Shown one piece after another: positions 1 to 64,000 of a stretch of 64,000 nt of DNA (position 1 is its first letter; each line of letters opens with the position of its first letter). The translations under genes and the position numbers were made by a program. The DNA is from Chitinophaga chungangae (GTDB lineage Bacteria; Bacteroidota; Bacteroidia; Chitinophagales; Chitinophagaceae): assembly GCF_017742215.1 (NCBI RefSeq), contig NZ_JAGHKP010000006.1:1-64000 (forward strand), in the 5' to 3' direction. Under the pieces are notes generated by a model. The model was not told the DNA's origin and ran no database searches. It saw only the letters and a list, made by a program, of their open reading frames with translations.

Positions 1-83
1 GCCTTAGCTGATTCCATCCCTTTCAGTACACGGCGTACTACCACCAACTTCTCCTCAAAACTGAACTTTGTTCGTCTATCCAT
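1..83 (-). CDS. IS3-family transposase OrfA, N-terminal fragment cut by window edge
   Basis: The 27 visible codons begin MDRRTKFSFEEKLVVVRRVL, which matches the usual start of IS3/IS150 OrfA proteins, small helix-turn-helix DNA-binding proteins that are normally fused to the OrfB integrase by frameshifting. The start codon at 81-83 sits just inside the terminal repeat, as expected for such elements. The rest of the gene is outside the window. Confidence 0.75.
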   Translation of the reverse strand, partial: MDRRTKFSFEEKLVVVRRVLKGMESAK

Positions 84-122
84 AAAAAATGCCCCCTAAA
101 AGTGTCCAACTTTTTGGGGGCA
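1..122 (-). mobile_element. IS3-family (IS150-like) insertion sequence, one end
   Basis: The terminal inverted repeat lies at about 92-122. Read on the minus strand it starts with TG and runs TGCCCCCAAAAAGTTGGACA. The AAAAAGTTGGACA stretch is typical of IS150-group IS3 elements. A reading frame resembling the N-terminus of OrfA starts just inside it at 83 and runs off the left edge. The element ends 27 bp past the stop codon of the homoserine dehydrogenase gene. Only about 120 bp is visible, so the other end, the target duplication and the activity of the element cannot be judged. Confidence 0.85.
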
Positions 123-149
123 CTACATTATCTGACCACCTTTTTATTT

Positions 150-1340
150 TTAATCTTCATGCTCCAGTACGAGCAGGTTCACTTCTTTATTCTTCAACCA
201 TTCCGCATCTTTCAGCTTTTCGAGGTTGATGGTCCCTACCACGTAACGGCAATCGGGCGATTCGTATTTCTCCACGATGTTGTAGAACTCGGTGAGGTCT
301 ACCTGGTCGGGCGTTTTGTAGCGCACGTACACTTTCAGTTGTACGTCGTTGGTGAAAGACGGCTGGTTGGATTGTTTGATCTTTTTGTATTCGTAGCGGT
401 AATTGTACAGCAGCGCTGAAATGTCGCTCAGTACGGCGCTTCCGGTGGCGGTGCCGCCGGCGCCCTTGCCTACGAAGAATTGTTTGTCGGTGAACGCGCT
501 TTCGAGCAGCACGCCGTTGTATTCATTGTATACGTCGTACAGCAGGTTGTGCTCGCGGATGAGATGCGGCAGCACGTATGCGTTCACGGAGCCGTTCTGG
601 CGGCGGCAGTTGCCGATCAGTTTGATGGTGCAGTTGCGCTGGCGGGCGAACTGGATATCGAAATCGTTGAGGTGATTGATGCCGAAGTTGAACACTTCTT
701 CCGGTTTCACGAATGTGCCGAAAGCGTGCAGCAGCAGGATCACGATCTTGAATTTCGGGTCGTAGCCTTCCACGTCGAGCGTGGGGTCGGTTTCTGCGAA
801 ACCAAGCTCCTGCGCCTGTTTCAGCGCGGTATCGAAGCTCAGGTTCTCTTCGAATATTTTGGTGAGGATGTAGTTGGTGCTGCCGTTGCAAATGCCTTCC
901 ACGGCGTTGAGCAGGTCGTTGTCGTAGTATTCCTCGAGGTTGCGGATGATGGGAATGCTGGCGCAGCTGGACGCTTCGTACAGGAAAGGCACTTTGTTCT
1001 CCACCTGCAGCTGGTACAGTGCGGGCAGGTTTTCGGCGATCATGCGTTTGCTGGCGCTAACCACGGCTTTGCCGTTCCTGAGCGCGGTGCTCACGATATG
1101 GAAAGCGGCGTCGGTGTCGTTGATCAGTTCCACTACTACGTCGATGGTAGGATCGTTGAGAATATCGTTCGGGTCCGTCGTGAAATAGCTCATGTCTATC
1201 GGACGGGGCTTATTCGGGTCTTTGATGCAGATTTTTTTGATCCTTGCGTTGATACCTTTGGTTCGGTTCAGTACTTCGTAAAGTCCCTGGCCTACGCAGC
1301 CAAAGCCGAATATGCCGAGGTTGATGTTCTTCTTTTCCAT
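150..1340 (-). CDS. hom: Homoserine dehydrogenase (monofunctional)
   Basis: It reduces aspartate semialdehyde to homoserine with NAD(P)H, the branch point to methionine and threonine, in the cytosol. The 396-residue protein opens with a Rossmann nucleotide-binding motif (GFGCVGQG, residues 12-19). It carries the family hallmarks NGSTNYILT and GFAETDPTLDVEGYDPKFK, the latter holding acidic and Lys residues of the substrate site. There is no N-terminal aspartokinase domain, and the C-terminal tail of about 80 residues could be an ACT-like regulatory part. It lies 2 nt downstream of the metB-like gene, so both are expected on one mRNA controlled by the SAM riboswitch at 2847-2952. An IS3 element ends 27 bp past its stop, so downstream partners may have been separated from it. 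Confidence 0.93.
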   Translation of the reverse strand: MEKKNINLGIFGFGCVGQGLYEVLNRTKGINARIKKICIKDPNKPRPIDMSYFTTDPNDILNDPTIDVVVELINDTDAAFHIVSTALRNGKAVVSASKRMIAENLPALYQLQVENKVPFLYEASSCASIPIIRNLEEYYDNDLLNAVEGICNGSTNYILTKIFEENLSFDTALKQAQELGFAETDPTLDVEGYDPKFKIVILLLHAFGTFVKPEEVFNFGINHLNDFDIQFARQRNCTIKLIGNCRRQNGSVNAYVLPHLIREHNLLYDVYNEYNGVLLESAFTDKQFFVGKGAGGTATGSAVLSDISALLYNYRYEYKKIKQSNQPSFTNDVQLKVYVRYKTPDQVDLTEFYNIVEKYESPDCRYVVGTINLEKLKDAEWLKNKEVNLLVLEHED

Positions 1341-1342
1341 AG

Positions 1343-2521
1343 TTATTGCAGTACGGTAATTTGTTTGCCGATGGGCTGATTTAATTTATCCAATGCTTGT
1401 TTCAGGTCGTTGATCAGGTCTTCCGAATCTTCGATGCCAACGGAAAGGCGGATGCAGGATTCCTGCAGGCCGGCTTTTTTGCGGAACTCTTCGGGGATAT
1501 TCCGGTGCGTCATCGTAACAGGATGGTTCAGCATGCTTTTTACGCCGCCGAAACTTTCCGCGAGTTTGAACAATTTGGTGGTGTTCACGATGCGGATGGC
1601 ATTTTTGATCTGGTCTTCCTTCAGCGAAAAACTCACCATGCCGCCATATCCTTTTTGTTGTTTGCGGGCGATGTGATGATTTTTATGGGTGGCGAGGCCG
1701 GGGTAGAACACTTTGTCTACCGCGGGATGTTCCGCCAGCCAGGAAGCGATGGCGAGCGCGTTGGCGCATTGTTTTTCGAGCCGCAGGCTCAGCGTTTCGA
1801 TGCCGCGGATGGTGAGCCAGGCTTCGAAGGGACTGAGGATGCTGCCGGAAATGTTCTGGTTGAACTTCAGCTGGTCCGCCAGAGTTTTTGAATTTACCAC
1901 CACGAGGCCGGCGATCACGTCCGTATGGCCCGCCAGGTATTTGGAGGCGCTGTGGATCACAACGTCTGCCCCGAGCGGGATCGGTTTTTGCAACAGGGGA
2001 GTGCTGAAGGTATTGTCTACCACCAGCAGGATATTGTGCTGTTTTGCGATCTTGCTGATAGATTTGATGTCGGATATTTTCAACGTTGGATTGGTGGGCG
2101 ATTCCAGCCAGATGATCTTTGTTTTGGGAGTGATCTTTTCCAGCACTTTGTCGGTATCGCTCATGTCCACGAAGTTCACTTTGATGCCGAACCTTTCGAA
2201 CATGCTGTTGAAAATGGAAAAGATGCCGCCGTATGTATCTTCCACCGCCATGATCTCATCGCCGGTTTTGAGCAGTTTGAGCACGGCGTCGATGGCGCTC
2301 ATGCCGCTGGCGAAGGCGAAACCGGCATACCCGTCCTCCAGGTTGCAGATCAGGTCTTCCAGCACTTTCCGCGTGGGGTTGTTGGCCCGCGAAAATTCAA
2401 ACCCTTTGTTGATGCCCGGGCTTTCCTGTACAAACGTGGACGTTTGGTAGATAGGCACGGAGATCGCCCCGGTGAGCTCGTCCACCGGGATGCTGTGGAT
2501 CAGTTGTGTAGATGGTTTCAT
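1343..2521 (-). CDS. Cystathionine gamma-synthase / O-acylhomoserine sulfhydrylase family PLP enzyme
   Basis: This 392-residue fold-type I PLP enzyme belongs to the Cys/Met metabolism family. It most likely joins an activated homoserine to cysteine or sulfide on the way to methionine. The PLP lysine is K194 in SASKYLAGHTDV; VVDNTFSTP (Asp169 contacts the PLP nitrogen) and WLESPTNPT are also present. Sequence alone does not separate gamma-synthase from gamma-lyase. The SAM-I riboswitch upstream and the co-transcribed hom favour the biosynthetic role (metB/metZ type). The start codon at 2519-2521 lies inside the first copy of a 55-bp tandem repeat, so its leader is unusual. Confidence 0.88.
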   Translation of the reverse strand: MKPSTQLIHSIPVDELTGAISVPIYQTSTFVQESPGINKGFEFSRANNPTRKVLEDLICNLEDGYAGFAFASGMSAIDAVLKLLKTGDEIMAVEDTYGGIFSIFNSMFERFGIKVNFVDMSDTDKVLEKITPKTKIIWLESPTNPTLKISDIKSISKIAKQHNILLVVDNTFSTPLLQKPIPLGADVVIHSASKYLAGHTDVIAGLVVVNSKTLADQLKFNQNISGSILSPFEAWLTIRGIETLSLRLEKQCANALAIASWLAEHPAVDKVFYPGLATHKNHHIARKQQKGYGGMVSFSLKEDQIKNAIRIVNTTKLFKLAESFGGVKSMLNHPVTMTHRNIPEEFRKKAGLQESCIRLSVGIEDSEDLINDLKQALDKLNQPIGKQITVLQ

Positions 2522-2633
2522 CCGTTAATAATTTGATTTCAATTGCCGGATGGCATCTCGCTTCGCTCGGTGTCATCCGTTAATAGTTTGACTTCAATTG
2601 CCGGATGGCACCTCCCTTTGGTCGGTGTCATCA
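2519..2633 (-). repeat. Two tandem copies of a 55-bp structured repeat in the metB-like leader
   Basis: Two near-identical units with a 55-bp period start at 2519 and 2574; a trace of a third begins at 2629. Each unit contains a 31-nt imperfect hairpin (2548-2578 and 2603-2633, minus strand). Both hairpins keep an A.C mismatch and a tandem GA/AG mismatch at the same stem positions. One inner pair changes from G-C in one copy to C-G in the other, a compensatory change that supports a folded structure. The metB-like ATG is part of unit 1. The outermost pair is lost in copy 2. The origin is unknown; a REP-like palindromic repeat is possible. Confidence 0.7.
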
Positions 2634-2773
2634 CAATTATTTTTTACTTCATTTTCACGCCCGCACAAAAGCCGGTCTTCTGGTGGTCCTTGTTTTTACG
2701 AAACGGCACGCCGCTGCGGTTCACTGTAACAAATGTGATTCAAAAATCTCAGCTTATGTCAGATGGAAGGAAA

Positions 2774-2803
2774 TAAAAAAAGCCCTTCCGGAGCTGGAAG
2801 GGC
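2774..2803 (-). terminator. Rho-independent terminator of the SAM riboswitch
   Basis: An 8-bp GC-rich stem (2782-2789 with 2796-2803) is followed on the minus strand by seven T. It lies about 43 nt beyond the 3' end of the SAM-I aptamer and more than 250 nt before the first start codon. This is the expected position for the off-state terminator of a transcriptional riboswitch. Confidence 0.85.
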
Positions 2804-2846
2804 CTTCGCAAATATCTTAGATGTGCAAAATGTAAACCGCTGCCAA

Positions 2847-2952
2847 CTTATCTTTCCCCTTTCCGGGGCCGGAATTAGCACCTTTTCCCGGAATGCTCCG
2901 GGATGGTTGCTAAGGCTTCGCAGGGCCAGTACCCTCTGCCTTTCTGGATAAG
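2847..2952 (-). ncRNA. SAM-I (S-box) riboswitch aptamer
   Basis: Read on the minus strand, P1 is formed by CTTATC (2947-2952) and GATAAG (2847-2852). Between them are the conserved S-box blocks GCAGAGGGTACTGGCCC, GAAGCCTTAGCAACC and AAGGTGCTAATTCC in the right order. The aptamer binds S-adenosylmethionine; high SAM should favour the terminator at 2774-2803 and switch off the metB-like/hom operon. The match to the consensus is strong. Confidence 0.95.
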
Positions 2953-2972
2953 TGATGTTTAAGAACTGTGCG

Positions 2973-3005
2973 CAAAGGTAAGGTCAGAAACGGCAATTTT
3001 CCAAA
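2973..3005 (-). promoter_or_regulatory. Bacteroidota-type promoter for the SAM riboswitch leader
   Basis: On the minus strand a TTTG -33 box (3002-3005) is followed after 21 nt by TACCTTTG (2973-2980). This is an exact match to the TAnnTTTG -7 consensus of the Bacteroidota primary sigma factor. It would start transcription about 10-15 nt upstream of riboswitch helix P1, the usual arrangement. Confidence 0.7.
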
Positions 3006-3072
3006 TACATCCGCGAATTTCGATTTTTACTAAAATTTATAGTAATTTATTAACCGAAAGTAATACTTTTTT

Positions 3073-4428
3073 ATGTTGTCTGTTAACCCCCTCTGCTCTG
3101 AGGCCCTGCTCCAGTATATCTGGCTGTCCGGGCTTTTCGACCCGTTCAATCTCGCCACCGTTACCGGCGAGCCCGTCGTTATCCTAAGTCCCGGCCAGCT
3201 CAACCGCGACGGCGGCCCCGATTTCACCGCCGCCCGCCTGCGCATCGCCGGTTTGGAATGGGCCGGGAACGTGGAATTGCATTACCGCACGTCCGACTGG
3301 CGCCGCCACGGCCATCAGCACAACCCGAAATATCACAATGTGATCCTCCATGTGGTGTTCGAGCACGACCTCCCCGCGCGGCCCGCACCGGGGAAAGGCC
3401 CGTCCCGCAAAACTTCGCGGCGAACGCCGCCCGAAATGCCCGGCCCGCCGCCGATCCCCGTTCTGGAGCTGCAACACCGCATCCCGAAAATGCTGCTGCG
3501 CCGTTACCATCACCTGATGGAGCAGGCTGCTTTCGTGCCCTGCGCCCCACTGCTGCACCGTGTGCCGGAAGAAATCTGGGAAAGCTGGAAACCCCGGCTG
3601 ATCGAGGAAAGGTTTGCCAGGAAAACGGAGCTTTACCGCAACTGGCTCGAACAAACCCGCTTCAACTGGGAAGAAGTGTGCACCCGCGCCATGGCACAGA
3701 GCTACGGCATGCCGGTGAATACCGCGGCTTTTATGGAACTGGTGCAATCCATTCCCTTTATGCTGCTGGCCCGCACCCGCCTCTACCGACACCGCCTGGA
3801 AGCCCTGCTGTTCGGCCAGGCCGGTATGCTGGAAACCGCTTTTCAGGACGACTACCCCAAAACGCTCCAGACCGAATACCGCTTCCTGCAACATAAATAC
3901 AACCTTCAGCCCATGCCGCCCTATCGCTGGCAATGGCTGCGGATGCGTCCCGCATCGTTCCCCAGCCTGCGTATCGCGCATTTCGCGGCCGTACTGCATG
4001 CCACGCCGCATTTTTTTTCCCGCCTGCTGGATACCGAAAGCCAGCATGCCCTCGAAAAACTTTTACACGCGGAGCCTGATCCGTACTGGCAATTCCATTA
4101 CCGGTTCGACATTCCCTCCGTACGCACCGCCGGCCCCGGCAAACATATCCTGCATCACCTGATGATCAACACCGTAGCCCCGCTGCTCTACCTCTACGGC
4201 AAACACATGCGCCTGCCCGGATACCAGCAACGCGCATCAGACCTGCTGGCAGCCCTTCCCGCGGAAAACAACCACATCATCCGCGGCTGGGCGGATGAAA
4301 AGATACCGGCCAACACCGCAAAAGATTCGCAAAGCCTTTTGCAGCTCAAACAATATTACTGCGACCGGAAAAGATGCCTGGAATGTAAAGTGGGCAGAAA
4401 CCTCCTAAGCGGGGGGGCGGAAGACTGA
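3073..4428 (+). CDS. DUF2851 family protein
   Basis: The 451-residue cytosolic protein matches the DUF2851 family found across Bacteroidota. Recognisable blocks are the N-terminal LLQYIWLSGLFD, the PGQLNRDGGPDF segment, and GNVELHYRTSDWRRHGHQHN followed by NVILHVV. The many conserved His, Asp and Glu residues suggest a metal- or nucleic-acid-related enzyme, but the function is not established. Near the C-terminus are three cysteines (YYCDRKRCLECK) that might bind metal. A Pro/Arg-rich insertion at about residues 100-120 is probably a loop. The stop codon lies inside the left arm of the hairpin cassette at 4419-4512, so the last codons are duplicated in inverted form downstream. Confidence 0.85.
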   Translation: MLSVNPLCSEALLQYIWLSGLFDPFNLATVTGEPVVILSPGQLNRDGGPDFTAARLRIAGLEWAGNVELHYRTSDWRRHGHQHNPKYHNVILHVVFEHDLPARPAPGKGPSRKTSRRTPPEMPGPPPIPVLELQHRIPKMLLRRYHHLMEQAAFVPCAPLLHRVPEEIWESWKPRLIEERFARKTELYRNWLEQTRFNWEEVCTRAMAQSYGMPVNTAAFMELVQSIPFMLLARTRLYRHRLEALLFGQAGMLETAFQDDYPKTLQTEYRFLQHKYNLQPMPPYRWQWLRMRPASFPSLRIAHFAAVLHATPHFFSRLLDTESQHALEKLLHAEPDPYWQFHYRFDIPSVRTAGPGKHILHHLMINTVAPLLYLYGKHMRLPGYQQRASDLLAALPAENNHIIRGWADEKIPANTAKDSQSLLQLKQYYCDRKRCLECKVGRNLLSGGAED

Positions 4429-4512
4429 TCTCAAATTTTCTAAAAAAGAACTGGGCTGTGAGTTTCAGGGCAATGGGCACAGCTTTTTTAGAAAATTTGA
4501 GATCAGTCTTCC
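4419..4512 (+). repeat. Hairpin cassette, copy 1: 29-bp perfect inverted repeat around a 36-nt conserved core
   Basis: Arms 4419-4447 and 4484-4512 are perfect inverse complements over 29 bp; the loop is 4448-4483. The left arm starts within the last codons of the DUF2851 gene and includes its stop. The core reads GAACTGGGC...ATGGGCACAGC and is bounded by A6 and T6. Copy 2 (4648-4744) has a related core but unrelated arms. In both copies the core has the same orientation relative to the gene it follows. As RNA this would be a very strong stem and may act as a terminator, but there is no terminal T-tract after the right arm. Confidence 0.9.
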
Positions 4513-4647
4513 TTTGGTGTAACAAAAAAAAGAACGTTGGCATGTGGCCGGGTTTTTTGGAAAACAAACACCCTTCAAACACAGTGGGGAAACAAAAAGC
4601 GGCAATTATTATTCCTGTGCCTGATCATCCTGGGTTTTTCCCCGGGG

Positions 4648-4744
4648 AAAATCAGCATGTTTTAAATTTAAAAAAAGCTGTGCCCATAGCCACTGCCATC
4701 CACCGCCCAGTTTCTTTTTTTTAAATTTAAAACATGCTGATTTT
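4648..4744 (-). repeat. Hairpin cassette, copy 2: 29-bp perfect inverted repeat around a 39-nt conserved core
   Basis: Arms 4648-4676 and 4716-4744 pair perfectly over 29 bp. The right arm ends 3 bp from the osmC stop codon, so on the minus strand the cassette directly follows osmC. The core on that strand reads GAAACTGGGC...ATGGGCACAGC between A- and T-runs, matching copy 1. The remaining arm sequence (AT-rich, with CAGCATG) is unrelated to copy 1. The 135 bp between the two cassettes shows no coding potential. Confidence 0.9.
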
Positions 4745-4747
4745 TGG

Positions 4748-5155
4748 TTACCAATTGAAGGTGATGTTTTGTTGGATATCGGGATGAATACTTTCCGCTA
4801 CGGGGCAGGTGTATGCCGCGTTTTCCAGGATCTTGCGGTCTTTGTCCTGCAGGCCGTGGCCGGCGGGAAAATCGAAGCGGATATTGATGCCTGTTATACG
4901 GCGGGGTTCGGTGCCCATGATCTTTTCGACGCTTACTTTCGTGTTTTCGATATTCCAGCCTTTGTCGCGGGCTTTGATGCCCATGATGGTGAGCATGCAG
5001 GAGCCGAGGGCGGTTGCCACCAGGTCGCTGGGTGAAAACCGCTCGCCTTTGCCGTTGTTGTCTACCGGTGCGTCCGTATTGATGACCGTCCCTGACCGGA
5101 CGTGCGTGGCCGTTGTTCTGAGCTCGCCGTTATAAATGATCGATGCAGTTTCCAT
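4748..5155 (-). CDS. OsmC family peroxiredoxin-like protein
   Basis: The 135-residue protein has the OsmC/Ohr fold pattern: FSPSDLVATALGSCMLT around Cys53 and NAAYTCPVAESI around Cys117. These two cysteines form the thiol redox pair that reduces organic hydroperoxides in characterised members. The protein is cytosolic and about the usual length. The sequence is closer to the general OsmC/YhfA type than to classical Ohr, so the substrate is uncertain. The gene stands alone and faces the DUF2851 gene, with two hairpin cassettes between them. Confidence 0.85.
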   Translation of the reverse strand: METASIIYNGELRTTATHVRSGTVINTDAPVDNNGKGERFSPSDLVATALGSCMLTIMGIKARDKGWNIENTKVSVEKIMGTEPRRITGINIRFDFPAGHGLQDKDRKILENAAYTCPVAESIHPDIQQNITFNW

Positions 5156-5251
5156 GATGATTGATTTTAGATGTAAAATAAGCGTATTTTTAATAAATCG
5201 GGCCCGCCCGGCCGCGGGCGGGGAAGGCAGCCAACTACCAACTTATTTCTG

Positions 5252-5259
5252 TATGTTTG
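5252..5259 (+). promoter_or_regulatory. Possible -7 box upstream of the outer-membrane protein gene
   Basis: TATGTTTG is an exact TAnnTTTG match about 60 bp before the GTG start at 5318, in an AT-rich spacer. No clear TTTG -33 box lies at 19-21 bp upstream, so support is partial. Confidence 0.4.
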
Positions 5260-5317
5260 TATAGGAATAAAACATAAATCATAATCAGGCGTTTAATAAA
5301 TATAATTGCGCAACACG

Positions 5318-6151
5318 GTGAAAAAAATCAATGTACTCTTACTGCTCTTGATGGCTTCTATGACGCTCTATGCCCAGAATTCCGACAAGCCTTCCAAGAA
5401 AGAAGAACGGGAACAGAAAAGACTGCGGAAAATCTCGCTGTTCAGGGAAATAGAGGAAGGTGATAACCTTTTCAACAGGGAATTTTCCGGTGGCGCACGC
5501 CTCAACACCGACGGCTGGACCGGCTTTCTCGAAATGGGTTTTCGCAAAACGGCCAGCAGGGTCAATTTTTTTCAGTTTGAATTTTCAGAGAAAAGAGACG
5601 CCAAGCAGGACCGTTCCTCCAGGATGATCCCCGCTGGCGGCGGTTTCTATATCAGCAGCACGCCTTTTGTGTACGGTAAAATGAACAACTTTTACGCGGC
5701 CAAGCTCGGCATCGGCCAGAAACGGCTGATCGGCGGCAAAGGCAACAAAAACGGCGTGGAAGTGAACTTCCTGTATTATGGCGGCCTGTCCGCCGGGCTT
5801 ATCAAGCCCTATTACCTGGAGCTGACCAACGATTCCGGCGATCCCAATACCCGTAAGATCGTGAAATACTCAGACGATATCCGCGACGATTTCCTGAACC
5901 GCGACCTTATCTACGGCGCCGGCGGCTTCGGCCGTGGCTGGAGCGAAATGAGCATTACGCCGGGCCTCCATGCAAGAACGGGCTTCCGGTTCGACTGGGC
6001 GCGTTTTAACGACGTTGTTTCCGCGCTCGAAGTGGGCATCAACGCCGAATATTATACCAAAAAGGTGCAAATTATGGTCGATCAGGAAGGTAAGTCGTTC
6101 TTTTTCAATGCTTACGTAGGAATACAGCTGGGAAAACGCTGGAATAAGTAA
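5318..6151 (+). CDS. Secreted outer-membrane beta-barrel-like protein, function unknown
   Basis: The start was placed at GTG 5318, giving a standard signal peptide (MKKINVLLLLLMASMTLYAQ); an upstream TTG at 5306 would add four residues. About 277 residues. After a charged linker (KPSKKEEREQKRLRK) come alternating hydrophobic/aromatic stretches with Gly turns, ending in an aromatic-rich strand (FFFNAYVGIQLGKRW). This pattern suggests an outer-membrane beta-barrel. No family is recognised with certainty; similar proteins of unknown role are common in Bacteroidota. It lies 27 bp upstream of lipA, but lipA seems to have its own -7 box, so a functional link is not implied. Confidence 0.6.
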   Translation: MKKINVLLLLLMASMTLYAQNSDKPSKKEEREQKRLRKISLFREIEEGDNLFNREFSGGARLNTDGWTGFLEMGFRKTASRVNFFQFEFSEKRDAKQDRSSRMIPAGGGFYISSTPFVYGKMNNFYAAKLGIGQKRLIGGKGNKNGVEVNFLYYGGLSAGLIKPYYLELTNDSGDPNTRKIVKYSDDIRDDFLNRDLIYGAGGFGRGWSEMSITPGLHARTGFRFDWARFNDVVSALEVGINAEYYTKKVQIMVDQEGKSFFFNAYVGIQLGKRWNK

Positions 6152-6156
6152 CTTTG
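6149..6156 (+). promoter_or_regulatory. Possible -7 box of the lipA promoter
   Basis: TAACTTTG is an exact TAnnTTTG match overlapping the stop codon of the preceding gene and 22 bp before the lipA start. A good -33 box is not evident. Confidence 0.4.
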
Positions 6157-6178
6157 TACCTTAAAGAAAGGATTTGCG

Positions 6179-7075
6179 ATGCAAGAATTACCCGTAATCG
6201 CGGCCGGAGAACCGGTTGCGCAGAGAGTGAAAAAGCCCGACTGGCTCAGAGTGAAATTGCCGATCGGAGAGAATTACAGGCAGGTAAGGAACCTGGTAGA
6301 CACCCATAAACTTCATACCATCTGTGAAAGCGGCAATTGTCCCAATATGGGCGAATGCTGGGGAGCCGGAACGGCCACTTTCATGATCCTTGGAAATATA
6401 TGCACCCGCAGCTGCGGCTTTTGCGCCGTAGCCACCGGCCGGCCCGAAGCCGTAGACTGGGACGAGCCCCAGCGCGTAGCGGAAGCCATTTACCTCATGA
6501 AAGTAAAACATGCGGTAATTACGTCTGTAGACAGGGATGAACTGAAAGACGGCGGCTCCATCATCTGGGCCAATACCATCAAGGCCGTGCGCGCTCTCAA
6601 CCCTGAAACCACCATGGAAACCCTTATCCCCGATTTCAGGGGTATCTGGGAAAACCTGGAAAGGGTGATCGAAGCCGCGCCGGAAGTGGTAAGCCACAAC
6701 GTGGAGACCGTGGAGCGCATGACCAAACAGGTGCGCATCCAGGCGAAATACCACCGCAGTCTGGAAGTGATCCGCCGGTTAAAAGAAGGCGGCATGCGCA
6801 CCAAAAGCGGCATCATGCTGGGCCTCGGCGAAACCAAGGAAGAAGTGGTACAGGCTATGCAGGACCTCTACGACAATGGCTGCGACGTTGTAACGCTCGG
6901 CCAGTACCTGCAGCCTACTCCCAAACATCTCCCCGTTGTCCGTTTTGTACACCCGGACGAGTTCGCGGAACTGCGCGAGATCGGTTACGGCATGGGCCTC
7001 GATTATGTGGAAGCAGGGCCGCTGGTGAGATCGTCTTACCACGCCGAAAAACACATCTTCAGCGGCAGGAAATAA
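6179..7075 (+). CDS. lipA: Lipoyl synthase
   Basis: This radical SAM enzyme inserts two sulfur atoms into octanoyl groups carried on lipoyl domains, making the lipoyl cofactor of 2-oxoacid dehydrogenases and the glycine cleavage system. Both cluster motifs are present: the auxiliary cluster cysteines Cys49, Cys54 and Cys60 ([12 protein letters not shown]) and the radical SAM CxxxCxxC at Cys75, Cys79 and Cys82. The C-terminal RSSYHAE segment supplies the serine ligand of the auxiliary cluster. The length of 298 residues is normal. A terminator at 7098 follows. No lipB is in the window. Confidence 0.97.
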
Positions 7076-7097
7076 GCCGCAAGAACTTACTGAATAT

Positions 7098-7126
7098 AGC
7101 CCGGAGTCATCGTTCCGGGCTTTTTT
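7098..7126 (+). terminator. Rho-independent terminator after lipA
   Basis: An 8-bp stem (agcccgga at 7098-7105 with tccgggct at 7114-7121) is followed by a run of six T. It lies 22 bp after the lipA stop. Confidence 0.85.
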
Positions 7127-7286
7127 ATGCTGCAAGTCAGCTTCCGCGCATAACCCACCTGAAAGACTTCCGCCAGCCATCGGTTCCATGCCGCTTTCAG
7201 TTTTTCGTTCCCCGCTTTCGTTAACTTTTTATTTCTTTCCGCAATAATCAATTAAACTCTCCCCCCGATTGCCTATTTTTCTGACC

Positions 7287-8219
7287 ATGAAACGCTTATT
7301 GATCGTATTAGCCATGCTTCCCGCCGCGGCCTATTCCCAACTCCGCTGGCAACCCTCCGCCATGCATAACGAAGGCCTGCCTTCAGGCATGAAGGTTTTT
7401 GAAACCAAAGATTCGCTGGACGGCAAACCCTTCCGCGCTTTTTACCTCGAATTCGACCCGTCTGACCGGCAGATCGAAACCGTAGTGCGCACCGGCAACG
7501 GCAAACGCCTCACGCCCGCGCAGTACGACAGCCTGGAAGGCCCTTCCGTGCTCGCGGTGATCAACACCACTTTTTTCTCCTTCACAACCAACCGCAGCCT
7601 GAACCTGGTGATGCACAACGGGGAAGTGATAGACGTGAACCCGAAATCCATCGCCGGCGCCAACCGCACGATGTACACCACCCGCGGCGCTTTTGGCCTC
7701 AGCCGCAGGAACCGCCCCGATGTGGCCTGGGTGTACAACGTCGGTGAAAAAAATACGCCGTACGCTTACGCCGCGCCCGTCACGCCAGACATCAACGGTA
7801 CAGACACCGTATATTATCAGCCCACCAAAAAATACCCGCGCGGTGCGCGCCGCTGGAAAGTGAAAGAAGCCGTGGGTGGCGGCCCGGTACTGGTGCAGGA
7901 CGGGCAGATCCATGTAACGATGAACGAAGAACGCATGGGCGGGGTGAAGGATTTTCACCCGAGGTCTGCCGTAGGTTACCGGGCAGACGGTAAAGTGGTG
8001 CTGCTGGTAGTGGAAGGGAGGAACAAAGGCGTAGCCGAAGGCGCCACCCTCGAACAGCTGGCGAAGATCTTTACCGACCTCCGCTGCGTGGAAGCGCTGA
8101 ACCTCGACGGCGGCGGGTCTTCCGCGTTGTACGTGAACCATCTTAACACCATCAAACCTTCCGATAAAACCGGTCAGCGCCCAGTGCCCGCCGTGCTGGT
8201 GATCAGGAGAAAGGAGTAG
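7287..8219 (+). CDS. Secreted phosphodiester glycosidase (NAGPA/DUF2233 family)
   Basis: The start was chosen at ATG 7287, giving a signal peptide (MKRLLIVLAMLPAAAYSQ); a TTG six codons upstream is less likely. About 310 residues. The family removes sugars linked through phosphodiesters, as in the human mannose-6-phosphate uncovering enzyme. The diagnostic C-terminal motif NLDGGGSSALYV is present, with VGGGPVLVQDG and HPRSAVGY earlier. It is expected in the periplasm or outside the cell. The substrate in this organism is unknown. Its 3' end overlaps the convergent SdpI-like gene by 17 bp. Confidence 0.85.
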   Translation: MKRLLIVLAMLPAAAYSQLRWQPSAMHNEGLPSGMKVFETKDSLDGKPFRAFYLEFDPSDRQIETVVRTGNGKRLTPAQYDSLEGPSVLAVINTTFFSFTTNRSLNLVMHNGEVIDVNPKSIAGANRTMYTTRGAFGLSRRNRPDVAWVYNVGEKNTPYAYAAPVTPDINGTDTVYYQPTKKYPRGARRWKVKEAVGGGPVLVQDGQIHVTMNEERMGGVKDFHPRSAVGYRADGKVVLLVVEGRNKGVAEGATLEQLAKIFTDLRCVEALNLDGGGSSALYVNHLNTIKPSDKTGQRPVPAVLVIRRKE

Positions 8220-8607
8220 TTTTTTTGCCCGGTTTGGCGCGTTTGTGCCCGTCTTCGTCGAACTCCTGCAGCAGGTGCCATTCGGTAAGACCGGTAAGCA
8301 GCAACGCGCAGATAATTACCGGCGTGACGGTGAGGTACAGGAACACGTCTGTTTGCGTATCGAAAATAAACGCCATCAGCAGTCCGAACGGAACCAGGAT
8401 GTAAGCCATGCAGCGCGAAATATATGCAGAGTACTGGTTGGCTTCGTGCCAGGTGTCTTCGTTGATGGTGGAAGAAAAGGTGCGGTAACCGTACCAGGTT
8501 TTCATGCTGCGCGGCGGGTATTTCCGGATCATGAATCCCATAAAAAGGAAAAGCAGTCCGGCTAACAAACTGGCATTACAAAAGGGGCTGTGTATAATGC
8601 TGTCCAT
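8203..8607 (-). CDS. SdpI family membrane protein
   Basis: The 134-residue protein has a first membrane helix (SLLAGLLFLFMGFMI), then the characteristic PPRSMKTWYGYRTFSS loop and a W-x-x-A-N segment, then further hydrophobic helices (MAYILVPFGLLMAFIF; LYLTVTPVIICALLL). This matches the SdpI/YhfL family; SdpI in Bacillus gives immunity to the SdpC toxin, but most homologues have no known role. The C-terminus is basic. The ATG directly abuts the T-tract of the terminator serving the upstream AsmA-like gene, so its expression is likely low or depends on read-through. Confidence 0.75.
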   Translation of the reverse strand: MDSIIHSPFCNASLLAGLLFLFMGFMIRKYPPRSMKTWYGYRTFSSTINEDTWHEANQYSAYISRCMAYILVPFGLLMAFIFDTQTDVFLYLTVTPVIICALLLTGLTEWHLLQEFDEDGHKRAKPGKKTTPFS

Positions 8608-8641
8608 AAAAAAAGCGTGGTACTGTGTGGTACCACGCTTT
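8608..8641 (-). terminator. Terminator after the AsmA-like gene, abutting the SdpI start codon
   Basis: An 11-bp stem (8612-8622 with 8631-8641) with an 8-nt loop is followed on the minus strand by seven T at 8608-8614. The very next base begins the SdpI-like ATG. Confidence 0.85.
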
Positions 8642-8656
8642 ATATTACAAGCGAAC

Positions 8657-11371
8657 TTATCGTTTTGTTGAATCCGCTGCGGTGTTTTTGCGTTTGTTCA
8701 GCAATCCCTTGAGGGTGTTGTTCAGCGTTTTTTCCGCCGCTTTGCCTGCGTCTTTAAGGCCACCCTGGCCGGTACTGTCCTTGCCGCCCAGCAGTTTGTT
8801 TTTCAGCTCGTCTTTCACCGCGTTCACGGCCTGGTTCTTCACCTGCGAAAGTGAATCTTTGACGGCCTGTTTCACCGTGTCCACTTTATTTTTGATCATC
8901 GCGGTGGCCTGGTCTTTCAGGTTATCCGCCGCTTTGCCCGCCGCCTCTTTCAGGTCTGTTTTTACGGAAGGTTTCATGATGTTGCCGCCCAGCAGCACGT
9001 TGAGATACACCGTATCTCCCAACTGTACGGGAATGCCTTTGCTGTTGGCCTGGCTCACCAGATTGTTCACCAGTGCGGTGCCTTTTTGCCCGATCAGCGC
9101 GCGCGGCAGCGCCAGTTGCATGGTGTAGTCCATGCTTTGGTCAAAACCATGGCTGCCGCCTACCAGCATGTTCATATTCGGCAGTCTCACGCGGAAAGGA
9201 TTGACCGTCATCCGCCCGTTCTGGAACGCAAAATAGTTTTTGATGTCGCGTACGGAAATGTCCTGCAGCGAGCTGACGTTCAGCTGTGTGGCCAGCTGGT
9301 CCAGCGGCGCGAATTTTTTCAGGAAACCCTGTATCAGCAGCAGGTTGCCGTCTCCGGAAAGCGTGTTCAGCTGCGGGCTCATATCTTTGCCCAGCTTGCC
9401 TTTTACGGTAAGCTGCGAACTGAGCTTGCCGCTCAGGAACTGCGCGATGGGCATCAGTTTCTGTACGGTGTTGAAGGCATTGAAGGTCTGTTGTACGTCC
9501 AGCTCTTTTACGTCGTAAGACAGGCTGATATCCGGGTGATTTTTATCGTTTTTGGTGGAATAGGTGCCGTCGATTTCCATGCTGCCCTGCAGCGTGTTGG
9601 CTTTGATGTCTTTCATCGTCACCGTTTCATCTTTGATCAGCAGCGCGCCGGAAAGATTGTTGAGGTCCACTTTGTCGTAATGTACTTTGTCTACCTGCGC
9701 GAGGATGTTGAAATCGAGATTGTTCGGTACGGCAAAGGGCACGGCGGCCGCAGTATCAACGGGTTTGGAAGGAGTAGTGCTTTCTGTGCTTTCCGTGGCC
9801 ATCCATTTGTTGAGGTCCAGCTGGTCGGCTTTCAGCGCCAGCCTGCCATTGAGCGCTTCGTTGCGCAGCACGTAGGCCAGCAGGTTGTTCACTTCGCCGT
9901 TGGCGGAAAAGTTGGTGCCGAGGTACTGGCCGTTGAAATCGGAAACGGTCACGTTTTTCGGGTTGAACTGCATTTGCAGCGAAGACACTTTTATGCCGTC
10001 GGGATAATCGTTGCTTTTGTAGAGCAGGTTGTTCACCGAAAGATTGCCCGCCGCATTGAACGATTCGTACTGCTGCTTTTCGATGGCGCTCATGTAACCG
10101 CGCGCCTGCAGGTCCGCATTCAGCAAACCGGCCAGCTGCGTGCCTTTTTCGAATTTTACGAACTGGCCCACTTTGCCGAGATCGACCTTGCCTTTTGCCG
10201 CGGCATCGATGTAGAGGTCGGATACGGGCGTTTTGATCATGAGGCGCATGTCTACGGGGCTGTCGTCCATTTCAAGATGCGCCTGCTGTACGTCTACGAT
10301 GGTATGGTCGGGCACGCCGTCCGCATTGCTTACGTTTACCGCCAGTTGTATGTTCTTCACCGGTTTGGGAAGGTCAGGGTATTGGAAGAAGCCGTTCTTC
10401 ACGCCCAGGTGCAACCCGTACGCGGGCATTTGCTCGCCCGCGTAAACGCCTTTCACGAAGCCGGAGAAACTCGCGTTGCCGCTGGTTTTGATGCTGGCGA
10501 AGTCTTTCGAGTATACGCTGGGGATGAGGGAAAGAATGTCTTTAAAATCGGTGGACGGCGATTTGAACTGCACATCCATTTTGTAGGAGCTGTCGTTGAG
10601 CAGCTGCACGAAACCTTCGGTGGTCAATTTCAGGTTGTTCACGGAAATATTGTCCGTTTTGAAGGAATAGGTGCTGGTTTTATTGTCGATTTTTATATCG
10701 CTGAGAATTTCCACGCGCGAATCGAGCAGGTAAGGGATAAAACCGTACGCGAAGCTGAGCGCTTCGGTGGTGGTGGAGGTTTGCAGCACGAACTCGTCCT
10801 GCGTGAAATCTCCTTTCCCTTTATGGTTCAGGCCGTTGATGCTGAGATGCATGTGGCCTTCGAGGTCGTCGTATTTGACGGTGCCGTTTTCGATGCTGTA
10901 TTGCTGGAGGCTGAGCGAAAATTCGCCGGACGCGCTATCTGCGGGCGCTGCTGCGGCGGTATCGGTGTCCGGTTTGGTAATGTCCCAGTTGGCGCGGCCT
11001 TCTTCGTCTACAACGGCGTATATGCGTGGCTGTTGCAGCACAACGTTATGCACGTCGATGCGGTCGCCTTTGATCACGCTCATGAGGTTCATGGCGATAT
11101 CGAGCCGTTTTACGGCCAGCAGCGTGTCGCCGTCGAAATGGTCCACACCGGTGACGGCCAGTTCTTCCAAAGCCACTGCCAGCCGCGGGAACCGGCGGAA
11201 AAGACTGATATCCACGTCTTTAAATTCCACTTTTGCGTTCAGGCTTTTGTTGAGCTCCGTTTTAATTTTGGCCATGATCTGGCCTTTAAAAAAATAAGGG
11301 ATCGCGATCAGCAGGGCTATCAGTACCAGCAGCCCGATCCCTATGCCTTTCAGCACCTTTTTTATCTTCAT
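8657..11371 (-). CDS. AsmA-like family protein
   Basis: The 904-residue protein begins with a single N-terminal membrane anchor (IGIGLLVLIALLIAIPYFF). A long beta-rich periplasmic body follows, built of segments such as VEFKDVDISLFRRFPRLAVALEEL, which are typical of AsmA/TamB-type proteins now viewed as bridge-like lipid carriers or envelope assembly factors. The last 90 or so residues are Lys/Ala/Asp-rich and amphipathic (repeated KAADNLKDQ-, KNKVDTVKQ-like stretches), probably helical. It is anchored in the inner membrane. A terminator follows at 8608. The divergent neighbour is a TrmH-type methyltransferase, with an 88-bp AT-rich spacer between them. Confidence 0.85.
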   Translation of the reverse strand: MKIKKVLKGIGIGLLVLIALLIAIPYFFKGQIMAKIKTELNKSLNAKVEFKDVDISLFRRFPRLAVALEELAVTGVDHFDGDTLLAVKRLDIAMNLMSVIKGDRIDVHNVVLQQPRIYAVVDEEGRANWDITKPDTDTAAAAPADSASGEFSLSLQQYSIENGTVKYDDLEGHMHLSINGLNHKGKGDFTQDEFVLQTSTTTEALSFAYGFIPYLLDSRVEILSDIKIDNKTSTYSFKTDNISVNNLKLTTEGFVQLLNDSSYKMDVQFKSPSTDFKDILSLIPSVYSKDFASIKTSGNASFSGFVKGVYAGEQMPAYGLHLGVKNGFFQYPDLPKPVKNIQLAVNVSNADGVPDHTIVDVQQAHLEMDDSPVDMRLMIKTPVSDLYIDAAAKGKVDLGKVGQFVKFEKGTQLAGLLNADLQARGYMSAIEKQQYESFNAAGNLSVNNLLYKSNDYPDGIKVSSLQMQFNPKNVTVSDFNGQYLGTNFSANGEVNNLLAYVLRNEALNGRLALKADQLDLNKWMATESTESTTPSKPVDTAAAVPFAVPNNLDFNILAQVDKVHYDKVDLNNLSGALLIKDETVTMKDIKANTLQGSMEIDGTYSTKNDKNHPDISLSYDVKELDVQQTFNAFNTVQKLMPIAQFLSGKLSSQLTVKGKLGKDMSPQLNTLSGDGNLLLIQGFLKKFAPLDQLATQLNVSSLQDISVRDIKNYFAFQNGRMTVNPFRVRLPNMNMLVGGSHGFDQSMDYTMQLALPRALIGQKGTALVNNLVSQANSKGIPVQLGDTVYLNVLLGGNIMKPSVKTDLKEAAGKAADNLKDQATAMIKNKVDTVKQAVKDSLSQVKNQAVNAVKDELKNKLLGGKDSTGQGGLKDAGKAAEKTLNNTLKGLLNKRKNTAADSTKR

Positions 11372-11459
11372 AGGATCCGTTTTGTTTAAGAACGGCTAAA
11401 GATAGTAAATCGTCTTACTGAAACGAATTTCTGTTAATTTTACATATAAATTTAACAGC

Positions 11460-12053
11460 ATGACGCCGGAGCGCAGAGAAAGGATATTACGCGTATTACA
11501 TAACCGCCAGGCCAACCTGACGGTGGTGCTTGAAAATGTGGAAGACCCGCACAATGTGTCTGCCGTGCTGCGTACCTGCGATGCCGTGGGCATCCAGGAC
11601 GTATATGTGCTCACCACCAAAGTGCCCCGGCAGAAAAAATGGGGCGCTAAAAGTTCGTCCAGCGCCGCGCAATGGTTGAGCGTGCATCAATATTCCGATG
11701 TAAATGAACTGGTGGCGGAATTGCGAAAAAAGTATGACCGGATACTGACCACACACCTGGCCACCGGTTCGGTGAGCCTGTACGATATCGATTTCAGGGG
11801 GTCGGTGGCGCTTGTGTTCGGCAACGAGCAAACGGGCGTAAGCGAGGAGCTGCGCGCGCTGGCCGACGGCAATTTTATCATTCCCATGATGGGCATTATC
11901 CGCTCGCTGAATATTTCCGTAGCTTGCGCCGTCAGCATTTACGAGGCCATGCGGCAGAAAAAGAACGCGGGCCATTACGAACACCCTTCCCTCCCTGAAA
12001 CCCAGCGCGCAGCGCTGCTCGCGGATTGGAACATTAAAGAAGAAGACTTATGA
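11460..12053 (+). CDS. TrmH-type tRNA/rRNA 2'-O-methyltransferase (SpoU family)
   Basis: The 197-residue protein has the three SPOUT knot motifs. Motif 1 is LTVVLENVEDPHNVSAVLRT (residues 20-39, with the catalytic Arg38), motif 2 is ALVFGNEQTGVSEE (about 117-130) and motif 3 is PMMGIIRSLNISVACA (about 142-157). This arrangement is that of TrmH, which methylates the 2'-OH of G18 in tRNAs with SAM. The target is inferred from family resemblance and could be another RNA position. The stop overlaps the start of the thioredoxin-like gene (ATGA), so the two are probably translated together. Confidence 0.9.
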   Translation: MTPERRERILRVLHNRQANLTVVLENVEDPHNVSAVLRTCDAVGIQDVYVLTTKVPRQKKWGAKSSSSAAQWLSVHQYSDVNELVAELRKKYDRILTTHLATGSVSLYDIDFRGSVALVFGNEQTGVSEELRALADGNFIIPMMGIIRSLNISVACAVSIYEAMRQKKNAGHYEHPSLPETQRAALLADWNIKEEDL

Positions 12054-12511
12054 AAACCCTGTTGGTCCTTTTGTTATGCACCATTTCCGCCAGCGCGCAG
12101 CAGGTGCGTAAGATCAATCCCGCGCAGCTGGAAACCCTCATGAAATCAAGCGATTCGGTAACGGTGGTGAACCTCTGGGCCACCTGGTGCGTGCCCTGCA
12201 TCAAAGAGCTGCCGGCTTTTGAAAAACAGGCGCGGCTGAACCCTTCCGTGCGTTTCGTGTACGTCAGCCTCGACCTCGACGAAGCCTACCCCGGCGATAT
12301 CCGCAAGTTCGTACGCCAGCGGAAGCTGAGCGGGGAAGTGTACTGGATGGAAGAGCCCAACGCCAACGTTTACGCCCGCATTATCGACCCGCGGTGGGAG
12401 GGAAGCATTCCCGCCACGGTGATCCTCAATCCGGCCAAAGCCTACCGCAAATTTATCGAAGGCGTGCTGGAAGAAGAGCAGCTGCAATGGGAGCTGAGCC
12501 GCGCGAGATAA
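12050..12511 (+). CDS. Secreted thioredoxin-like (TlpA-type) protein
   Basis: The 153-residue protein has a signal peptide (MKTLLVLLLCTISASAQ) and a thioredoxin fold with the redox site WCVPC (Cys47, Cys50) in NLWATWCVPCIKELPAF. The cis-proline region is SIPATVIL. It probably acts as a thiol reductant or oxidoreductase in the periplasm. It is translationally coupled to the TrmH gene by a 4-nt overlap, which need not mean a shared function. A hairpin at 12515 follows the stop. Confidence 0.88.
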   Translation: MKTLLVLLLCTISASAQQVRKINPAQLETLMKSSDSVTVVNLWATWCVPCIKELPAFEKQARLNPSVRFVYVSLDLDEAYPGDIRKFVRQRKLSGEVYWMEEPNANVYARIIDPRWEGSIPATVILNPAKAYRKFIEGVLEEEQLQWELSRAR

Positions 12512-12514
12512 CCG

Positions 12515-12539
12515 AAACAGCTGGTAACCAGCGGTTTTT
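12515..12539 (+). terminator. Likely terminator after the thioredoxin-like gene
   Basis: A 10-position stem with one mismatch (aaacagctgg with ccagcggttt) closes on a short loop and ends in five T. Confidence 0.6.
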
Positions 12540-12694
12540 GGTATTCTCGCAATTAATCTCTAATTTAATCGTATTAATCCCCGAACAACAGCCGCATCCG
12601 GCTTCACCCCAAATCAAAGCCCCGATGCGATTTCCGCAGCAACATTAGATTTTCCCATAACAACGAAGCGTAAACCCTGATAAAAACATAACAT

Positions 12695-13489
12695 ATGGCT
12701 ATCGAATTTCTGAACCCCGAAACCAGCGTGGTATTCTCCGCCCCGGCCGACCTTCCGAAAGGCGGCAAATTCGCCGATGCGCTGAAAAACATTGCACGCG
12801 ACATTCCTACTTCCGACCAGCTTACCGGCGTTGAATTGCGGCTGCTGCCACCTTTTGTGAAAGACAATAACACGGAGCCTTTCCTGGTATTTCCCGGCTT
12901 TGCCAAATTGTATTGCCTCACCATCGTAGTAAGCGACATCAACAACCAGCTGGTGGGCGGCATCGACCTGCAGGGCTTCCCGAGGATCGGCGACAACGAA
13001 CATCTTCCCATCAACAAAACTATTTTTTACTGGCAGCAGAACGAAACGGACCACAAGCCGCCCAAGCAGGTGCACACGCTTTGTTCCGTGATCAAAAGCA
13101 AAAAGGCGCTGCGCGAAACGGGCAAGATTATGGCGGACCTGAAAAACGACCAGGAATACCAGACGCTGATGGGCACGGTGACCAACCTGGCGTCCAGCAC
13201 AAGCCCGGTAGGCGTTGCGCTGGACATCATCACGCAGGTGGCGGGCATTGTGGGGAAATATCTCGGAAACGTGGAAGACAAACCGGTGGGCACCGTGATC
13301 AACAGTTTTACGGACATCCGCGGCGATTTCGACCACGAAGGCGTGCGTAAACATACCTTTAATGCAACGAAAGTGGATTTTGAAATGGAAGTGATCGTGC
13401 GGGCGCAGCGCCATGCGGAAAGATCGCGCACGCGTTCGCTGGAAGACGGGCAGGAAGAGGTGGAAGTGCAGATGGAACCGCTTTGGTAG
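12695..13489 (+). CDS. Conserved hypothetical protein
   Basis: The 264-residue protein has no signal peptide and no membrane segment. I do not recognise a family. The N-terminal 130 residues look beta-rich with Pro/Phe-containing turns (LRLLPPFVKDNN, FPGFAKLYCLTIVVSD). A helical, Lys/Ala-containing middle follows, then a Gly/Val-rich hydrophobic stretch (SPVGVALDIITQVAGIVGKYLG, about residues 168-189) that might be a membrane-interacting helix. The C-terminus is charged. The gene is preceded by a 183-bp spacer, so it probably has its own promoter. It ends 2 bp from the convergent pseudouridine synthase gene. Confidence 0.6.
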   Translation: MAIEFLNPETSVVFSAPADLPKGGKFADALKNIARDIPTSDQLTGVELRLLPPFVKDNNTEPFLVFPGFAKLYCLTIVVSDINNQLVGGIDLQGFPRIGDNEHLPINKTIFYWQQNETDHKPPKQVHTLCSVIKSKKALRETGKIMADLKNDQEYQTLMGTVTNLASSTSPVGVALDIITQVAGIVGKYLGNVEDKPVGTVINSFTDIRGDFDHEGVRKHTFNATKVDFEMEVIVRAQRHAERSRTRSLEDGQEEVEVQMEPLW

Positions 13490-13491
13490 CG

Positions 13492-14247
13492 TTATTCGTC
13501 CATGCCGCCGAGGTCTGACCTGTCGGCGGTTTTGCTGCTGCGCGCTACCATTTCGCTGATCAGTTCGATCTCGTCTTTGGTGAAGTACCGCCATTTTCCC
13601 GGCGGAATGTCTTTCAGCGTGATGCCCATGATGCGGGTGCGTTTCAGCGAAGTGACCCGGTAACCCAATGCCTCGCACATGCGGCGTATCTGGCGGTTGA
13701 GGCCCTGCGTCAGGATGATCCTGAAGCGGGTGGGGCCTTCCTGCTGCACGAAACATTTTTTGGTGTATACGCCCAGGATGCGCACGCCGTTGCGCATGGT
13801 TTTGACGAACTCGGCGGTGATGGGTTTGTCTACCGTCACGATATATTCTTTTTCGTGCTGGTTGCCCGCGCGCAGGATCTTATTGACGATATCGCCGTCG
13901 TTGGTGAGAAAGATGAGCCCTTCGGACAGTTTGTCCAGCCGGCCGATCGGGAAGATGCGGGATTTGTACCCTACGTAGTCGATGATATTGGTTTTGTCTT
14001 TGAGGTCGGTGGTGCAGGTGATGCCTTTGGGTTTATTGAGCGCGAGATATACCGGCGCTTTCTTTTTTTTCAGCGGCTCCCCGTCGATCTCCACTACATC
14101 GCCTTCCGTAACGCGGTTGCCTTTGGAGGCGATATTGTCATTGATGGTCACACGGCCCTGTTCAATGTATTTATCCGCTTCCCTGCGGCTGCAAAAACCG
14201 GTTTCGGCGATGTATTTGTTGATGCTGATGTCCATATCGGACTGCAA
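13492..14247 (-). CDS. rluF: 23S rRNA pseudouridine synthase, RluF-like (RsuA/RluB/E/F family)
   Basis: This enzyme isomerises a uridine in 23S rRNA (position 2604 in the Escherichia coli enzyme) to pseudouridine. The 251-residue protein has an N-terminal S4 RNA-binding domain (INKYIAETGFCSRREADKYI) and the catalytic motif GRLDKLSEGL with Asp105. The conserved C-terminal block LTQGLNRQIRRMCEALGY is also present. An internal ATG four codons in (14235) is an alternative start. The RluF assignment over RluB/RluE is based on overall similarity. It runs convergently with the hypothetical gene at 12695. Confidence 0.88.
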   Translation of the reverse strand: MQSDMDISINKYIAETGFCSRREADKYIEQGRVTINDNIASKGNRVTEGDVVEIDGEPLKKKKAPVYLALNKPKGITCTTDLKDKTNIIDYVGYKSRIFPIGRLDKLSEGLIFLTNDGDIVNKILRAGNQHEKEYIVTVDKPITAEFVKTMRNGVRILGVYTKKCFVQQEGPTRFRIILTQGLNRQIRRMCEALGYRVTSLKRTRIMGITLKDIPPGKWRYFTKDEIELISEMVARSSKTADRSDLGGMDE

Positions 14248-14299
14248 ATTTAAGAAGTTTCGGGTTGCCGCAGGGCCCGCTTTTTTTTATATTCGTTGC

Positions 14300-14710
14300 A
14301 TGTTGAACAAGTTATTCGGAAAACTTTTCGCGCGCCGGCAGGTGCTGCCTCAGCCTGAGGTCAAACGGCATCTCAAAAAAACGGGCGAGCGCATCGTGTT
14401 CGGGCTGGACGATTGTGAGGTGAAACCCTTCGAGATCACGGTGGAATTGCCATTCGACATGCCCAGCCGGGCGGAAATGCTGGACGGGCTGGCGGGGAGA
14501 GGAAGGGCCAATACGGTCACGGGAGAGGGCAGTTACATCCTGTACCGGCGCAAGCTGGCGGACGGTACTGAAAAGCGATATTTCAGCCCCGTTATTTACC
14601 GGGAAAGAACGGCGCTGGCCTTCCTGCTATATGCGCAGCGGGAAATATCACTGTATGTGGACAGGCGGGATGCGAATGCGTATTATTTTGACCTGGAGTT
14701 TTTGGATTAG
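14300..14710 (+). CDS. Small conserved hypothetical protein
   Basis: The start at ATG 14300 was chosen because everything upstream in the same frame lies antisense to rluF. The product is 136 residues, cytosolic and basic at its N-terminus (MLNKLFGKLFARRQ). The middle contains ERIVFGLDDCEVKPFEITVE and a Gly/Arg-rich turn. The end is rich in aromatic residues (AYYFDLEFLD). No family is recognised. It is divergent from rluF across 52 bp, and GC content fits its neighbours. Confidence 0.55.
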   Translation: MLNKLFGKLFARRQVLPQPEVKRHLKKTGERIVFGLDDCEVKPFEITVELPFDMPSRAEMLDGLAGRGRANTVTGEGSYILYRRKLADGTEKRYFSPVIYRERTALAFLLYAQREISLYVDRRDANAYYFDLEFLD

Positions 14711-14774
14711 GATTTACCCCTTTTTGCAGGAAATGTGTCTTGTATGTAATTGTTAACCTAAAATAAGCAAAAAC

Positions 14775-15302
14775 ATGCAAGAAACTATTGGTATGTCGGA
14801 TGAGATAATCAAGAGTAAAATTTTATTGATCAGAGGAAAAAGGGTGATGATTGATAGGGATTTAGCTGAGTTGTACGGGGTTACGACAAAACGGCTTAAT
14901 GAACAAGTGAAGCGTAATCCTCAACGTTTTCCGGACGACTTTATGTTTCAGTTGACTGAAGCCGAAAAATCGGAGGTGGTCGCAATTTGCGACCACCTGC
15001 AAATGGTGAAATTTTCACGTACTATGCCATATGCTTTTTCTGAGCACGGGGCAGTGATGCTCGCCAGTGTTTTAAACAGCGAACGGGCCATTGCGGTTAA
15101 TATTCAGATTTTGAGGATTTTTACGCACATGCGTGAGGCATTGCTGATTCACAAGGACATATTACTACAGCTTGAAAAACTGGAAGGAAAGGTAAGCTCG
15201 CAGGGTGAGGATATCCAAATGATATTCGATTGCCTGAGACAATTGATGAGCCCGCCGCAGGAACCACGTACGGAAATCGGCTTCAGGAACCATCGTCAAT
15301 AA
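14775..15302 (+). CDS. ORF6N domain DNA-binding protein
   Basis: The 175-residue protein carries an ORF6N domain from about residue 9: KILLIRGKRVMIDRDLAELY, then KRLNEQVKRNPQRFPDDFMF, then the central SEHGAVMLASVLNSERAI. A C-terminal helical tail follows. ORF6N/KilA-N type domains occur in phage and mobile-element regulators and in many Bacteroidota chromosomes as solitary genes of unknown role. The coding DNA is more AT-rich than its neighbours, which hints at acquisition by transfer. Inside the gene is a 25-bp perfect palindrome (14974-14998). A bidirectional terminator follows at 15301. Confidence 0.85.
   Translation: MQETIGMSDEIIKSKILLIRGKRVMIDRDLAELYGVTTKRLNEQVKRNPQRFPDDFMFQLTEAEKSEVVAICDHLQMVKFSRTMPYAFSEHGAVMLASVLNSERAIAVNIQILRIFTHMREALLIHKDILLQLEKLEGKVSSQGEDIQMIFDCLRQLMSPPQEPRTEIGFRNHRQ
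14974..14998. repeat. Perfect 12-bp inverted repeat inside the ORF6N gene
   Basis: The sequence aggtggtcgcaa, one base, then ttgcgaccacct is a perfect palindrome. It encodes residues around VVAICDHLQ. It could be a chance result of a conserved protein motif, an operator for autoregulation, or an RNA hairpin. Confidence 0.6.
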
Positions 15303-15334
15303 AAAAGACCCGGAAAATCTCCCGGGCCTTTTTT
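15301..15334. terminator. Bidirectional terminator between the ORF6N gene and nrdA
   Basis: A six-A run, a stem with core cccgg/ccggg, an 8-nt loop, and a six-T run lie between two convergent genes, so the hairpin can serve either strand. Confidence 0.8.
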
Positions 15335-15357
15335 AATCTATAATCAGTCTTAAATAA

Positions 15358-17733
15358 TCAGGCGCTGCAGGTCACGCAACCTTCTTCCATGGTGCAAACC
15401 GCGCCCACGGGAACGCCGAGCTCTTCGGAGTTTTCCGCCGGGGCTATCACAGGCACCATGTTCTGGCCGCCTTGTTTTTCCACGGTGAACTGAACGGCTT
15501 GCGCCGCCGCTTGCGTGCGCAGGTAATACATGCCGGTCTTCAGGCCTTTTTTCCAGGCGTAGAAGTGCATAGACGTGAGTTTGGATGCTGAAGGCGTGTC
15601 TACGAACAGGTTCAGGCTCTGGCTCTGGCAGATGAACGCGCCGCGGTCTGCCGCCATATCGATGATCGTACGCTGTTTGATCTCCCAAACGGTTTTGTAC
15701 AATTCCTTGATATTGCCGGGGATCTCTTCGATCTGCTGCACGGAACCGTTGTGCGAGATGATCTTGTTCTTCATGTCGTTGTCCCACAGGCCGAGCTCCA
15801 CGAGGTCTTTCAGCAGGTGTTTGTTCACCACTACAAATTCACCGCTTAATACGCGGCGGGTGTAGATGTTGGATGTGTACGGTTCGAAACATTCGTTGTT
15901 GCCGAGGATCTGCGAGGTAGACGCGGTGGGCATCGGCGCCAGCAGCAGCGAGTTGCGGATGCCATGGGTTTTGATCTCGGCTTTCAGACCGGTCCAGTCC
16001 CAGCGGGCGGAAGGCGTTACGTTCCACATATCGTACTGCAGAATGCCTTTGCTGGCGGGTGAGCCTTCGTAGCTGTCGTATGCGCCGTCTTTTTTCGCCA
16101 GGTCTTTGGAGGCGGTAAGCGAAGCGAAATAGATGGTTTCGAAGATCTCTTTGTTCAGTTTCTGCGCCTGTTCGCTTTCGAAAGGATAACGGAGCAGGAA
16201 AAACGCGTCCGCGAGGCCCTGAACGCCGAGGCCGATGGGGCGGTGGCGCAGGTTGGAGCGGCGTGCTTCTTCGACCGGGTAGTAATTTTCGTCGATGATC
16301 TTGTTCAGGTTAAGGGTAGCCTGGTAAGTTACGTCGAAAAGTTTCTGGTGGTCGAACTGGCCGTCGATCACGAAGCGGGGCAGCGCGAGCGAAGCGAGGT
16401 TGCATACCGCTACCTCTTCGGGGGAAGTATATTCGATGATCTCGGTGCAGAGGTTGGAACTTTTGATGGTGCCGAGGTTCTGCTGGTTGGATTTGCGGTT
16501 GGCGGAATCTTTATACAGCAGGTACGGCGTACCGGTTTCGATCTGTGCGTCGAGGATGGCGAACCAAAGGTCCTGCGCTTTTACGGTTTTGCGCTGGCGG
16601 TTTTCGGATTCGTATTGTTCGTACAGTTTTTCGAATTCTTCACCCCAGCAATCGGCCAGGCCGGGCGCTTCGTGAGGGCAGAACAGGCTCCAGTCGCCGT
16701 TGCTTTCCACGCGTTTCATGAACAGGTCGGGCATCCAGAGGGCGTAGAAGAGGTCGCGGGCGCGCATTTCTTCTTTACCATGGTTCTTGCGCAGGTCCAG
16801 GAACTCGAACACGTCCGCGTGCCAGGGCTCGAGGTAAATGGCGAAAGCGCCTTTGCGTTTGCCGCCGCCCTGGTCTACATAACGCGCGGTGTCGTTGAAT
16901 ACGCGCAGCATCGGGATGATGCCGTTAGACGTACCGTTGGTGCCGCTGATGTAAGAACCGGTGGCGCGGATGTTGTGGATGCTGAGACCGATGCCGCCCG
17001 CGCTCTGCGAGATCTTGGCGGTCTGTTTCAGCGTGTCGTAGATGCCGTCGATGCTGTCGCCCTGCATGGTCAGCAAAAAGCAGCTGCTCATCTGTGGTTT
17101 GGGCGTACCGGCGTTGAAGAGGGTGGGCGTGGCGTGGGTGAACCAGCGCTCGCTCATGAGGTTGTATGTTTTGATCGCGGAATCGATATCGTCTTTGTGG
17201 ATGCCAACGGCCACGCGCATGAACATATGCTGCGGGCGCTCGGCGATCTTGCCGTCGATTTTCAGCAGGTACGAGCGTTCCAGCGTTTTAAAGCCGAAAT
17301 AATCGAATGCGAAGTCGCGGTCGTAAATAATGGTGGAATCGAGGATGTCCGCGTTCTGACGGATCACGTCCCAAACTTCGTCGCTCAGCAGGCCGGCGGG
17401 TTTGCCGGTTTTGGGATCGATGTATTCGTACAGTTTTTTCATCGTTTTGGAAAACGACTTCACGGTATTTTTATGCAGGTTGCTCACCGCGATGCGGGAA
17501 GCGAGCTGCGCATAGTCCGGGTGTTTGGTTGTCAGGGAAGCGGCGGTTTCCGCAGCCAGGTTGTCCAGCTCGGTAGTGGTAACGCCGTCGTACAAGCCCT
17601 GGATCACTTTCTTCGCTACGTCTATTGAATCTACATATTCCGGCGCCAATCCGTAACACAGTTTCTCTACCCTTGCCGTAATCTTGTCGAATTTGACAGA
17701 TTCCTTTCTTCCGTCTCTTTTTATAACGAACAT
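15358..17733 (-). CDS. nrdA: Ribonucleoside-diphosphate reductase, class Ia alpha (large) subunit
   Basis: It reduces ribonucleoside diphosphates to deoxyribonucleotides with a radical delivered from NrdB. The 791-residue protein starts with an ATP-cone allosteric domain (about residues 1-90). Active-site cysteines are Cys218 (SSCFLL) and Cys444 (AVCNLASL), with the thiyl-radical Cys429 in NLCTEI. The C-terminal CVTC (Cys786, Cys789) is the shuttle pair that passes electrons from thioredoxin. It lies 55 bp downstream of nrdB; both sit behind the cobalamin riboswitch at 18914-19070. The order nrdB-nrdA is the reverse of enterobacteria. Confidence 0.97.
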
Positions 17734-17788
17734 AGTGTGATGAATTTAACTGGGTGAATAAATATATGTTGAGTGAAATGTTTTCGTC

Positions 17789-18760
17789 TTAGAAGTCTTC
17801 GTCCAGGCTGAATGTCTGTGTTTCTTTATTGCCCATTACACCGGATTTCTGGTAGTCGCCCACGCGTTTTTCAAAGAAGTTGGTCTTGCCCTGCAGGGAG
17901 ATCATTTCCATGAAATCGAAGGGGTTGGCGCTGTTGAACATTTTGCTGCAGCCGAGGGCCTGCAGCCAGCGGTCCGCCACGAACTCGATGTATTGTTTCA
18001 TCAGGTCGGCATTCATGCCGATCAATGCGGCGGGCAATGCGTCGGTGATAAATTCTTTTTCGATGGACACGGCGTCGCCGATGATCTCATGCACTTCTTT
18101 TTCGCTCAGTTTGCCGTTGAGCATGCTGTACAGCAGGCAGGCGAACTCGCAATGCAGGCCTTCGTCGCGGCTGATCAGCTCGTTGGAGAAGGTGAGGCCT
18201 GGCATGAGGCCGCGTTTCTTCAGCCAGAAAATGGAGCAGAAGCTGCCGCTGAAGAAAATGCCTTCCACCGCCGCGAACGCTACGAGGCGCTGCGCGAAAG
18301 TGCCGCCTTCGATCCAGCGGAGGGCCCATTCGGCTTTCTTTTTCACCGCCGGCACGGTATCGATGGCGTGGAAAAGACGGTCTTTCTCCACCGGGTCTTT
18401 CACATACGTATCGATCAGCAGGGCATATGTTTCAGAGTGAATATTCTCCATCATGATCTGGAAGCCGTAAAAACAACGCGCTTCGGGGATCTGTACTTCG
18501 CTCATGAAGTTCACCGCCAGGTTCTCGTTCACAATACCGTCGGAAGCCGCGAAAAATGCCAGCACATGGGAAATGAAGTGGCGTTCGCCGTCGTTCAGCT
18601 TGGCCCAGTCCGCGAGGTCGCCGCTCAGGTCGATCTCTTCGGCCGTCCAGAAGCTGGCTTCATGGCGTTTGTATTGTTCCCAGATGGCAGGATAATTGAT
18701 CGGCAGCAGCACGAACCGGTCCTTGTTGTCTTTCAATAAGATTTCATTCTCGTTACTCAT
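17789..18760 (-). CDS. nrdB: Ribonucleoside-diphosphate reductase, class Ia beta (radical) subunit
   Basis: It houses the diiron centre and tyrosyl radical needed by NrdA. The 323-residue protein has iron ligands in TAEEIDLS (Asp44), the [12 protein letters not shown] helix and ENIHSETY (Glu105, His108); the likely radical residue is Tyr112. These segments resemble the eukaryotic-type R2 more than the Escherichia coli one, as is common in Bacteroidota. It is the first gene after the cobalamin riboswitch, so B12 should repress this B12-independent enzyme. nrdA follows 55 bp downstream. Confidence 0.96.
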
Positions 18761-18913
18761 AAGAATTTTTTATACGGTTAACTACCCTATAGTTAAGTGG
18801 TTGTGTTTTTTTCCGGTACGTAAGGGAGACGGCGGAGCATTATCCGGGAGAGGAATTGTTACATCCTGGGGTCGGGCTCGCCATAACCTTATTTCGCGAA
18901 GGTTTTGACAAAT

Positions 18914-19070
18914 ACGTTGAACTGGCAGGTCTCCTGGCTTTCCCTTGCCGGGTGGGCCTTCCCATCCCGATGTTGGTCGGAACAGTGGCATATGCAGCAT
19001 CCGGCATATAGGGGATCACAGTAGCGCGTCTGCTCGTGAGTTCCACACGATTCCCTATTAATTCACACGT
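18914..19070 (-). ncRNA. Cobalamin (AdoCbl) riboswitch
   Basis: On the minus strand, the B12 box AGCCAGGAGACCTGCC (18924-18939) lies near the 3' end. Upstream are the conserved blocks GGGAATCGTGTGGAACTCAC and GCAGACGCGCTACTGTGA. The ends 19061-19070 and 18914-18922 can pair as P1 with one bulge. The aptamer leads into nrdB. Between aptamer and start codon (18761-18913) a 7-bp hairpin at 18778-18796 lies about 18 nt before the ATG and may form part of the expression platform; no clear terminator is seen, so control may be translational. Confidence 0.92.
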
Positions 19071-19114
19071 TTTAGAAACGATTGAAGCCAGTACAACGAC
19101 GTCAAGAACTGTTG

Positions 19115-19144
19115 CAAATATATTGATCAAACTATCCCATCAAA
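19115..19144 (-). promoter_or_regulatory. Promoter of the riboswitch-nrdBA transcript
   Basis: On the minus strand TTTG (19141-19144) is followed after 18 nt by TATATTTG (19115-19122), an exact TAnnTTTG -7 box. It would start transcription about 40 nt before riboswitch helix P1. The 19145-19360 region beyond it holds no convincing gene. Confidence 0.65.
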
Positions 19145-19356
19145 GTGATTAGTTTCCCCCATATGTGGATAAAGAATGTGAACATTTCCGGAGTGCAGAA
19201 GGGGCGTACAATTCACGCTATTCACACCTAAACGCAGGTATTTGGTATGATAAAAATGCAGAATGTGTTTAAAGTCTGGCACGTATTAACACAGGCAAAA
19301 TGTGTGGCGAAAATTGCCCTGAATAACAAGGTTTTGGAACTTCCTTTTCCAATACG

Positions 19357-19389
19357 AAAAAACGCCGGAAATATTTATTTCCCGGCGTT
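19357..19389 (-). terminator. Terminator after the helical-repeat gene
   Basis: Stem aacgccgg with ccggcgtt (19361-19389 including the AT-rich upper part) is followed on the minus strand by a T-run. It lies about 50 bp past the stop at 19442. Confidence 0.8.
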
Positions 19390-19441
19390 CTGCGACTTTC
19401 TTATGTTATGTCTGCGTTGCTTTTTTGTTAATGCGCATTAA

Positions 19442-20995
19442 CTAAATCCGCGGCACTTTGTTGATGAATTTTTTCCTGATCACATCCTGCACCGGGATGC
19501 CGTCGATCTTGCTTTCCAGCCAGCTCACAATGTCGAGATACAAATAACTCCTGCGCTCGTAAGGGTTTTTCGCGATCACTTCCAGCCGCTCTTTCAGGTC
19601 TTTGAACGCCGTACGCAGCGCTTTGGGATTGGCGTACATGTTTTTTCGGAGGAATTTCAATATCTCTTCCATCACCTGGCTAAGGTCTTTATTTTTGGCG
19701 ATGAAGTGATAAACCGATTTGATGAGATATTCCACCAGGCTGTAATTCTCCAGCTCGTAATGCGCGATCAGATGCAGGATGCGCGCGAAACACTGGATGT
19801 CTGCCCGCAGGTTGCCGATGCGAAGATGAATGATCTTGTTGAGATAAACGATCGCGTTGTTGTTGTCTCCGCTGCCGAAATACAGGCAGGCGATCTTGTA
19901 ATAGAATACCAGTACGCGGTGCTGGTCTACGGTCAGCTGGTGCTCCGATATCTTGCATTCCACCTCGCCCACCAATTTCAGCCCCTCGGAAAAACTGCCG
20001 TCCAGGAAGTGCCGGTTGATCTTGCCAGTGTACAGGTACACAAAGGCGGACGTGCGCGTGTTTTCGTTCATGCTTTCCTCTTTTTCAATGATGAACTGCT
20101 CCATCACCGCCAGCACTTCGCTGAACTTCTCGTGGTTCATCGTATGGAAGTGCGCCGTAAGCAGATTGTGCATCGCTTTGATGTAGAGGTCTACGTCCGT
20201 ATCGCGGAGACTGGGGTATTCGGTGAACAGGTCTACCCACTTCTGGGTATACCGGTAATACATCACGAAATCCTGTAAAATGTAATAATACCAGCAATAA
20301 GCCTGGTATAAATAAATACGCTCGTAAAAGCTCAGGCTGCCCTGCTGCACCGCCGGAAGATTGGCCTCGAAAAAGCTTTTCAGCATGATGGAATCCTTTT
20401 CGTCGCGCGCATGGCCCAGCTTGAGGTACATGCCATACATGCGTAAAGACAGGGTGCTCAGTTTGCTCACGTTGTTCAGCTGCTCGTTGATGATGCGGCT
20501 TTCGTCGCTCAGCTCTTCGGCCCGGTTGTCCAGGCTGCGGGTAATGTGCCGGCCTTCGATCAGTTTTTCGAATTCCACGGTCTCGAAATACAGCATCACT
20601 TCCTCCTGCTCCCGCGCGCTCACTTTCGCTTTCGCCAGGATCTTCAGGCTTTGGTTGTACAGGCCTTTATTGTACAGCACACGGGCATAGTCCAGCTGTT
20701 CGCGCAGGTCGATCAGCGGGTCCTTGGTTTTATATAACAGCCGTAAGGTGGTCAGCAAATGTTTGTACAGGTGGGCCTTTACATTGCTTAACTGTTGTTT
20801 TTTGATGTCGGGCACGCGCTTCAGCACCTGCTCCTCGTCGTATTCCTTCATTTTGTCGAGCGCGTTGAACAACTGGATGAAAAGCACGTCTTCCTTTGTA
20901 TTGTCGCGGTTAAATGCCAGCTGGAAGTTCCTTTTTTCGGCTTTTGTGAGCGTTTTTATTAATATGAATAAAGCATCGTTCTGCGTGTTGGACAT
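19442..20995 (-). CDS. Large alpha-helical (TPR-like) conserved hypothetical protein
   Basis: The 517-residue cytosolic protein has no signal peptide. Almost all of it is predicted helical by eye, with repeating helix pairs of the tetratricopeptide style (for example YARVLYNKGLYNQSLKILAK, then FEKLIEGRH and YYKIACLYFGSGDNNNAIVY). Such solenoids usually act as protein-binding scaffolds. The N-terminus (LIKTLTKAEKRNFQLAF) is a recognisable feature of a Bacteroidota-wide family without known function. It is divergent from leuCDBA across 159 bp and may share a regulatory spacer with it, but a direct link is not shown. Confidence 0.65.
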   Translation of the reverse strand: MSNTQNDALFILIKTLTKAEKRNFQLAFNRDNTKEDVLFIQLFNALDKMKEYDEEQVLKRVPDIKKQQLSNVKAHLYKHLLTTLRLLYKTKDPLIDLREQLDYARVLYNKGLYNQSLKILAKAKVSAREQEEVMLYFETVEFEKLIEGRHITRSLDNRAEELSDESRIINEQLNNVSKLSTLSLRMYGMYLKLGHARDEKDSIMLKSFFEANLPAVQQGSLSFYERIYLYQAYCWYYYILQDFVMYYRYTQKWVDLFTEYPSLRDTDVDLYIKAMHNLLTAHFHTMNHEKFSEVLAVMEQFIIEKEESMNENTRTSAFVYLYTGKINRHFLDGSFSEGLKLVGEVECKISEHQLTVDQHRVLVFYYKIACLYFGSGDNNNAIVYLNKIIHLRIGNLRADIQCFARILHLIAHYELENYSLVEYLIKSVYHFIAKNKDLSQVMEEILKFLRKNMYANPKALRTAFKDLKERLEVIAKNPYERRSYLYLDIVSWLESKIDGIPVQDVIRKKFINKVPRI

Positions 20996-21106
20996 CGTTG
21001 TTACGGAATTGTAAATTATTGATCCTTAATAGGTTAATGGTCTTACAGCGCCTTTGCGAATCGTAATAATGACAAATTTAACGATCTGTGGTTTAATTGT
21101 GTCAAT

Positions 21107-21114
21107 TAGATTTG
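21107..21114 (+). promoter_or_regulatory. Possible -7 box of the leu operon promoter
   Basis: TAGATTTG is an exact TAnnTTTG match 40 bp before the leuC start. The -33 element is not clear. No leucine-rich leader peptide or T-box was found in the 159-bp spacer. Confidence 0.4.
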
Positions 21115-21154
21115 AAGGTATAAACAGGTAGGAAAGCAAATTTAAGGAGAAATT

Positions 21155-22552
21155 ATGGGGAAAACATTATTTGATAAAATCTGGGACAGCCATATCGTAG
21201 CCGCCAAACCGGGTTTCCCGGACGCGGTGTATATCAACACCCATTTTATTCATGAAGTGACCAGCCCGCAGGCTTTTGACGGGCTCCGCAAACGGAACAT
21301 TCCTGTGTTCAGGCCCGGGAAAACCCGCGCCACGCCAGACCATAACGTGCCCACCATCGACCAGCACCTTCCCATTAAAGAAGCCCTGAGCCGCAAACAG
21401 GTGGAAATGCTCACCAAAAACACCACCGAGTTCGGCGTCGAAATGTATGGCCTCGGCCATCCTTACCAGGGCATCGTGCATGTGATCGGGCCGGAGCTGG
21501 GCATTACCCTGCCGGGCATGACCATCGTGTGCGGCGACAGTCACACTTCCACCCACGGCGCTTTCGGGGCAGTGGCATTCGGCATTGGCACCTCTGAAGT
21601 GGAGCAGGTGCTGGCTACCCAGTGCATCCTGCAATACAAGCCCAAAAGGATGAAGATCGAGGTGAAGGGGCAATTAAAGAAAGGAGTGGTGTCTAAAGAC
21701 ATCATTTTATATATCATTTCGCAGATCTCCGCTTCCGGCGCCACCGGTTATTTCGTGGAATATGCAGGGGAGGCCATCCGCAACCTGAGCATGGAAGCGC
21801 GTATGACCGTTTGCAACATGAGCATCGAAATGGGGGCCAGGGGCGGGCTGATCGCGCCGGACCAGGTCACCTTCGACTATATCAAAGGCCGCGAGTTCGC
21901 CCCCAAAGGCGAAGACTGGGACAAAGCCCTGGCTTACTGGCAAACGCTGCATACCGATGCGGACGCACAGTTCGACAAGGTATTGGAGTTCGACGCGGCG
22001 GACATCGAGCCGCAGATCACCTACGGCACCAATCCCGGCATGGGCATGGGCGTAACGTGCAGCATCCCCGAACTGGCAGACATCGAGGCCACCGAGCGGC
22101 CGTCTTTCTCCAAATCCCTCCAGTACATGGACCTTCAGCCGGGCAGCCGCCTGCTGGGCAAAAAGGTGGATTACGTGTTCATCGGCAGCTGCACCAATTC
22201 CCGCATCGAAGACCTGCGGATGGTGGCCGAGTTCGTAAAAGGGAAAAAGAAAGCGGACGACGTGACGGTTTGGATCGTGCCGGGTTCGAAACAGGTAGAG
22301 GCGCAGGCCATTGCCGAAGGGATCGACAAAGTGTTTGAAGCGGCGGGTTTCCAGCTGCGCCAGCCGGGCTGTTCGGCCTGCCTGGGCATGAACGAGGACA
22401 AGATCCCCGCGGGCAAATATTGCATCGCCACCAGCAACCGTAACTTCGAAGGCAGGCAGGGCCCCAACGCCCGCACCTTCCTGGCCAGCCCGCTCACCGC
22501 GGCCGCCGCGGCCATCACCGGTAATGTGACCGACGTTAGAGAACTGATATAA
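21155..22552 (+). CDS. leuC: 3-isopropylmalate dehydratase large subunit
   Basis: With LeuD it isomerises 2-isopropylmalate to 3-isopropylmalate, the second step of leucine synthesis. The 465-residue aconitase-family protein carries the 4Fe-4S ligands in [11 protein letters not shown] and in the [10 protein letters not shown] block, plus the [15 protein letters not shown] segment of the active site. Length and motif order are normal. It is first of four closely spaced genes leuC-leuD-leuB-leuA (gaps 9, 9 and 18 bp), one operon that covers every leucine-specific step except the final transamination. Confidence 0.97.
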
Positions 22553-22561
22553 TTAAAGAAA

Positions 22562-23161
22562 ATGGAAAAAAAATTTGCGAACCTGTCGTCTACAGTAGTA
22601 CCGCTGCCGATAGAGAACATAGACACAGACCAGATCATCCCCGCACGTTTCCTGAAAGCCACCACGCGCGAAGGTTTCGGTGAGAACCTGTTCCGCGACT
22701 GGCGTTATGACGAGCAGAACGCTCCCCGGAAAGACTTTGTGCTGAACAACCCGCTTTACAAAGGCCGCATCCTGGTGGCCGGTAAAAACTTCGGCTGCGG
22801 CTCTTCCCGCGAGCACGCCGCCTGGTCGCTGGCCGATTACGGATTCAAGGTTGTAGTGAGCAGCTTTTTTGCGGACATCTTCAAAAACAACGCGCTCAAC
22901 AACTTTATCCTGCCCGTGCAGGTAAGCGAGGCATTCCTGCAGCAGATCTTCCGCGCCGTGGAAAAAGATCCCGCCGCGCAGCTGGAAGTGAACCTGGAAG
23001 AGCAGTTCATCCGCATCGGCGCCACCGGCGAACAGGAAAAATTCGACATCAACCCGTATAAAAAAACATGCCTGCTGAACGGGTACGACGACATCGACTA
23101 CCTGCTCAGCCTCAGCAAGGAGATCAACACATACGAAACGTCAAGACCTTTTAATTTCTAA
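22562..23161 (+). CDS. leuD: 3-isopropylmalate dehydratase small subunit
   Basis: The 199-residue swivel-domain partner of LeuC has [13 protein letters not shown] at residues 19-31, [17 protein letters not shown] in the middle and the [13 protein letters not shown] block, all typical of LeuD. It completes the active site of the dehydratase. It follows leuC by 9 bp and precedes leuB by 9 bp. Confidence 0.96.
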
Positions 23162-23170
23162 TACATTCTA

Positions 23171-24250
23171 ATGGGAGTTAGCAAAAAAATACTGGTTATA
23201 CCCGGAGACGGGATCGGGCAGGAAGTAACAGCCTGGGGGAAAAAAGTACTGGAGACGATCGCTGCCAATTACAAACACACGTTTACTTTCGACGAAGGCA
23301 TCATGGGCCATGTAGCCATCGAAGCCACCGGCGACCCGCTGCCGGACGGCACGCTGGAAAAAGCGCGTCAAAGCGACGCCATTCTTTTCGGCGCGATCGG
23401 TCATGCCAAATACGACAACGACCCGACGCTGAAAGTGCGCCCCGAACAGGGCCTGCTCAAGATCCGCAAAGAACTGGGCCTGTACGCCAACCTGCGCCCC
23501 ATCAAACTGTTCGACGACCTGCTGCAGGCATCCAGCATCAAACCGGAAATTCTCCAGGGCGCCGATATCCTCTTTTTCCGCGAGCTTACCGGCGACGTGT
23601 ATTTCGGGGAAAAGAAACGGAGCGAAGACCGCACCACCGCTTCCGACCTAATGATCTATCACCAATACGAAGTGGAGCGCATCGCGCGCAAAGCTTACGA
23701 AGCGGCGCGCACGAGAAAGAAAAAACTCTGCTCCGTAGATAAAGCCAACGTGCTGGAAGCATCGCGCCTGTGGCGCGAAACCGTGCAGGCCGTAGCGAAA
23801 GAATATCCCGACGTGGAAACCGAACATATGTTCATCGACAATGCGGCGATGCAGCTGATCAAAGATCCGAAACGTTTCGACGTAGTAGTGACCGGCAACC
23901 TGTTTGGCGACATCCTGACCGATGAAGCCAGCCAGATCGCGGGCTCCATGGGCATGCTGGCATCCGCTTCCGTGGGGGATTCAGTAGGTTTCTACGAGCC
24001 CATCCACGGCTCCGCGCACGACATCGCCGGCAAAGGCATCGCCAACCCGCTGGCATCTATCCTGAGCGCCGCGCTGCTGCTGGACATTTCCTTCGGCCTG
24101 AAAGAAGAATCGCAGCGCGTGATCCGCGCGGTAGACGCCACGTTGAAGCAGGGATACCGTACCATGGACATTGCGAACAAACATACACCCAACGAATTTG
24201 TGCTCGGCACCGATGCCATGGGCGCACAAGTGCTGAAAAACCTTAACTAA
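23171..24250 (+). CDS. leuB: 3-isopropylmalate dehydrogenase
   Basis: It oxidises and decarboxylates 3-isopropylmalate to 2-oxoisocaproate with NAD+. The 359-residue protein shows VIPGDGIGQEV at the N-terminus, the substrate-binding FRELTGDVYFGEK, the catalytic DKANVLEASRLWR, the metal-binding NLFGDILTDEASQIAGS, and the cofactor segment EPIHGSAHDIAGKGIANP. These distinguish it from isocitrate dehydrogenase. It is the third gene of the leu operon. Confidence 0.97.
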   Translation: MGVSKKILVIPGDGIGQEVTAWGKKVLETIAANYKHTFTFDEGIMGHVAIEATGDPLPDGTLEKARQSDAILFGAIGHAKYDNDPTLKVRPEQGLLKIRKELGLYANLRPIKLFDDLLQASSIKPEILQGADILFFRELTGDVYFGEKKRSEDRTTASDLMIYHQYEVERIARKAYEAARTRKKKLCSVDKANVLEASRLWRETVQAVAKEYPDVETEHMFIDNAAMQLIKDPKRFDVVVTGNLFGDILTDEASQIAGSMGMLASASVGDSVGFYEPIHGSAHDIAGKGIANPLASILSAALLLDISFGLKEESQRVIRAVDATLKQGYRTMDIANKHTPNEFVLGTDAMGAQVLKNLN

Positions 24251-24268
24251 CCTACAATTCTGATCATC

Positions 24269-25774
24269 ATGGATAACAATCGTGTTTACGTTTTTGATAC
24301 CACCCTCCGCGACGGGGAACAAGTGCCCGGCTGCCAGTTGACCACCGTCGAAAAGATCATCGTTGCCAAAGAGCTGGAAGCCCTCGGCGTGGATGTGATC
24401 GAAGCGGGTTTCCCGATCTCCAGCCCAGGCGATTTCCAAAGCGTGGTGGAGATTTCCAAAGCCGTATCCGAGCCCGTGATCTGCGCCCTTACCCGCGCGA
24501 ATACGGCAGACATCGACGCAGCGGCCTCCGCGCTGAAATACGCCAAGCGCAAGCGCATCCACACCGGCATCGGTTCGTCGGACATGCACATCAAATACAA
24601 ATTTAACTCCACCCGCGAAGCCATCCTGGAACGCGCCGTGGAAGCCGTAAAATATGCCCGCAAGTTCGTGGACGATATCGAGTTTTACGCCGAAGACGCC
24701 GGTCGTGCAGACGACGCCTACCTGGCCCAGATGGTGGAAGCCGTGATTGCCGCGGGCGCCACGGTGGTGAACATTCCCGACACCAACGGCTATTGCCTGC
24801 CCGAACAATACGGCGCGAAGATCAAATATTTGATGGACCATGTGTCCAACATCGATAAAGCCATTATTTCCGTGCATTGCCACAACGACCTTGGCCTGGC
24901 TACCGCCAACACCATCGCCGGCGTAATGAACGGGGCCCGCCAGGTGGAATGCACCATCAACGGCATCGGCGAAAGGGCGGGCAACACGTCCCTCGAAGAA
25001 GTGGCCATGATCCTCAAAACGCATCATGCGCTGGGTTATACTACGGGCATCAACAGCAAAAAGATCTACGAGATCAGCAACCTGGTATCCAACATGATGC
25101 GTATGCCCGTGCAGCCGAACAAGGCGATCGTGGGCCGCAACGCATTCGCGCACAGCTCCGGCATTCACCAGGACGGTGTGCTGAAACACCGCGAGAACTA
25201 CGAAATCCTCAATCCGGAAGATATCGGCCTGCAGTCCAATTCCATCATCCTCACCGCCCGCAGCGGCCGTCACGCCCTGAAACATCACCTGGAGCGCCTC
25301 GGTTACAAGATCGACAAGATCAATCTCGACGAAGTGTACGCCCGTTTCCTCGAAATGGCCGACACCAAAAAAGAGATCGCCGATCACGACCTGCTGGTGC
25401 TGATGGGCGACGGAGACGCCAATCATTACGACGATAAAGGCATTAAAGTAACGCTGCTGCAGGTGGTTTGCGGCGATCCGCTGCGCCCGATGGCCACAGT
25501 GAAACTGCGCATCAACGGCGAGGAAAAAGAAGCCAGCGCGGCGGGCAACGGCCCGGTGAACGCCACCATCAACGCTATTCACGCCATCATCCAGGACGAT
25601 ATTACGCTGGACGAATTCAGCATCCAGGCGATGCGCGGCGGCAGCGAAGACGTGAGCAAAGTGAACATGCGCGTACAGCACAGCGGCAAATCGTATTACG
25701 GTTTCGGTTATTCCACCGACATCGTGAATGCCAGCGTGCATGCATACGTGGATGCGCTGAACAAGATCTACTAA
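24269..25774 (+). CDS. leuA: 2-isopropylmalate synthase
   Basis: It condenses 2-oxoisovalerate with acetyl-CoA, the committed step of leucine synthesis. The 501-residue protein has the [12 protein letters not shown] motif (residues 10-21) with metal- and substrate-binding residues. [13 protein letters not shown] supplies the two metal His, and [14 protein letters not shown] follows. The C-terminal third contains the LeuA dimerisation/regulatory domain, so leucine feedback inhibition is likely. It is last in the operon and followed by the terminator at 25799. Confidence 0.96.
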
Positions 25775-25798
25775 ATGAGAAGCGTTTTTTGTCTGTAT

Positions 25799-25834
25799 AG
25801 GCCGTTCCGGGGAGTTGGAGCGGCCTTTTTTTTA
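25799..25834 (+). terminator. Terminator after leuA
   Basis: A 10-bp stem with one G-U pair (aggccgttcc with ggagcggcct) is followed by eight T. Its tail touches the stop codon of the convergent HEFAH protein gene. Confidence 0.85.
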
Positions 25835-26590
25835 TTCCGGCATGAAAGGAGGTTGCTGGGCCAGGAATGCTGCACTTTTTTTAAAGTCCGACCGGATATT
25901 CGGAACCAAAAAATCGCTCCATGCCTGTTTTTCACCTTCGTTCCTGATATGGGCGTACAGCGCCAGCGCATAGCCCCATTCCTGCTGTTTCAGGTAACCC
26001 TGCTGCTGGTACCCCCAGCTATCGTTCGATGTGTAAAAACGAAAAGATGCATTGGCGTTAAAAATGCCTAGCCCGTAAATGACGGGTACAAGATCGGTGA
26101 GATATTCATCGTTTTCAGTAATCCTTTTTTCGCCGATCAATTTGATGTGAGCGAACTCATGAGCGAGCGTGGCAACCAGGTTTTCGGTGTTTTTCAATTG
26201 AGCCGTTTCTATGCTGACGCGGAATTTTCCCTGTGATTGCCGGTTGTGGTAAAGCCCGGCGGAATAACGCTCGCCCGGTGTTTGTTGGGAGAATATTTTG
26301 CCGGCAGCACTTCCGAACTCCATCAGCGACTGATCATAAAAATCCAGCAAGATTAAATTGGGGTCGATTTCCATTTGAGCAGCGATCAGGGGCAGCAATG
26401 CATTGGCATCGTCTTCGGTTTGGTTGAACGTCACCGGGAAATCGTCTGACACCGGCCGCAGTATTTTGCGGGCGATGATCTTTTCCCGGTCAAATTGTTC
26501 CAGCAGCCAGGTAAATGCCTCTTCCATCCAAATCCGGCTTTCTTCTGGGATCGGGCAAACGATAGGAGGTTTGCGAAAAAAGTTAAACAT
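25832..26590 (-). CDS. Putative zinc-metallopeptidase-like protein (HEFAH motif)
   Basis: The 252-residue protein has no signal peptide and no obvious membrane helix. The motif LAHEFAHIKL places His144, Glu145 and His148 as a gluzincin-like HExxH site. An acidic stretch about 15 residues on (TENDEYLTDL) could supply the third metal ligand. The rest does not match a family I know; the N-terminus (PPIVCPIPEESRIWMEEAF) resembles cytosolic Bacteroidota proteins of unknown role. It is convergent with leuA and divergent from the TonB-like gene at 26639. Peptidase activity is inferred only from the motif. Confidence 0.6.
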   Translation of the reverse strand: MFNFFRKPPIVCPIPEESRIWMEEAFTWLLEQFDREKIIARKILRPVSDDFPVTFNQTEDDANALLPLIAAQMEIDPNLILLDFYDQSLMEFGSAAGKIFSQQTPGERYSAGLYHNRQSQGKFRVSIETAQLKNTENLVATLAHEFAHIKLIGEKRITENDEYLTDLVPVIYGLGIFNANASFRFYTSNDSWGYQQQGYLKQQEWGYALALYAHIRNEGEKQAWSDFLVPNIRSDFKKSAAFLAQQPPFMPE

Positions 26591-26638
26591 ATTGATTGTG
26601 AATATAGTGAATGAGCAGGTTTTTAGTATCTTTTAGGT

Positions 26639-27040
26639 ATGATCGTCCTTCTTTTTTTGATGATGTTATCCGCCAAGCCGGATTGTCCCGCTACCTACGA
26701 TACCTTCGCGAAACAACGGGTATACACTAACGTGGACCAATGGCCGAAATTCCCCGGCGGCGCGGAAGCGCTCAGCAAACACATCATCAATAACCTGAAG
26801 TATCCTGCTGACGATGAATATATACGGGGTTCCTATCACCTTCAGTTTATTGTGCAGGCAGACGGGCGTTTGTCGAATATCATTATCCCGGATACCCCGC
26901 CCGAAAAATATACAAAGCTGGATAAAGAAGTGATCCGCGTCATAAGCATCATGCCGCGCTGGAAACCGGGACTTTGCAAAGGCATGAAAGTGCCGGTGAG
27001 AATGCCTTTCAGGATCGCCTGCATTTTGCCGCAGGAGTAA
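26639..27040 (+). CDS. Small TonB C-terminal-domain-like protein
   Basis: The 133-residue protein starts with a short hydrophobic segment (MIVLLFLMMLSAK), probably a signal peptide. The remainder resembles the TonB carboxy-terminal domain: PKFPGGAEALSKHIINNLKY, then HLQFIVQADGRLSNI, then the VIRVISIMPRWKPG block. Free-standing TonB-C proteins are common in Bacteroidota; without a periplasmic spanning region it is unlikely to be a classical energy transducer. The next gene (DUF3592) is 18 bp downstream. Confidence 0.7.
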   Translation: MIVLLFLMMLSAKPDCPATYDTFAKQRVYTNVDQWPKFPGGAEALSKHIINNLKYPADDEYIRGSYHLQFIVQADGRLSNIIIPDTPPEKYTKLDKEVIRVISIMPRWKPGLCKGMKVPVRMPFRIACILPQE

Positions 27041-27058
27041 ATATTATTCTTATACACT

Positions 27059-27499
27059 ATGGACTTTTTAGACCAGTTGAGGGAATGGTTCGGCCGGAAT
27101 GAAGTAATGGGCGCCTTTTTGCTGCTCAACGGCCTCTGGCTTTTAATAACCGGCTACCGCCAGTTTTCAGGAAGAAGGCGGGTAATGAAGAAAGGCATAC
27201 GCGTAAAAGCGAGCGTTGTAGGGTTTGAAGATGTACGGGAAGAAGAAAATAACACAGCGCCGGTGGTACGGTTCAGAACGGAGATGGGTGACCTTATTGA
27301 AAAAAGGCTTCCTTTTTCTAACACCAAAGGACTTTCCATCTATAAACAGGGAGACGAACTTGAAGTGGTATATGACCCGGACAGGCCGCGGGTTTTTTAT
27401 ACCGATGATAACTATCTGAGCGGTGTAATGCCGGTAATGATATTGGTTATAGGTCTTATCGTGGTTATTTGGGGAGTTTGGATATACTTCCGAGGTTAG
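27059..27499 (+). CDS. DUF3592 domain membrane protein
   Basis: The 146-residue protein has one membrane helix near the N-terminus (VMGAFLLLNGLWLLITGY) and another at the C-terminus (MPVMILVIGLIVVIWGVWIY). Between them is a soluble loop of about 80 residues with the DUF3592 pattern: KASVVGFEDV, VVRFRTEMGDL, then LEVVYDPDRPRVFY. The function is not known. It is likely cotranscribed with the TonB-like gene. Confidence 0.8.
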   Translation: MDFLDQLREWFGRNEVMGAFLLLNGLWLLITGYRQFSGRRRVMKKGIRVKASVVGFEDVREEENNTAPVVRFRTEMGDLIEKRLPFSNTKGLSIYKQGDELEVVYDPDRPRVFYTDDNYLSGVMPVMILVIGLIVVIWGVWIYFRG

Positions 27500-27654
27500 G
27501 CATAGTTCGCACCTGGCGGCGGAGATATACCGGATAAACCATCATTATTCCTTGCCTGCTTCGCAAACAAGTCTGAAATTTGGCGGGCTCAAAGCAAAAT
27601 ATTATTTTGCCGCCATTGAACCTCAAAGCAATCCCTGAACATGTAAGATATCCC

Positions 27655-27685
27655 TTGATTTTAATTACTCACCTTTTACCTTTTG
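27655..27685 (+). promoter_or_regulatory. Promoter of the 27695 gene
   Basis: TTG (27655-27657), 19 nt, then TACCTTTTG (27677-27685) closely fits the Bacteroidota promoter pattern and ends 9 bp before the ATG. The rest of the 27500-27654 spacer shows nothing identifiable. Confidence 0.5.
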
Positions 27686-27694
27686 AAAACTAAC

Positions 27695-29125
27695 ATGAAA
27701 CATTTTTACACCCTTTTGCTGCTGCTGGCGGCTTCCAACATTTTATTCGCCCAAAAGAACCGCAGTCTTGAAGAAAGTACTGCCAAACTGATGACGGACG
27801 TGAACTGTGAAAAACAGGATAAAGTCCTTCCCGAATCTTTCAACAAAATAACGGCCGGGTTTCTCACCACGCTCGCCCAAAATGTGACCGGCCAGCTTTC
27901 CCAGGGTACCGGCGCGAACCTCAAGATCAGCGACGACAAACTTTCCGCCGAAATTCAAAGCTCTTTCCTGTTAGGTAAATACCTGCTGCTGAACGCGGGA
28001 TTTAACGGCGCTATCACAGACAACATCTCCGATCTTTACTCCGGCAAAGGAGGAGTGGCCTCCGACTGGGGCGTGAAGCTGGGGCTGAGCATTCCTATAA
28101 AACGCACTTTGTTTTACGAATCGGAAGGAGAATGTTATAAATTTTATGCGGAAAGGTCCGCCTTCCTCATGAAAAAAAGCGCGGAGCTCAAACCTTTTAT
28201 CCAGGAATACCGGCTGCAGTTCCTCGACGACAAAACCTCCGCCAATATCGACGATACCATACGGTTGGTGAACCAGCAGATATTAAAATACTCCAAAGCG
28301 GATAACTTTAACCAGGACAGCATAACGAAATACAGCGACAGTCTCAAAGCGCTGGTAAATACCCGGGACATGCTGTACGAACTGTACGACCCGGTACGCG
28401 GCAAAAAACCAAGAAAAAATTACATCTACGAAACGCTGAAAGATTCCATTGTGGATTATGAAGTAAAAAATGCAAAATGGACAGGCTACCAGATCTTTTT
28501 ATTCAACATCGGCAGCTTTTATAACAGGAAAGGGTTCGTGCAATACAATCCTTCTCCCGTTAACTACAGCGAGCGCTTTGAAGATATCGCCTACGACAAC
28601 ATAGGAGGAAGCCTGGGCGTAAGCTGGTACCGGCAGACGGAAAAATTCCACCAGAACGCCGCTTTGGACCTGGTCGTAAAAAAACAGGCCAATTTTGAGC
28701 TTCCGGAAAACAAAAAATATAACACGACGTTCACCGCCGATTCGACCATCACTTCGAACTATCCTGCTACCGGTATCTACAGCTCTTCCACTAAAAAGGC
28801 ATTCGACAGCACAAGGCTTGCCTTCGCCACGTATACTTTTTTCGATATCAATTTTCAATATACCGTGCTGTTTGGCAAAACCAAAACATTCGGCCTGAAC
28901 GCCACCGGCAGCTGGTCCAATTCCAAATATTATTCGGTGCCCAACCGCGTCGATTTTTTCTTCGGGCCTGTAGTGTCCGTGCCGAACCAGGACAAAGACG
29001 GCAGCAAATTGAATTTCGGGTTGATGCTGGGATACAGGAACGTGTTTGACCGCGACCTGGAAATGGCCGATAAATTTAATGTTCGTTTTAACGTCAGCGT
29101 GCCGTTTAAAGTAATTGCGCTGTAA
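27695..29125 (+). CDS. Secreted outer-membrane protein, function unknown
   Basis: The start was placed at ATG 27695, giving the signal peptide MKHFYTLLLLLAASNILFAQ; a TTG four codons upstream is within the promoter. The product is 476 residues. The N-terminal part after the signal peptide is soluble and Lys/Asp-rich. The C-terminal two thirds have many alternating aromatic/hydrophobic strands ending in FNVRFNVSVPFKVIAL, a beta-barrel-like pattern. No family is recognised. It stands alone with its own promoter and precedes the barstar-like gene. Confidence 0.6.
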   Translation: MKHFYTLLLLLAASNILFAQKNRSLEESTAKLMTDVNCEKQDKVLPESFNKITAGFLTTLAQNVTGQLSQGTGANLKISDDKLSAEIQSSFLLGKYLLLNAGFNGAITDNISDLYSGKGGVASDWGVKLGLSIPIKRTLFYESEGECYKFYAERSAFLMKKSAELKPFIQEYRLQFLDDKTSANIDDTIRLVNQQILKYSKADNFNQDSITKYSDSLKALVNTRDMLYELYDPVRGKKPRKNYIYETLKDSIVDYEVKNAKWTGYQIFLFNIGSFYNRKGFVQYNPSPVNYSERFEDIAYDNIGGSLGVSWYRQTEKFHQNAALDLVVKKQANFELPENKKYNTTFTADSTITSNYPATGIYSSSTKKAFDSTRLAFATYTFFDINFQYTVLFGKTKTFGLNATGSWSNSKYYSVPNRVDFFFGPVVSVPNQDKDGSKLNFGLMLGYRNVFDRDLEMADKFNVRFNVSVPFKVIAL

Positions 29126-29145
29126 GAGAACGAAGCGGGGGAGAA

Positions 29146-29176
29146 TTTGCCCTTTTCCCCCGCCTTTTGTATCTTG
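29146..29176 (+). promoter_or_regulatory. Promoter of the barstar-like gene
   Basis: TTTG (29146-29149), 20 nt, then TATCTTG (29170-29176) matches the Bacteroidota consensus. It ends 5 bp before the ATG, implying a very short leader, which is common in this phylum. Confidence 0.5.
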
Positions 29177-29181
29177 CCGCT

Positions 29182-29508
29182 ATGAAAGCGACTTACAACG
29201 CCACCATCGAAGGAAAGAACTGCATCGAAATAGACGGGTTTTATGATGAAATTTCCCGGGCGTTTCAGTTTCCCGATTATTTCGGGCGCAATCTCGATGC
29301 ATTGTACGATTCTCTTCAGGAACTGCACGGAGCGGAAGAAAATTACCTGCTCACCATCACCGATTTCGAATATTTTCTCGCGGAAGAAAATGAGGAAACC
29401 CGCAACAAAGTGATCGACATCCTGCAGGACGTTTCCCGTGAATGGGAAGATATGCCCGTTACAGAAATTACCCGCCCGAAATCCACATTAACCATCATCG
29501 TTCAATAA
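29182..29508 (+). CDS. Barstar family (ribonuclease inhibitor-like) protein
   Basis: The start at ATG 29182 gives 108 residues. The pattern IDGFYDEISRAFQFPDYFGR followed by NLDALYDSLQEL is the barstar signature, in which helix 2 of barstar plugs the barnase active site. The C-terminus (VTEITRPKSTLTIIVQ) is the usual last strand. Barstar proteins neutralise barnase-type ribonucleases, but no such ribonuclease lies nearby, so this is a solitary inhibitor or has another partner. Cytosolic. Confidence 0.8.
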   Translation: MKATYNATIEGKNCIEIDGFYDEISRAFQFPDYFGRNLDALYDSLQELHGAEENYLLTITDFEYFLAEENEETRNKVIDILQDVSREWEDMPVTEITRPKSTLTIIVQ

Positions 29509-29624
29509 TCCCCGGAGCTTACAACCCGGCCTCCCGCCGCGATATGACGCCTTTGCAACTGGACGCTGTGATAATTTAACACTGCCCCCGCCCATGATGG
29601 TATAATTCATGTACTACACCCGGC

Positions 29625-31331
29625 ATGAGATACCGTGTATTAGCCGCCGACTACGACGGCACCATTGCGCAGCATGGCATGGTGCCCGACGATGTGGTGG
29701 AATCGCTGAAATTGCTGAAGGCAAGCGGCCGCAAACTGTTACTGGTAACCGGGCGGGAGCTGGACGAACTGAAAGCCCTGTTTCCCCAGCACATACTGTT
29801 CGACCTGATCGTGGCCGAAAACGGCGCTTTGCTTTACGATCCCGCCACTTTACTGGAAACACCGCTGGGCGACCCGCCCCCGCCCGCATTTGTGGAAGAA
29901 CTGGCAAAACGCGGCGTCCAGCCGCTGTCTGCCGGCCGCGTCATTGTGGCTACATGGGAACCGCATCAGGCTACCGTACTTGAAGTGATCAAAGAATCCG
30001 GGATCGAGCGGCAGATCATCTTCAACAAAGGCGCTGTAATGATCCTGCCGCCCGGCATCAATAAATCGAAAGGGCTGGAAGCCGCCCTGGACGTGCTCGG
30101 CTACTCTTTGCACAATGTTGTGGCCGTTGGGGATGCGGAAAACGATACCGCCATGCTGCAATCGGCCGAGTGCGCGGTAAGCGTGGCCAATGCCCTGCCG
30201 GCGCTGCGGGAGATCAGCGACTGGGTTACGCCGTCAGACCACGGGGACGGCGTGGCCGAACTGATCGCGCACATTCGGGAAAACGACCTGCTGGACCTTG
30301 AGCCGGCGCTGCAACGGCATTATCTTAATCTGGGGGACCGTTTCGACAATACTCCCTTCGAGTTGAGCCCATATGGCAGCAGCATCGTAATAGCAGGGGC
30401 CAGCGGTGGCGGAAAGACCACACTTACCGCCGCATTTATGGAAGTATTGCTACAACACGGGTATCAGTTCTGTATGGTAGACCCGGAAGGGGATTACGTG
30501 GAGTTGCAGGGGGCCGTGACCATCGGCGATGCACATCAGCCTCCCGCTATCGAAGCGCTCATGCAATTGCTCGAACAGCCGCGGCAAAGCGTTGTTGCCT
30601 GTACCCTGGCCTTGTCGATGGACGAAAAGCCCGTGTTCCTGCAAAGGTTGCTGGTAGCGGTACAGGAATTGCAGCAACGCAAAAGCAGGCCGCACTGGCT
30701 GCTGCTGGACGAAGCCCATCACCTGGCGCCGGAAGCCGCAGACCCGAATACTTTCGCCACGTTAACCGCCCTCCGCAATTTTATGGCGATCACCACCCGG
30801 CCGGAACTGCTGCACCGGCCGCTGCTGGAACAAACAACCACCGTTATTGCCGTAGGCGAAGACCCCGCCGGCACGCTTCGTAATTTCGCCGATAGTATCG
30901 GCGAAAAAATGCCCCCGATCCCCGATACCGTTTTGCAAAAAGGGGAAGCGATGGTATGGCGCCGGCTTCCGGGTGAAACACCGTTCCTCGTCAGGACCGC
31001 CGTGCCGCAACAGGTGCTGCAGCGGCACAAAAGAAAATACTCCTCCGGCGATATGGGGCCAGACAGCTTTATTTTTACCGGTCCTGAAAATAAACTGCAG
31101 CTGAAAGCCAGCAATCTTCAAACCTTTACCGAACTCTCACAAGGCGTGGACGACGATACCTGGATATACCACCTGGAAAGAAAAGATTATTCCAACTGGG
31201 TGCGGAATAATGTGAACGACGATGCGCTGGCCGAAAAGATTGAAAAAATAGAGACCGCTGAACACGATCCCATCCGCTCCAGGGCGGAAATCATCAAATT
31301 GATACAATTGCACTATACAGGACCGGCATAG
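29625..31331 (+). CDS. Fusion of HAD-IIB phosphatase and P-loop ATPase (DUF87/HerA-like)
   Basis: The 568-residue protein has two enzymatic halves. Residues 1-225 form a HAD superfamily phosphatase of the Cof/IIB type: DYDGT with nucleophile Asp9 and Asp11, Lys149 in INKSKG, and GDAENDT (Asp170, Asp174). From about 245 there is an ATPase with Walker A GASGGGKTT (258-266) and Walker B WLLLDEAHH (358-366), the latter resembling HerA/VirB4-type ATPases. The last 100 residues are charged and helical. No membrane segment or signal peptide. Cellular role and substrate are unknown; the combination suggests ATP-driven work coupled to a sugar-phosphate or nucleotide phosphatase. It lies just upstream of the galactonate operon but is separated from it by 127 bp. 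Confidence 0.8.
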   Translation: MRYRVLAADYDGTIAQHGMVPDDVVESLKLLKASGRKLLLVTGRELDELKALFPQHILFDLIVAENGALLYDPATLLETPLGDPPPPAFVEELAKRGVQPLSAGRVIVATWEPHQATVLEVIKESGIERQIIFNKGAVMILPPGINKSKGLEAALDVLGYSLHNVVAVGDAENDTAMLQSAECAVSVANALPALREISDWVTPSDHGDGVAELIAHIRENDLLDLEPALQRHYLNLGDRFDNTPFELSPYGSSIVIAGASGGGKTTLTAAFMEVLLQHGYQFCMVDPEGDYVELQGAVTIGDAHQPPAIEALMQLLEQPRQSVVACTLALSMDEKPVFLQRLLVAVQELQQRKSRPHWLLLDEAHHLAPEAADPNTFATLTALRNFMAITTRPELLHRPLLEQTTTVIAVGEDPAGTLRNFADSIGEKMPPIPDTVLQKGEAMVWRRLPGETPFLVRTAVPQQVLQRHKRKYSSGDMGPDSFIFTGPENKLQLKASNLQTFTELSQGVDDDTWIYHLERKDYSNWVRNNVNDDALAEKIEKIETAEHDPIRSRAEIIKLIQLHYTGPA

Positions 31332-31458
31332 TTGAAAATGATGGCCAGTGTACGAAAAATTATAACCCAACAGGTTGACAACCCCTATTGCAGCCCCCGG
31401 CTTTTCTGTTTATATTTACTAGTGTCTATCGTACCCTTATCATCATCAACCTTCGGAA

Positions 31459-32451
31459 ATGACCACGTTTTTCTCCTGTATCTTCATCATGATATTATCT
31501 GCGGGCGCCGCCCTGGCCCAACAACCGGCAGCCGTGGTGGAAAAGATGCATCCTGACCTGGACGCGGTGATCGCCACGGATGCGGAGATAACCGTGATTG
31601 CCGATGGTTTCGAATGGGTGGAAGGGCCGGTGTGGGTTGAAAAGGAAAAAATGCTGCTGTTTTCGGACGTGATGAAGAACCGCATCTACAAATGGACGGC
31701 GAAAACCGGCGTTTCCACATACCTGGAGCCTTCAGGCTACACGCAGGCCGCCCCGCGCGGGGAAGAGCTCGGTTCGAACGGGCTGGCCCTGAATGCGGAA
31801 GGGCAACTCGTGCTCTGCCAGCACGGCGACCGCCGCATAGCCGTGATGAATACGCCGCTGGCTGATCCCAAACCGATGTTCGCCACGGCCGCCGGTAAAT
31901 ATGACGGCAAAAAGTTCAACAGTCCCAACGACCTGGCCATTGCTTCCAACGGCGATATGTATTTCACCGATCCGCCTTACGGACTGGAAAAGGGCCCGCA
32001 AGACCCTGCCAGGGAATTGCCTTATCATGGTGTGTACCGCATCGCGAAGAACGGGAAGGTTTCCCTGCTGCTGGACAGTCTTACCCGCCCCAACGGCATC
32101 GCTTTTTTCCCGGGAGAAAAAAGCCTGCTCATCGCTAATTCAGATCCCGGGCGCCCGCATTGGTACCGGTACGATATCGATGCAAAAGGAAATCTTGCGA
32201 ACGGTCGCATTTTTTTTAACGGCACTGATATTTTCGCAAAAGAAAACCGCAGTCCCGACGGGATCAAGATCAATAAAAACGGGATCGTATTCGCTCCCGG
32301 CCCCGGCGGCGTCTGGATCATCAATAAAGAGGGAGAAGCGCTGGGCAGGATCAAAACCAGTCTCATCACCTCCAATTGCGCGTTTACCGCGGATCAGCAT
32401 ACGTTGTTCGTCACGGCGGATAACTGCGTGCTGAAAGTAACCTTAAAATAA
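31459..32451 (+). CDS. SMP-30/gluconolactonase family protein, secreted (probable galactonolactonase)
   Basis: The 330-residue protein has a signal peptide (MTTFFSCIFIMILSAGAALAQ) and the six-bladed propeller of the SMP-30/LRE family. EGPVWVEKEKMLLFSDV, NSPNDLAIASNGDMYFTDPP and RPNGIAF carry the conserved metal-binding Glu, Asn and Asp. These enzymes hydrolyse aldonolactones. Placed first in a D-galactonate operon, it most likely opens D-galactono-lactone in the periplasm, before uptake. Gaps to the next four genes are 4-12 bp. Confidence 0.85.
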   Translation: MTTFFSCIFIMILSAGAALAQQPAAVVEKMHPDLDAVIATDAEITVIADGFEWVEGPVWVEKEKMLLFSDVMKNRIYKWTAKTGVSTYLEPSGYTQAAPRGEELGSNGLALNAEGQLVLCQHGDRRIAVMNTPLADPKPMFATAAGKYDGKKFNSPNDLAIASNGDMYFTDPPYGLEKGPQDPARELPYHGVYRIAKNGKVSLLLDSLTRPNGIAFFPGEKSLLIANSDPGRPHWYRYDIDAKGNLANGRIFFNGTDIFAKENRSPDGIKINKNGIVFAPGPGGVWIINKEGEALGRIKTSLITSNCAFTADQHTLFVTADNCVLKVTLK

Positions 32452-32457
32452 AATTGC

Positions 32458-33081
32458 ATGTCTGTATACGAACAAATCACCACACATAAGATCATCGCCA
32501 TTCTCCGTGGCGCTCCGCCCTCGGAAGTAGTGCAGATCGCCACGCTGCTGTATCACAGCGGCATCCGCCTGCTGGAGATCACCATGAACTCCGAAAGCCC
32601 GCTGCAGGCGATAGAACAGGTGGCCGATCAACTCGGCGATGAAATGATCATCGGCGCGGGCACCGTGCTGGACGCGGCAACGGCGGCCGATGCGGCGAGC
32701 GCAGGCGCAAGATTCATTCTTTCTCCCATTGTAAAAGAACCGGTTATCGCGGCGGCGAAAAAGCTGGGAGTGATCAGTATTCCCGGCGCTTATACCGCTA
32801 CCGAAATTTACAACGCTTTCGAAATGGGCGCGGATATCATCAAAGTGTTTCCCGCTACTTCGCCCGCTTACATCAAAGACATCGCGGGGCCGCTGCCGCA
32901 GATCCCGTTATTGCCAACCGGCGGCGTTACGCTGGACAATATCGGCGCTTATCTCAAAGCCGGCGCCGTGGGTTGCGGCGTTGGCAGCGCATTGGTGAAT
33001 GTGAAACAAAAAATGACCGCCGCGGACGCGGACGTTTTAAAAGCGCATGCCCGCAGGTTCGTACAGGCCGTTCACGCATAA
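32458..33081 (+). CDS. dgoA: 2-dehydro-3-deoxy-6-phosphogalactonate (KDPG/KDPGal) aldolase
   Basis: It splits 2-keto-3-deoxy-6-phosphogalactonate into pyruvate and glyceraldehyde-3-phosphate. The 207-residue class I aldolase has the catalytic Glu40 (LLEITMNS), the Schiff-base Lys129 (ADIIKVFPA) and the phosphate-binding loop PTGGVT. By sequence it could act on KDPG (eda) as well; its operon partners DgoD and DgoK favour the galactonate route. Cytosolic. Confidence 0.9.
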   Translation: MSVYEQITTHKIIAILRGAPPSEVVQIATLLYHSGIRLLEITMNSESPLQAIEQVADQLGDEMIIGAGTVLDAATAADAASAGARFILSPIVKEPVIAAAKKLGVISIPGAYTATEIYNAFEMGADIIKVFPATSPAYIKDIAGPLPQIPLLPTGGVTLDNIGAYLKAGAVGCGVGSALVNVKQKMTAADADVLKAHARRFVQAVHA

Positions 33082-33093
33082 AAACAGCTACAA

Positions 33094-34242
33094 ATGAAGA
33101 TCAAAAGTTATGAGCTTTTCCAGGTGCCGCCACGCTGGCTTTTTTTGAAGATCGAAACAGACGAAGGAATTACGGGCTGGGGAGAACCGGTGATCGAAGG
33201 AAAGGCCGCCACCGTGAAAGCGGCCGTGGAAGAGCTGATGGAATACCTGGTAGGAAAAGACCCCATGCCCATCGAAGATCACTGGAACACGATGTACCGT
33301 GCGGGGTTTTATCGCGGCGGTCCCATTCTCATGAGCGCCATCGCCGGTATCGACCAGGCGTTGTGGGACATCAAAGGGAAATATTACAACGCCCCCGTTC
33401 ACCAGCTGCTCGGCGGCAAAGCCCGCGATAAAATGAAAGTATATTCCTGGATCGGCGGCGACAGGCCGGCAGACGTAGGCGCAGCCGCAAGGCAGATGAA
33501 AGAGCAGGGTTTTCTCGCCGTAAAAATGAACGCGACGGAAGAATTGCAATACATCGACAGTTACGATAAGATCGACCAGGCCGTGGCGCGCATCGCCGCG
33601 GTGCGTGAAGCTACCGGCCCGGCATTCGGTATCGGCATCGATTTTCACGGCAGGGTGCATAAACCCATGGCGAAGCTGCTGGCGAAAGAGCTGGAGCCTT
33701 TCCGCCCCATGTTCATCGAAGAGCCGGTGCTGCCGGAAAACAACGAAGCGCTCCGCGAGATCGCCAACCACGTAGCCATCCCGATCGCAACGGGAGAAAG
33801 GATGTTCTCGAAATGGCAGTTCAAAACTTTGCTCGCAGACGGTATTGCGGATATTATTCAACCCGATGTTTCGCACGCGGGCGGCATCACGGAATGTAAA
33901 AAAATATTGTCCATGGCCGAAGCCTTCGACGTGGCCGCCGCGCCGCATTGCCCGCTGGGCCCCATTGCGCTGGCCGCCTGCCTGCAGGTAGACGCTACCT
34001 GTCACAACGCATTCATCCAGGAACAAAGCCTGGGCATTCATTACAACCAGGGGAGCGACCTGCTGGATTATCTCACCGATAAAACCGTTTTCGAATACAA
34101 AGCGGGATATGTGAACATTCCCGACAAACCGGGGCTTGGCATTGAGATCAACGAGGCGCATGTACGTAAAATGGCCGCGGAAGGCCATAACTGGAGAAAT
34201 CCCGTATGGCGCCACACAGACGGAAGTATTGCAGAATGGTAA
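33094..34242 (+). CDS. dgoD: D-galactonate dehydratase
   Basis: It removes water from D-galactonate to give 2-keto-3-deoxy-D-galactonate. The 382-residue enolase-superfamily enzyme has all the DgoD residues: Asp183 and His185 in GIDFHGRVH, metal ligands Glu209 (FIEEPV) and Glu235 (TGERMF), and His285 (APHCPLGP). As recalled, these coincide with the numbering of the Escherichia coli enzyme. The start is 12 bp after dgoA. Confidence 0.95.
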
Positions 34243-34253
34243 AATAACAGCAC

Positions 34254-35573
34254 ATGCACATCGATCAACCGGCTACAAAACCCACCCGCGTTCGTTACAA
34301 CGTTCTTTTTCTTTTGTTCGTGAATGTAGTGATCAATTACATGGACCGCAGCAACCTGGCGGTAGCCGCAACCGGCATCAGCAAAGAATTTCAGTTTACG
34401 CCGGTGCAGATGGGGCTGATCTTTTCGGCCTTCAGCTGGACGTACCTGCTTTTCCAGGTGCCGGGCGGTATTTTGGTGAAAAGATTTTCCCCGCGGCTAT
34501 TGTATGCCATCAGCCTGGTCAGCTGGTCGCTGGCTACGGTGTTCCAGGGTTTTGCAAAAGGCTTCGTTTCGCTCTTCGGGCTGAGGATGGCCACCGGCGC
34601 GCTCGAAGCGCCCGCGTTCCCGATCAACAACCGCGTGGTGAGCAGCTGGTTCCCCACGCAGGAAAGGGCTTCCGCGATCGCGGTGTACACTTCGGGACAA
34701 TTTCTCGGCCTTGCTTTTTTGATGCCGGTGTTGGCAAAGATCCAGCTGGAAGCGGGATGGAAAGGCCTGTTCGTGATCACGGGATTGATCGGCGTGCTGT
34801 GGGGTTTCGTGTGGTATATTTTTTACCGCGACCCGCTTCAGCATAAAAAAGTAAACAAAACGGAACTGCAGCATATCGAAGAAGGCGGCGGACTGCTGGA
34901 CGACCCATCCACAAACGGCAGCAAAAATAAATTCCGCTGGGAAGACCTGAAAGAAGTTTTATCGCACCGGAAATTATGGGGCATTTACCTCGGTCAGTTC
35001 GCGGTGAACGGCGCGTTGTGGTTTTTCCTGACATGGTTCCCCAAATACCTGGTAGATTACCGCGGGCTGGATTTCATCCAATCCGGCTACTGGGCTTCCG
35101 TGCCATACCTGGCCGCGTTCACCGGCGTGCTGTGTTCCGGCTTTTTATCCGATTACCTGGTGCGCAAAGGCGTGCCCGCCGCGAAAGCGCGCAAACGCCC
35201 GATCATCGGCGGCCTGCTGCTTTCGGCAAGCATTATCGGCGCCAACTATGTGCATACGCCCGGGCTGATCATTTTATTTATGTCGCTGTCGTTTTTTGGC
35301 GTGGGTTTCGCTTCCATCACCTGGATATTCGTGTCTACGCTGGCGCCTAAACATTTGATAGACGTGACCGGCGGCGTGTTTAATTTCATCGGCCAGCTGG
35401 CGGGTATTATTGTGCCGATCGCGATCGGCTTCCTCGCCAGCGGCGGAAACTTCGCGCCGGCGCTCATTTTCGTGGCGGTGCTCGGCGGGCTGGGCGCCTG
35501 TTCTTATCTTTTCCTCGTGGGAAATGTGGAACGCGTTATTTCAAAAACGGCCGCGCCGGTTCATAACAATTAA
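34254..35573 (+). CDS. MFS transporter, anion:cation symporter type (probable D-galactonate permease)
   Basis: The 439-residue inner-membrane protein has about 12 helices in two halves separated by a charged loop (about residues 195-225). The N-terminal helix region NVVINYMDRSNLAVAATGI and the PGGILVKRFSPR loop are typical of the ACS subfamily, which imports hexonates and hexuronates (DgoT, GudP, ExuT). Position between dgoD and dgoK indicates galactonate or its close relatives as substrate. The gene is 4 bp from dgoK. Confidence 0.88.
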   Translation: MHIDQPATKPTRVRYNVLFLLFVNVVINYMDRSNLAVAATGISKEFQFTPVQMGLIFSAFSWTYLLFQVPGGILVKRFSPRLLYAISLVSWSLATVFQGFAKGFVSLFGLRMATGALEAPAFPINNRVVSSWFPTQERASAIAVYTSGQFLGLAFLMPVLAKIQLEAGWKGLFVITGLIGVLWGFVWYIFYRDPLQHKKVNKTELQHIEEGGGLLDDPSTNGSKNKFRWEDLKEVLSHRKLWGIYLGQFAVNGALWFFLTWFPKYLVDYRGLDFIQSGYWASVPYLAAFTGVLCSGFLSDYLVRKGVPAAKARKRPIIGGLLLSASIIGANYVHTPGLIILFMSLSFFGVGFASITWIFVSTLAPKHLIDVTGGVFNFIGQLAGIIVPIAIGFLASGGNFAPALIFVAVLGGLGACSYLFLVGNVERVISKTAAPVHNN

Positions 35574-35577
35574 TTGC

Positions 35578-36519
35578 ATGGATATTTTTTTAAGCTGCGA
35601 CTGGGGAACCAGTAATTTCAGGCTACGGCTGGTGCAAATGCAAGACCTGTCCGTAACAGCGACCGTACAAAACAACCACGGTATTTCCACGATATTCAAA
35701 TCATGGCAGCAACAAGACGGTAAGGTTGATAGAAATTCCTATTATACGAATTTCCTCCATCAGCAGATCGCCGAAATGCAACGCCAGGTCAATATCCCCC
35801 TGGAAGGTATACCAGTCGTGCTTTCCGGCATGGCGTCCTCCTCTATCGGGCTAATGGAGCTGCCTTACAAAAAGCTCCCTTTCCGCACAGACGGCGCCGA
35901 TCTCGTCGTACAACACATTCATCACAACTATAACCCGCTGCTGATCATTTCCGGCGCCAGCACAACAGACGATGTAATGCGCGGGGAAGAAACCAAGATC
36001 GTTGGCGCCACGGCTTCCATCAATGCGGAGGAGCATTTTATCGTCCTGCCGGGCACGCACACTAAACACATCCGTATCCGGAGCGGGCAGGTAATTTCCT
36101 TTCAAACGTTCATGACCGGTGAATTTTTTTCACTGCTTTCGAACAACAGCATTCTTGCTTCGTCCGTAGCGGATGACGGCGCATTCGACCGTGACAGTTT
36201 TATTTCCGCGGTACAAAAAAGCCGTGGTATTTCTTTGCTGGAGCACAGTTTTAAGGTACGGACGAACCAGTTGTTAAAAGGATTTTCACCGCAACAAAAT
36301 TATCATTATCTCAGCGGCCTGCTGATCGGGGAGGAGTTAAAAACACTAAGTCCGGAGTTGCCTCTAATGCTGATGGGCGGGTCGTTTCATACGCAGCTGT
36401 ATGCGCTGGCCTGTGAAACGCTCGGCATACCAATCACCTCCATGCCGGACGCGGATGATGCTTTGATCGAAGGGCAACAGCTTATTTTATCTGCGCGGAG
36501 GCATTTGTTTTCGGCATGA
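35578..36519 (+). CDS. dgoK: 2-dehydro-3-deoxygalactonokinase
   Basis: The start at ATG 35578 gives 313 residues. It phosphorylates 2-keto-3-deoxy-D-galactonate with ATP at C6, feeding the aldolase. The N-terminus FLSCDWGTSNFRLRLV contains the DWGTSN phosphate loop of the family. HFIVLPGTHTKHIRI and the C-terminal MLMGGSFHTQLYA are also typical. It is the last gene of the operon and ends 11 bp from the convergent LytTR regulator, leaving almost no room for a terminator. Confidence 0.9.
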   Translation: MDIFLSCDWGTSNFRLRLVQMQDLSVTATVQNNHGISTIFKSWQQQDGKVDRNSYYTNFLHQQIAEMQRQVNIPLEGIPVVLSGMASSSIGLMELPYKKLPFRTDGADLVVQHIHHNYNPLLIISGASTTDDVMRGEETKIVGATASINAEEHFIVLPGTHTKHIRIRSGQVISFQTFMTGEFFSLLSNNSILASSVADDGAFDRDSFISAVQKSRGISLLEHSFKVRTNQLLKGFSPQQNYHYLSGLLIGEELKTLSPELPLMLMGGSFHTQLYALACETLGIPITSMPDADDALIEGQQLILSARRHLFSA

Positions 36520-36530
36520 GCAGCCTTTGA

Positions 36531-37295
36531 TCACTTTCCCATCCATTCCTTGAATTCCATTGCTTTTTCCCGGCTTATCAGTACCTCTTTATCAATTGCG
36601 GGCTGAAGCTCAATCTTTAATTTGCCATTGAAATAATTATGTATTTGCGAGATGGACTTTATATGTATCAGAAAAGCCCGGTTGGCGCGGTAAAACTGTT
36701 GAGGGTCCAGCATTTGCTGCAGTTCTTCGATGGTATAATCCAATATATGCTTCTGCTTGTCGCGGGTAATAAAATAACTAAGCCGGCCATCAGCATAAAA
36801 ATAAGCTATATCGCCGGTTTCAACCGATACCAGCTTTTGTCCCTGCTTCACCAAAAAGCGCGAACGCCAGGTTTTAGATTGTTGTTGTTTTAATTCATTG
36901 ATCAGGTGCTCGATGCTCAGCGAAGAGGATGTGAACTTTTCCCGCCACTGATGGTACTTGTCCAGCGCATTTTTTAACTCTTCTCTTTGGATCGGTTTTA
37001 AGAGGTAGTCAACGCTGTTCACTTTAAATGCCTGTAAAGCATATTCGTCGTATGATGTCGTGAATATAACCATGCTTTTCAGGGTTACATGGTTGAATAT
37101 TTCGAAACTCTGCCCATCCGTCAACTCAATATCCATCAGGATAATATCGGGATGTTTGTTTTGCAGCAGCCATTCCACCGACGATTTAATACTGCGGGTA
37201 TTACCGACTATCCGAATGGATGAATCGATGGATGTAAGCAGGCGCATCAGCTTCTCAGCGCCTAATTGCTCGTCTTCGATGATCAATATTTCCAT
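36531..37295 (-). CDS. LytTR-type response regulator
   Basis: The 254-residue protein has an N-terminal receiver domain (Asp9, phosphorylatable Asp55 in IILMDIELTD, Lys at the PIQREEL end) and a C-terminal LytTR DNA-binding domain (about residues 145-250; FLVKQGQKLVSVETGDIAYF onward). It is the output partner of the sensor kinase encoded 4 bp upstream. Targets are unknown; the nearby OmpA-like and 274-aa genes upstream on the same strand are candidates. Confidence 0.92.
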   Translation of the reverse strand: MEILIIEDEQLGAEKLMRLLTSIDSSIRIVGNTRSIKSSVEWLLQNKHPDIILMDIELTDGQSFEIFNHVTLKSMVIFTTSYDEYALQAFKVNSVDYLLKPIQREELKNALDKYHQWREKFTSSSLSIEHLINELKQQQSKTWRSRFLVKQGQKLVSVETGDIAYFYADGRLSYFITRDKQKHILDYTIEELQQMLDPQQFYRANRAFLIHIKSISQIHNYFNGKLKIELQPAIDKEVLISREKAMEFKEWMGK

Positions 37296-37299
37296 AATA

Positions 37300-38337
37300 C
37301 TAATTCGTATTCTTAATCAGTGGTAATGTCACGCTGAATTCATTGGCTGTTTCTTTTATCTCTACGTCCGTACAATTAAGCAACTTATATTTTTGTATGA
37401 TATTGCTCAGCCCTATTTTGTTTGAAACAACCGCTTTGTTTTTCTTTTGCAGATTATTGGTGACGATCAGTTTTCCGTTCTCCGTATAAAGCCGGACTAT
37501 CAGTGGCGCGTCGGGGTCCACGATATTATGTTTTACTGCGTTTTCTATCAGCAACTGCAACGTCATGGGCGGCAGCAGGTACTCTTTCATTTTTTCCTCC
37601 ACCGCGATCACCGGCTGAAAGCCGCTTGCAAAGCGAGTTTTTAATAAAAGATTGTACGACTCGATAAATTCCAGTTCTTTTTGCAGGGTAGTGAGCTGTT
37701 CTTCATTGCTGCGCAGCAGGTAACGGTATACCCTGCTCATCTCCACAACAAACTCTTCCGCCTTATATGGATCGGTAGTGATCAGCGAGGACAATGAATT
37801 TAAACTATTGAACAAAAAATGCGGGTTCACCTGCTCTTTCAAAGAATCGAACTGCGTCTGCAATTGCGCTTTCTTTAATTGTTCCGCTTCCAGTTGCGAT
37901 GCCCTTATCCGGCCAAAGGAGATCTCTGTTTCATACACGGCCTGATTTACGATGGTGCAGATGCCGCCCGCGATCAGGCTTCTTGTCCACGCATCCATGG
38001 TAAACCGGAACCCCAGGATATTGAACAGATCGAATATCCAGCAAATAAGCGTTACTGTCAGCGCCACGATCGTCAGGTTGAGGCTGTAAAATATTACCAC
38101 TCTTTTCACCGTATCTCGATGCGAAGGGAATAGTTGCAGCATTTTTTTTGCCAGCATACCCTGAGCTATCCATACACCCAGGAGAACAGATAATGAAACA
38201 GCGCTTGCTATGCCAAAATTTTTAAAGCTGGAAAAATACACTTCGCCAAGCATAAAATAATTGAGCGCGATAAGTGTCGGCGGCATCAAAGCTACCATCA
38301 GCAAAAGATCGGTCTTTTTACGGGAATTAGGCTGCAT
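37300..38337 (-). CDS. LytS-type sensor histidine kinase
   Basis: The 345-residue membrane protein has four predicted helices in the first 150 residues. The His-kinase motif NPHFLFNSLNSLSSLI (phosphoacceptor His) and a C-terminal ATPase segment (LLIENAVKHNIV; NKIGLSNIIQKY) follow. This is the LytS/YehU arrangement. An exact TAATTTTG -7 box on the minus strand at 38342-38349 lies 5 bp before the ATG. The response regulator follows 4 bp downstream. Confidence 0.92.
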   Translation of the reverse strand: MQPNSRKKTDLLLMVALMPPTLIALNYFMLGEVYFSSFKNFGIASAVSLSVLLGVWIAQGMLAKKMLQLFPSHRDTVKRVVIFYSLNLTIVALTVTLICWIFDLFNILGFRFTMDAWTRSLIAGGICTIVNQAVYETEISFGRIRASQLEAEQLKKAQLQTQFDSLKEQVNPHFLFNSLNSLSSLITTDPYKAEEFVVEMSRVYRYLLRSNEEQLTTLQKELEFIESYNLLLKTRFASGFQPVIAVEEKMKEYLLPPMTLQLLIENAVKHNIVDPDAPLIVRLYTENGKLIVTNNLQKKNKAVVSNKIGLSNIIQKYKLLNCTDVEIKETANEFSVTLPLIKNTN

Positions 38338-38443
38338 TGAGCAAAATTATCTGAAAATACAGATTTTACCGATGTTTTCCTGCGTCAAACCGGTCGATAG
38401 TGTAATGAAACGGAAAAATGACTGCATGAAAGCCCGTTTTTGA

Positions 38444-39268
38444 TCAAGGCAGCGATTGCATCCATTTCTGTACAAAACTTCTTGCCGGAACCACCACGGA
38501 TTCGCCGGCACGGAAAGCCATCTTCCAGCGGTCGTTTTTCCGTTCATAGCCGGGGTTGGTGAAATATTTTATACCATTCTTTTCATAAAGACCGGCGCTG
38601 AAATCTATATCCTTTGTTTCATCAAGGAATTGAAGCAGGCGTTGCTTTACAAAAAGCTGGTGATTGGCGGGATACTTTTTCTCCCATTCCGCAATTCTCT
38701 GCTGGTGCAATATGTTGTTGTTCTTTACCATATCCGGATATGCGTTCCTGTAACCGGCCGCCGATCTGTTAGCCGGATCTTCCGCCTGCTGCAACTGTTT
38801 GCGGACTGTCGCCAGTATTTTTTCGTACATCGGTTTTGTGGAGGCATCGGCTTTTTGCAGCTTGTCCTCCATATCGGCTATGCTCTTTTTTGCATTGTCA
38901 ATAATCCCCTGCTGCATTTCCTCTGGTGTTAGCAACACGGGTATTGCAGGTTTTTCCCGCTCCCGGAGGGCATTGTATTCTTTGATAAAGGCAGCGCTGC
39001 CAAGGTACTGTTTCGTATAAGCCAGCAGATCTTTTGTGATGGCAGTTCTGTTTCCCAGGGCAATGTTTTTAATGTTTTTTACGTCCGAACCATCCAGGTA
39101 TCCGTCGAGTAAGCTGCCTGTGATCTTATTATTGGCATCGGTCCTGCTGATGCCTAACTGTTTCAGAAAGTCATCGGCCATTTTTTTATGGACGGTGAAA
39201 GAAACCAAACAAAGTGACAACGTGCCTCCTGTTAAGATGGCGATCAAAATTTTAAAAAGTCGTTTCAT
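38444..39268 (-). CDS. Exported hypothetical protein
   Basis: The 274-residue protein has an N-terminal signal peptide or anchor (LFKILIAILTGGTLSLCLVSF). The rest is mostly helical and charged, with a Lys/Glu-rich central part (DNAKKSIADMEDKLQKADAS) and an aromatic C-terminus ending in VVPARSFVQKWMQSLP. I recognise no family. It follows the OmpA-like gene by 49 bp on the same strand and is probably cotranscribed with it. Confidence 0.55.
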   Translation of the reverse strand: MKRLFKILIAILTGGTLSLCLVSFTVHKKMADDFLKQLGISRTDANNKITGSLLDGYLDGSDVKNIKNIALGNRTAITKDLLAYTKQYLGSAAFIKEYNALREREKPAIPVLLTPEEMQQGIIDNAKKSIADMEDKLQKADASTKPMYEKILATVRKQLQQAEDPANRSAAGYRNAYPDMVKNNNILHQQRIAEWEKKYPANHQLFVKQRLLQFLDETKDIDFSAGLYEKNGIKYFTNPGYERKNDRWKMAFRAGESVVVPARSFVQKWMQSLP

Positions 39269-39317
39269 GACCGGTATTTTTTTTAAAGTTTAATATTTAA
39301 TGCGTATTGAATTGTTA

Positions 39318-40601
39318 TCAGCGTTTTATAAATTCAACACGCCGGTTATTCGCTTTGCCTTCTTTGGTATTGTTATTGCCGGCGGGTTGCGATTCACCGG
39401 CTCCGTCGCTCCCGATCCTCGCGGCATCGATATTAAAATTGCTGACCAGGGTTTGTTTTACCTCCGCCGCCCTTTTCTTTGACAGCTCCAGGTTAGCCGC
39501 GTCATCGCCATCGCTGTCCGTATGCCCGACGATCCTTATTTTTAAATCGGGGTTCTTTACAAGAACGCCGGCGATCTCGCTCAGCACGCCATTGCTTTCA
39601 GGCAGTATCGTGTATGAGTTTACATCGAACAATATTCCCGTTGTGGAAAATTTGCCTTCGTCAACCAGTTTATGCCTGGTGTCTGGCAATCCTTTCGCAA
39701 TTTTTATGTTACTGATAATATAACCTACTTCCTGGTCAGGGCCGCCATATCTTTTCACTATAAAATAGAGCTGGTTGATGTTCATGCCAGGTGTTACGGC
39801 TTTGGGCAGATCGTACAGTTTTTCTTCGTCGAACCAGATGCGCAGTCTTTCTTTCTGTACCTGCATAGATACATGTATCACTTGGTTATACCGCTGAAGT
39901 AATTCTCCCGGCCTGGAAATGTCCGTTCTGAAATAGTTTTTGCTGTTGTGAAATGTTTGCAGGTTGATCTGTGACTGGTGGTTGCCGGAGGGCTGAATAT
40001 GCATTTCTGTGGCGAAAGTGCCCGCATAATTTTTTAACAGCTCGTTATCGGTGGTTTCTAAACTTCCGGATGAAAATATTCCCCATACAAATTCAGGGAA
40101 AGCCGCTTTGGGATTGGTGAGGCGAAGTACAAGGTCGAATTCGAGGGTGAAGTTTTCCGTAAACGGTACTTTATTATCCGTGAGGTAGATAGTGTTTTGA
40201 TATAACTGAACACCATTGCCGCGCAGCGCATCCAGTGTAACCACGGCCCCGGAGCCGTTGCTGTTCCAGCCGGTGGGCAGTTCGCCCATATTGTCGGTGG
40301 CAAAGTTATTACTGTAGATGATATGCTCACCCGGCACAAAATCATATTTTACATACGTTTTCGCACCGGCAGCGGTTATGTCTTCCTGCTTTTTTTGTGC
40401 CGGCCCGGTTTTTTCTGCCGGCATGTTTTTTCCTTCCGCTATATCCAGGCCCTTGTCAATGGCCTGGTCAATTTTTTTATCGGCGCGGGCAGTCGCCTTT
40501 GTTTTTATCTTATTGTTTATTTTATTCAGCCAGGCATCTGCCTGGGCATAAGCTATTGCCGGACAAACAACGAGCAATAGTGTGAGGAATTTTTTGTTCA
40601 T
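39318..40601 (-). CDS. OmpA family outer-membrane/periplasmic protein
   Basis: The 427-residue protein has a signal peptide (MNKKFLTLLLVVCPAIAYAQ), a Lys/Ala-rich helical stretch (KINNKIKTKATARADKKID), and a central beta-sandwich-like region of about 200 residues (NFTLEFDLVLRL). The C-terminal OmpA domain has FDVNSYTILPES, VGHTDSDGDDAANLELSKKR and the final NNRRVEFIKR. The OmpA domain binds peptidoglycan non-covalently. The central part resembles a lectin/laminin-like fold, which is an inference. Proximal gene of a probable two-gene unit. Confidence 0.85.
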   Translation of the reverse strand: MNKKFLTLLLVVCPAIAYAQADAWLNKINNKIKTKATARADKKIDQAIDKGLDIAEGKNMPAEKTGPAQKKQEDITAAGAKTYVKYDFVPGEHIIYSNNFATDNMGELPTGWNSNGSGAVVTLDALRGNGVQLYQNTIYLTDNKVPFTENFTLEFDLVLRLTNPKAAFPEFVWGIFSSGSLETTDNELLKNYAGTFATEMHIQPSGNHQSQINLQTFHNSKNYFRTDISRPGELLQRYNQVIHVSMQVQKERLRIWFDEEKLYDLPKAVTPGMNINQLYFIVKRYGGPDQEVGYIISNIKIAKGLPDTRHKLVDEGKFSTTGILFDVNSYTILPESNGVLSEIAGVLVKNPDLKIRIVGHTDSDGDDAANLELSKKRAAEVKQTLVSNFNIDAARIGSDGAGESQPAGNNNTKEGKANNRRVEFIKR

Positions 40602-40806
40602 GTCGGATTTTTTTTCTGATGCAAAAATGGAGGCGGAAAAAAGCGAAGGAAAGGTTGGTTGTTATCAAACGGAGAGAATGTTGCATGAAGCGGCGGCCTG
40701 ATGTTACGGAAAAAAAATTGAAACCACAGCCACGTTTTGCGACAGCATCATGTTTAAGCCAATCCCGGCTTCGTACGCATATTTCTCCGTTTCATCACGC
40801 ATGTAA

Positions 40807-40836
40807 TTGCCTTCCGCTGCGGGTCAGTATAACTTG
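40807..40836 (+). promoter_or_regulatory. Promoter of the cupin gene
   Basis: TTG (40807-40809), 20 nt, then TAACTTG (40830-40836) fits the Bacteroidota promoter pattern about 30 bp upstream of the start codon. The divergent spacer 40602-40864 otherwise shows nothing recognisable. Confidence 0.45.
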
Positions 40837-40864
40837 CACCCGAATACAATGAATAAACATTTAG

Positions 40865-41542
40865 ATGGACAAAAAAATTTTCAAAAAGATAGCTATGTGG
40901 ACGCTCATCTTTATTGCTGCTTACCTGGTGGCAGGCAATTTGCTTCACAGGATTATTTTTCCTGAAAAAAAACCCGCCGTTTCCAAATGCTTCAAACCGG
41001 GGCAGGAATTATATAGTAAAACAGAAGGATTCCGTCAAACCGTAGTTAAGCAGGAAAACGGGTATGTACACTGCACTTTGCAGATAGCGCCATTCGCTGC
41101 GGGCCCGCCTGTTCATATCCATACCGGTTTCGATGAAATATTTCAGATTGAAAACGGAGAGTTAACGGTATGGGTCAACGGCGAAATAAAAAAGCTGCAA
41201 CCCGGGGAGACGTTGCGTATCCCGAAGGGCACGCCTCATAAACCGTATAATGAAACTGCGGATACCATACGAATAAAAGGCGCCATCGCATTCCCGGAAA
41301 AATTTGCGTTCTGTCTTGTTCAGGTGTATGCGGTAATGGACAGTCAACCCGGGTTTGAACGGTCTTCCAAAGCCATTCTGCAAATGCCTTTGTTCCAGGC
41401 GAACGGCTTCGATTCTTACCTGGCGGATGGCCCACCGGTTTTTTTGCAAAAAACGATGGGTTTTGTTATTGCGCCCTTAGCAAGACTTTTGGGATATAGA
41501 AGCTACTATAGAAAATATGATCCGCTATTAATAAAAAAATAA
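40865..41542 (+). CDS. Membrane-anchored cupin domain protein
   Basis: The 225-residue protein has an N-terminal membrane helix (AMWTLIFIAAYLVAGNLLH) and a cupin barrel with the metal-site pattern GPPVHIHTGFDEIFQIENGE and a second motif PKGTPHKPYN. Cupins of this type bind metal ions or small molecules; the enzymatic activity is unknown. The C-terminus includes a hydrophobic segment (FVIAPLARLLGY). The next gene, a small membrane protein, begins 12 bp later. Confidence 0.75.
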   Translation: MDKKIFKKIAMWTLIFIAAYLVAGNLLHRIIFPEKKPAVSKCFKPGQELYSKTEGFRQTVVKQENGYVHCTLQIAPFAAGPPVHIHTGFDEIFQIENGELTVWVNGEIKKLQPGETLRIPKGTPHKPYNETADTIRIKGAIAFPEKFAFCLVQVYAVMDSQPGFERSSKAILQMPLFQANGFDSYLADGPPVFLQKTMGFVIAPLARLLGYRSYYRKYDPLLIKK

Positions 41543-41554
41543 AACACCTTTATC

Positions 41555-42022
41555 ATGAATTTCAAGAATATCGTATACGCATTTGCCAGTCTTTCTTTTG
41601 CCGTTGTGATCGGTGCGGCCATTTATGAACACATTGCTGTGGTTCCCAGGTGGAGCGCGGCTCCGCCGCTTTCCCTCAGCATGTTCCAGGGGAAATATGG
41701 ATTAAATCCAACGCCATTCTGGATGGCTATACACCCGGTAACTTTGTTATTGTTGGGCGCTGCGATCATTCTTTTTTGGAAAACAGGCGGCAGACCGTAT
41801 CTGCTGGTCACATCCGTTGGTTATGTGGTGATATTGCTGATCACATTTGCATTTTTCGTACCGGAATTGATTGCGATCACAGGCAGTGCTATGTCGGGAG
41901 AGGCGAATGTTTCATTAACAAAGAGGGCCGGGTTATGGGAAACCTTAAGCCTCGTAAGGTTATCAGTTCTCGTTGTTTTATCAATAATATTATTTCTGGG
42001 TTTAAGCAGGGTACAGGCTTAA
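41555..42022 (+). CDS. Small integral membrane protein (DUF1772-like)
   Basis: The 155-residue protein has four predicted membrane helices (about residues 5-27, 58-77, 83-105 and 130-150). The NPTPFWMAIHPVTLLLL region and WETLSLVRLSVL near the end resemble DUF1772-type proteins. The role is unknown. It probably forms an operon with the cupin gene. Confidence 0.6.
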   Translation: MNFKNIVYAFASLSFAVVIGAAIYEHIAVVPRWSAAPPLSLSMFQGKYGLNPTPFWMAIHPVTLLLLGAAIILFWKTGGRPYLLVTSVGYVVILLITFAFFVPELIAITGSAMSGEANVSLTKRAGLWETLSLVRLSVLVVLSIILFLGLSRVQA

Positions 42023-42025
42023 AAT

Positions 42026-42067
42026 ATACCCACCAAAGTGCGCTTGAATCAGAGGCGTGGTGGGTAT
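42026..42067. terminator. Probable bidirectional terminator hairpin between convergent genes
   Basis: The 10-bp arms atacccacca and tggtgggtat pair perfectly around a 22-nt loop in the spacer of two convergent genes. No long T-run is present, so it may only partly terminate. Confidence 0.5.
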
Positions 42068-42086
42068 TGTATCTGGTTGTATTTTT

Positions 42087-42920
42087 TTATTTCCTGTTCT
42101 GCAGTTCCTTTATTTTCTGCGCCAGTTTCTTTTTGTCTTTCATGTAAGGCGCGAGGTCGAACAGCTCTACCTTCCTGTATTCCACCGGGTGGCTTTCGCT
42201 TTGCAGCGCGATGTAGCCTTCGCTCAGCAGCTTGCCGTTCTGCATCAGCGCGGGATCGTTGCCGCTTACGTTGCCGCCGCCGATCTGCGGTTTCTCGTAC
42301 GTCAGCACCGTATCTTTTTCCACGATGTGTTTTACGATGGAATCGCCCAGCACCAACACTTCCGCATGCACCCACTGGTCGCCGTTATAGGTTTTGCTGG
42401 TGGAATTCACGCAATGCGCGGTGATGAGTTTGTTGTTCATCACCACGTTGGTGCCCGGCGTGCAAAGATTGGCCGTGGTGCGGTTGCCTTTGCCCAGCCC
42501 GCCCAGCAGCTGCACTTCAATGGAGATCGGGAAATCCTGGTTCACGCCCATCGTTTTCGCCGCCTGTGAATGGATCATCGCGCCGCTGTTGCGGGTAGCC
42601 CAGCCCGGGCCGCCTTTCACCTGGTCGCCGGTAAAACGGTATTCCATCACCAGCAGGTAAGCGGAAAATTTCTTCTTGTGGAAAATGTGGCCGTATTGTT
42701 CCTTGAACTCGTCGTAATTCTCATAAGACACGGCCAGGTTGCCGTTCTGTACCCTGAAAGTATTGCCGTTGTTGTCGTTCAGCTGGTGACCGGTGATCTT
42801 GATGTCCCAGTCTTTCAGGTCTTTCCCGTTGAAAAGGCTTACCCAGCCTTTTTTCTGCGCAGAGCATGCACCGCAAACAAGGGCGAGCCCCAACGTCATC
42901 ATTAAATGGATCTTTCGCAT
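42087..42920 (-). CDS. DUF1080 (3-keto-disaccharide hydrolase domain) secreted protein
   Basis: The 277-residue protein has a signal peptide (MRKIHLMMTLGLALVCGACS, possibly a lipoprotein) followed by the DUF1080 beta-sandwich: GWVSLFNGKDLKDWDIKITG, DEFKEQYGHIF, NSGAMIHSQ and VEYRKVELF. The fold belongs to the concanavalin-like lectin/glucanase group, and some members hydrolyse 3-keto-glycosides. It is located in the periplasm or at the cell surface. It follows the dipeptidase gene by 36 bp on the same strand. Confidence 0.88.
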   Translation of the reverse strand: MRKIHLMMTLGLALVCGACSAQKKGWVSLFNGKDLKDWDIKITGHQLNDNNGNTFRVQNGNLAVSYENYDEFKEQYGHIFHKKKFSAYLLVMEYRFTGDQVKGGPGWATRNSGAMIHSQAAKTMGVNQDFPISIEVQLLGGLGKGNRTTANLCTPGTNVVMNNKLITAHCVNSTSKTYNGDQWVHAEVLVLGDSIVKHIVEKDTVLTYEKPQIGGGNVSGNDPALMQNGKLLSEGYIALQSESHPVEYRKVELFDLAPYMKDKKKLAQKIKELQNRK

Positions 42921-42956
42921 AGACGTGTGAGTAATTGAGCTGTTAAGCTATAAAAT

Positions 42957-43631
42957 TTATTTAAGCTCCTCAAACCCTATATCCATAAGCGGGTATTTTT
43001 GAGGTTCTTTGAGATAATAATGCCACCATTCCGTTTCCAGCGCCACAAAACCGTGCGCTTCCATAAGGGTGCGCAGCAGCGCGCGGTTTTCCTTCACTTC
43101 GTCGCTCAGTTCTTCATAGTCGTGGTGGGCTTTTTCGGTGAAGTCGTCGTACGGCGTGGGCATGGGCATTTCCTTGCCGGTTTTCAGGTAAATGAGGGTG
43201 AGGTCCACCGCCACGCCGCGGTTGTGGCCCGAGCCTTTTTTAGGGTCGGCGGCATAACGGTCGTCTGGCACGATCTCCCACATTTTTTCGGTGACGCGGT
43301 AAGGGCGGTAACCGTCGTAAATTTTGATGCCGAGGCCCAATGGCGCCAGGTATTCCTGTAAATTCAGCAACGCCTCGTAGGCCGGGCGGCGCAGGAACAC
43401 GGCGGGGAACGGGTAGAGCACCGTTTTTGTGAAATTGTCCGCCGTGGCGTAACGCACGTCCATGGCGAAATCTGTCACCCGCAGCAGCGCCTGTTGCGGA
43501 TCGGCTTTTACGAGTTCTTGATACAGCTCCAGGTTGTTCACCACGGGCAGCCCGTATTTGTTCAGCGGGATCTGCTGGCCGAAAATGGAGAAAGGAAGAA
43601 GAAAAAAGCACAGGATAAATATATTTTTCAC
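42957..43631 (-). CDS. D-Ala-D-Ala dipeptidase (VanX/DdpX type, M15D)
   Basis: The 224-residue protein has a signal peptide (MKNIFILCFFLLPFSIFGQ). Zinc ligands and catalytic residues lie in SGHNRGVAVDLTL (His and Asp) and ETEWWHYYL (Glu and His), and the substrate Arg in DGYRPYR. VanX-type enzymes cleave D-alanyl-D-alanine; outside resistance clusters they serve peptidoglycan turnover. There is no vanHA nearby, so a resistance role is not supported. The 3' neighbour is the DUF1080 protein. Confidence 0.88.
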   Translation of the reverse strand: MKNIFILCFFLLPFSIFGQQIPLNKYGLPVVNNLELYQELVKADPQQALLRVTDFAMDVRYATADNFTKTVLYPFPAVFLRRPAYEALLNLQEYLAPLGLGIKIYDGYRPYRVTEKMWEIVPDDRYAADPKKGSGHNRGVAVDLTLIYLKTGKEMPMPTPYDDFTEKAHHDYEELSDEVKENRALLRTLMEAHGFVALETEWWHYYLKEPQKYPLMDIGFEELK

Positions 43632-43693
43632 TGAGATCGATTTAGATTGCTATAAAATTAGTGAAGAAAGTACATGATCAGGGTAAAAAAGAA

Positions 43694-43725
43694 TTGCAAT
43701 AAGGCATAATATTGAGGTATTTTAG
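43694..43725 (+). promoter_or_regulatory. Possible promoter of the L-fucose operon
   Basis: TTG (43694-43696), 21 nt, then TATTTTAG (43718-43725), a near match to TAnnTTTG, 21 bp before the first start codon. Support is modest. Confidence 0.4.
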
Positions 43726-43746
43726 AACCCTTAAAATAACTAAAAG

Positions 43747-44529
43747 ATGAGTTTTTTCCGACTAGATGGAAAAGTGGCAGTTGTGACCGGCGCCGGCAGC
43801 GGTATCGGGCAGGCCATTGCAAGGTGTTTCGCCGCCAGCGGGGCCGCCGTGCATGTGCTCGAACTGAATGAAGAAGCAGGCCAGGGTACCGTGAACGACA
43901 TTGCCGCGGCAGGCGGCAAAGCGCAGGTGCATGCGGTGAACGTGGCAGACCAGGCGGCCGTTTCCGCCGTTATGAAAAATGTGGCCGCTATCACCGGCCG
44001 GCTGGACATTCTCGTGAACTGCGCGGGCATCGCTCACATCGGCAAACTGGAAAATACCGCCGAACAGGATTTCGACAGGGTGTTTGCCGTAAACGTAAAA
44101 GGAACGTACAATTGCATGTATGCCGTAATAGAACAAATGAAAAAACAGGGCGGCGGCGTGATCCTCAACATCGCTTCCATTGCTTCCAGCGTAGGCATTC
44201 CGGACAGGTTCGCCTATTCCATGAGCAAAGGCGCGGTGCTGACCATGACGCTCTCCACCGCGAAAGATTACCTGGCCGACAAGATCCGCGTGAACTGCGT
44301 ATCGCCCGCGCGCGTGCATACGCCGTTCGTAGACGGTTTTATTGCCAAAAACTATCCCGGCAAAGAAGCCGAGATGTTCGAAAAATTATCCAAAACCCAG
44401 CCCATCGGCCGCATGGCGAAACCCGATGAAGTGGGATACCTTGCCCTGTACCTCTGCTCGGATGAAGCAGGATTTATCACCGGCTGCGACTACCCGATAG
44501 ACGGCGGCTTCATCAAACTGAACAATTAA
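43747..44529 (+). CDS. SDR oxidoreductase, probable 2-keto-3-deoxy-L-fuconate dehydrogenase
   Basis: The 260-residue short-chain dehydrogenase has the NAD site TGAGSGIG (residues 14-21), Ser144, Tyr157 and Lys161 (YSMSK) as catalytic residues, and NCAGIAHIG. Bacterial oxidative L-fucose catabolism needs two SDRs. The segment SPARVHTPFVDGF and the operon with FAH and lactonase enzymes suggest this one oxidises 2-keto-3-deoxy-L-fuconate at C4. The substrate is inferred from context. The stop overlaps the next start (TAATG). Confidence 0.75.
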   Translation: MSFFRLDGKVAVVTGAGSGIGQAIARCFAASGAAVHVLELNEEAGQGTVNDIAAAGGKAQVHAVNVADQAAVSAVMKNVAAITGRLDILVNCAGIAHIGKLENTAEQDFDRVFAVNVKGTYNCMYAVIEQMKKQGGGVILNIASIASSVGIPDRFAYSMSKGAVLTMTLSTAKDYLADKIRVNCVSPARVHTPFVDGFIAKNYPGKEAEMFEKLSKTQPIGRMAKPDEVGYLALYLCSDEAGFITGCDYPIDGGFIKLNN

Positions 44530-45287
44530 TGCGACGCCTAGTACTGCCCTTCACGCTCGCGCTGGCCATTGCAGCCTGCAACAGCGGTTCCACGGGGAAA
44601 AAAACGGACGAATACAAAAGCGACGACAATCCCGTTGTTCCGGCAACGCCCGGCGGCACTTTCACCGTCACCATTCTCGACCGCGACAAAGACACGTCTG
44701 CCGTGCGTTTTAATTTTACATTCGATACGCTCAAATACGAAAGAACGTTCAACGACCTGCCGCTGATCAAAGGATATCCCGATTCGGCGATCTATAAAGT
44801 TTTCTGGGACGAGCCCAACAGCGTATGGGTCGGCTTCATCAAACCTAACCGCGACACGAGGTATTACCACGGCTCGCAGGACAAGGCTTCGCTGAAGATC
44901 AACTGGGTGCCTTCGCCCCCGCGCCGTATCTACCAGTTCATGGAGAAAGTGAAAGGATTGGGAGACGCCATCCGCCAGCAGGAAATGCTGCAGCAATACG
45001 ACCAGGAATTAAAATCCGGCCAGATCATCGCGCACTTCATCGTAAAACTGCAGGACGCCGAAAAGCCCGGCAGCAAAAACGTATACATCGAATACGGCGG
45101 CATCCGCCGCGTGCTGGAACTGCCCGTGCCGAAAGGCGCGAAGCCCTACATCCAGTCGGTGGCCGAAGATCATTGCGTGGTGGGCCTTTTAATGCCGGAC
45201 GGCGAAAAAGAGGATTATTATGAAGTAAAGGTAGTGAACGGCCGCATAGGTTATAAACAAGTACAAACAGCTTTAAACATAAAATAG
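44529..45287 (+). CDS. Lipoprotein of unknown function inside the fucose operon
   Basis: The 252-residue protein has a signal peptide with a lipobox (LALAIAACNSG), so it is probably a lipoprotein. The mature part is beta-rich with many Asp/Lys/Tyr (for example DRDKDTSAVRFNF) and ends in a small domain (VAEDHCVVGLLMPDGEKEDY). No family is recognised. It starts on the last base of the upstream stop codon and precedes the hydrolase gene by 4 bp, so it must be translated with catabolic enzymes; a role in sensing or binding sugar outside the cytoplasm is possible but unproven. Confidence 0.6.
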   Translation: MRRLVLPFTLALAIAACNSGSTGKKTDEYKSDDNPVVPATPGGTFTVTILDRDKDTSAVRFNFTFDTLKYERTFNDLPLIKGYPDSAIYKVFWDEPNSVWVGFIKPNRDTRYYHGSQDKASLKINWVPSPPRRIYQFMEKVKGLGDAIRQQEMLQQYDQELKSGQIIAHFIVKLQDAEKPGSKNVYIEYGGIRRVLELPVPKGAKPYIQSVAEDHCVVGLLMPDGEKEDYYEVKVVNGRIGYKQVQTALNIK

Positions 45288-45291
45288 AGTT

Positions 45292-46146
45292 ATGAAATTA
45301 ATCAGGTTCGGATTGTTGGGAGAAGAAAAACCCGGTATTGCAACGGAAGCCGGGATGTTTGACGTGTCTGCTTTCGGTGAAGATTTCGGGGAGCGTTTTT
45401 TTGAGACGGAGGGCATCGCGCGTCTTGAAAAATGGTGGGCCGCGAACGCGGACAAATGCCCGAAAGTGCCCGAAGGCACAAGGTTAGGCTCCTGCATCCA
45501 GCGCCCTTCCAAGATCATCTGCATCGGTCTGAACTATGCGGACCATGCGCGTGAAACGAACGCTGCCATTCCCACGGAACCGATCGTGTTCTTCAAATCC
45601 ACTTCTTCCCTCGTAGGGCCGAACGATAACCTGGTGATCCCGCGCGGCAGTGAAAAAACCGACTGGGAAGTAGAACTGGCGGTAGTGATCGGCAAAAAAG
45701 CCAGCTATGTCGATCAGCATGAAGCGATGGATTACGTGGCGGGTTACGCGCTGCACAACGATTACAGCGAACGCGCCTTTCAATTGGAGAGAAATGGCCA
45801 GTGGGTGAAAGGCAAAAGCTCGGACACCTTTGCGCCGCTCGGCCCCTGGATGGTAACGAAAGACGAGATCAAAGACGTGCATAACCTGCGCCTGTGGCTG
45901 ACCGTGAACGGTAAAAAAATGCAGGACGGGAATACCTCCAATTTCATTTTCAACGTTCCATTCGTGATATCGTACCTGAGCCAGTTCATGAGCCTGCTGC
46001 CGGGCGACGTGATCTCCACCGGCACGCCCGCGGGCGTGGGCCTCGGCTTTAACCCGCAGATCTACCTGAAAGCGGGCGACGTGATCGAGCTGGGTATCGA
46101 CGGATTGGGCACTTCGCGGCAGGAAGCAGTGGCCTGGACAAAATAA
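45292..46146 (+). CDS. FAH-family hydrolase, probable 2,4-diketo-3-deoxy-L-fuconate hydrolase
   Basis: The 284-residue protein belongs to the fumarylacetoacetate hydrolase family: IGLNYADHARET, EVELAVVIGKKASY and NDYSER hold the metal-binding Glu/Asp, and GDVISTGTPAGVGLG is the usual C-terminal motif. In the L-fucose pathway this family splits 2,4-diketo-3-deoxy-L-fuconate into pyruvate and L-lactate. It could also be a related acylpyruvase; context makes the fuconate role most likely. Cytosolic. Confidence 0.82.
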   Translation: MKLIRFGLLGEEKPGIATEAGMFDVSAFGEDFGERFFETEGIARLEKWWAANADKCPKVPEGTRLGSCIQRPSKIICIGLNYADHARETNAAIPTEPIVFFKSTSSLVGPNDNLVIPRGSEKTDWEVELAVVIGKKASYVDQHEAMDYVAGYALHNDYSERAFQLERNGQWVKGKSSDTFAPLGPWMVTKDEIKDVHNLRLWLTVNGKKMQDGNTSNFIFNVPFVISYLSQFMSLLPGDVISTGTPAGVGLGFNPQIYLKAGDVIELGIDGLGTSRQEAVAWTK

Positions 46147-46153
46147 AATCGTT

Positions 46154-46489
46154 ATGAAACCGAAAAGATATGTTCTCGCGCTGGACCTGAAAGACGATCC
46201 GGAACTGATCGCGGAATACCTCGAGATCCACAAGGCCGTGTGGCCGGACATACTCGCCAGCATCCGCGAAGCGGGCATTACCGCCTGTGATATGTTCAGG
46301 GCCGGCACGCGCATGGTGATGATCCTCGAAGTGGACGACACGTTTTCGTTCGAGCGCAAAAACGCGATAGACGAGGGCAGCGCCATCGTACAAAAATGGG
46401 AAGCCTTTATGTGGACGTTCCAGCAGGCCATTCCCTCCGCCAAACCCGGTGAAAAGTGGGTGTTGATGGACCAGTTTTTTTCTTTATAG
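46154..46489 (+). CDS. L-rhamnose/L-fucose mutarotase family protein
   Basis: The 111-residue protein matches the RhaM-type mutarotase family (COG3254): KRYVLALDLKDDPELIAEY, then HKAVWPDI with the catalytic-type His26, then a WEAFMW element. It interconverts alpha and beta anomers of the sugar, which speeds supply to the dehydrogenase. In this operon L-fucose is the expected substrate. It lies 7 bp after the FAH gene. Confidence 0.85.
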   Translation: MKPKRYVLALDLKDDPELIAEYLEIHKAVWPDILASIREAGITACDMFRAGTRMVMILEVDDTFSFERKNAIDEGSAIVQKWEAFMWTFQQAIPSAKPGEKWVLMDQFFSL

Positions 46490-46510
46490 CTTCAAGACTA
46501 TTTCAACGTT

Positions 46511-47341
46511 ATGATCATAGACGCTCATCAGCATTTCTGGCAGTTCGATCCCGTGCGCGACGCATGGATCACCGAGGAAATGCAAACGATCCGGAAGGAT
46601 TTTTTACCCGAAGACCTCAAACCCGTGCTGGAAAAGAACGGGGTAGACGGCTGCGTGGCCGTGCAGGCGGATCAGAGCGAAACGGAAACGGATTTCCTGC
46701 TGCAGCTCGCCAATGAAAATGATTTTATCAAAGGCGTAGTGGGCTGGGCAGACCTCCGCGGCGCCGATATTAAAAGCAGGCTGGAACATTACTCGAAGTT
46801 CCCGCTGCTGAAAGGTTTCCGTCATATCGTACAAGGCGAGCCGGATAAAAATTTCCTGCTGCGCGACGATTTCGGCAATGGCATCAAAGCCCTTGCGGAA
46901 TACGATTTTACATACGACATTCTCGTGTACCCGCACCAATTGCCCGCCGTGGGCGAGTTCGTGAAAAAGTTCCATGAACAGCCGCTGGTGATCGACCATC
47001 TTGCCAAACCCGATTTCGAAACGGGCGAGTTAAAAAGTTGGGAACAGCACATCCGCAACATCGCGCGGTATAAGAACGTGTATTGCAAGCTTAGCGGAAT
47101 GGTCACCGAAGCGGACCTGCAAAACTGGGAATACGAAGATTTTGTGCCGTTCCTCGAAGTGGCGCTGGAAGCATTCGGGCCGGACAGGCTCATGTTCGGA
47201 TCAGACTGGCCGGTATGCCTGCTGGCGGCGGAATACGAAGAAGTGATCGGCATCGTGCGGCAATTCGTTGGCAAACTTTCTGCGTCTGAACAAACGCAGA
47301 TCATGGGAGGCAATGCCGCGGAATTTTATAAACTCAAATAA
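46511..47341 (+). CDS. Amidohydrolase-2 family, probable L-fucono-1,5-lactonase
   Basis: The 276-residue TIM-barrel hydrolase begins with IIDAHQHFW, the metal-binding HxH of the family, and contains DHLAKPDF, MFGSDWPVC (catalytic Asp) and YCKLSGM. Amidohydrolases of this group (cog3618) hydrolyse L-fucono-lactone in characterised systems. The family assignment is firm; the specific substrate is from operon context. Cytosolic. Confidence 0.82.
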   Translation: MIIDAHQHFWQFDPVRDAWITEEMQTIRKDFLPEDLKPVLEKNGVDGCVAVQADQSETETDFLLQLANENDFIKGVVGWADLRGADIKSRLEHYSKFPLLKGFRHIVQGEPDKNFLLRDDFGNGIKALAEYDFTYDILVYPHQLPAVGEFVKKFHEQPLVIDHLAKPDFETGELKSWEQHIRNIARYKNVYCKLSGMVTEADLQNWEYEDFVPFLEVALEAFGPDRLMFGSDWPVCLLAAEYEEVIGIVRQFVGKLSASEQTQIMGGNAAEFYKLK

Positions 47342-47355
47342 AAAGTATAGCAACA

Positions 47356-48141
47356 ATGAATCTCGGGTTACAGGATAAAGTAGTGATCGTTACCGGCGGC
47401 GCCAAAGGCATCGGCGAAGCCATTGCAAAACTCGTTGCCGCCGAAGGTGCGGTTGCCGTGATAGCGGGCCGCAAAGCGGAAGACAACGACAAAACCGTGG
47501 CTGCCATCCGCCAGCTGGGCGGAAAAGCGTTCGGCATACAGGCCGAGCTGGGCGTTATGGAAGATTGCAAAAAGGTGATCGACATTACCGTGAAGGAGTT
47601 TGGCAAAATAGACGGCCTGATCAACAACGCCGGCGCTAACGACGGCGTGGGACTGGAAAGCGGGAGCCCGGAGCGATTCATGGCTTCCCTGCAAAACAAC
47701 CTCAGTCATTATTACAACCTCGCGCATTTCGCGCTGCCTTACCTGAAAGCGACCAAAGGCAACATCGTGAACATCGGTTCCAAAGTGGCCGCCACAGGGC
47801 AGGGCAACACATCCGGCTACGCCGCTTCCAAAGGCGCCATCAACGCGCTTACCCGCGAATGGGCCGTGGAGCTGCTGCCGTATTCCGTGCGTGTGAACAC
47901 GGTTATTCCTGCCGAAGTGTGGACGCCGCTGTATGAAACCTGGATCAAATCATTGCCCAACCCGGAAGAGAAACTGAAATCCATCGTATCGAAAATACCT
48001 TTGGAGCACAGGATGACCACTTCCGAAGAGATCGCGGCGATGACGGTGTTCCTGCTCAGCGGCCTTTCTTCCCACACTACGGGGCAGATCGTGTATGTAG
48101 ACGGCGGTTATACGCATCTCGACCGTTCCATCAACGAATAA
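47356..48141 (+). CDS. SDR oxidoreductase, probable L-fucose dehydrogenase
   Basis: The 261-residue SDR has TGGAKGIG (residues 13-20), NNAGAND, and catalytic Ser142, Tyr155 and Lys159 (YAASKG). It resembles the L-fucose dehydrogenase type of Burkholderia-like pathways and would make L-fucono-1,5-lactone. The alternative is that the roles of this gene and the SDR at 43747 are exchanged. It lies 14 bp after the lactonase. Confidence 0.75.
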   Translation: MNLGLQDKVVIVTGGAKGIGEAIAKLVAAEGAVAVIAGRKAEDNDKTVAAIRQLGGKAFGIQAELGVMEDCKKVIDITVKEFGKIDGLINNAGANDGVGLESGSPERFMASLQNNLSHYYNLAHFALPYLKATKGNIVNIGSKVAATGQGNTSGYAASKGAINALTREWAVELLPYSVRVNTVIPAEVWTPLYETWIKSLPNPEEKLKSIVSKIPLEHRMTTSEEIAAMTVFLLSGLSSHTTGQIVYVDGGYTHLDRSINE

Positions 48142-48189
48142 AATATCAACCACGATAAATTCCACATTCATCACCTAAAACGCAATAAC

Positions 48190-49437
48190 ATGGCAGGCGG
48201 CGCAGCTTCCACAACCAGTTATACCACCACCGGCCCGAAAAACGGGCAGAAATACCTGTTTCCCTTCATACTGGTGACCAGCCTCTTTTTTATGTGGGGC
48301 CTGGCTTACGGCCTGCTGGACGTGTTGAACAAACATTTCCAGAATGCTTTGTCTATCGACAAGGCGCGGTCTACGCTGCTGCAGGGCGCTTATTTCGGCG
48401 CGTATTTTTTGATGGCGTTGCCGGCCGGCCTTTTGATGAAACGCTTCGGGTATAAATCGGGCATCATCTTCGGTTTGCTTTTATACGCCGCGGGCGCTGC
48501 GTTGTTTTACCCTTCCGCGCACTACGCCAACTTCGATTTTTTCCTGCTGGCGCTTTTTATCCTCGCTTCGGGCCTCGCTTTCCTTGAAACGGCGGCTAAC
48601 CCTTACGTAACGGTGCTGGGCGACAAAGCCACTTCCGAACAGCGTTTGAACCTGAGCCAGTGTTTCAACGGCCTGGGGTCTTTCCTCGGCCCCGTGATCG
48701 GCGCGCAATTGTTTTTCCATGGGGGAGAAGGGGCCGCGGCTTCTTCAGACCTGGGTTCCGTACAGCTGGTGTATATCGTGATGGCCATAGTAGTGCTGCT
48801 GATCGCTTTCCTGTTTTACCGCACCACGCTGCCGGAGATCACCGCCGCTGATGACAATAAAAATGCGGCTGCAGGCGCTGCGAAACCGCTTTTTCAACAC
48901 CGTCATTTTGTATGGGGCATCATCGCGCAGTTCTTTTACGTTGCGGCGCAGGTGGGCATCGGGGCTTTGTTTATCAATTATGTGACCGAACATATGGAAG
49001 GCGGGAACGACAAAGACGCGTCTTACCTGCTGAGCGTATCGCTGGCATTGTTTACCGCGGGCCGTTTCGCGGGCACCGCCATTATGCGGAAAGTGGCGCC
49101 CAACGCACTGCTTACCGCTTACGCGCTTATCAACATCGTATTGTGCGCGGTCGTGATCATGGGGCATGGCATTGTTGCCGTAACCGCCTTGGTGGCGATC
49201 TTCTTTTTTATGTCGATTATGTTCCCGACCATTTTCGCGCTGGGCGTGAAAGACCTCGGGCCGCACACCAAAACCGGCTCGTCGTTCATTATCATGTCCA
49301 TTGCCGGCGGCGCATTTGTGCCGTATGTTATGGGCACGCTGGCGAAAGACCATTCCACCGCATTTTCCTTCATCGTTCCGCTGATCTGTTTCGTGATCGT
49401 GCTGTTCTACGGCGCAAGAGGCTACCGGACGAGATAA
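48190..49437 (+). CDS. fucP: L-fucose:H+ symporter (FucP, MFS)
   Basis: The 415-residue MFS protein has about 12 helices. The N-terminal LFFMWGLAYGLLDVLNKHFQ and the LETAANPYVTVLGD segment with Asn and Asp near the sugar site are characteristic of FucP/GluP. Its place at the end of the oxidative fucose operon makes L-fucose the probable substrate. The terminator at 49455 follows. Confidence 0.93.
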   Translation: MAGGAASTTSYTTTGPKNGQKYLFPFILVTSLFFMWGLAYGLLDVLNKHFQNALSIDKARSTLLQGAYFGAYFLMALPAGLLMKRFGYKSGIIFGLLLYAAGAALFYPSAHYANFDFFLLALFILASGLAFLETAANPYVTVLGDKATSEQRLNLSQCFNGLGSFLGPVIGAQLFFHGGEGAAASSDLGSVQLVYIVMAIVVLLIAFLFYRTTLPEITAADDNKNAAAGAAKPLFQHRHFVWGIIAQFFYVAAQVGIGALFINYVTEHMEGGNDKDASYLLSVSLALFTAGRFAGTAIMRKVAPNALLTAYALINIVLCAVVIMGHGIVAVTALVAIFFFMSIMFPTIFALGVKDLGPHTKTGSSFIIMSIAGGAFVPYVMGTLAKDHSTAFSFIVPLICFVIVLFYGARGYRTR

Positions 49438-49454
49438 CCGCATTAAATCTTCTT

Positions 49455-49492
49455 AAAACGCCGCAAAGCCGCCCGGTTTTGCGGCGTTTTTT
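49455..49492 (+). terminator. Terminator after the fucose operon
   Basis: A 13-bp perfect stem (aaaacgccgcaaa with tttgcggcgtttt) around a 10-nt loop is followed by a T-run. Confidence 0.9.
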
Positions 49493-49520
49493 GCGTAAAT
49501 TAGTAGCACAACTCCGGACC

Positions 49521-50264
49521 ATGAAGCCATATTACCTGCTCCCCCTGCTCTTTTTATTTTGCATCGCCTGTAAAAAGGACAAGCAGGAGCAGAAGGGCAA
49601 CATCCAGATCAACTTCAAAAACGTCGTCAACGGCGTGCCCCTTACACTGAATACCGCCAATTATACCAATGCAAACGGGGAAACCTTCACCGTCACCACT
49701 TTCAAATACTACATCAGCAACATTTCCCTCGTAAAGATGGACAACAGCACCCTGCGCATTCCCGACACTTACTTTCTGGTAGATGAAAGCACCGCCGCTT
49801 CCAAAAACATCTCTTTCCAGGCGCCTGTGGGCGAATACAGGGGCATTTCGTTCAAAATAGGAGTAGACAGCACGCGGAACGTCAGCGGCGCGCAAACCGG
49901 CGCCTTAGACCCTGTGAACGGCATGTTCTGGAGCTGGAACAGCGGCTACATCATGGCAAAGATGGAAGGCGCCAGCCCCGCGTCCGCGGCGGCAGACAAA
50001 ACCCTTACTTTTCACATCGGCGGGTTCAAAGGCAACTTCAACGCCGTGCAAAACGTAGACCTGGTAAGCCCGATCAGCCTGAACGTTGGGCTGCAGCGCC
50101 ACCCGCAGCTCACGCTTACCGCAGACCTGTACAACTGGTTCACCGGCATCAACCTGATCAGGTTCAGTGACAACGCAACGGTGCACGTGCCCGGCGAACT
50201 GGCCTGGAAGATCTCGATGAATTACCGCACCATGTTCAGAATTACAGACGTAACCGACCTTTGA
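49521..50264 (+). CDS. MbnP-like copper-binding lipoprotein
   Basis: The start at ATG 49521 gives 247 residues. A signal peptide ends near FLFCIACKKD, suggesting a lipoprotein. The mature part matches the MbnP family: FKYYISNISLVK, FKIGVDSTRN and the key GMFWSWNSGYIMAKMEG, whose Trp can be oxidised to kynurenine in characterised MbnP, then FHIGGFKGN. MbnP binds copper and works with the dihaem protein MbnH, encoded next. Located at the periplasmic side of a membrane. Confidence 0.88.
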   Translation: MKPYYLLPLLFLFCIACKKDKQEQKGNIQINFKNVVNGVPLTLNTANYTNANGETFTVTTFKYYISNISLVKMDNSTLRIPDTYFLVDESTAASKNISFQAPVGEYRGISFKIGVDSTRNVSGAQTGALDPVNGMFWSWNSGYIMAKMEGASPASAAADKTLTFHIGGFKGNFNAVQNVDLVSPISLNVGLQRHPQLTLTADLYNWFTGINLIRFSDNATVHVPGELAWKISMNYRTMFRITDVTDL

Positions 50265-51304
50265 CGAAATACTTCATATACGCATGCTGCCTGTTCCTCC
50301 TCATCTGGAGCTGCCGGCGAAACGGGGACGTGAAGCCCGGGCCGACGCCTTATACCCTTCAGCTTCCGTCTAATTTCCCCGCGCCGGTTTACGACATGAG
50401 CGGCAACCCGCTCACTAAAGAAGGCATTGCGCTGGGCAGGCGTTTATTTTACGATCCGCGCCTTTCCCGCGACAGCACCGTTTCCTGCGGCTTCTGCCAC
50501 CAGCAGTTCGCCGCCTTCGCGCACTTCGATCACCCGATCAGTCATGGTATAGACAACCGCAACGGCTTCCGCTCAGTGCCCGGCCTGTTCAACCTCATCT
50601 GGCAGAAAGATTTTATGTGGGATGGCGGGGTGAACCACCTCGAAATACAACCGCTCACGCCCATCACCGACCCGAACGAAATGGGGGAAGACCTGGCCAG
50701 GCTGATCGGCCGGCTGAACGCAGACCGGAAATACCGCGGCCTTTTCAGCGACGCATTCGGGGAAGGGGAGATCAATTCGCAAAAACTGTTCAAAGCCCTC
50801 GCGCAATTCATGGCCACCATGAACTCCTTCAATTCGAAATACGACAGCGTGATGCGCCACGCTCCCGGTGTGCAATTCACCGCCGAGGAAGCGGGCGGCT
50901 ACGCCACTTTCCAGGCCAAATGCGCAGCCTGCCACAAAGAGCCCCTGTTTACCGACGGTTCGTTCCGCAACAACGGTCTTCCCTACAACCCCTACCTGCA
51001 CGACGCGGGCCGTATGCGCATCACGAACAGCACAGACGATTACCTCAAATTTAAGGTGCCTTCGCTGCGGAATGTGATCAAAAGCCCGCCTTATATGCAC
51101 GATGGCAGGTTTTATGACCTGTTCGACGTATTTTTGCATTATTCCGACAGCGTAGTGCAAACCCCGACCATAGACCCGTTAGTGAAAAACCGCATACCAT
51201 TGAGCAGCAAAGAGCAGCGGGAACTGTACCTTTTCCTGAATACGCTCACCGATCCCGGGTTTATCAACAGCAAGTCTTTAAGCGAAATCTTGATAACTGA
51301 TTGA
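50261..51304 (+). CDS. Dihaem cytochrome-c peroxidase family protein (MbnH-like)
   Basis: The 347-residue protein starts at TTG (50261), overlapping the preceding stop as TTGA; no ATG lies near the signal peptide (FIYACCLFLLIWSC), so the rare start is the best choice. Two c-type haem motifs are present: CGFCH and CAACH. The family of bacterial dihaem peroxidases and MbnH/MauG uses them; pairing with MbnP points to MbnH, which oxidises a Trp of MbnP. It is secreted or lipid-anchored at the outer side. The 4-nt overlap implies translational coupling. Confidence 0.88.
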   Translation: MTKYFIYACCLFLLIWSCRRNGDVKPGPTPYTLQLPSNFPAPVYDMSGNPLTKEGIALGRRLFYDPRLSRDSTVSCGFCHQQFAAFAHFDHPISHGIDNRNGFRSVPGLFNLIWQKDFMWDGGVNHLEIQPLTPITDPNEMGEDLARLIGRLNADRKYRGLFSDAFGEGEINSQKLFKALAQFMATMNSFNSKYDSVMRHAPGVQFTAEEAGGYATFQAKCAACHKEPLFTDGSFRNNGLPYNPYLHDAGRMRITNSTDDYLKFKVPSLRNVIKSPPYMHDGRFYDLFDVFLHYSDSVVQTPTIDPLVKNRIPLSSKEQRELYLFLNTLTDPGFINSKSLSEILITD

Positions 51305-51388
51305 TAATTAATTAGATAAGAATAATTTAACATTTTGGGAACATATCTTTAACCGTTTTTGGCAGGAATTTTGCCAATTCCCCATGTC

Positions 51389-51838
51389 ATGTTAAAAAAT
51401 GTATTAAATAAAATTGTGAAGTATGCAGCGGCAGCGTTGTTGGTCCTTGCCATAGGCGCCGTTCCCGCAATGGCGCAGCGGAAAGTGACCACATCGCCCA
51501 AATCGCCCGCCACGGGAATCGCGAGCTATTACGCCCAGAAGTTCCATGGCAGGAAAACCGCCAGCGGCGAGATTTTTGATAACACTGCCATGACGGCGGC
51601 GCATAACACGCTCCCGCTCGGCACCATGATCAAGGTGACCAATATCCGGAACAACCGTTGGGTGATCGTGAAAGTGACGGACCGCCTGCACGCGGCTAAC
51701 CGCAGGATCGTGGACCTTACGCAGGCCGCGGCCAAACAGCTCGGTTTTATCCACTGGGGAATTACCAAAGTACGGGTGGAAGTGGTTAGCAAAGAATTTG
51801 TGAACAGCCTTCCTTTCTGGGAAATGGCGTTGAATTAA
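51389..51838 (+). CDS. RlpA-like double-psi beta-barrel protein
   Basis: The start at ATG 51389 gives 149 residues with a signal peptide (IVKYAAAALLVLAIGAVPAMA). The rest is the RlpA domain: TGIASYYAQKFHGRKTASGE, HNTLPLGTMIKVTNIRN and VDLTQAAAKQLG. RlpA proteins act as lytic transglycosylases on naked septal glycan strands. No SPOR domain is attached. A strong terminator follows. Confidence 0.88.
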   Translation: MLKNVLNKIVKYAAAALLVLAIGAVPAMAQRKVTTSPKSPATGIASYYAQKFHGRKTASGEIFDNTAMTAAHNTLPLGTMIKVTNIRNNRWVIVKVTDRLHAANRRIVDLTQAAAKQLGFIHWGITKVRVEVVSKEFVNSLPFWEMALN

Positions 51839-51860
51839 ACAGCCGTTTATTATGCTTATA

Positions 51861-51897
51861 AAAAAATTGCCGGTCAACCGACCGGCAATTTTTTTTT
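51861..51897. terminator. Bidirectional terminator between rlpA-like gene and tag
   Basis: A 15-bp perfect stem (51861-51875 with 51880-51894) on a 4-nt loop, with A- and T-runs at the two sides, lies between convergent genes. Confidence 0.92.
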
Positions 51898-52456
51898 ACG
51901 GGTGATATTTCCAGCAGCCCTGCACATGGTCGTTCACCATGCCGGTAGCCTGCATGTAAGCGTAACAGATCGTGGAGCCGACGAATTTAAAGCCTCTTTT
52001 CAGCAGGTCTTTGCTCATGGCGTCGGATATCTCCGTTTTGGCGGGCACCTGCGAAGTGCTTTTAAAACGGTTCAATACGGGTTTGTGATCTACGAAGCCC
52101 CAGATGTACCGGTCGAAGCTCCCGAACTCCTTTTGCACGGCCAGGAAGGATTTGGCATTGGCGATACAGGCCCGCACCTTCAGTTGGTTGCGGATGATGC
52201 CGGGGTCCTGCAATAATTTTTCTACTTTTTTATCGGTGTACTTCACGATCTTTTGCGCGTCCCAGTTGTCGAACGCTTTGCGGTAGTTTTCCCTTTTGAC
52301 GAGCACGGTATACCAGCTGAGGCCGGCCTGCGCGCCTTCCAGGCAAAGCATTTCGAACAATTGTGTATCGTCGTGGCAGGGCGTGCCCCATTCTTTGTCA
52401 TGGTAATCCATGTACAACTGGTCTTTGGTGCTCCAGCCGCATCGTTGTTTTTCCAT
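51896..52456 (-). CDS. tag: DNA-3-methyladenine glycosylase I
   Basis: It removes 3-methyladenine from alkylated DNA, starting base excision repair. The start at ATG 52454-52456 is preferred; it overlaps the stop of the upstream gene as TAATG and gives 186 residues. Tag hallmarks are KQRCGWSTKDQLYMDYHDKE at the N-terminus with a zinc Cys, LEGAQAGLSW with the catalytic-pocket Glu, and the C-terminal GSTICYAYMQATGMVNDH with further zinc ligands. It is the last gene of the glmS-DUF4954-tag unit. Confidence 0.95.
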   Translation of the reverse strand: MEKQRCGWSTKDQLYMDYHDKEWGTPCHDDTQLFEMLCLEGAQAGLSWYTVLVKRENYRKAFDNWDAQKIVKYTDKKVEKLLQDPGIIRNQLKVRACIANAKSFLAVQKEFGSFDRYIWGFVDHKPVLNRFKSTSQVPAKTEISDAMSKDLLKRGFKFVGSTICYAYMQATGMVNDHVQGCWKYHP

Positions 52457-54663
52457 TACAGTTCCCACTTTTTGATGAGGTCTTTCACCTGCTTTTTGTA
52501 CGCTTTCAGCTGCGCGATCGTTTGCTGGATAAAACTGTTGTCTTCCAGCCGGCCAACGACCGCTTCCATTTCTTCGGTGTTTTCGTAGGTCATCTGGCGG
52601 AAGGGATTGAGGTAATCTTTTTCGCGGGAATGATAGATGCCTTCGGTGATGCTGCCGAAAGTGTATACGGACTGGTCGAGGAATTTTTTGAACTGCCCGG
52701 CCGAAAGGTCTTTGGCGCTGAGCTGGTGCAGATGCAGCAGGCAGGCCAGGGCGTGCTGCAGTTTATCTTCATCGTATTTTTCGCCGAGCGCGCGGTATGC
52801 GTCGTGCAGCTGCGGCCAGCTGCCGATCTTTCCTTTGCGGATGCGCTGCTTCAGGTCTTCAAGGTCTTCGTTTTTGATAAGCTGCCCGCCCACGTTGCTC
52901 CATGGGCCGCGTTTGCATTGTTTAAGGTAAGCCTGCAACGCGGGGAAAGAATGGATGTTTCGTGCAGCCGCCTGTTCCAGCAGGTTTTTCACCGCGTACA
53001 ATACGATCAGCTCGCGGAAGAGGGGATAGGCTTTATGTACTTTCAGCAGCTGCACCTTGCGGCTGGAATTTTCTACCTGTTCGCCGAGGATTTCCATGCG
53101 GGCCACTTTGGCGTTTTCTTCCAGCAGCAATTTTTTACCGGTTTGCTGAACGGATCTTTTACCGCCTTTGTCGCCGTCTTTCTGTTGCAGGTAAGCTTTG
53201 CCGACGGCGGTTTCCATCAGTTCTATCGCTTCCAGCAGCTCTTCCATGGAATCGGGCGCGAGGTAATCGAATTCGATGCGCTGCGTTTTGTCGGTACGTT
53301 TATCGCGGTCTATATATTTCCAGGAGTTGCGCGCGAGGGCGTACATGTTGTGCAGGAACCAGTACCCGGGCATGATGCGCAGGCAGTCGTCGTGCTCGTC
53401 GTTCACCACCAGGCTGAACGGGAAAGGGATGCGCAGCTCGCTCATGTAGTTGCCTTTGGCGATGAGCGTGAAGCTGGCGAATTTGGAATTGTGTTTGAGG
53501 GTAACACTAAGGCCCGGCCAGAAGCCGCGCCCCGCGATGATCTCACCGTCTGCCCCGCGGGAGTTGTGATTACTGCCGATGGTGGCCCCCGCCGCCATGT
53601 TGCTTTGCCCCATGATGAGCGCTGCGCAGAGGAACGAGTTGTTGTGGTGCTGTTCGTGTGCCGGGAATATCAGCGTGTTCAGCACTTCGCAGCAGGAAAT
53701 GGTGGCGTTGTTGCCGAGATAGGAGTTGATCAGGCGCGCGCCGTACTTGAGTTGCGAATGAGACGCCATCACGAAACGCACGGCCTTTACGCCATAGAAT
53801 ACACGGCAGCCCAAACCGATGATCCCGTTCACCATTTCGCAGCCTTCGCCGATCTGTGAAGGGGCGCCGGCTTCGCTGTTGATGGTGAGGTTCTTGAGTT
53901 TGTTCGCGCCTTTGAGATACGCGTCCGTACCGATGGTCACGTCTTTGATGATCTTACAGTTTTTGATCACCGTGCGGTCGCCTACCATGCCGTAATACCC
54001 GCGTCTTTTATCGAATTGTTTTTCGGTGAAGTTCTTGAACTGCTCCATCAGCGCATGATCGGTGCGGTTGCGCGTCCAGAGCCAGGCGTCGCCGGGCAGC
54101 ATGCCGTCGAACGGCATTACGCTGCGGCCGCCGTTTTCGTTGCAAAGCTCCAGCCAGATGCGCACGTTTTCCGGCTCGCCTTCTTTCACAATGCCGTTCC
54201 CGAATTTAGCATGGTCGGTCACCGCCATTTCGTTGACGTTGGCGATGATCACTTCGTTGCCGATGATGTAATGGGAAAGGAAATTCACGTTGTGCACCAC
54301 TACGTTGTCGCCGAAGTCGCAGGACGCGATGGTGCTGTTATACAGGCCAACCGGCAGGCGCAGGTTGTGGAATTCGAGGAAATAAGGTTCCAGCTTGCCG
54401 ATGCGCACCATGCCGAAAAAATGGCAGTGCTGCACGAGATTCGGATCGAAGTCGTTGTCTACAAAAATATTGGTCCAGTCGTCTGAAGTATTGTCGTTGC
54501 GCACCAGCGTTTCGATCTCACCGGCTTTCAGTTTGCGGTGAACGGTTTCTTTGCCGCGCTGCTGGTCGCGCAGGTAGTATTCGTTCCGCCCCGCGGGCAG
54601 GTAACGCTCGTCTACGAACTGATAGCCCAGCGAGCTGAGCGGTTTTTTTTCTATATGGTTCAT
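52456..54663 (-). CDS. DUF4954 family protein (left-handed beta-helix)
   Basis: The 735-residue cytosolic protein belongs to DUF4954. The first 450 residues contain hexapeptide-type repeats of a left-handed beta-helix (for example IASCDFGDNVVVHNVNFLSH; VIKNCKIIKDVTIGTDAYLK; INSYLGNNATISCCEVLNT), a fold used by sugar-nucleotide acyltransferases and nucleotidyltransferases. The C-terminal 280 residues are helical and charged. No active-site assignment is possible. It sits 7 bp downstream of glmS, which suggests a link to amino-sugar metabolism, and overlaps tag by one base. Confidence 0.85.
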   Translation of the reverse strand: MNHIEKKPLSSLGYQFVDERYLPAGRNEYYLRDQQRGKETVHRKLKAGEIETLVRNDNTSDDWTNIFVDNDFDPNLVQHCHFFGMVRIGKLEPYFLEFHNLRLPVGLYNSTIASCDFGDNVVVHNVNFLSHYIIGNEVIIANVNEMAVTDHAKFGNGIVKEGEPENVRIWLELCNENGGRSVMPFDGMLPGDAWLWTRNRTDHALMEQFKNFTEKQFDKRRGYYGMVGDRTVIKNCKIIKDVTIGTDAYLKGANKLKNLTINSEAGAPSQIGEGCEMVNGIIGLGCRVFYGVKAVRFVMASHSQLKYGARLINSYLGNNATISCCEVLNTLIFPAHEQHHNNSFLCAALIMGQSNMAAGATIGSNHNSRGADGEIIAGRGFWPGLSVTLKHNSKFASFTLIAKGNYMSELRIPFPFSLVVNDEHDDCLRIMPGYWFLHNMYALARNSWKYIDRDKRTDKTQRIEFDYLAPDSMEELLEAIELMETAVGKAYLQQKDGDKGGKRSVQQTGKKLLLEENAKVARMEILGEQVENSSRKVQLLKVHKAYPLFRELIVLYAVKNLLEQAAARNIHSFPALQAYLKQCKRGPWSNVGGQLIKNEDLEDLKQRIRKGKIGSWPQLHDAYRALGEKYDEDKLQHALACLLHLHQLSAKDLSAGQFKKFLDQSVYTFGSITEGIYHSREKDYLNPFRQMTYENTEEMEAVVGRLEDNSFIQQTIAQLKAYKKQVKDLIKKWEL

Positions 54664-54670
54664 ACGGATA

Positions 54671-56509
54671 CTATTCTACGGTTACGGACTTGGCGAGGTT
54701 ACGCGGTTTGTCCACGTCGTAACCTTTGGACACGCCGATGTGATAGGCCAGCAATTGCAGCGGTATCACGGAAATGATCGGGGCCACCAGTTCGTCTGCT
54801 TCGGGCACTACGATCACATCGTCTGCCATGCCGGGAATTACCTGGTCGCCTTCCGTGGTGATGGCTATCACCTTGCCTTTGCGCGCCTTGATCTCCTGTA
54901 TGTTCGATACGATCTTTTCATAATAGCTGTCTTTCGTGGCTACGAACACCACGGGCAGATTTTCGTCTACCAGCGCAATGGGGCCGTGTTTCATTTCCGC
55001 GGCGGGATAACCTTCCGCGTGGATGTAACTGATCTCTTTGAGCTTCAGCGCGCCTTCCAGCGCGATCGGGAAGTTATAGCCGCGGCCCAGGTAGAGGAAG
55101 TCGCGGGCGTCTTTATATTTTTCCGCCACGGCTTTTACCTGTTCGTTCAGGTCGAGCGCGGCGGCCACTTTTTCGGGCACGTCGTTCAGCTCGTCGAGCA
55201 GGTGCTGGAAACGTTGGGTAGTGATGGTGCCTTTGGCTTCTGCGATCTTGAGGCCGATGAGCGCCAGCACGGTCAGCTGCGCGGTGAACGCTTTCGTGCT
55301 CGCCACGCCGATCTCCGGGCCTGCGTGCGTGTATACGCCGCCGTTAGACAAACGGGCGATGGAGGAACCTACCACGTTGCACACGCCGAGAATGATCGCG
55401 CCTTTTTCCTTGGCGCTTTCCATGGCCACCAGCGTGTCCGCCGTTTCGCCGGACTGAGACACCGCGATGATCACATCGCCTTTGCCCACCACCGGGTTGC
55501 GGTACCTGAACTCGGAAGCGTATTCCACTTCCACCGGTATGCGGCACAATTCTTCGATCATGTATTCCGCTACCAGTCCTGCATGCCAGCTGGTTCCGCA
55601 GGCCACGATAATGATGCGGCGCGCTTCCTTCAGTAGGTCGAGGTGCTCGCGGAGGCCGCCCAGCGTGAGTTTGCCGGCCTTTGCGTCCAGCCTTCCGCGC
55701 AAGCTGTCGAAAATCGTTTGCGGCTGCTCGAACACTTCCTTGAGCATAAAGTGATCGTATCCGCCTTTTTCGATGGCCGCCAGTTCGATGTCCAGCTTTT
55801 GAATGTAAGGGGTTTGTATTTCGTTGGAAATATTTTTCAGGATCAGCTCATCGCCGCGCAGGATAGCGATCTCGTAATCGTTCACATACACCACTTCTTT
55901 CGTGTATTCCACGATAGGCGATGCATCCGACGCCAGGAAATGCTCGCCTTTGCCCACGCCGATCACGAGCGGGCTGCCTTTGCGGGCGGCGATCAGCGTG
56001 TCCGGTTTTTCTTCGTCCACGATCACGATCACGTAAGCGCCCACCACTCTTTTCAGCGCGATACGAACGGCTTCTTCCGTAGAACAGTCGTTGCTTTTTT
56101 TGATCTCTTCGATGAAATGGATGAGCACTTCGGTATCGGTATCGCTGCTGAACTGGTGTCCTTTATTCAAAAGTTCCTGTTTCAGCTGCGCGTAGTTTTC
56201 GATGATGCCGTTGTGCACCATCGCCAGTTTGCCGTCGCCGCTCAGGTGAGGATGGGCGTTCCGGTCGCTGGGCTCGCCGTGCGTGGCCCAGCGGGTATGA
56301 CCGATGGCGATATGGCTTTTGAGGTCTTTGCCCAGCACATAATCCTCCAGCTCGGCGACTTTCCCTTTTTTCTTATAAACTTTGAGATTCCCGCCATTCA
56401 GCAATGCCACGCCGGCACTGTCGTAACCGCGGTATTCCAGGCGTTTGAGGCCTTTTAACACAACGGGATACGCTTCACGCTGGCCTATGTACGCTACGAT
56501 TCCACACAT
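54671..56509 (-). CDS. glmS: Glutamine-fructose-6-phosphate aminotransferase (isomerizing)
   Basis: It makes glucosamine-6-phosphate from fructose-6-phosphate and glutamine, the first step to UDP-GlcNAc. The 612-residue protein starts MCGIVAYIG; Cys2 becomes the N-terminal nucleophile of the glutaminase domain. RWATHGEPSD and NAHPHLS follow, then two SIS isomerase domains (VACGTSWHAGL; ISQSGETADTL as AVSQSGETADTL). The usual C-terminal KSVTVE is intact. No glmS ribozyme was seen in the 102-bp leader. Confidence 0.97.
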   Translation of the reverse strand: MCGIVAYIGQREAYPVVLKGLKRLEYRGYDSAGVALLNGGNLKVYKKKGKVAELEDYVLGKDLKSHIAIGHTRWATHGEPSDRNAHPHLSGDGKLAMVHNGIIENYAQLKQELLNKGHQFSSDTDTEVLIHFIEEIKKSNDCSTEEAVRIALKRVVGAYVIVIVDEEKPDTLIAARKGSPLVIGVGKGEHFLASDASPIVEYTKEVVYVNDYEIAILRGDELILKNISNEIQTPYIQKLDIELAAIEKGGYDHFMLKEVFEQPQTIFDSLRGRLDAKAGKLTLGGLREHLDLLKEARRIIIVACGTSWHAGLVAEYMIEELCRIPVEVEYASEFRYRNPVVGKGDVIIAVSQSGETADTLVAMESAKEKGAIILGVCNVVGSSIARLSNGGVYTHAGPEIGVASTKAFTAQLTVLALIGLKIAEAKGTITTQRFQHLLDELNDVPEKVAAALDLNEQVKAVAEKYKDARDFLYLGRGYNFPIALEGALKLKEISYIHAEGYPAAEMKHGPIALVDENLPVVFVATKDSYYEKIVSNIQEIKARKGKVIAITTEGDQVIPGMADDVIVVPEADELVAPIISVIPLQLLAYHIGVSKGYDVDKPRNLAKSVTVE

Positions 56510-56574
56510 GGATACAATAAGGTTTTGAAGGTTAAAAATTCACAATAGTGGCCCAAAGTAAGACTTCTGCGGCA

Positions 56575-56606
56575 AAATAAAAAAAGAGGCCGCTCGGGGC
56601 GGCCTC
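56575..56606 (-). terminator. Terminator after the TraB/GumN-like gene
   Basis: An 8-bp stem (56586-56593 with 56599-56606) is followed on the minus strand by a run of T. It lies 6 bp after the stop at 56612 and ahead of glmS, insulating the two genes. Confidence 0.88.
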
Positions 56607-56611
56607 CTGTG

Positions 56612-59600
56612 TTAATCAATATTAAACGCCTGGTTAGAACTTTCCCAGCCATAACGGTTCCGGTATTTTACATGCCGCACTACTTTGGCAAACTGCCCCG
56701 GCAACGGCTTGTCTGCCTCGAAAGGCAGGTCTGTCAGCTGTGTGAGCGCATCGTCCGCACTGCATTGTTTGCCGTTTTCGGGCTGCATGCCGCTAACGGC
56801 CAGCCGCCAGCGATCGCTGTTTTTCGCGCGGTATTTGTAAACATATACGTTGCCCTTGCGGAAACGGTGCATCGTTTGCTGTTTGCCCAGCAGCACCAGC
56901 GTATCTATTTTTTTATCGTACGTTTCTTCGTTGTATAAAACACTTCTCGCAATCGATTCCTGAGAACCGTATTTCGCCGGGAAACGGTTTTGCGTGTCTA
57001 TCTCTTCCAGCGCCTCCCACAGCTTGACCCGGTATTTTTCCTTGCCCGCGATGCTGTTCAGCAGGCTGTCCGTTACCGGCAGTTTGTTGCGGAGGTACAA
57101 CTGCGCGCGCAATACCTGCTGGCCTGTGTTTTTCAGCGTTTCATAACGCGAAAAGAAACGTTCCGCATTCTTGTTGGTGTGTTTGTAGGGCAGCAGCAAT
57201 ATTGCAAAGTTGTGCAGCGGGTAATTTTCCATGTTGGCGTTGATAACGGACCATGTTTCTTCCTCGTCGTCGTCTTTTTCGTTCATCCGCTGTTCGTTCG
57301 ATAATTGTTTTTGCAGGTTCACGCGCGCGTCGAACGCGATCTGGTTGATCTGGTCTTTGTATACTTCCGGGCGAATGTAGCCGCTGTCTGCCAGTTCGGC
57401 CAGAAGCGTGTACACATTGTTTTTGTAATCGGTGAGGGCGGTGAATTGCAGCAGGTCGGGGAAAAGCGCGGCGCTGAGCTGCAGCGAATCGTACAGCGGC
57501 TCGAAGAGGCCGGTCAGCTGGCTGACATCGCCGAATACGGGAATTTCCTTCAGCACCAGTTCACGGAACACGTCCTGCGCTTCGCGGGTTTGCTGGTGCA
57601 GCAACGCGGAGAGCACGGCGTATTGCAGCGCCGAAGTATCGTTGGCCGCCTGGTACGCCTGGCGCAGGAACGGCAGGATGTCCGGGTGCTGAATGGTGCC
57701 CAGCTGTTCGATCAGGTCGATCTTCACTTCCGAATAATTTTTCTCCCCGGCATGCCAGCCTTTGATCATCCTGATCAGCGCGGGAACGTCTTCGTCGCGG
57801 TAGTTGACGTTTACGATGGACTGGCGGGCCTGTTTGCGGAAAACGCTGTCTTTGCTGTAAAAATCCTCCAGCAGCAGCGGCGTTTTGTTCCGGTAAATGG
57901 AAGTGCCCGCCATCGTGTCTTCCGGCGTAAAACTGTCGAAGAACTTGGTGACGAACTCGGAAGGCCCCGCAATGTTGTCCGTAATGGCCGAAAGCGTATA
58001 TACCGCGCCTTTGCGCAGGTAAATTTTGTACAGGAAGTTTTTAGTGCTGTTGGTGTCGCGCATCTCGAAAAGACAGCTTTCCCAACCCGGCAGCTTTTCA
58101 TATTTTTTCGAATACACAACCAGGTCGCCGTCGTTAGAGTACTGGTTTGCCTTGTCGTTCCAGTACCCGGCGCTGTCTTTCACGCTGAAATAACGGTGCA
58201 GTTTCTGGAATGTAACATGAACGGTCTCGCCGGTGCTGTCCGACTGGAACTGCTGCTCTTTCAGGTTGTACATGGAACGGTAATATTCGTCTTCATCGCC
58301 GCCCATTTGTTCCATCATGTCTTCGGTGGCGTCGCGCTCGTCTGCCTTCACGGGGGTTTGCACGGAAAAATACAACGATGTGTCCTTATGCGTGCGGAAG
58401 GTGGCGTATTGTGGGTTGCGCAGGGTAAATGTGTCGAAAAAGTCCTGCGCGGATTTTTTGTCGTGCTGGTAACGGGCCGACAAAACATAATAATTCGCGC
58501 CCTGCAGCAGGAAGCGGGTTTGGGTGAAACTGTTGTCTGTATTCTGGTTCACGATCTCCAGGCAGGGGCGGCCCAGCCAGTTGAAGATCCTGCGGCTTTT
58601 TTGCTGTTTGATGAACTGCGACTGCTGGAAACTTTCTTCGGCGAAGCTCAGTTCCACGGTGTCCTCCTCCAGCAGGCTGTAGTCGGGGATGGTTTTACGG
58701 ATGATCAGGAAGCTGTTGCCGTTTTTTTTGTCGAGCGCTTCGTATTCCTGCCGCTTGCTCATGGAGCGCAGGGCCACATTGTTGGAATGAACGGGCGCAT
58801 GGGGGAGTTTTACGGAAAAGCTGCCTTCGGCGGGGTTGTAAACAGACCACTGCGGCGCGGGCAGTTGTTTGAGATGGATGGAAGCGAAGAACCGGTCTCC
58901 TTCTTCTCCTGCGGCATAATCGCCGTTGCCGCTGATCTTGAAGATGAATATTTCGAACGGCGTCACGAAGATATTGTAACGCTGCAGGTCGCCGCGGCGG
59001 GTGCGGTTGCGGATGTCGAAACCGGGATAGCCGCTGTTTTTGATCTGCTGGCGCGAGATGATCTTGCCGGGGATGTTTTCATACAGCAGGCTGTCTACTT
59101 TTTTCATCACGTCCTGCTCGTTTTGCCCGAGGCTGAGCGCGTTGGTCCTGATGCGGCTCACGAGATAATACGCGCCGTTCGCCAGGTCTGCATATTGCAA
59201 TTGCTGCAGCATGGTGAGATTGCTGAAGTTGTAAAGTTTGCCGGGCAGTTCCGCTTTGATCCATCCGTCGTCTGAAACATACGGCTTGAACACGACGGGC
59301 GCTTTCATTTTTTCCAGTTGTTCTTTTTGTTCGCTGTCGCGGTTGGTGATCGTTACGGGCCTTACGGTGTAACCCGCTTTGCGGAGCATGTAGATCAGCC
59401 CGCGGTCTCCCGGCAGGTGCGCGGCGCCCACGCCGGCAAACAGGCTTTGTTTGCGGATAATGGAATCGATGGCTTTGAACATGTTCTCGTTCCGCTGGTA
59501 CAGGAACTTTTCCAGGAAGGCGGGGGAATTGTTCTGTTTGCTGGAAAGGGAATCCAGCAGGTCGAGGTCGCCGCGGCGGTATGCGTCGTTCAGCAGGTTG

Positions 59601-60232
59601 CGCGTTTCGGCGGGATTGGAATCGTGGAAGGAATGATTGTTCTTTTTGTTCCTCGATTCTTTTGCCGCATCGCGGTACGCTTCCAGCATCAGCCTTTCCG
59701 ATTCCTCGAAATTCTCCACGCCGGTGGCCTTTTTGCCGAGCTTGCTGCCTACCTGGTAAATATACATGTCCAGGAAAGTGTCTTCCTCGAAATCTTCCTG
59801 CGAGCTGAATGAGCGGTACAGCAGGTGATTGATCATTTCGGGGCGATAGGTGAGGCCGTTGCGCACGAGATCGCCGTAAGGCCCGATGGTAAAGGCGTCC
59901 CGCGGCATGAGCGAGCGGCGGCTGAGCGTGTTCATGTAGCTGCTGCTGAGCAGGAGCATTTTGCTTTTGGAAAAATCTTCCTGCAGCCGCTGCGGATCTG
60001 TTTCGAGGGAAACCACATCCACGTTGCGGATGCAGTGGTAAAAGGAATCGCTGAGATTAAAGGCGAGCTTGTTGCTCACGTGCATGGTTCCAAAAAGATA
60101 AGAGGGTTTTGCCAGGCGATTGCCCGAGATCTCCCACAGGAGGCCCTGGTATTTCCGGCTGTTCTGCGCAAACCCCTTGCCGCACGCGGCCACGAGCAGG
60201 CACACCAGTACGCTTCTTTGCAAGTATTTCAT
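56612..60232 (-). CDS. Very large TraB/GumN domain protein with unknown C-terminal region
   Basis: The 1206-residue protein has a signal peptide (SVLVCLLVAACGKGFAQ, possibly a lipoprotein). Residues about 25-300 form a TraB/GumN domain: KPSYLFGTMHVSN, a conserved Glu (SLETDP) and GVGAAHLPGDRGL. This domain is found in proposed metalloproteases. The following 500 residues contain three or four beta-rich domains (repeating FFDTFTLRNPQ- and FFDSFTPED-like pieces). The last 400 are helical, HEAT-like (for example EVKIDLIEQLGTIQHPDILP). Typical TraB proteins are about 300 residues, so two thirds are extra. It is exported. A TATATTTG -7 box on the minus strand at 60261-60268 precedes it. Confidence 0.75.
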   Translation of the reverse strand: MKYLQRSVLVCLLVAACGKGFAQNSRKYQGLLWEISGNRLAKPSYLFGTMHVSNKLAFNLSDSFYHCIRNVDVVSLETDPQRLQEDFSKSKMLLLSSSYMNTLSRRSLMPRDAFTIGPYGDLVRNGLTYRPEMINHLLYRSFSSQEDFEEDTFLDMYIYQVGSKLGKKATGVENFEESERLMLEAYRDAAKESRNKKNNHSFHDSNPAETRNLLNDAYRRGDLDLLDSLSSKQNNSPAFLEKFLYQRNENMFKAIDSIIRKQSLFAGVGAAHLPGDRGLIYMLRKAGYTVRPVTITNRDSEQKEQLEKMKAPVVFKPYVSDDGWIKAELPGKLYNFSNLTMLQQLQYADLANGAYYLVSRIRTNALSLGQNEQDVMKKVDSLLYENIPGKIISRQQIKNSGYPGFDIRNRTRRGDLQRYNIFVTPFEIFIFKISGNGDYAAGEEGDRFFASIHLKQLPAPQWSVYNPAEGSFSVKLPHAPVHSNNVALRSMSKRQEYEALDKKNGNSFLIIRKTIPDYSLLEEDTVELSFAEESFQQSQFIKQQKSRRIFNWLGRPCLEIVNQNTDNSFTQTRFLLQGANYYVLSARYQHDKKSAQDFFDTFTLRNPQYATFRTHKDTSLYFSVQTPVKADERDATEDMMEQMGGDEDEYYRSMYNLKEQQFQSDSTGETVHVTFQKLHRYFSVKDSAGYWNDKANQYSNDGDLVVYSKKYEKLPGWESCLFEMRDTNSTKNFLYKIYLRKGAVYTLSAITDNIAGPSEFVTKFFDSFTPEDTMAGTSIYRNKTPLLLEDFYSKDSVFRKQARQSIVNVNYRDEDVPALIRMIKGWHAGEKNYSEVKIDLIEQLGTIQHPDILPFLRQAYQAANDTSALQYAVLSALLHQQTREAQDVFRELVLKEIPVFGDVSQLTGLFEPLYDSLQLSAALFPDLLQFTALTDYKNNVYTLLAELADSGYIRPEVYKDQINQIAFDARVNLQKQLSNEQRMNEKDDDEEETWSVINANMENYPLHNFAILLLPYKHTNKNAERFFSRYETLKNTGQQVLRAQLYLRNKLPVTDSLLNSIAGKEKYRVKLWEALEEIDTQNRFPAKYGSQESIARSVLYNEETYDKKIDTLVLLGKQQTMHRFRKGNVYVYKYRAKNSDRWRLAVSGMQPENGKQCSADDALTQLTDLPFEADKPLPGQFAKVVRHVKYRNRYGWESSNQAFNID

Positions 60233-60277
60233 GATAGGACCCCTGGGATATTGATGCTTTCAAATATACTGAAAAAA

Positions 60278-60306
60278 GCGTTGCAGTGCCGGAAAGCACT
60301 GCAACG
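60278..60306 (-). terminator. Terminator after the S9 peptidase gene
   Basis: A 12-bp perfect stem (gcgttgcagtgc with its inverse) on a 5-nt loop is followed on the minus strand by six T. Confidence 0.92.
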
Positions 60307-60334
60307 CGGGTATTTTGGAGGAACCGGGAAATAA

Positions 60335-62686
60335 CTAATGTTTCAGCAGCACGCCGTCGAAAAGCTTGAGAATGCGTTTGTATTCGTCTGTCCAGCTGGC
60401 GGGCTCCGTAAAACCATGATCTTCCACCGGGTACACCGCCAGTTCCCAGTTGTTTTTACCCAGCTCGATAAGCCGCTGCGACAGCCGCACAATGTCCTGG
60501 AAATGCACGTTGGTGTCTACCATCCCGTGGCACATCAGCAAATGACCTTTCAGCCCTTCCGCAAAATAGATCGGGGAGGAGCGGCGGAACGCGATGCTGT
60601 CTGTATACGGTTCGTTGAGGATGTTGGAGGTATACCCGTGATTGTAATGCGCCCAGTCTGTAACGGACCGCAAGGCAGCGCCCGCCGCGAAATCGTCTGG
60701 CGTGGTGAACAGGGCCATGAGCGTGATGAAACCGCCGTAGCTGCCGCCGTAAATGCCGATGCGCTTGGGGTCCACGCCATGCTGCTGCGCGAGGAAACGC
60801 GCGCCGTCTACCTGGTCGGTAAGGTCTTTGCCGCCCATGTGGCGATAAATGCCCGTGCGCCAATCCCTGCCGTAACCCGCGCTGCCGCGGTAATCGATGT
60901 CCAGCACGGTGTATCCGAGGTCGGCAAGCAGGTTGTGGAACATGTATTCACGGTAATACTGGCTCCACCATTTATGCGCGTTTTGCAGGTAACCCGCGCC
61001 ATGCACGAATATCACTGCGGCCCCATTGCGTTGGGCAGCCCCGGGCGTGTAAAGCCGCGCGTGCACCATTTGGTTGTCGCGGGCTTTGAAGGTAACCACG
61101 TTCGCCTCGCGCCAGGGATACGCTTTAAACTCGTCCGTCATCGCCAGGTTCGTGATCTGTACGGGTTTTGCGCCGGGTTTGTTTTCCTGGAGATACATTT
61201 CCCAGGGTTTGTTGGATGCGGAATAACGGTAGGCGATCCATTTTTCGTCGGGGGAAAGGCTTACGGTATGCGCGCCGGTCATGGCCGTGATACGCTCTGC
61301 CTTGCCGCCGACAACCGGCAAACGGTAAAACTGTTTTTCACCGGGATGCACTTCGTTGGTGGTAATGTAGAAATATTGTTTGTCCCGCGACAGCCCGGCT
61401 TCCTGTACTTCGTAATTCCCCTGTGTGAGCGCTTTTTTCTGGCGGGTGTTTACGTTAAAAGTATAAAGGTGCGAATAACCCGTGGCTTCGCTCTGGAACC
61501 AGCAGGTGTTTTCGTCTATCCATCCCAGGCTGCCCCAGTTGATGCCGGGCCCGCCCACCCAGGCTTCGTCGCGCTGGCGGTCGAGCGGTTTGAGCGCGCC
61601 GGTGGCCGCGTCCAGCAGCATGATCCAGCGGTCTTTATTGTCCTGCGAACGGATCTGCACGATGGCGTTCGTGCCTTTTTCCGACCAGTACGGGCCGTTG
61701 ATGATCACGCCGCGCGTTTTTTTCACGGTGTCCCTCCCCGGGTAATCTTTCACATAATCGGGTTTGTCGTTAATACCGGGAATGGCAGACGTTTTGACCG
61801 CGAGTACGGTGTCTTTTAACCGGTCGAACACATACGATTCGAACGATGGCTGCGGCGTGCCTACTTTGGCATTGGTGCGCAGTTCGCCCGTGAAACCGCT
61901 TTCCGTCACGAAGTTAGGCACCATGGCGCCCCGGCTGGGACCGGCCTCACGGAATACGCGGTATACGACGAAGCGCCCGTCCGGGCTTACGCGGGCGTCG
62001 CTGAGCGAGCGGTCGTCCAGGTAAAGACTGCGCAGCTGTTCCGTTTTGGGAAGACTATTATTAAACGCCGTGGCGGCGTCGGTTTTTGCTTTTTTTTCTT
62101 TGAGCACCTCGAACAGTTCCTGCTGCTGGTCTTTCAGGTATTTGTCCTGCGCGCCCAGATGTTCCGTGCGTGGGGCGGGTTTGGAACCGTTCACGAAATC
62201 GGTGAGCTGTTCGGTGACGCCGGTCTGTATTTCCCAGCTGTAAATATTGCGGTTGCGGCGGAAGAGAATGCGGCTGTCGTGAAAGCCGAACCCGGCGCCG
62301 CTTTCCAGGTCTGACGTGTGGGTGATGCGGGTTTCTTTGCCGCTGGCCAGGTCGCGGAGAAACACGTCTCCCTGCCAGGTGTATACCATCTGCGTGCGCG
62401 CGGTGTTATAATCGGCGTTCGCCATCACCTGGATGTGCTGGCGTTCCGCGGGCAACGTTTTGCGGGGCGTTTGCGCGGTGAGGGTAATGCTGTACAGCGA
62501 ATCAGCGGGCGCCTTTTCAGGGTTCCAGGAAAAATAAACGGTTTTGCCGTCCGCTCCCCAAAACAGGTTGTCCGGTGAAGTGCCGATCCATTTCGGGTCG
62601 CGCATGATCTTTTCAATGGTCAGCTGCTGGGCACAGGCGGCGGAAAACAGGAGAATAGCGGCCGGCAGCAATATTAGTTTCCTCAT
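60335..62686 (-). CDS. S9 family prolyl oligopeptidase/dipeptidyl peptidase IV-like
   Basis: The 783-residue protein has a signal peptide (MRKLILLPAAILLFSAACAQ, possible lipoprotein). The N-terminal part is a beta-propeller (WNPEKAPADS..., FHDSRILFRRNRNIY). The C-terminal alpha/beta hydrolase domain has the catalytic triad Ser649 (GGSYGG), Asp724 (GMVDTNVH) and His757 (EDHGF). It probably cleaves peptides after proline in the periplasm or at the surface. A terminator follows at 60278. It is divergent from the histidine-phosphatase gene across 63 bp. Confidence 0.93.
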   Translation of the reverse strand: MRKLILLPAAILLFSAACAQQLTIEKIMRDPKWIGTSPDNLFWGADGKTVYFSWNPEKAPADSLYSITLTAQTPRKTLPAERQHIQVMANADYNTARTQMVYTWQGDVFLRDLASGKETRITHTSDLESGAGFGFHDSRILFRRNRNIYSWEIQTGVTEQLTDFVNGSKPAPRTEHLGAQDKYLKDQQQELFEVLKEKKAKTDAATAFNNSLPKTEQLRSLYLDDRSLSDARVSPDGRFVVYRVFREAGPSRGAMVPNFVTESGFTGELRTNAKVGTPQPSFESYVFDRLKDTVLAVKTSAIPGINDKPDYVKDYPGRDTVKKTRGVIINGPYWSEKGTNAIVQIRSQDNKDRWIMLLDAATGALKPLDRQRDEAWVGGPGINWGSLGWIDENTCWFQSEATGYSHLYTFNVNTRQKKALTQGNYEVQEAGLSRDKQYFYITTNEVHPGEKQFYRLPVVGGKAERITAMTGAHTVSLSPDEKWIAYRYSASNKPWEMYLQENKPGAKPVQITNLAMTDEFKAYPWREANVVTFKARDNQMVHARLYTPGAAQRNGAAVIFVHGAGYLQNAHKWWSQYYREYMFHNLLADLGYTVLDIDYRGSAGYGRDWRTGIYRHMGGKDLTDQVDGARFLAQQHGVDPKRIGIYGGSYGGFITLMALFTTPDDFAAGAALRSVTDWAHYNHGYTSNILNEPYTDSIAFRRSSPIYFAEGLKGHLLMCHGMVDTNVHFQDIVRLSQRLIELGKNNWELAVYPVEDHGFTEPASWTDEYKRILKLFDGVLLKH

Positions 62687-62749
62687 ACAGGTTGATAATG
62701 AATAATTTTTTCTAATTTGATGTCACAAGATAACAAACAACCCTGCACG

Positions 62750-63292
62750 ATGATGCGTAAAATGATAGCCGGCATGATGCTGGCGGGCATGATGGCCGCC
62801 TGCGGGCAGCAGCGGGGCGCCGAGCGGAAAGCGGTGCCGGTGGCGGAAGACAGCACGTTCCTGACGGGCACTTTCTTTTTGGTGCGGCATGCCGAGAAAA
62901 ACCCGGGCCGCGATTCCACGCTTACGAAAGAGGGGAGGCTGCGCGCGGGGAAACTCTACCGCCTGCTGAAAGATTCGTCCATCAGCCGCATTTACACCAC
63001 TCCTTTTAAACGCACCGTGGAAACGGGCGATTCGCTGCGGGTGCTCGGGAAAGTGGACATTGCGTTCTATCAGCCGGATTCAACCGGCGAATCGCTGCTG
63101 TACGAGATCAGCCGCCGGGGAGACTGGGGCAAACGCATCCTCGTGATCGGCCACAGCAACACGCTCATCCCGCTGCTTAGAAGCCTGAACGTCAAACCCA
63201 AAACCGATTCGATCCCCGACAAGGATTACGGCAATCTTTTTATTGTACATAAAGGTGTGCAAAAGTCGGTGCTGATGGAAAAAAGATATTAA
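62750..63292 (+). CDS. Histidine phosphatase family lipoprotein
   Basis: The start at ATG 62750 (or 62753) was chosen because it gives a compact lipoprotein signal ([20 protein letters not shown]); earlier TTG/ATG codons add about 11 residues. About 180 residues. The histidine phosphatase core has FFLVRHAEK with the phosphoacceptor His and Arg, [12 protein letters not shown], and VIGHSNTL with the second His. Unlike SixA or phosphoglycerate mutases it is exported, so its substrate is periplasmic or at the surface. It overlaps the convergent mgtE-like gene by 4 bp. Confidence 0.82.
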
Positions 63293-64000
63293 AGAAGAAT
63301 GCCTTTCAGGAAAATGTACGCCACGGTGAAATAGATCAGCAAACCCGTAACGTCTACCAGCGTGGCCACGAAGGGCGCGGAGGAACTGGCCGGGTCGGCG
63401 CCAGCGCGTTTCAGCAGCAGCGGCAGCATGGAGCCCGAAAGCGTGCCCCACAGCACCACGCCGATCAGCGACACCCCGAGCGTAAGCCCGATCAGGATGG
63501 TATGGTCGCCATAGGTATGAAAAAATGAATTCCAGACAAGAATGCGGATAAACCCGATCAGCCCGAGCACGCTGCCCAGCATGATGCCCGAGAGTAGTTC
63601 CCTGCGCATCACCCGCCACCAGTCCGCGATGGTCAGCTCGCCCAGCGCCATCGCCTGGATAATGAGGGTGGAAGCCTGCGAGCCGCTGTTGCCGCCGCTG
63701 GAAATAATGAGCGGGATGAAAAGCGCGAGCACCACGGCTTTGGCGATCTCGTCCTCGAAATAGGTCATCACGGAGGCGGTGAGCATTTCGCCGATGAACA
63801 GGATCACGAGCCAGCCCACTCGTTTTTTGATAAGGCGCAGCAGCGGCATGTCCAGGTACGGTTCGTCTAGCGCTTCGGTACCGCCTATTTTCTGGATGTC
63901 TTCCGTATGTTCTTCATTGGCGATCCAAAGGATGTCGTCGATGGTCACGATACCGAGCATCACGCCATTGTCGTCGGTTACGGGCAGGGCCACACGGTTT
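63289..64000 (-). CDS. mgtE: Magnesium transporter MgtE, C-terminal part (5' end outside window)
   Basis: About 237 codons are visible, ending at 63289. The window edge cuts the gene in a CBS domain ([20 protein letters not shown]). It is followed by the five-helix MgtE channel domain: [39 protein letters not shown] (the Gly/Asn-rich selectivity region), and the final helices near [18 protein letters not shown]. It conducts Mg2+ into the cytosol and is gated by Mg2+ bound to the CBS/N domains, which are missing here only because of the window. Confidence 0.93.

Follow-up and report, generated by a model that had tools for sequence, protein, structure and literature searches.

Known hairpin repeats and template switching

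The hairpins most similar to those described here are the ones attributed to template switching. In PMC8604942, arm homogenisation and inversion of the spacer (loop) form the signature of this process; PMC8794818 points to compensatory changes and names loop inversion as the strongest possible support for it. The family reported below has counterparts to all of these: arm changes compensated over several bases, homogenised arms and an inverted loop. The cases presented in the two papers have short loops (inverted loops of 2-5 bp in PMC8604942, where shorter spacers are favoured, and mostly of 4 nt in PMC8794818) and lie in rRNA genes and yeast coding genes, whereas the present family is dispersed and bacterial, and its members share a constrained loop of 34-36 nt between arms of 27-33 bp.

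Several families of dispersed repeats also invite comparison. REPINs (PMC3116915) likewise consist of two related inverted units with a variable spacer, mostly outside genes, but their REP ends are conserved and are moved by a RAYT. In the present family, the units are hairpins in their own right, with arms that vary; each of the two genomes has 11 of them, and a search of four genomes for a Y1 transposase found none. ERIC and other stem-loop repeat families (PMC2267715) are also dispersed and often located at gene borders or between genes; the families treated there have members clustered by sequence similarity, whereas good conservation is limited here to the loop and the innermost stem. Intrinsic (Rho-independent) terminators are alike in that they often lie just behind stop codons and in the A-run, short G/C-containing stem and T-run around the loop, but in the present hairpins the T-run adjoins the loop, within the 30-bp stem, instead of following the stem at its base.

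Twin hairpins between DUF2851 and OsmC

The window analysed is a stretch of 64,000 nt from Chitinophaga chungangae (genome G000). As the original prediction had described, two hairpins (1L and 1R, Table 1) lie between its convergent DUF2851 and OsmC genes, with related loops in the same orientation to the gene that each follows. Both loops read AACTGGGC...GGGCACAG on the strand of that gene (the minus strand for 1R), and each is preceded by an A-run and followed by a T-run. The arms are 100% complementary in both hairpins (1L, 4419-4512; 1R, 4648-4744). It had also been noticed that the gene-proximal arm of 1L takes in the end of DUF2851, and the reading frame does end at 4428, within the arm.

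Table 1. Features of the twin-hairpin locus, in positions of the window.
Feature	Position	Strand	Length	Remark
DUF2851 gene, upstream of 1L	3073..4428	+		from the ORF list, Pfam name; 10-nt overlap with 1L
1L gene-proximal arm	4419..4448	+	30 bp	DUF2851 ends within it (last codons and stop, 4426-4428)
1L conserved loop	4449..4482	+	34 nt	reads AACTGGGC...GGGCACAG
1L distal arm	4483..4512	+	30 bp	perfect complement of the 1L proximal arm
Spacer separating 1L and 1R	4513..4647	no strand	135 nt	no alignment to the orthologous spacer of C. barathri YLT18 at the threshold used
1R distal arm	4648..4676	-	29 bp	
1R loop region	4677..4715	-	39 nt	conserved core on the minus strand
1R gene-proximal arm	4716..4744	-	29 bp	OsmC gene ends 3 nt away
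OsmC-like gene, with 1R behind it	4748..5155	-		from the ORF list, Pfam name

These twin hairpins are far above chance. Their inverted-repeat scores are 30 and 29, compared to a best score of 15 in one of ten Markov-simulated 64-kb sequences; the other nine stayed below 14, the floor of the score in these simulations. Folding of the single-stranded DNA gave z-scores of -11.6 for 1L and -9.0 for 1R, with none of 200 shuffles as stable. Hairpins of this type were not flagged by a terminator scan, which permits loops of 3-8 only. An Rfam search of the hairpin region gave 19 matches at E up to 10, mostly to miRNA hairpin models and all below the gathering score, ruling out a known RNA family for that region. 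Elsewhere in the window, an imperfect inverted repeat at 51848-51907 (28-nt arms, 82%, and a 4-nt loop) lies outside the hairpin family.

Family size and distribution

The core recurs beyond this locus, as had been anticipated: G000 and its sister species, C. barathri YLT18 (G003), contain a real family of hairpins with locus-specific, near-perfect arms, so none of the grounds on which the original prediction was to fail applies: the core is not unique, its copies do not have identical arms and its flanks are inverted. The two hosts are related soil bacteria. We know of 11 hairpins in G000 and 11 in G003; of these 22, only 3L of G000 has decayed arms, the other 21 being intact. The original prediction held that the arms are perfect and 29 bp long; they are indeed perfect at this locus, but their length is not fixed, at 30 and 29 bp here and 27-33 bp, with a mean of 30.1, over the 21 intact hairpins.

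A strict sequence pattern matched at 3 places in G000, while looser patterns combined with reading of the flanks gave 6 places in G000 and 5 in G003. We also used a sequence-only core model (R1), built from 11 type 1 cores, on 79 genomes of the genus. It matched 10 times in G000 (E 3.3e-15 to 2.5e-4) and 11 times in G003 (E 6.5e-16 to 0.013). The remaining 77 genomes gave 13 weak matches, spread over 11 of them; the best match (E 0.004) beats the weakest true member in G003 (E 0.013). No hairpin was seen at 12 of these matches, the thirteenth (L101, at a contig end) falling outside this check, and the R1 search revealed no further family member in the 77 genomes.

R1 missed one true member in G000 (C1:747013-747112), which was recovered by a scan for inverted repeats that is blind to the loop. 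The scan covered 464 kb of G000, most of it selected for its matches and the window included, and found 12 inverted repeats, ten of the family and two with short loops; in 280 kb of G003, 11 of 14 belonged to the family. Stretches of G000 not chosen for matches had no inverted repeats in 120 kb, and a further 400 kb had two, neither of the hairpin family. Most of both genomes was searched by R1 alone.

A loose pattern run on 59 relatives matched in 23 genomes. Among 30 loci drawn from these matches, the long hairpins are all in G000 or G003, with none at the rest, and six matches outside these 30 loci are likewise all in these two genomes. A first pattern, expected to miss many true members, had no match in the species collection. 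With a degenerate pattern, the collection (84,980 species, which may omit the window's own genome) yielded 6 stretches, with a hairpin only in C. barathri YLT18 and no such arms at the match in the other five.

At the DUF2851-OsmC site itself, we read the flanks in 30 of 60 genomes, 28 of them outside the G000/G003 clade. The nearest relative among these, G033, has no hairpin, and its stop-to-stop gap is about 72 nt, compared to 319 nt in the window's genome. Four of the 28 sites (in G015, G028, G060 and G070) hold other inverted repeats, with arms of at least 24 bp and unrelated loops. At folA, no hairpin of the family kind was found within 330 nt of flank in 11 relatives.

Other long hairpins came to light in these genomes. 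In another Chitinophaga (G060:C4:1-100000; L147-L151), 18 inverted repeats score at least 17 in 100 kb, with arms of 23-55 bp and loops of 3-55 nt, and many consist of heptad-like units (AAAAAGC, AATTACG, TTTTAGC); this set is much denser than, and different from, the G000/G003 family. Two hairpins in G015 (C59:52026-52116 and 97740-97830; L159, L161) turn the design of the family round: their 26-bp arms (TATATCGATCC...) are similar and their 39-nt loops unrelated. A pair in G028 (C23:666752-666849 and 691799-691914; L155, L156) has arms of 46 and 55 bp and a 6-nt loop and inner arm in common; the second hairpin is located behind DUF2851. Finally, a repeat with GTCATTGCGAGGAGCAGC occurs in G003 as inverted pairs about 100 nt apart (C21:60887-61036 and 76829-76986; L167, L168).

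The original prediction had no name to offer for such an element, and we found no published description of these hairpins in a literature search without most subscription papers. The hairpin family looks new, while template switching as a mutational process is already known.

Shared loci and gene context

Five of the six G000 loci are twins with inward-facing loops, and they occur in convergent, tandem and divergent gene settings alike. Besides DUF2851/OsmC, twins lie between a convergent Gfo/Idh/MocA-type gene and FMN_bind_2 (PaiB-like) gene, between the divergent MatE and DUF3822 genes (where G003 has a single hairpin), and in the tandem intervals from a TPR protein to a sigma factor and from a glgB-like gene to a DUF4382 gene; folA has a single hairpin. 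The names glgB-like, mrp-like and primase-like come from reading the proteins rather than from a database search, and the others are Pfam names. In G003, three loci are inward twins and one is a tandem pair, the latter because one loop is inverted. G003 also has one extra hairpin (no. 8), between mrp-like and PaiB-like genes.

All six G000 loci are occupied in G003 too, which shows that the family is inherited and not freshly inserted. No empty site was found between the two genomes, and present-day movement is unsupported.

Seven of the 11 hairpins in G000 are in sense orientation at a gene end, starting anywhere from 10 nt inside to 22 nt past the stop codon. The remaining four lie ahead of a start codon, 3L by 85 nt, 3R by 44 nt (or 8 nt, should the gene begin at the TTG given in the ORF list), 4L by 33 nt and 5R by 232 nt. 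Placement behind genes, which had been put forward from the first two copies, therefore fails as a general rule, and an element for strong hairpins at 3' ends, as also suggested, is too narrow a description. Nor can the hairpins all be explained as plain terminators of the genes beside them.

Arms include gene-end codons at DUF2851, at folA and, in G003, at PaiB. In the last case (G003:C23:15023-15123; L177), the arm overlaps the end of the PaiB-like gene, the C-terminus differs from that in G000, and the hairpin seems to alter the end of the protein.

Paired drift of the arms

The arms change in concert. Leaving out the decayed 3L of G000, the 21 hairpins contain 635 arm pairs, of which 624 are Watson-Crick, 5 G.T, 3 A.C and 3 other; three of the 11 non-Watson-Crick pairs stem from the arm boundary set at 4L of G000. 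In the alignment of these hairpins, 131 cells are changed on both sides of the pair, compared to 36.6 +/- 4.7 after shuffling and no more than 34 when the partners are slid. G.U accounts for only 5 cells of the arm columns; in MFE folds of five tRNAs, which served as a small control, it accounts for 15 of 119 pairs.

Ten comparisons between the species, including one of 3R of G000 with the single G003 hairpin that is maybe not its strict orthologue, comprise 222 unchanged pairs, 54 double changes from one Watson-Crick pair to another and 10 others (three from an arm boundary and four from the locus 3 comparison). Transversions make up 33 of the 54 compensated double changes. The arm alignments of 1R, 2L, 4R, 5L and 5R also have gaps of 1-4 nt, which must be mirrored in both arms because both of the compared hairpins are paired. 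Each species has its own last codons of folA, and in each the distal arm carries them in inverted form. In G003, hairpins 2R and 8 lie about 0.87 kb apart, with outer flanks that align well and arms that differ and stay paired; from their alignment, they look like a local duplication with concerted arm change beside alignable flanks.

Arm identity between orthologues drops outward, from 0.94 at positions 0-8 to 0.61 (8-18) and 0.49 (18-29). Between loci, the corresponding values are 0.68, 0.45 and 0.26, and twin partners reach 0.33 in the outer arm. The arms had been thought to differ completely between copies; they are locus-specific, but towards the loop they resemble one another across loci, and those of orthologues do so more closely. 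With such low identity in the outer arms, the hairpins have neither the terminal sequence conserved in all copies that marks REPs nor the conserved terminal inverted repeats of MITEs.

Loops and spacers

Orthologous loops have an identity of 0.79 (n=9), those of twin partners 0.76 (n=9) and those of different loci 0.74 (n=101), giving no clear signal of clustering by locus. As much the same loop positions are kept everywhere, the loop is constrained, and something probably reads it. In one of the nine orthologous hairpins (5L), a comparison of the species shows the loop turned round within its flanks: the match is on the minus strand for the flanks and on the plus strand for the core. Locus 3 may hide a second loop inversion, confounded there by the loss or gain of the partner.

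The orthologous spacers align only partly or in short patches. We found no conserved interior of the twins, only short shared patches, for example one of 26 nt. The locus 3 spacer of G000 (C1:1050116-1050278; L146) contains a 26-nt direct repeat (GTCCTGGTACTRCGTTTTTCCTTTTT) with 96% identity.

What keeps the arms matched

On balance, these hairpins probably form an old, vertically inherited and mostly twin family in which replication template switching copies mutations between the arms. Each member of this family, which belongs to a small Chitinophaga clade, is a sequence-constrained loop of about 34 nt on a stem of about 30 bp, and the arm differences between loci would arise by drift and not from separate insertion sites. 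Where a replicating strand folds back or switches template in the inverted repeat, a mutation in one arm would be copied into the other. The same kind of event would sometimes invert the loop, and could carry gene-end codons into the distal arm. Selection on the loop, perhaps also on stem length, would then retain the hairpins.

The lack of a recognisable SbcD hairpin nuclease perhaps helps template switching. SbcCD cuts DNA hairpins. SbcD had no match in G000 and one in G003 at 32.8 bits, below the cut-off of 77.65, and it was above the cut-off in 11 of 36 relatives searched. This link is loose, since many relatives without the family are also without SbcD, whose lack is therefore no peculiarity of the G000/G003 clade. 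Within Chitinophaga, SbcD is patchy, with 7 of 23 searched members above the cut-off (G000 counted among the 23).

How the family originated is a separate question, and here template switching is compatible with an idea that we consider possible, though the less probable one: that the hairpins are the ends, and the spacers the decayed interior, of a twin-ended MITE-like or REPIN-like element whose spread in the common ancestor later came to a halt. Such remnants would fit the dispersal of copies whose inner arms are related, the inward twins at five of six G000 loci whatever the direction of the genes, and the short, hairpin-free DUF2851-OsmC gap of G033. However, no conserved interior was found, the terminal sequences vary between copies, and no empty site was found between the two species. 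No target-site duplication was noticed by eye at loci 1 and 2, where a close empty site is lacking for comparison. A Y1 (RAYT-type) transposase (PF01797) was absent from all four genomes searched (G000, G003, G033 and G060), while 5 of 14 control genomes were positive; its absence rules out membership of the REPINs.

Ordinary selection on RNA would need no copying between arms: a functional transcript stem would have its compensatory mutations fixed singly as pairing is selected. This would explain the strong covariation (the 131 double-changed cells), the constrained loop and the sense orientation of the seven hairpins just behind stop codons, but we regard it as unlikely. G.U pairs are almost absent (5/635), 33 of the 54 double changes are transversions, indels are mirrored, the 5L loop is inverted and some hairpins lie ahead of gene starts. 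So few wobbles and so many transversions, together with the mirrored indels and the loop flip, are hard to reach through single-base RNA compensation and point to template switching, although strong selection on pairing could also remove intermediates.

It is very improbable that, as the original prediction supposed, insertion of a core at a gene end is accompanied by inverted copying of the adjoining 29-30 bp, for although arms differ between loci and hold gene-end codons at DUF2851, folA and PaiB (G003), the six loci are shared with arms that diverged later, and the relatedness of the inner arms across loci suggests that part of the arm is the element's own. Copying of adjacent DNA into the other arm does find support in the inverted codons at folA in both species. 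With shared loci, and arms that diverged after the split while keeping their complementarity, the copying acts on hairpins that already exist.

Template switching thus fits better than either stepwise RNA compensation or insertion with fold-back copying, and the pattern of change suggests that DNA copying itself, beside selection, keeps the arms matched. The main weakness of template switching as the cause we infer is the family's loops of 34-36 nt, which are far longer than those of the cases given in PMC8604942 and PMC8794818. It also counts against it that only two genomes carry the family, so that the direction and number of events cannot be read, and template switching alone leaves the narrow spread of arm lengths (27-33 bp) unexplained.

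Possible function and significance

All six loci have stayed occupied and the loop constrained while the spacers diverged, which argues for a function. Judging from position and sequence, gene-edge punctuation is plausible, in which the loop and T-run would end transcripts at the border or protect them there; a plain terminator does not account for the hairpins ahead of gene starts. A fuller proposal, which we hold to be rather unlikely as a whole, is a new gene-edge element, in which a loop of about 34 nt would be read as RNA or single-stranded DNA by a factor, on a stem of set length and nearly free sequence kept paired by template switching, with inward twins bracketing intergenic regions.

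Hairpins of this kind can change the final codons of the genes next to them. With 22 hairpins in two genomes, the family is also a compact natural system for asking whether a stem is maintained by selection on RNA pairing, base by base, or by copying from arm to arm during replication, and its mirrored transversions, mirrored indels and loop flip make this question directly testable. Strong base-pair covariation is commonly read as proof of a functional RNA, yet it may arise at the level of DNA.
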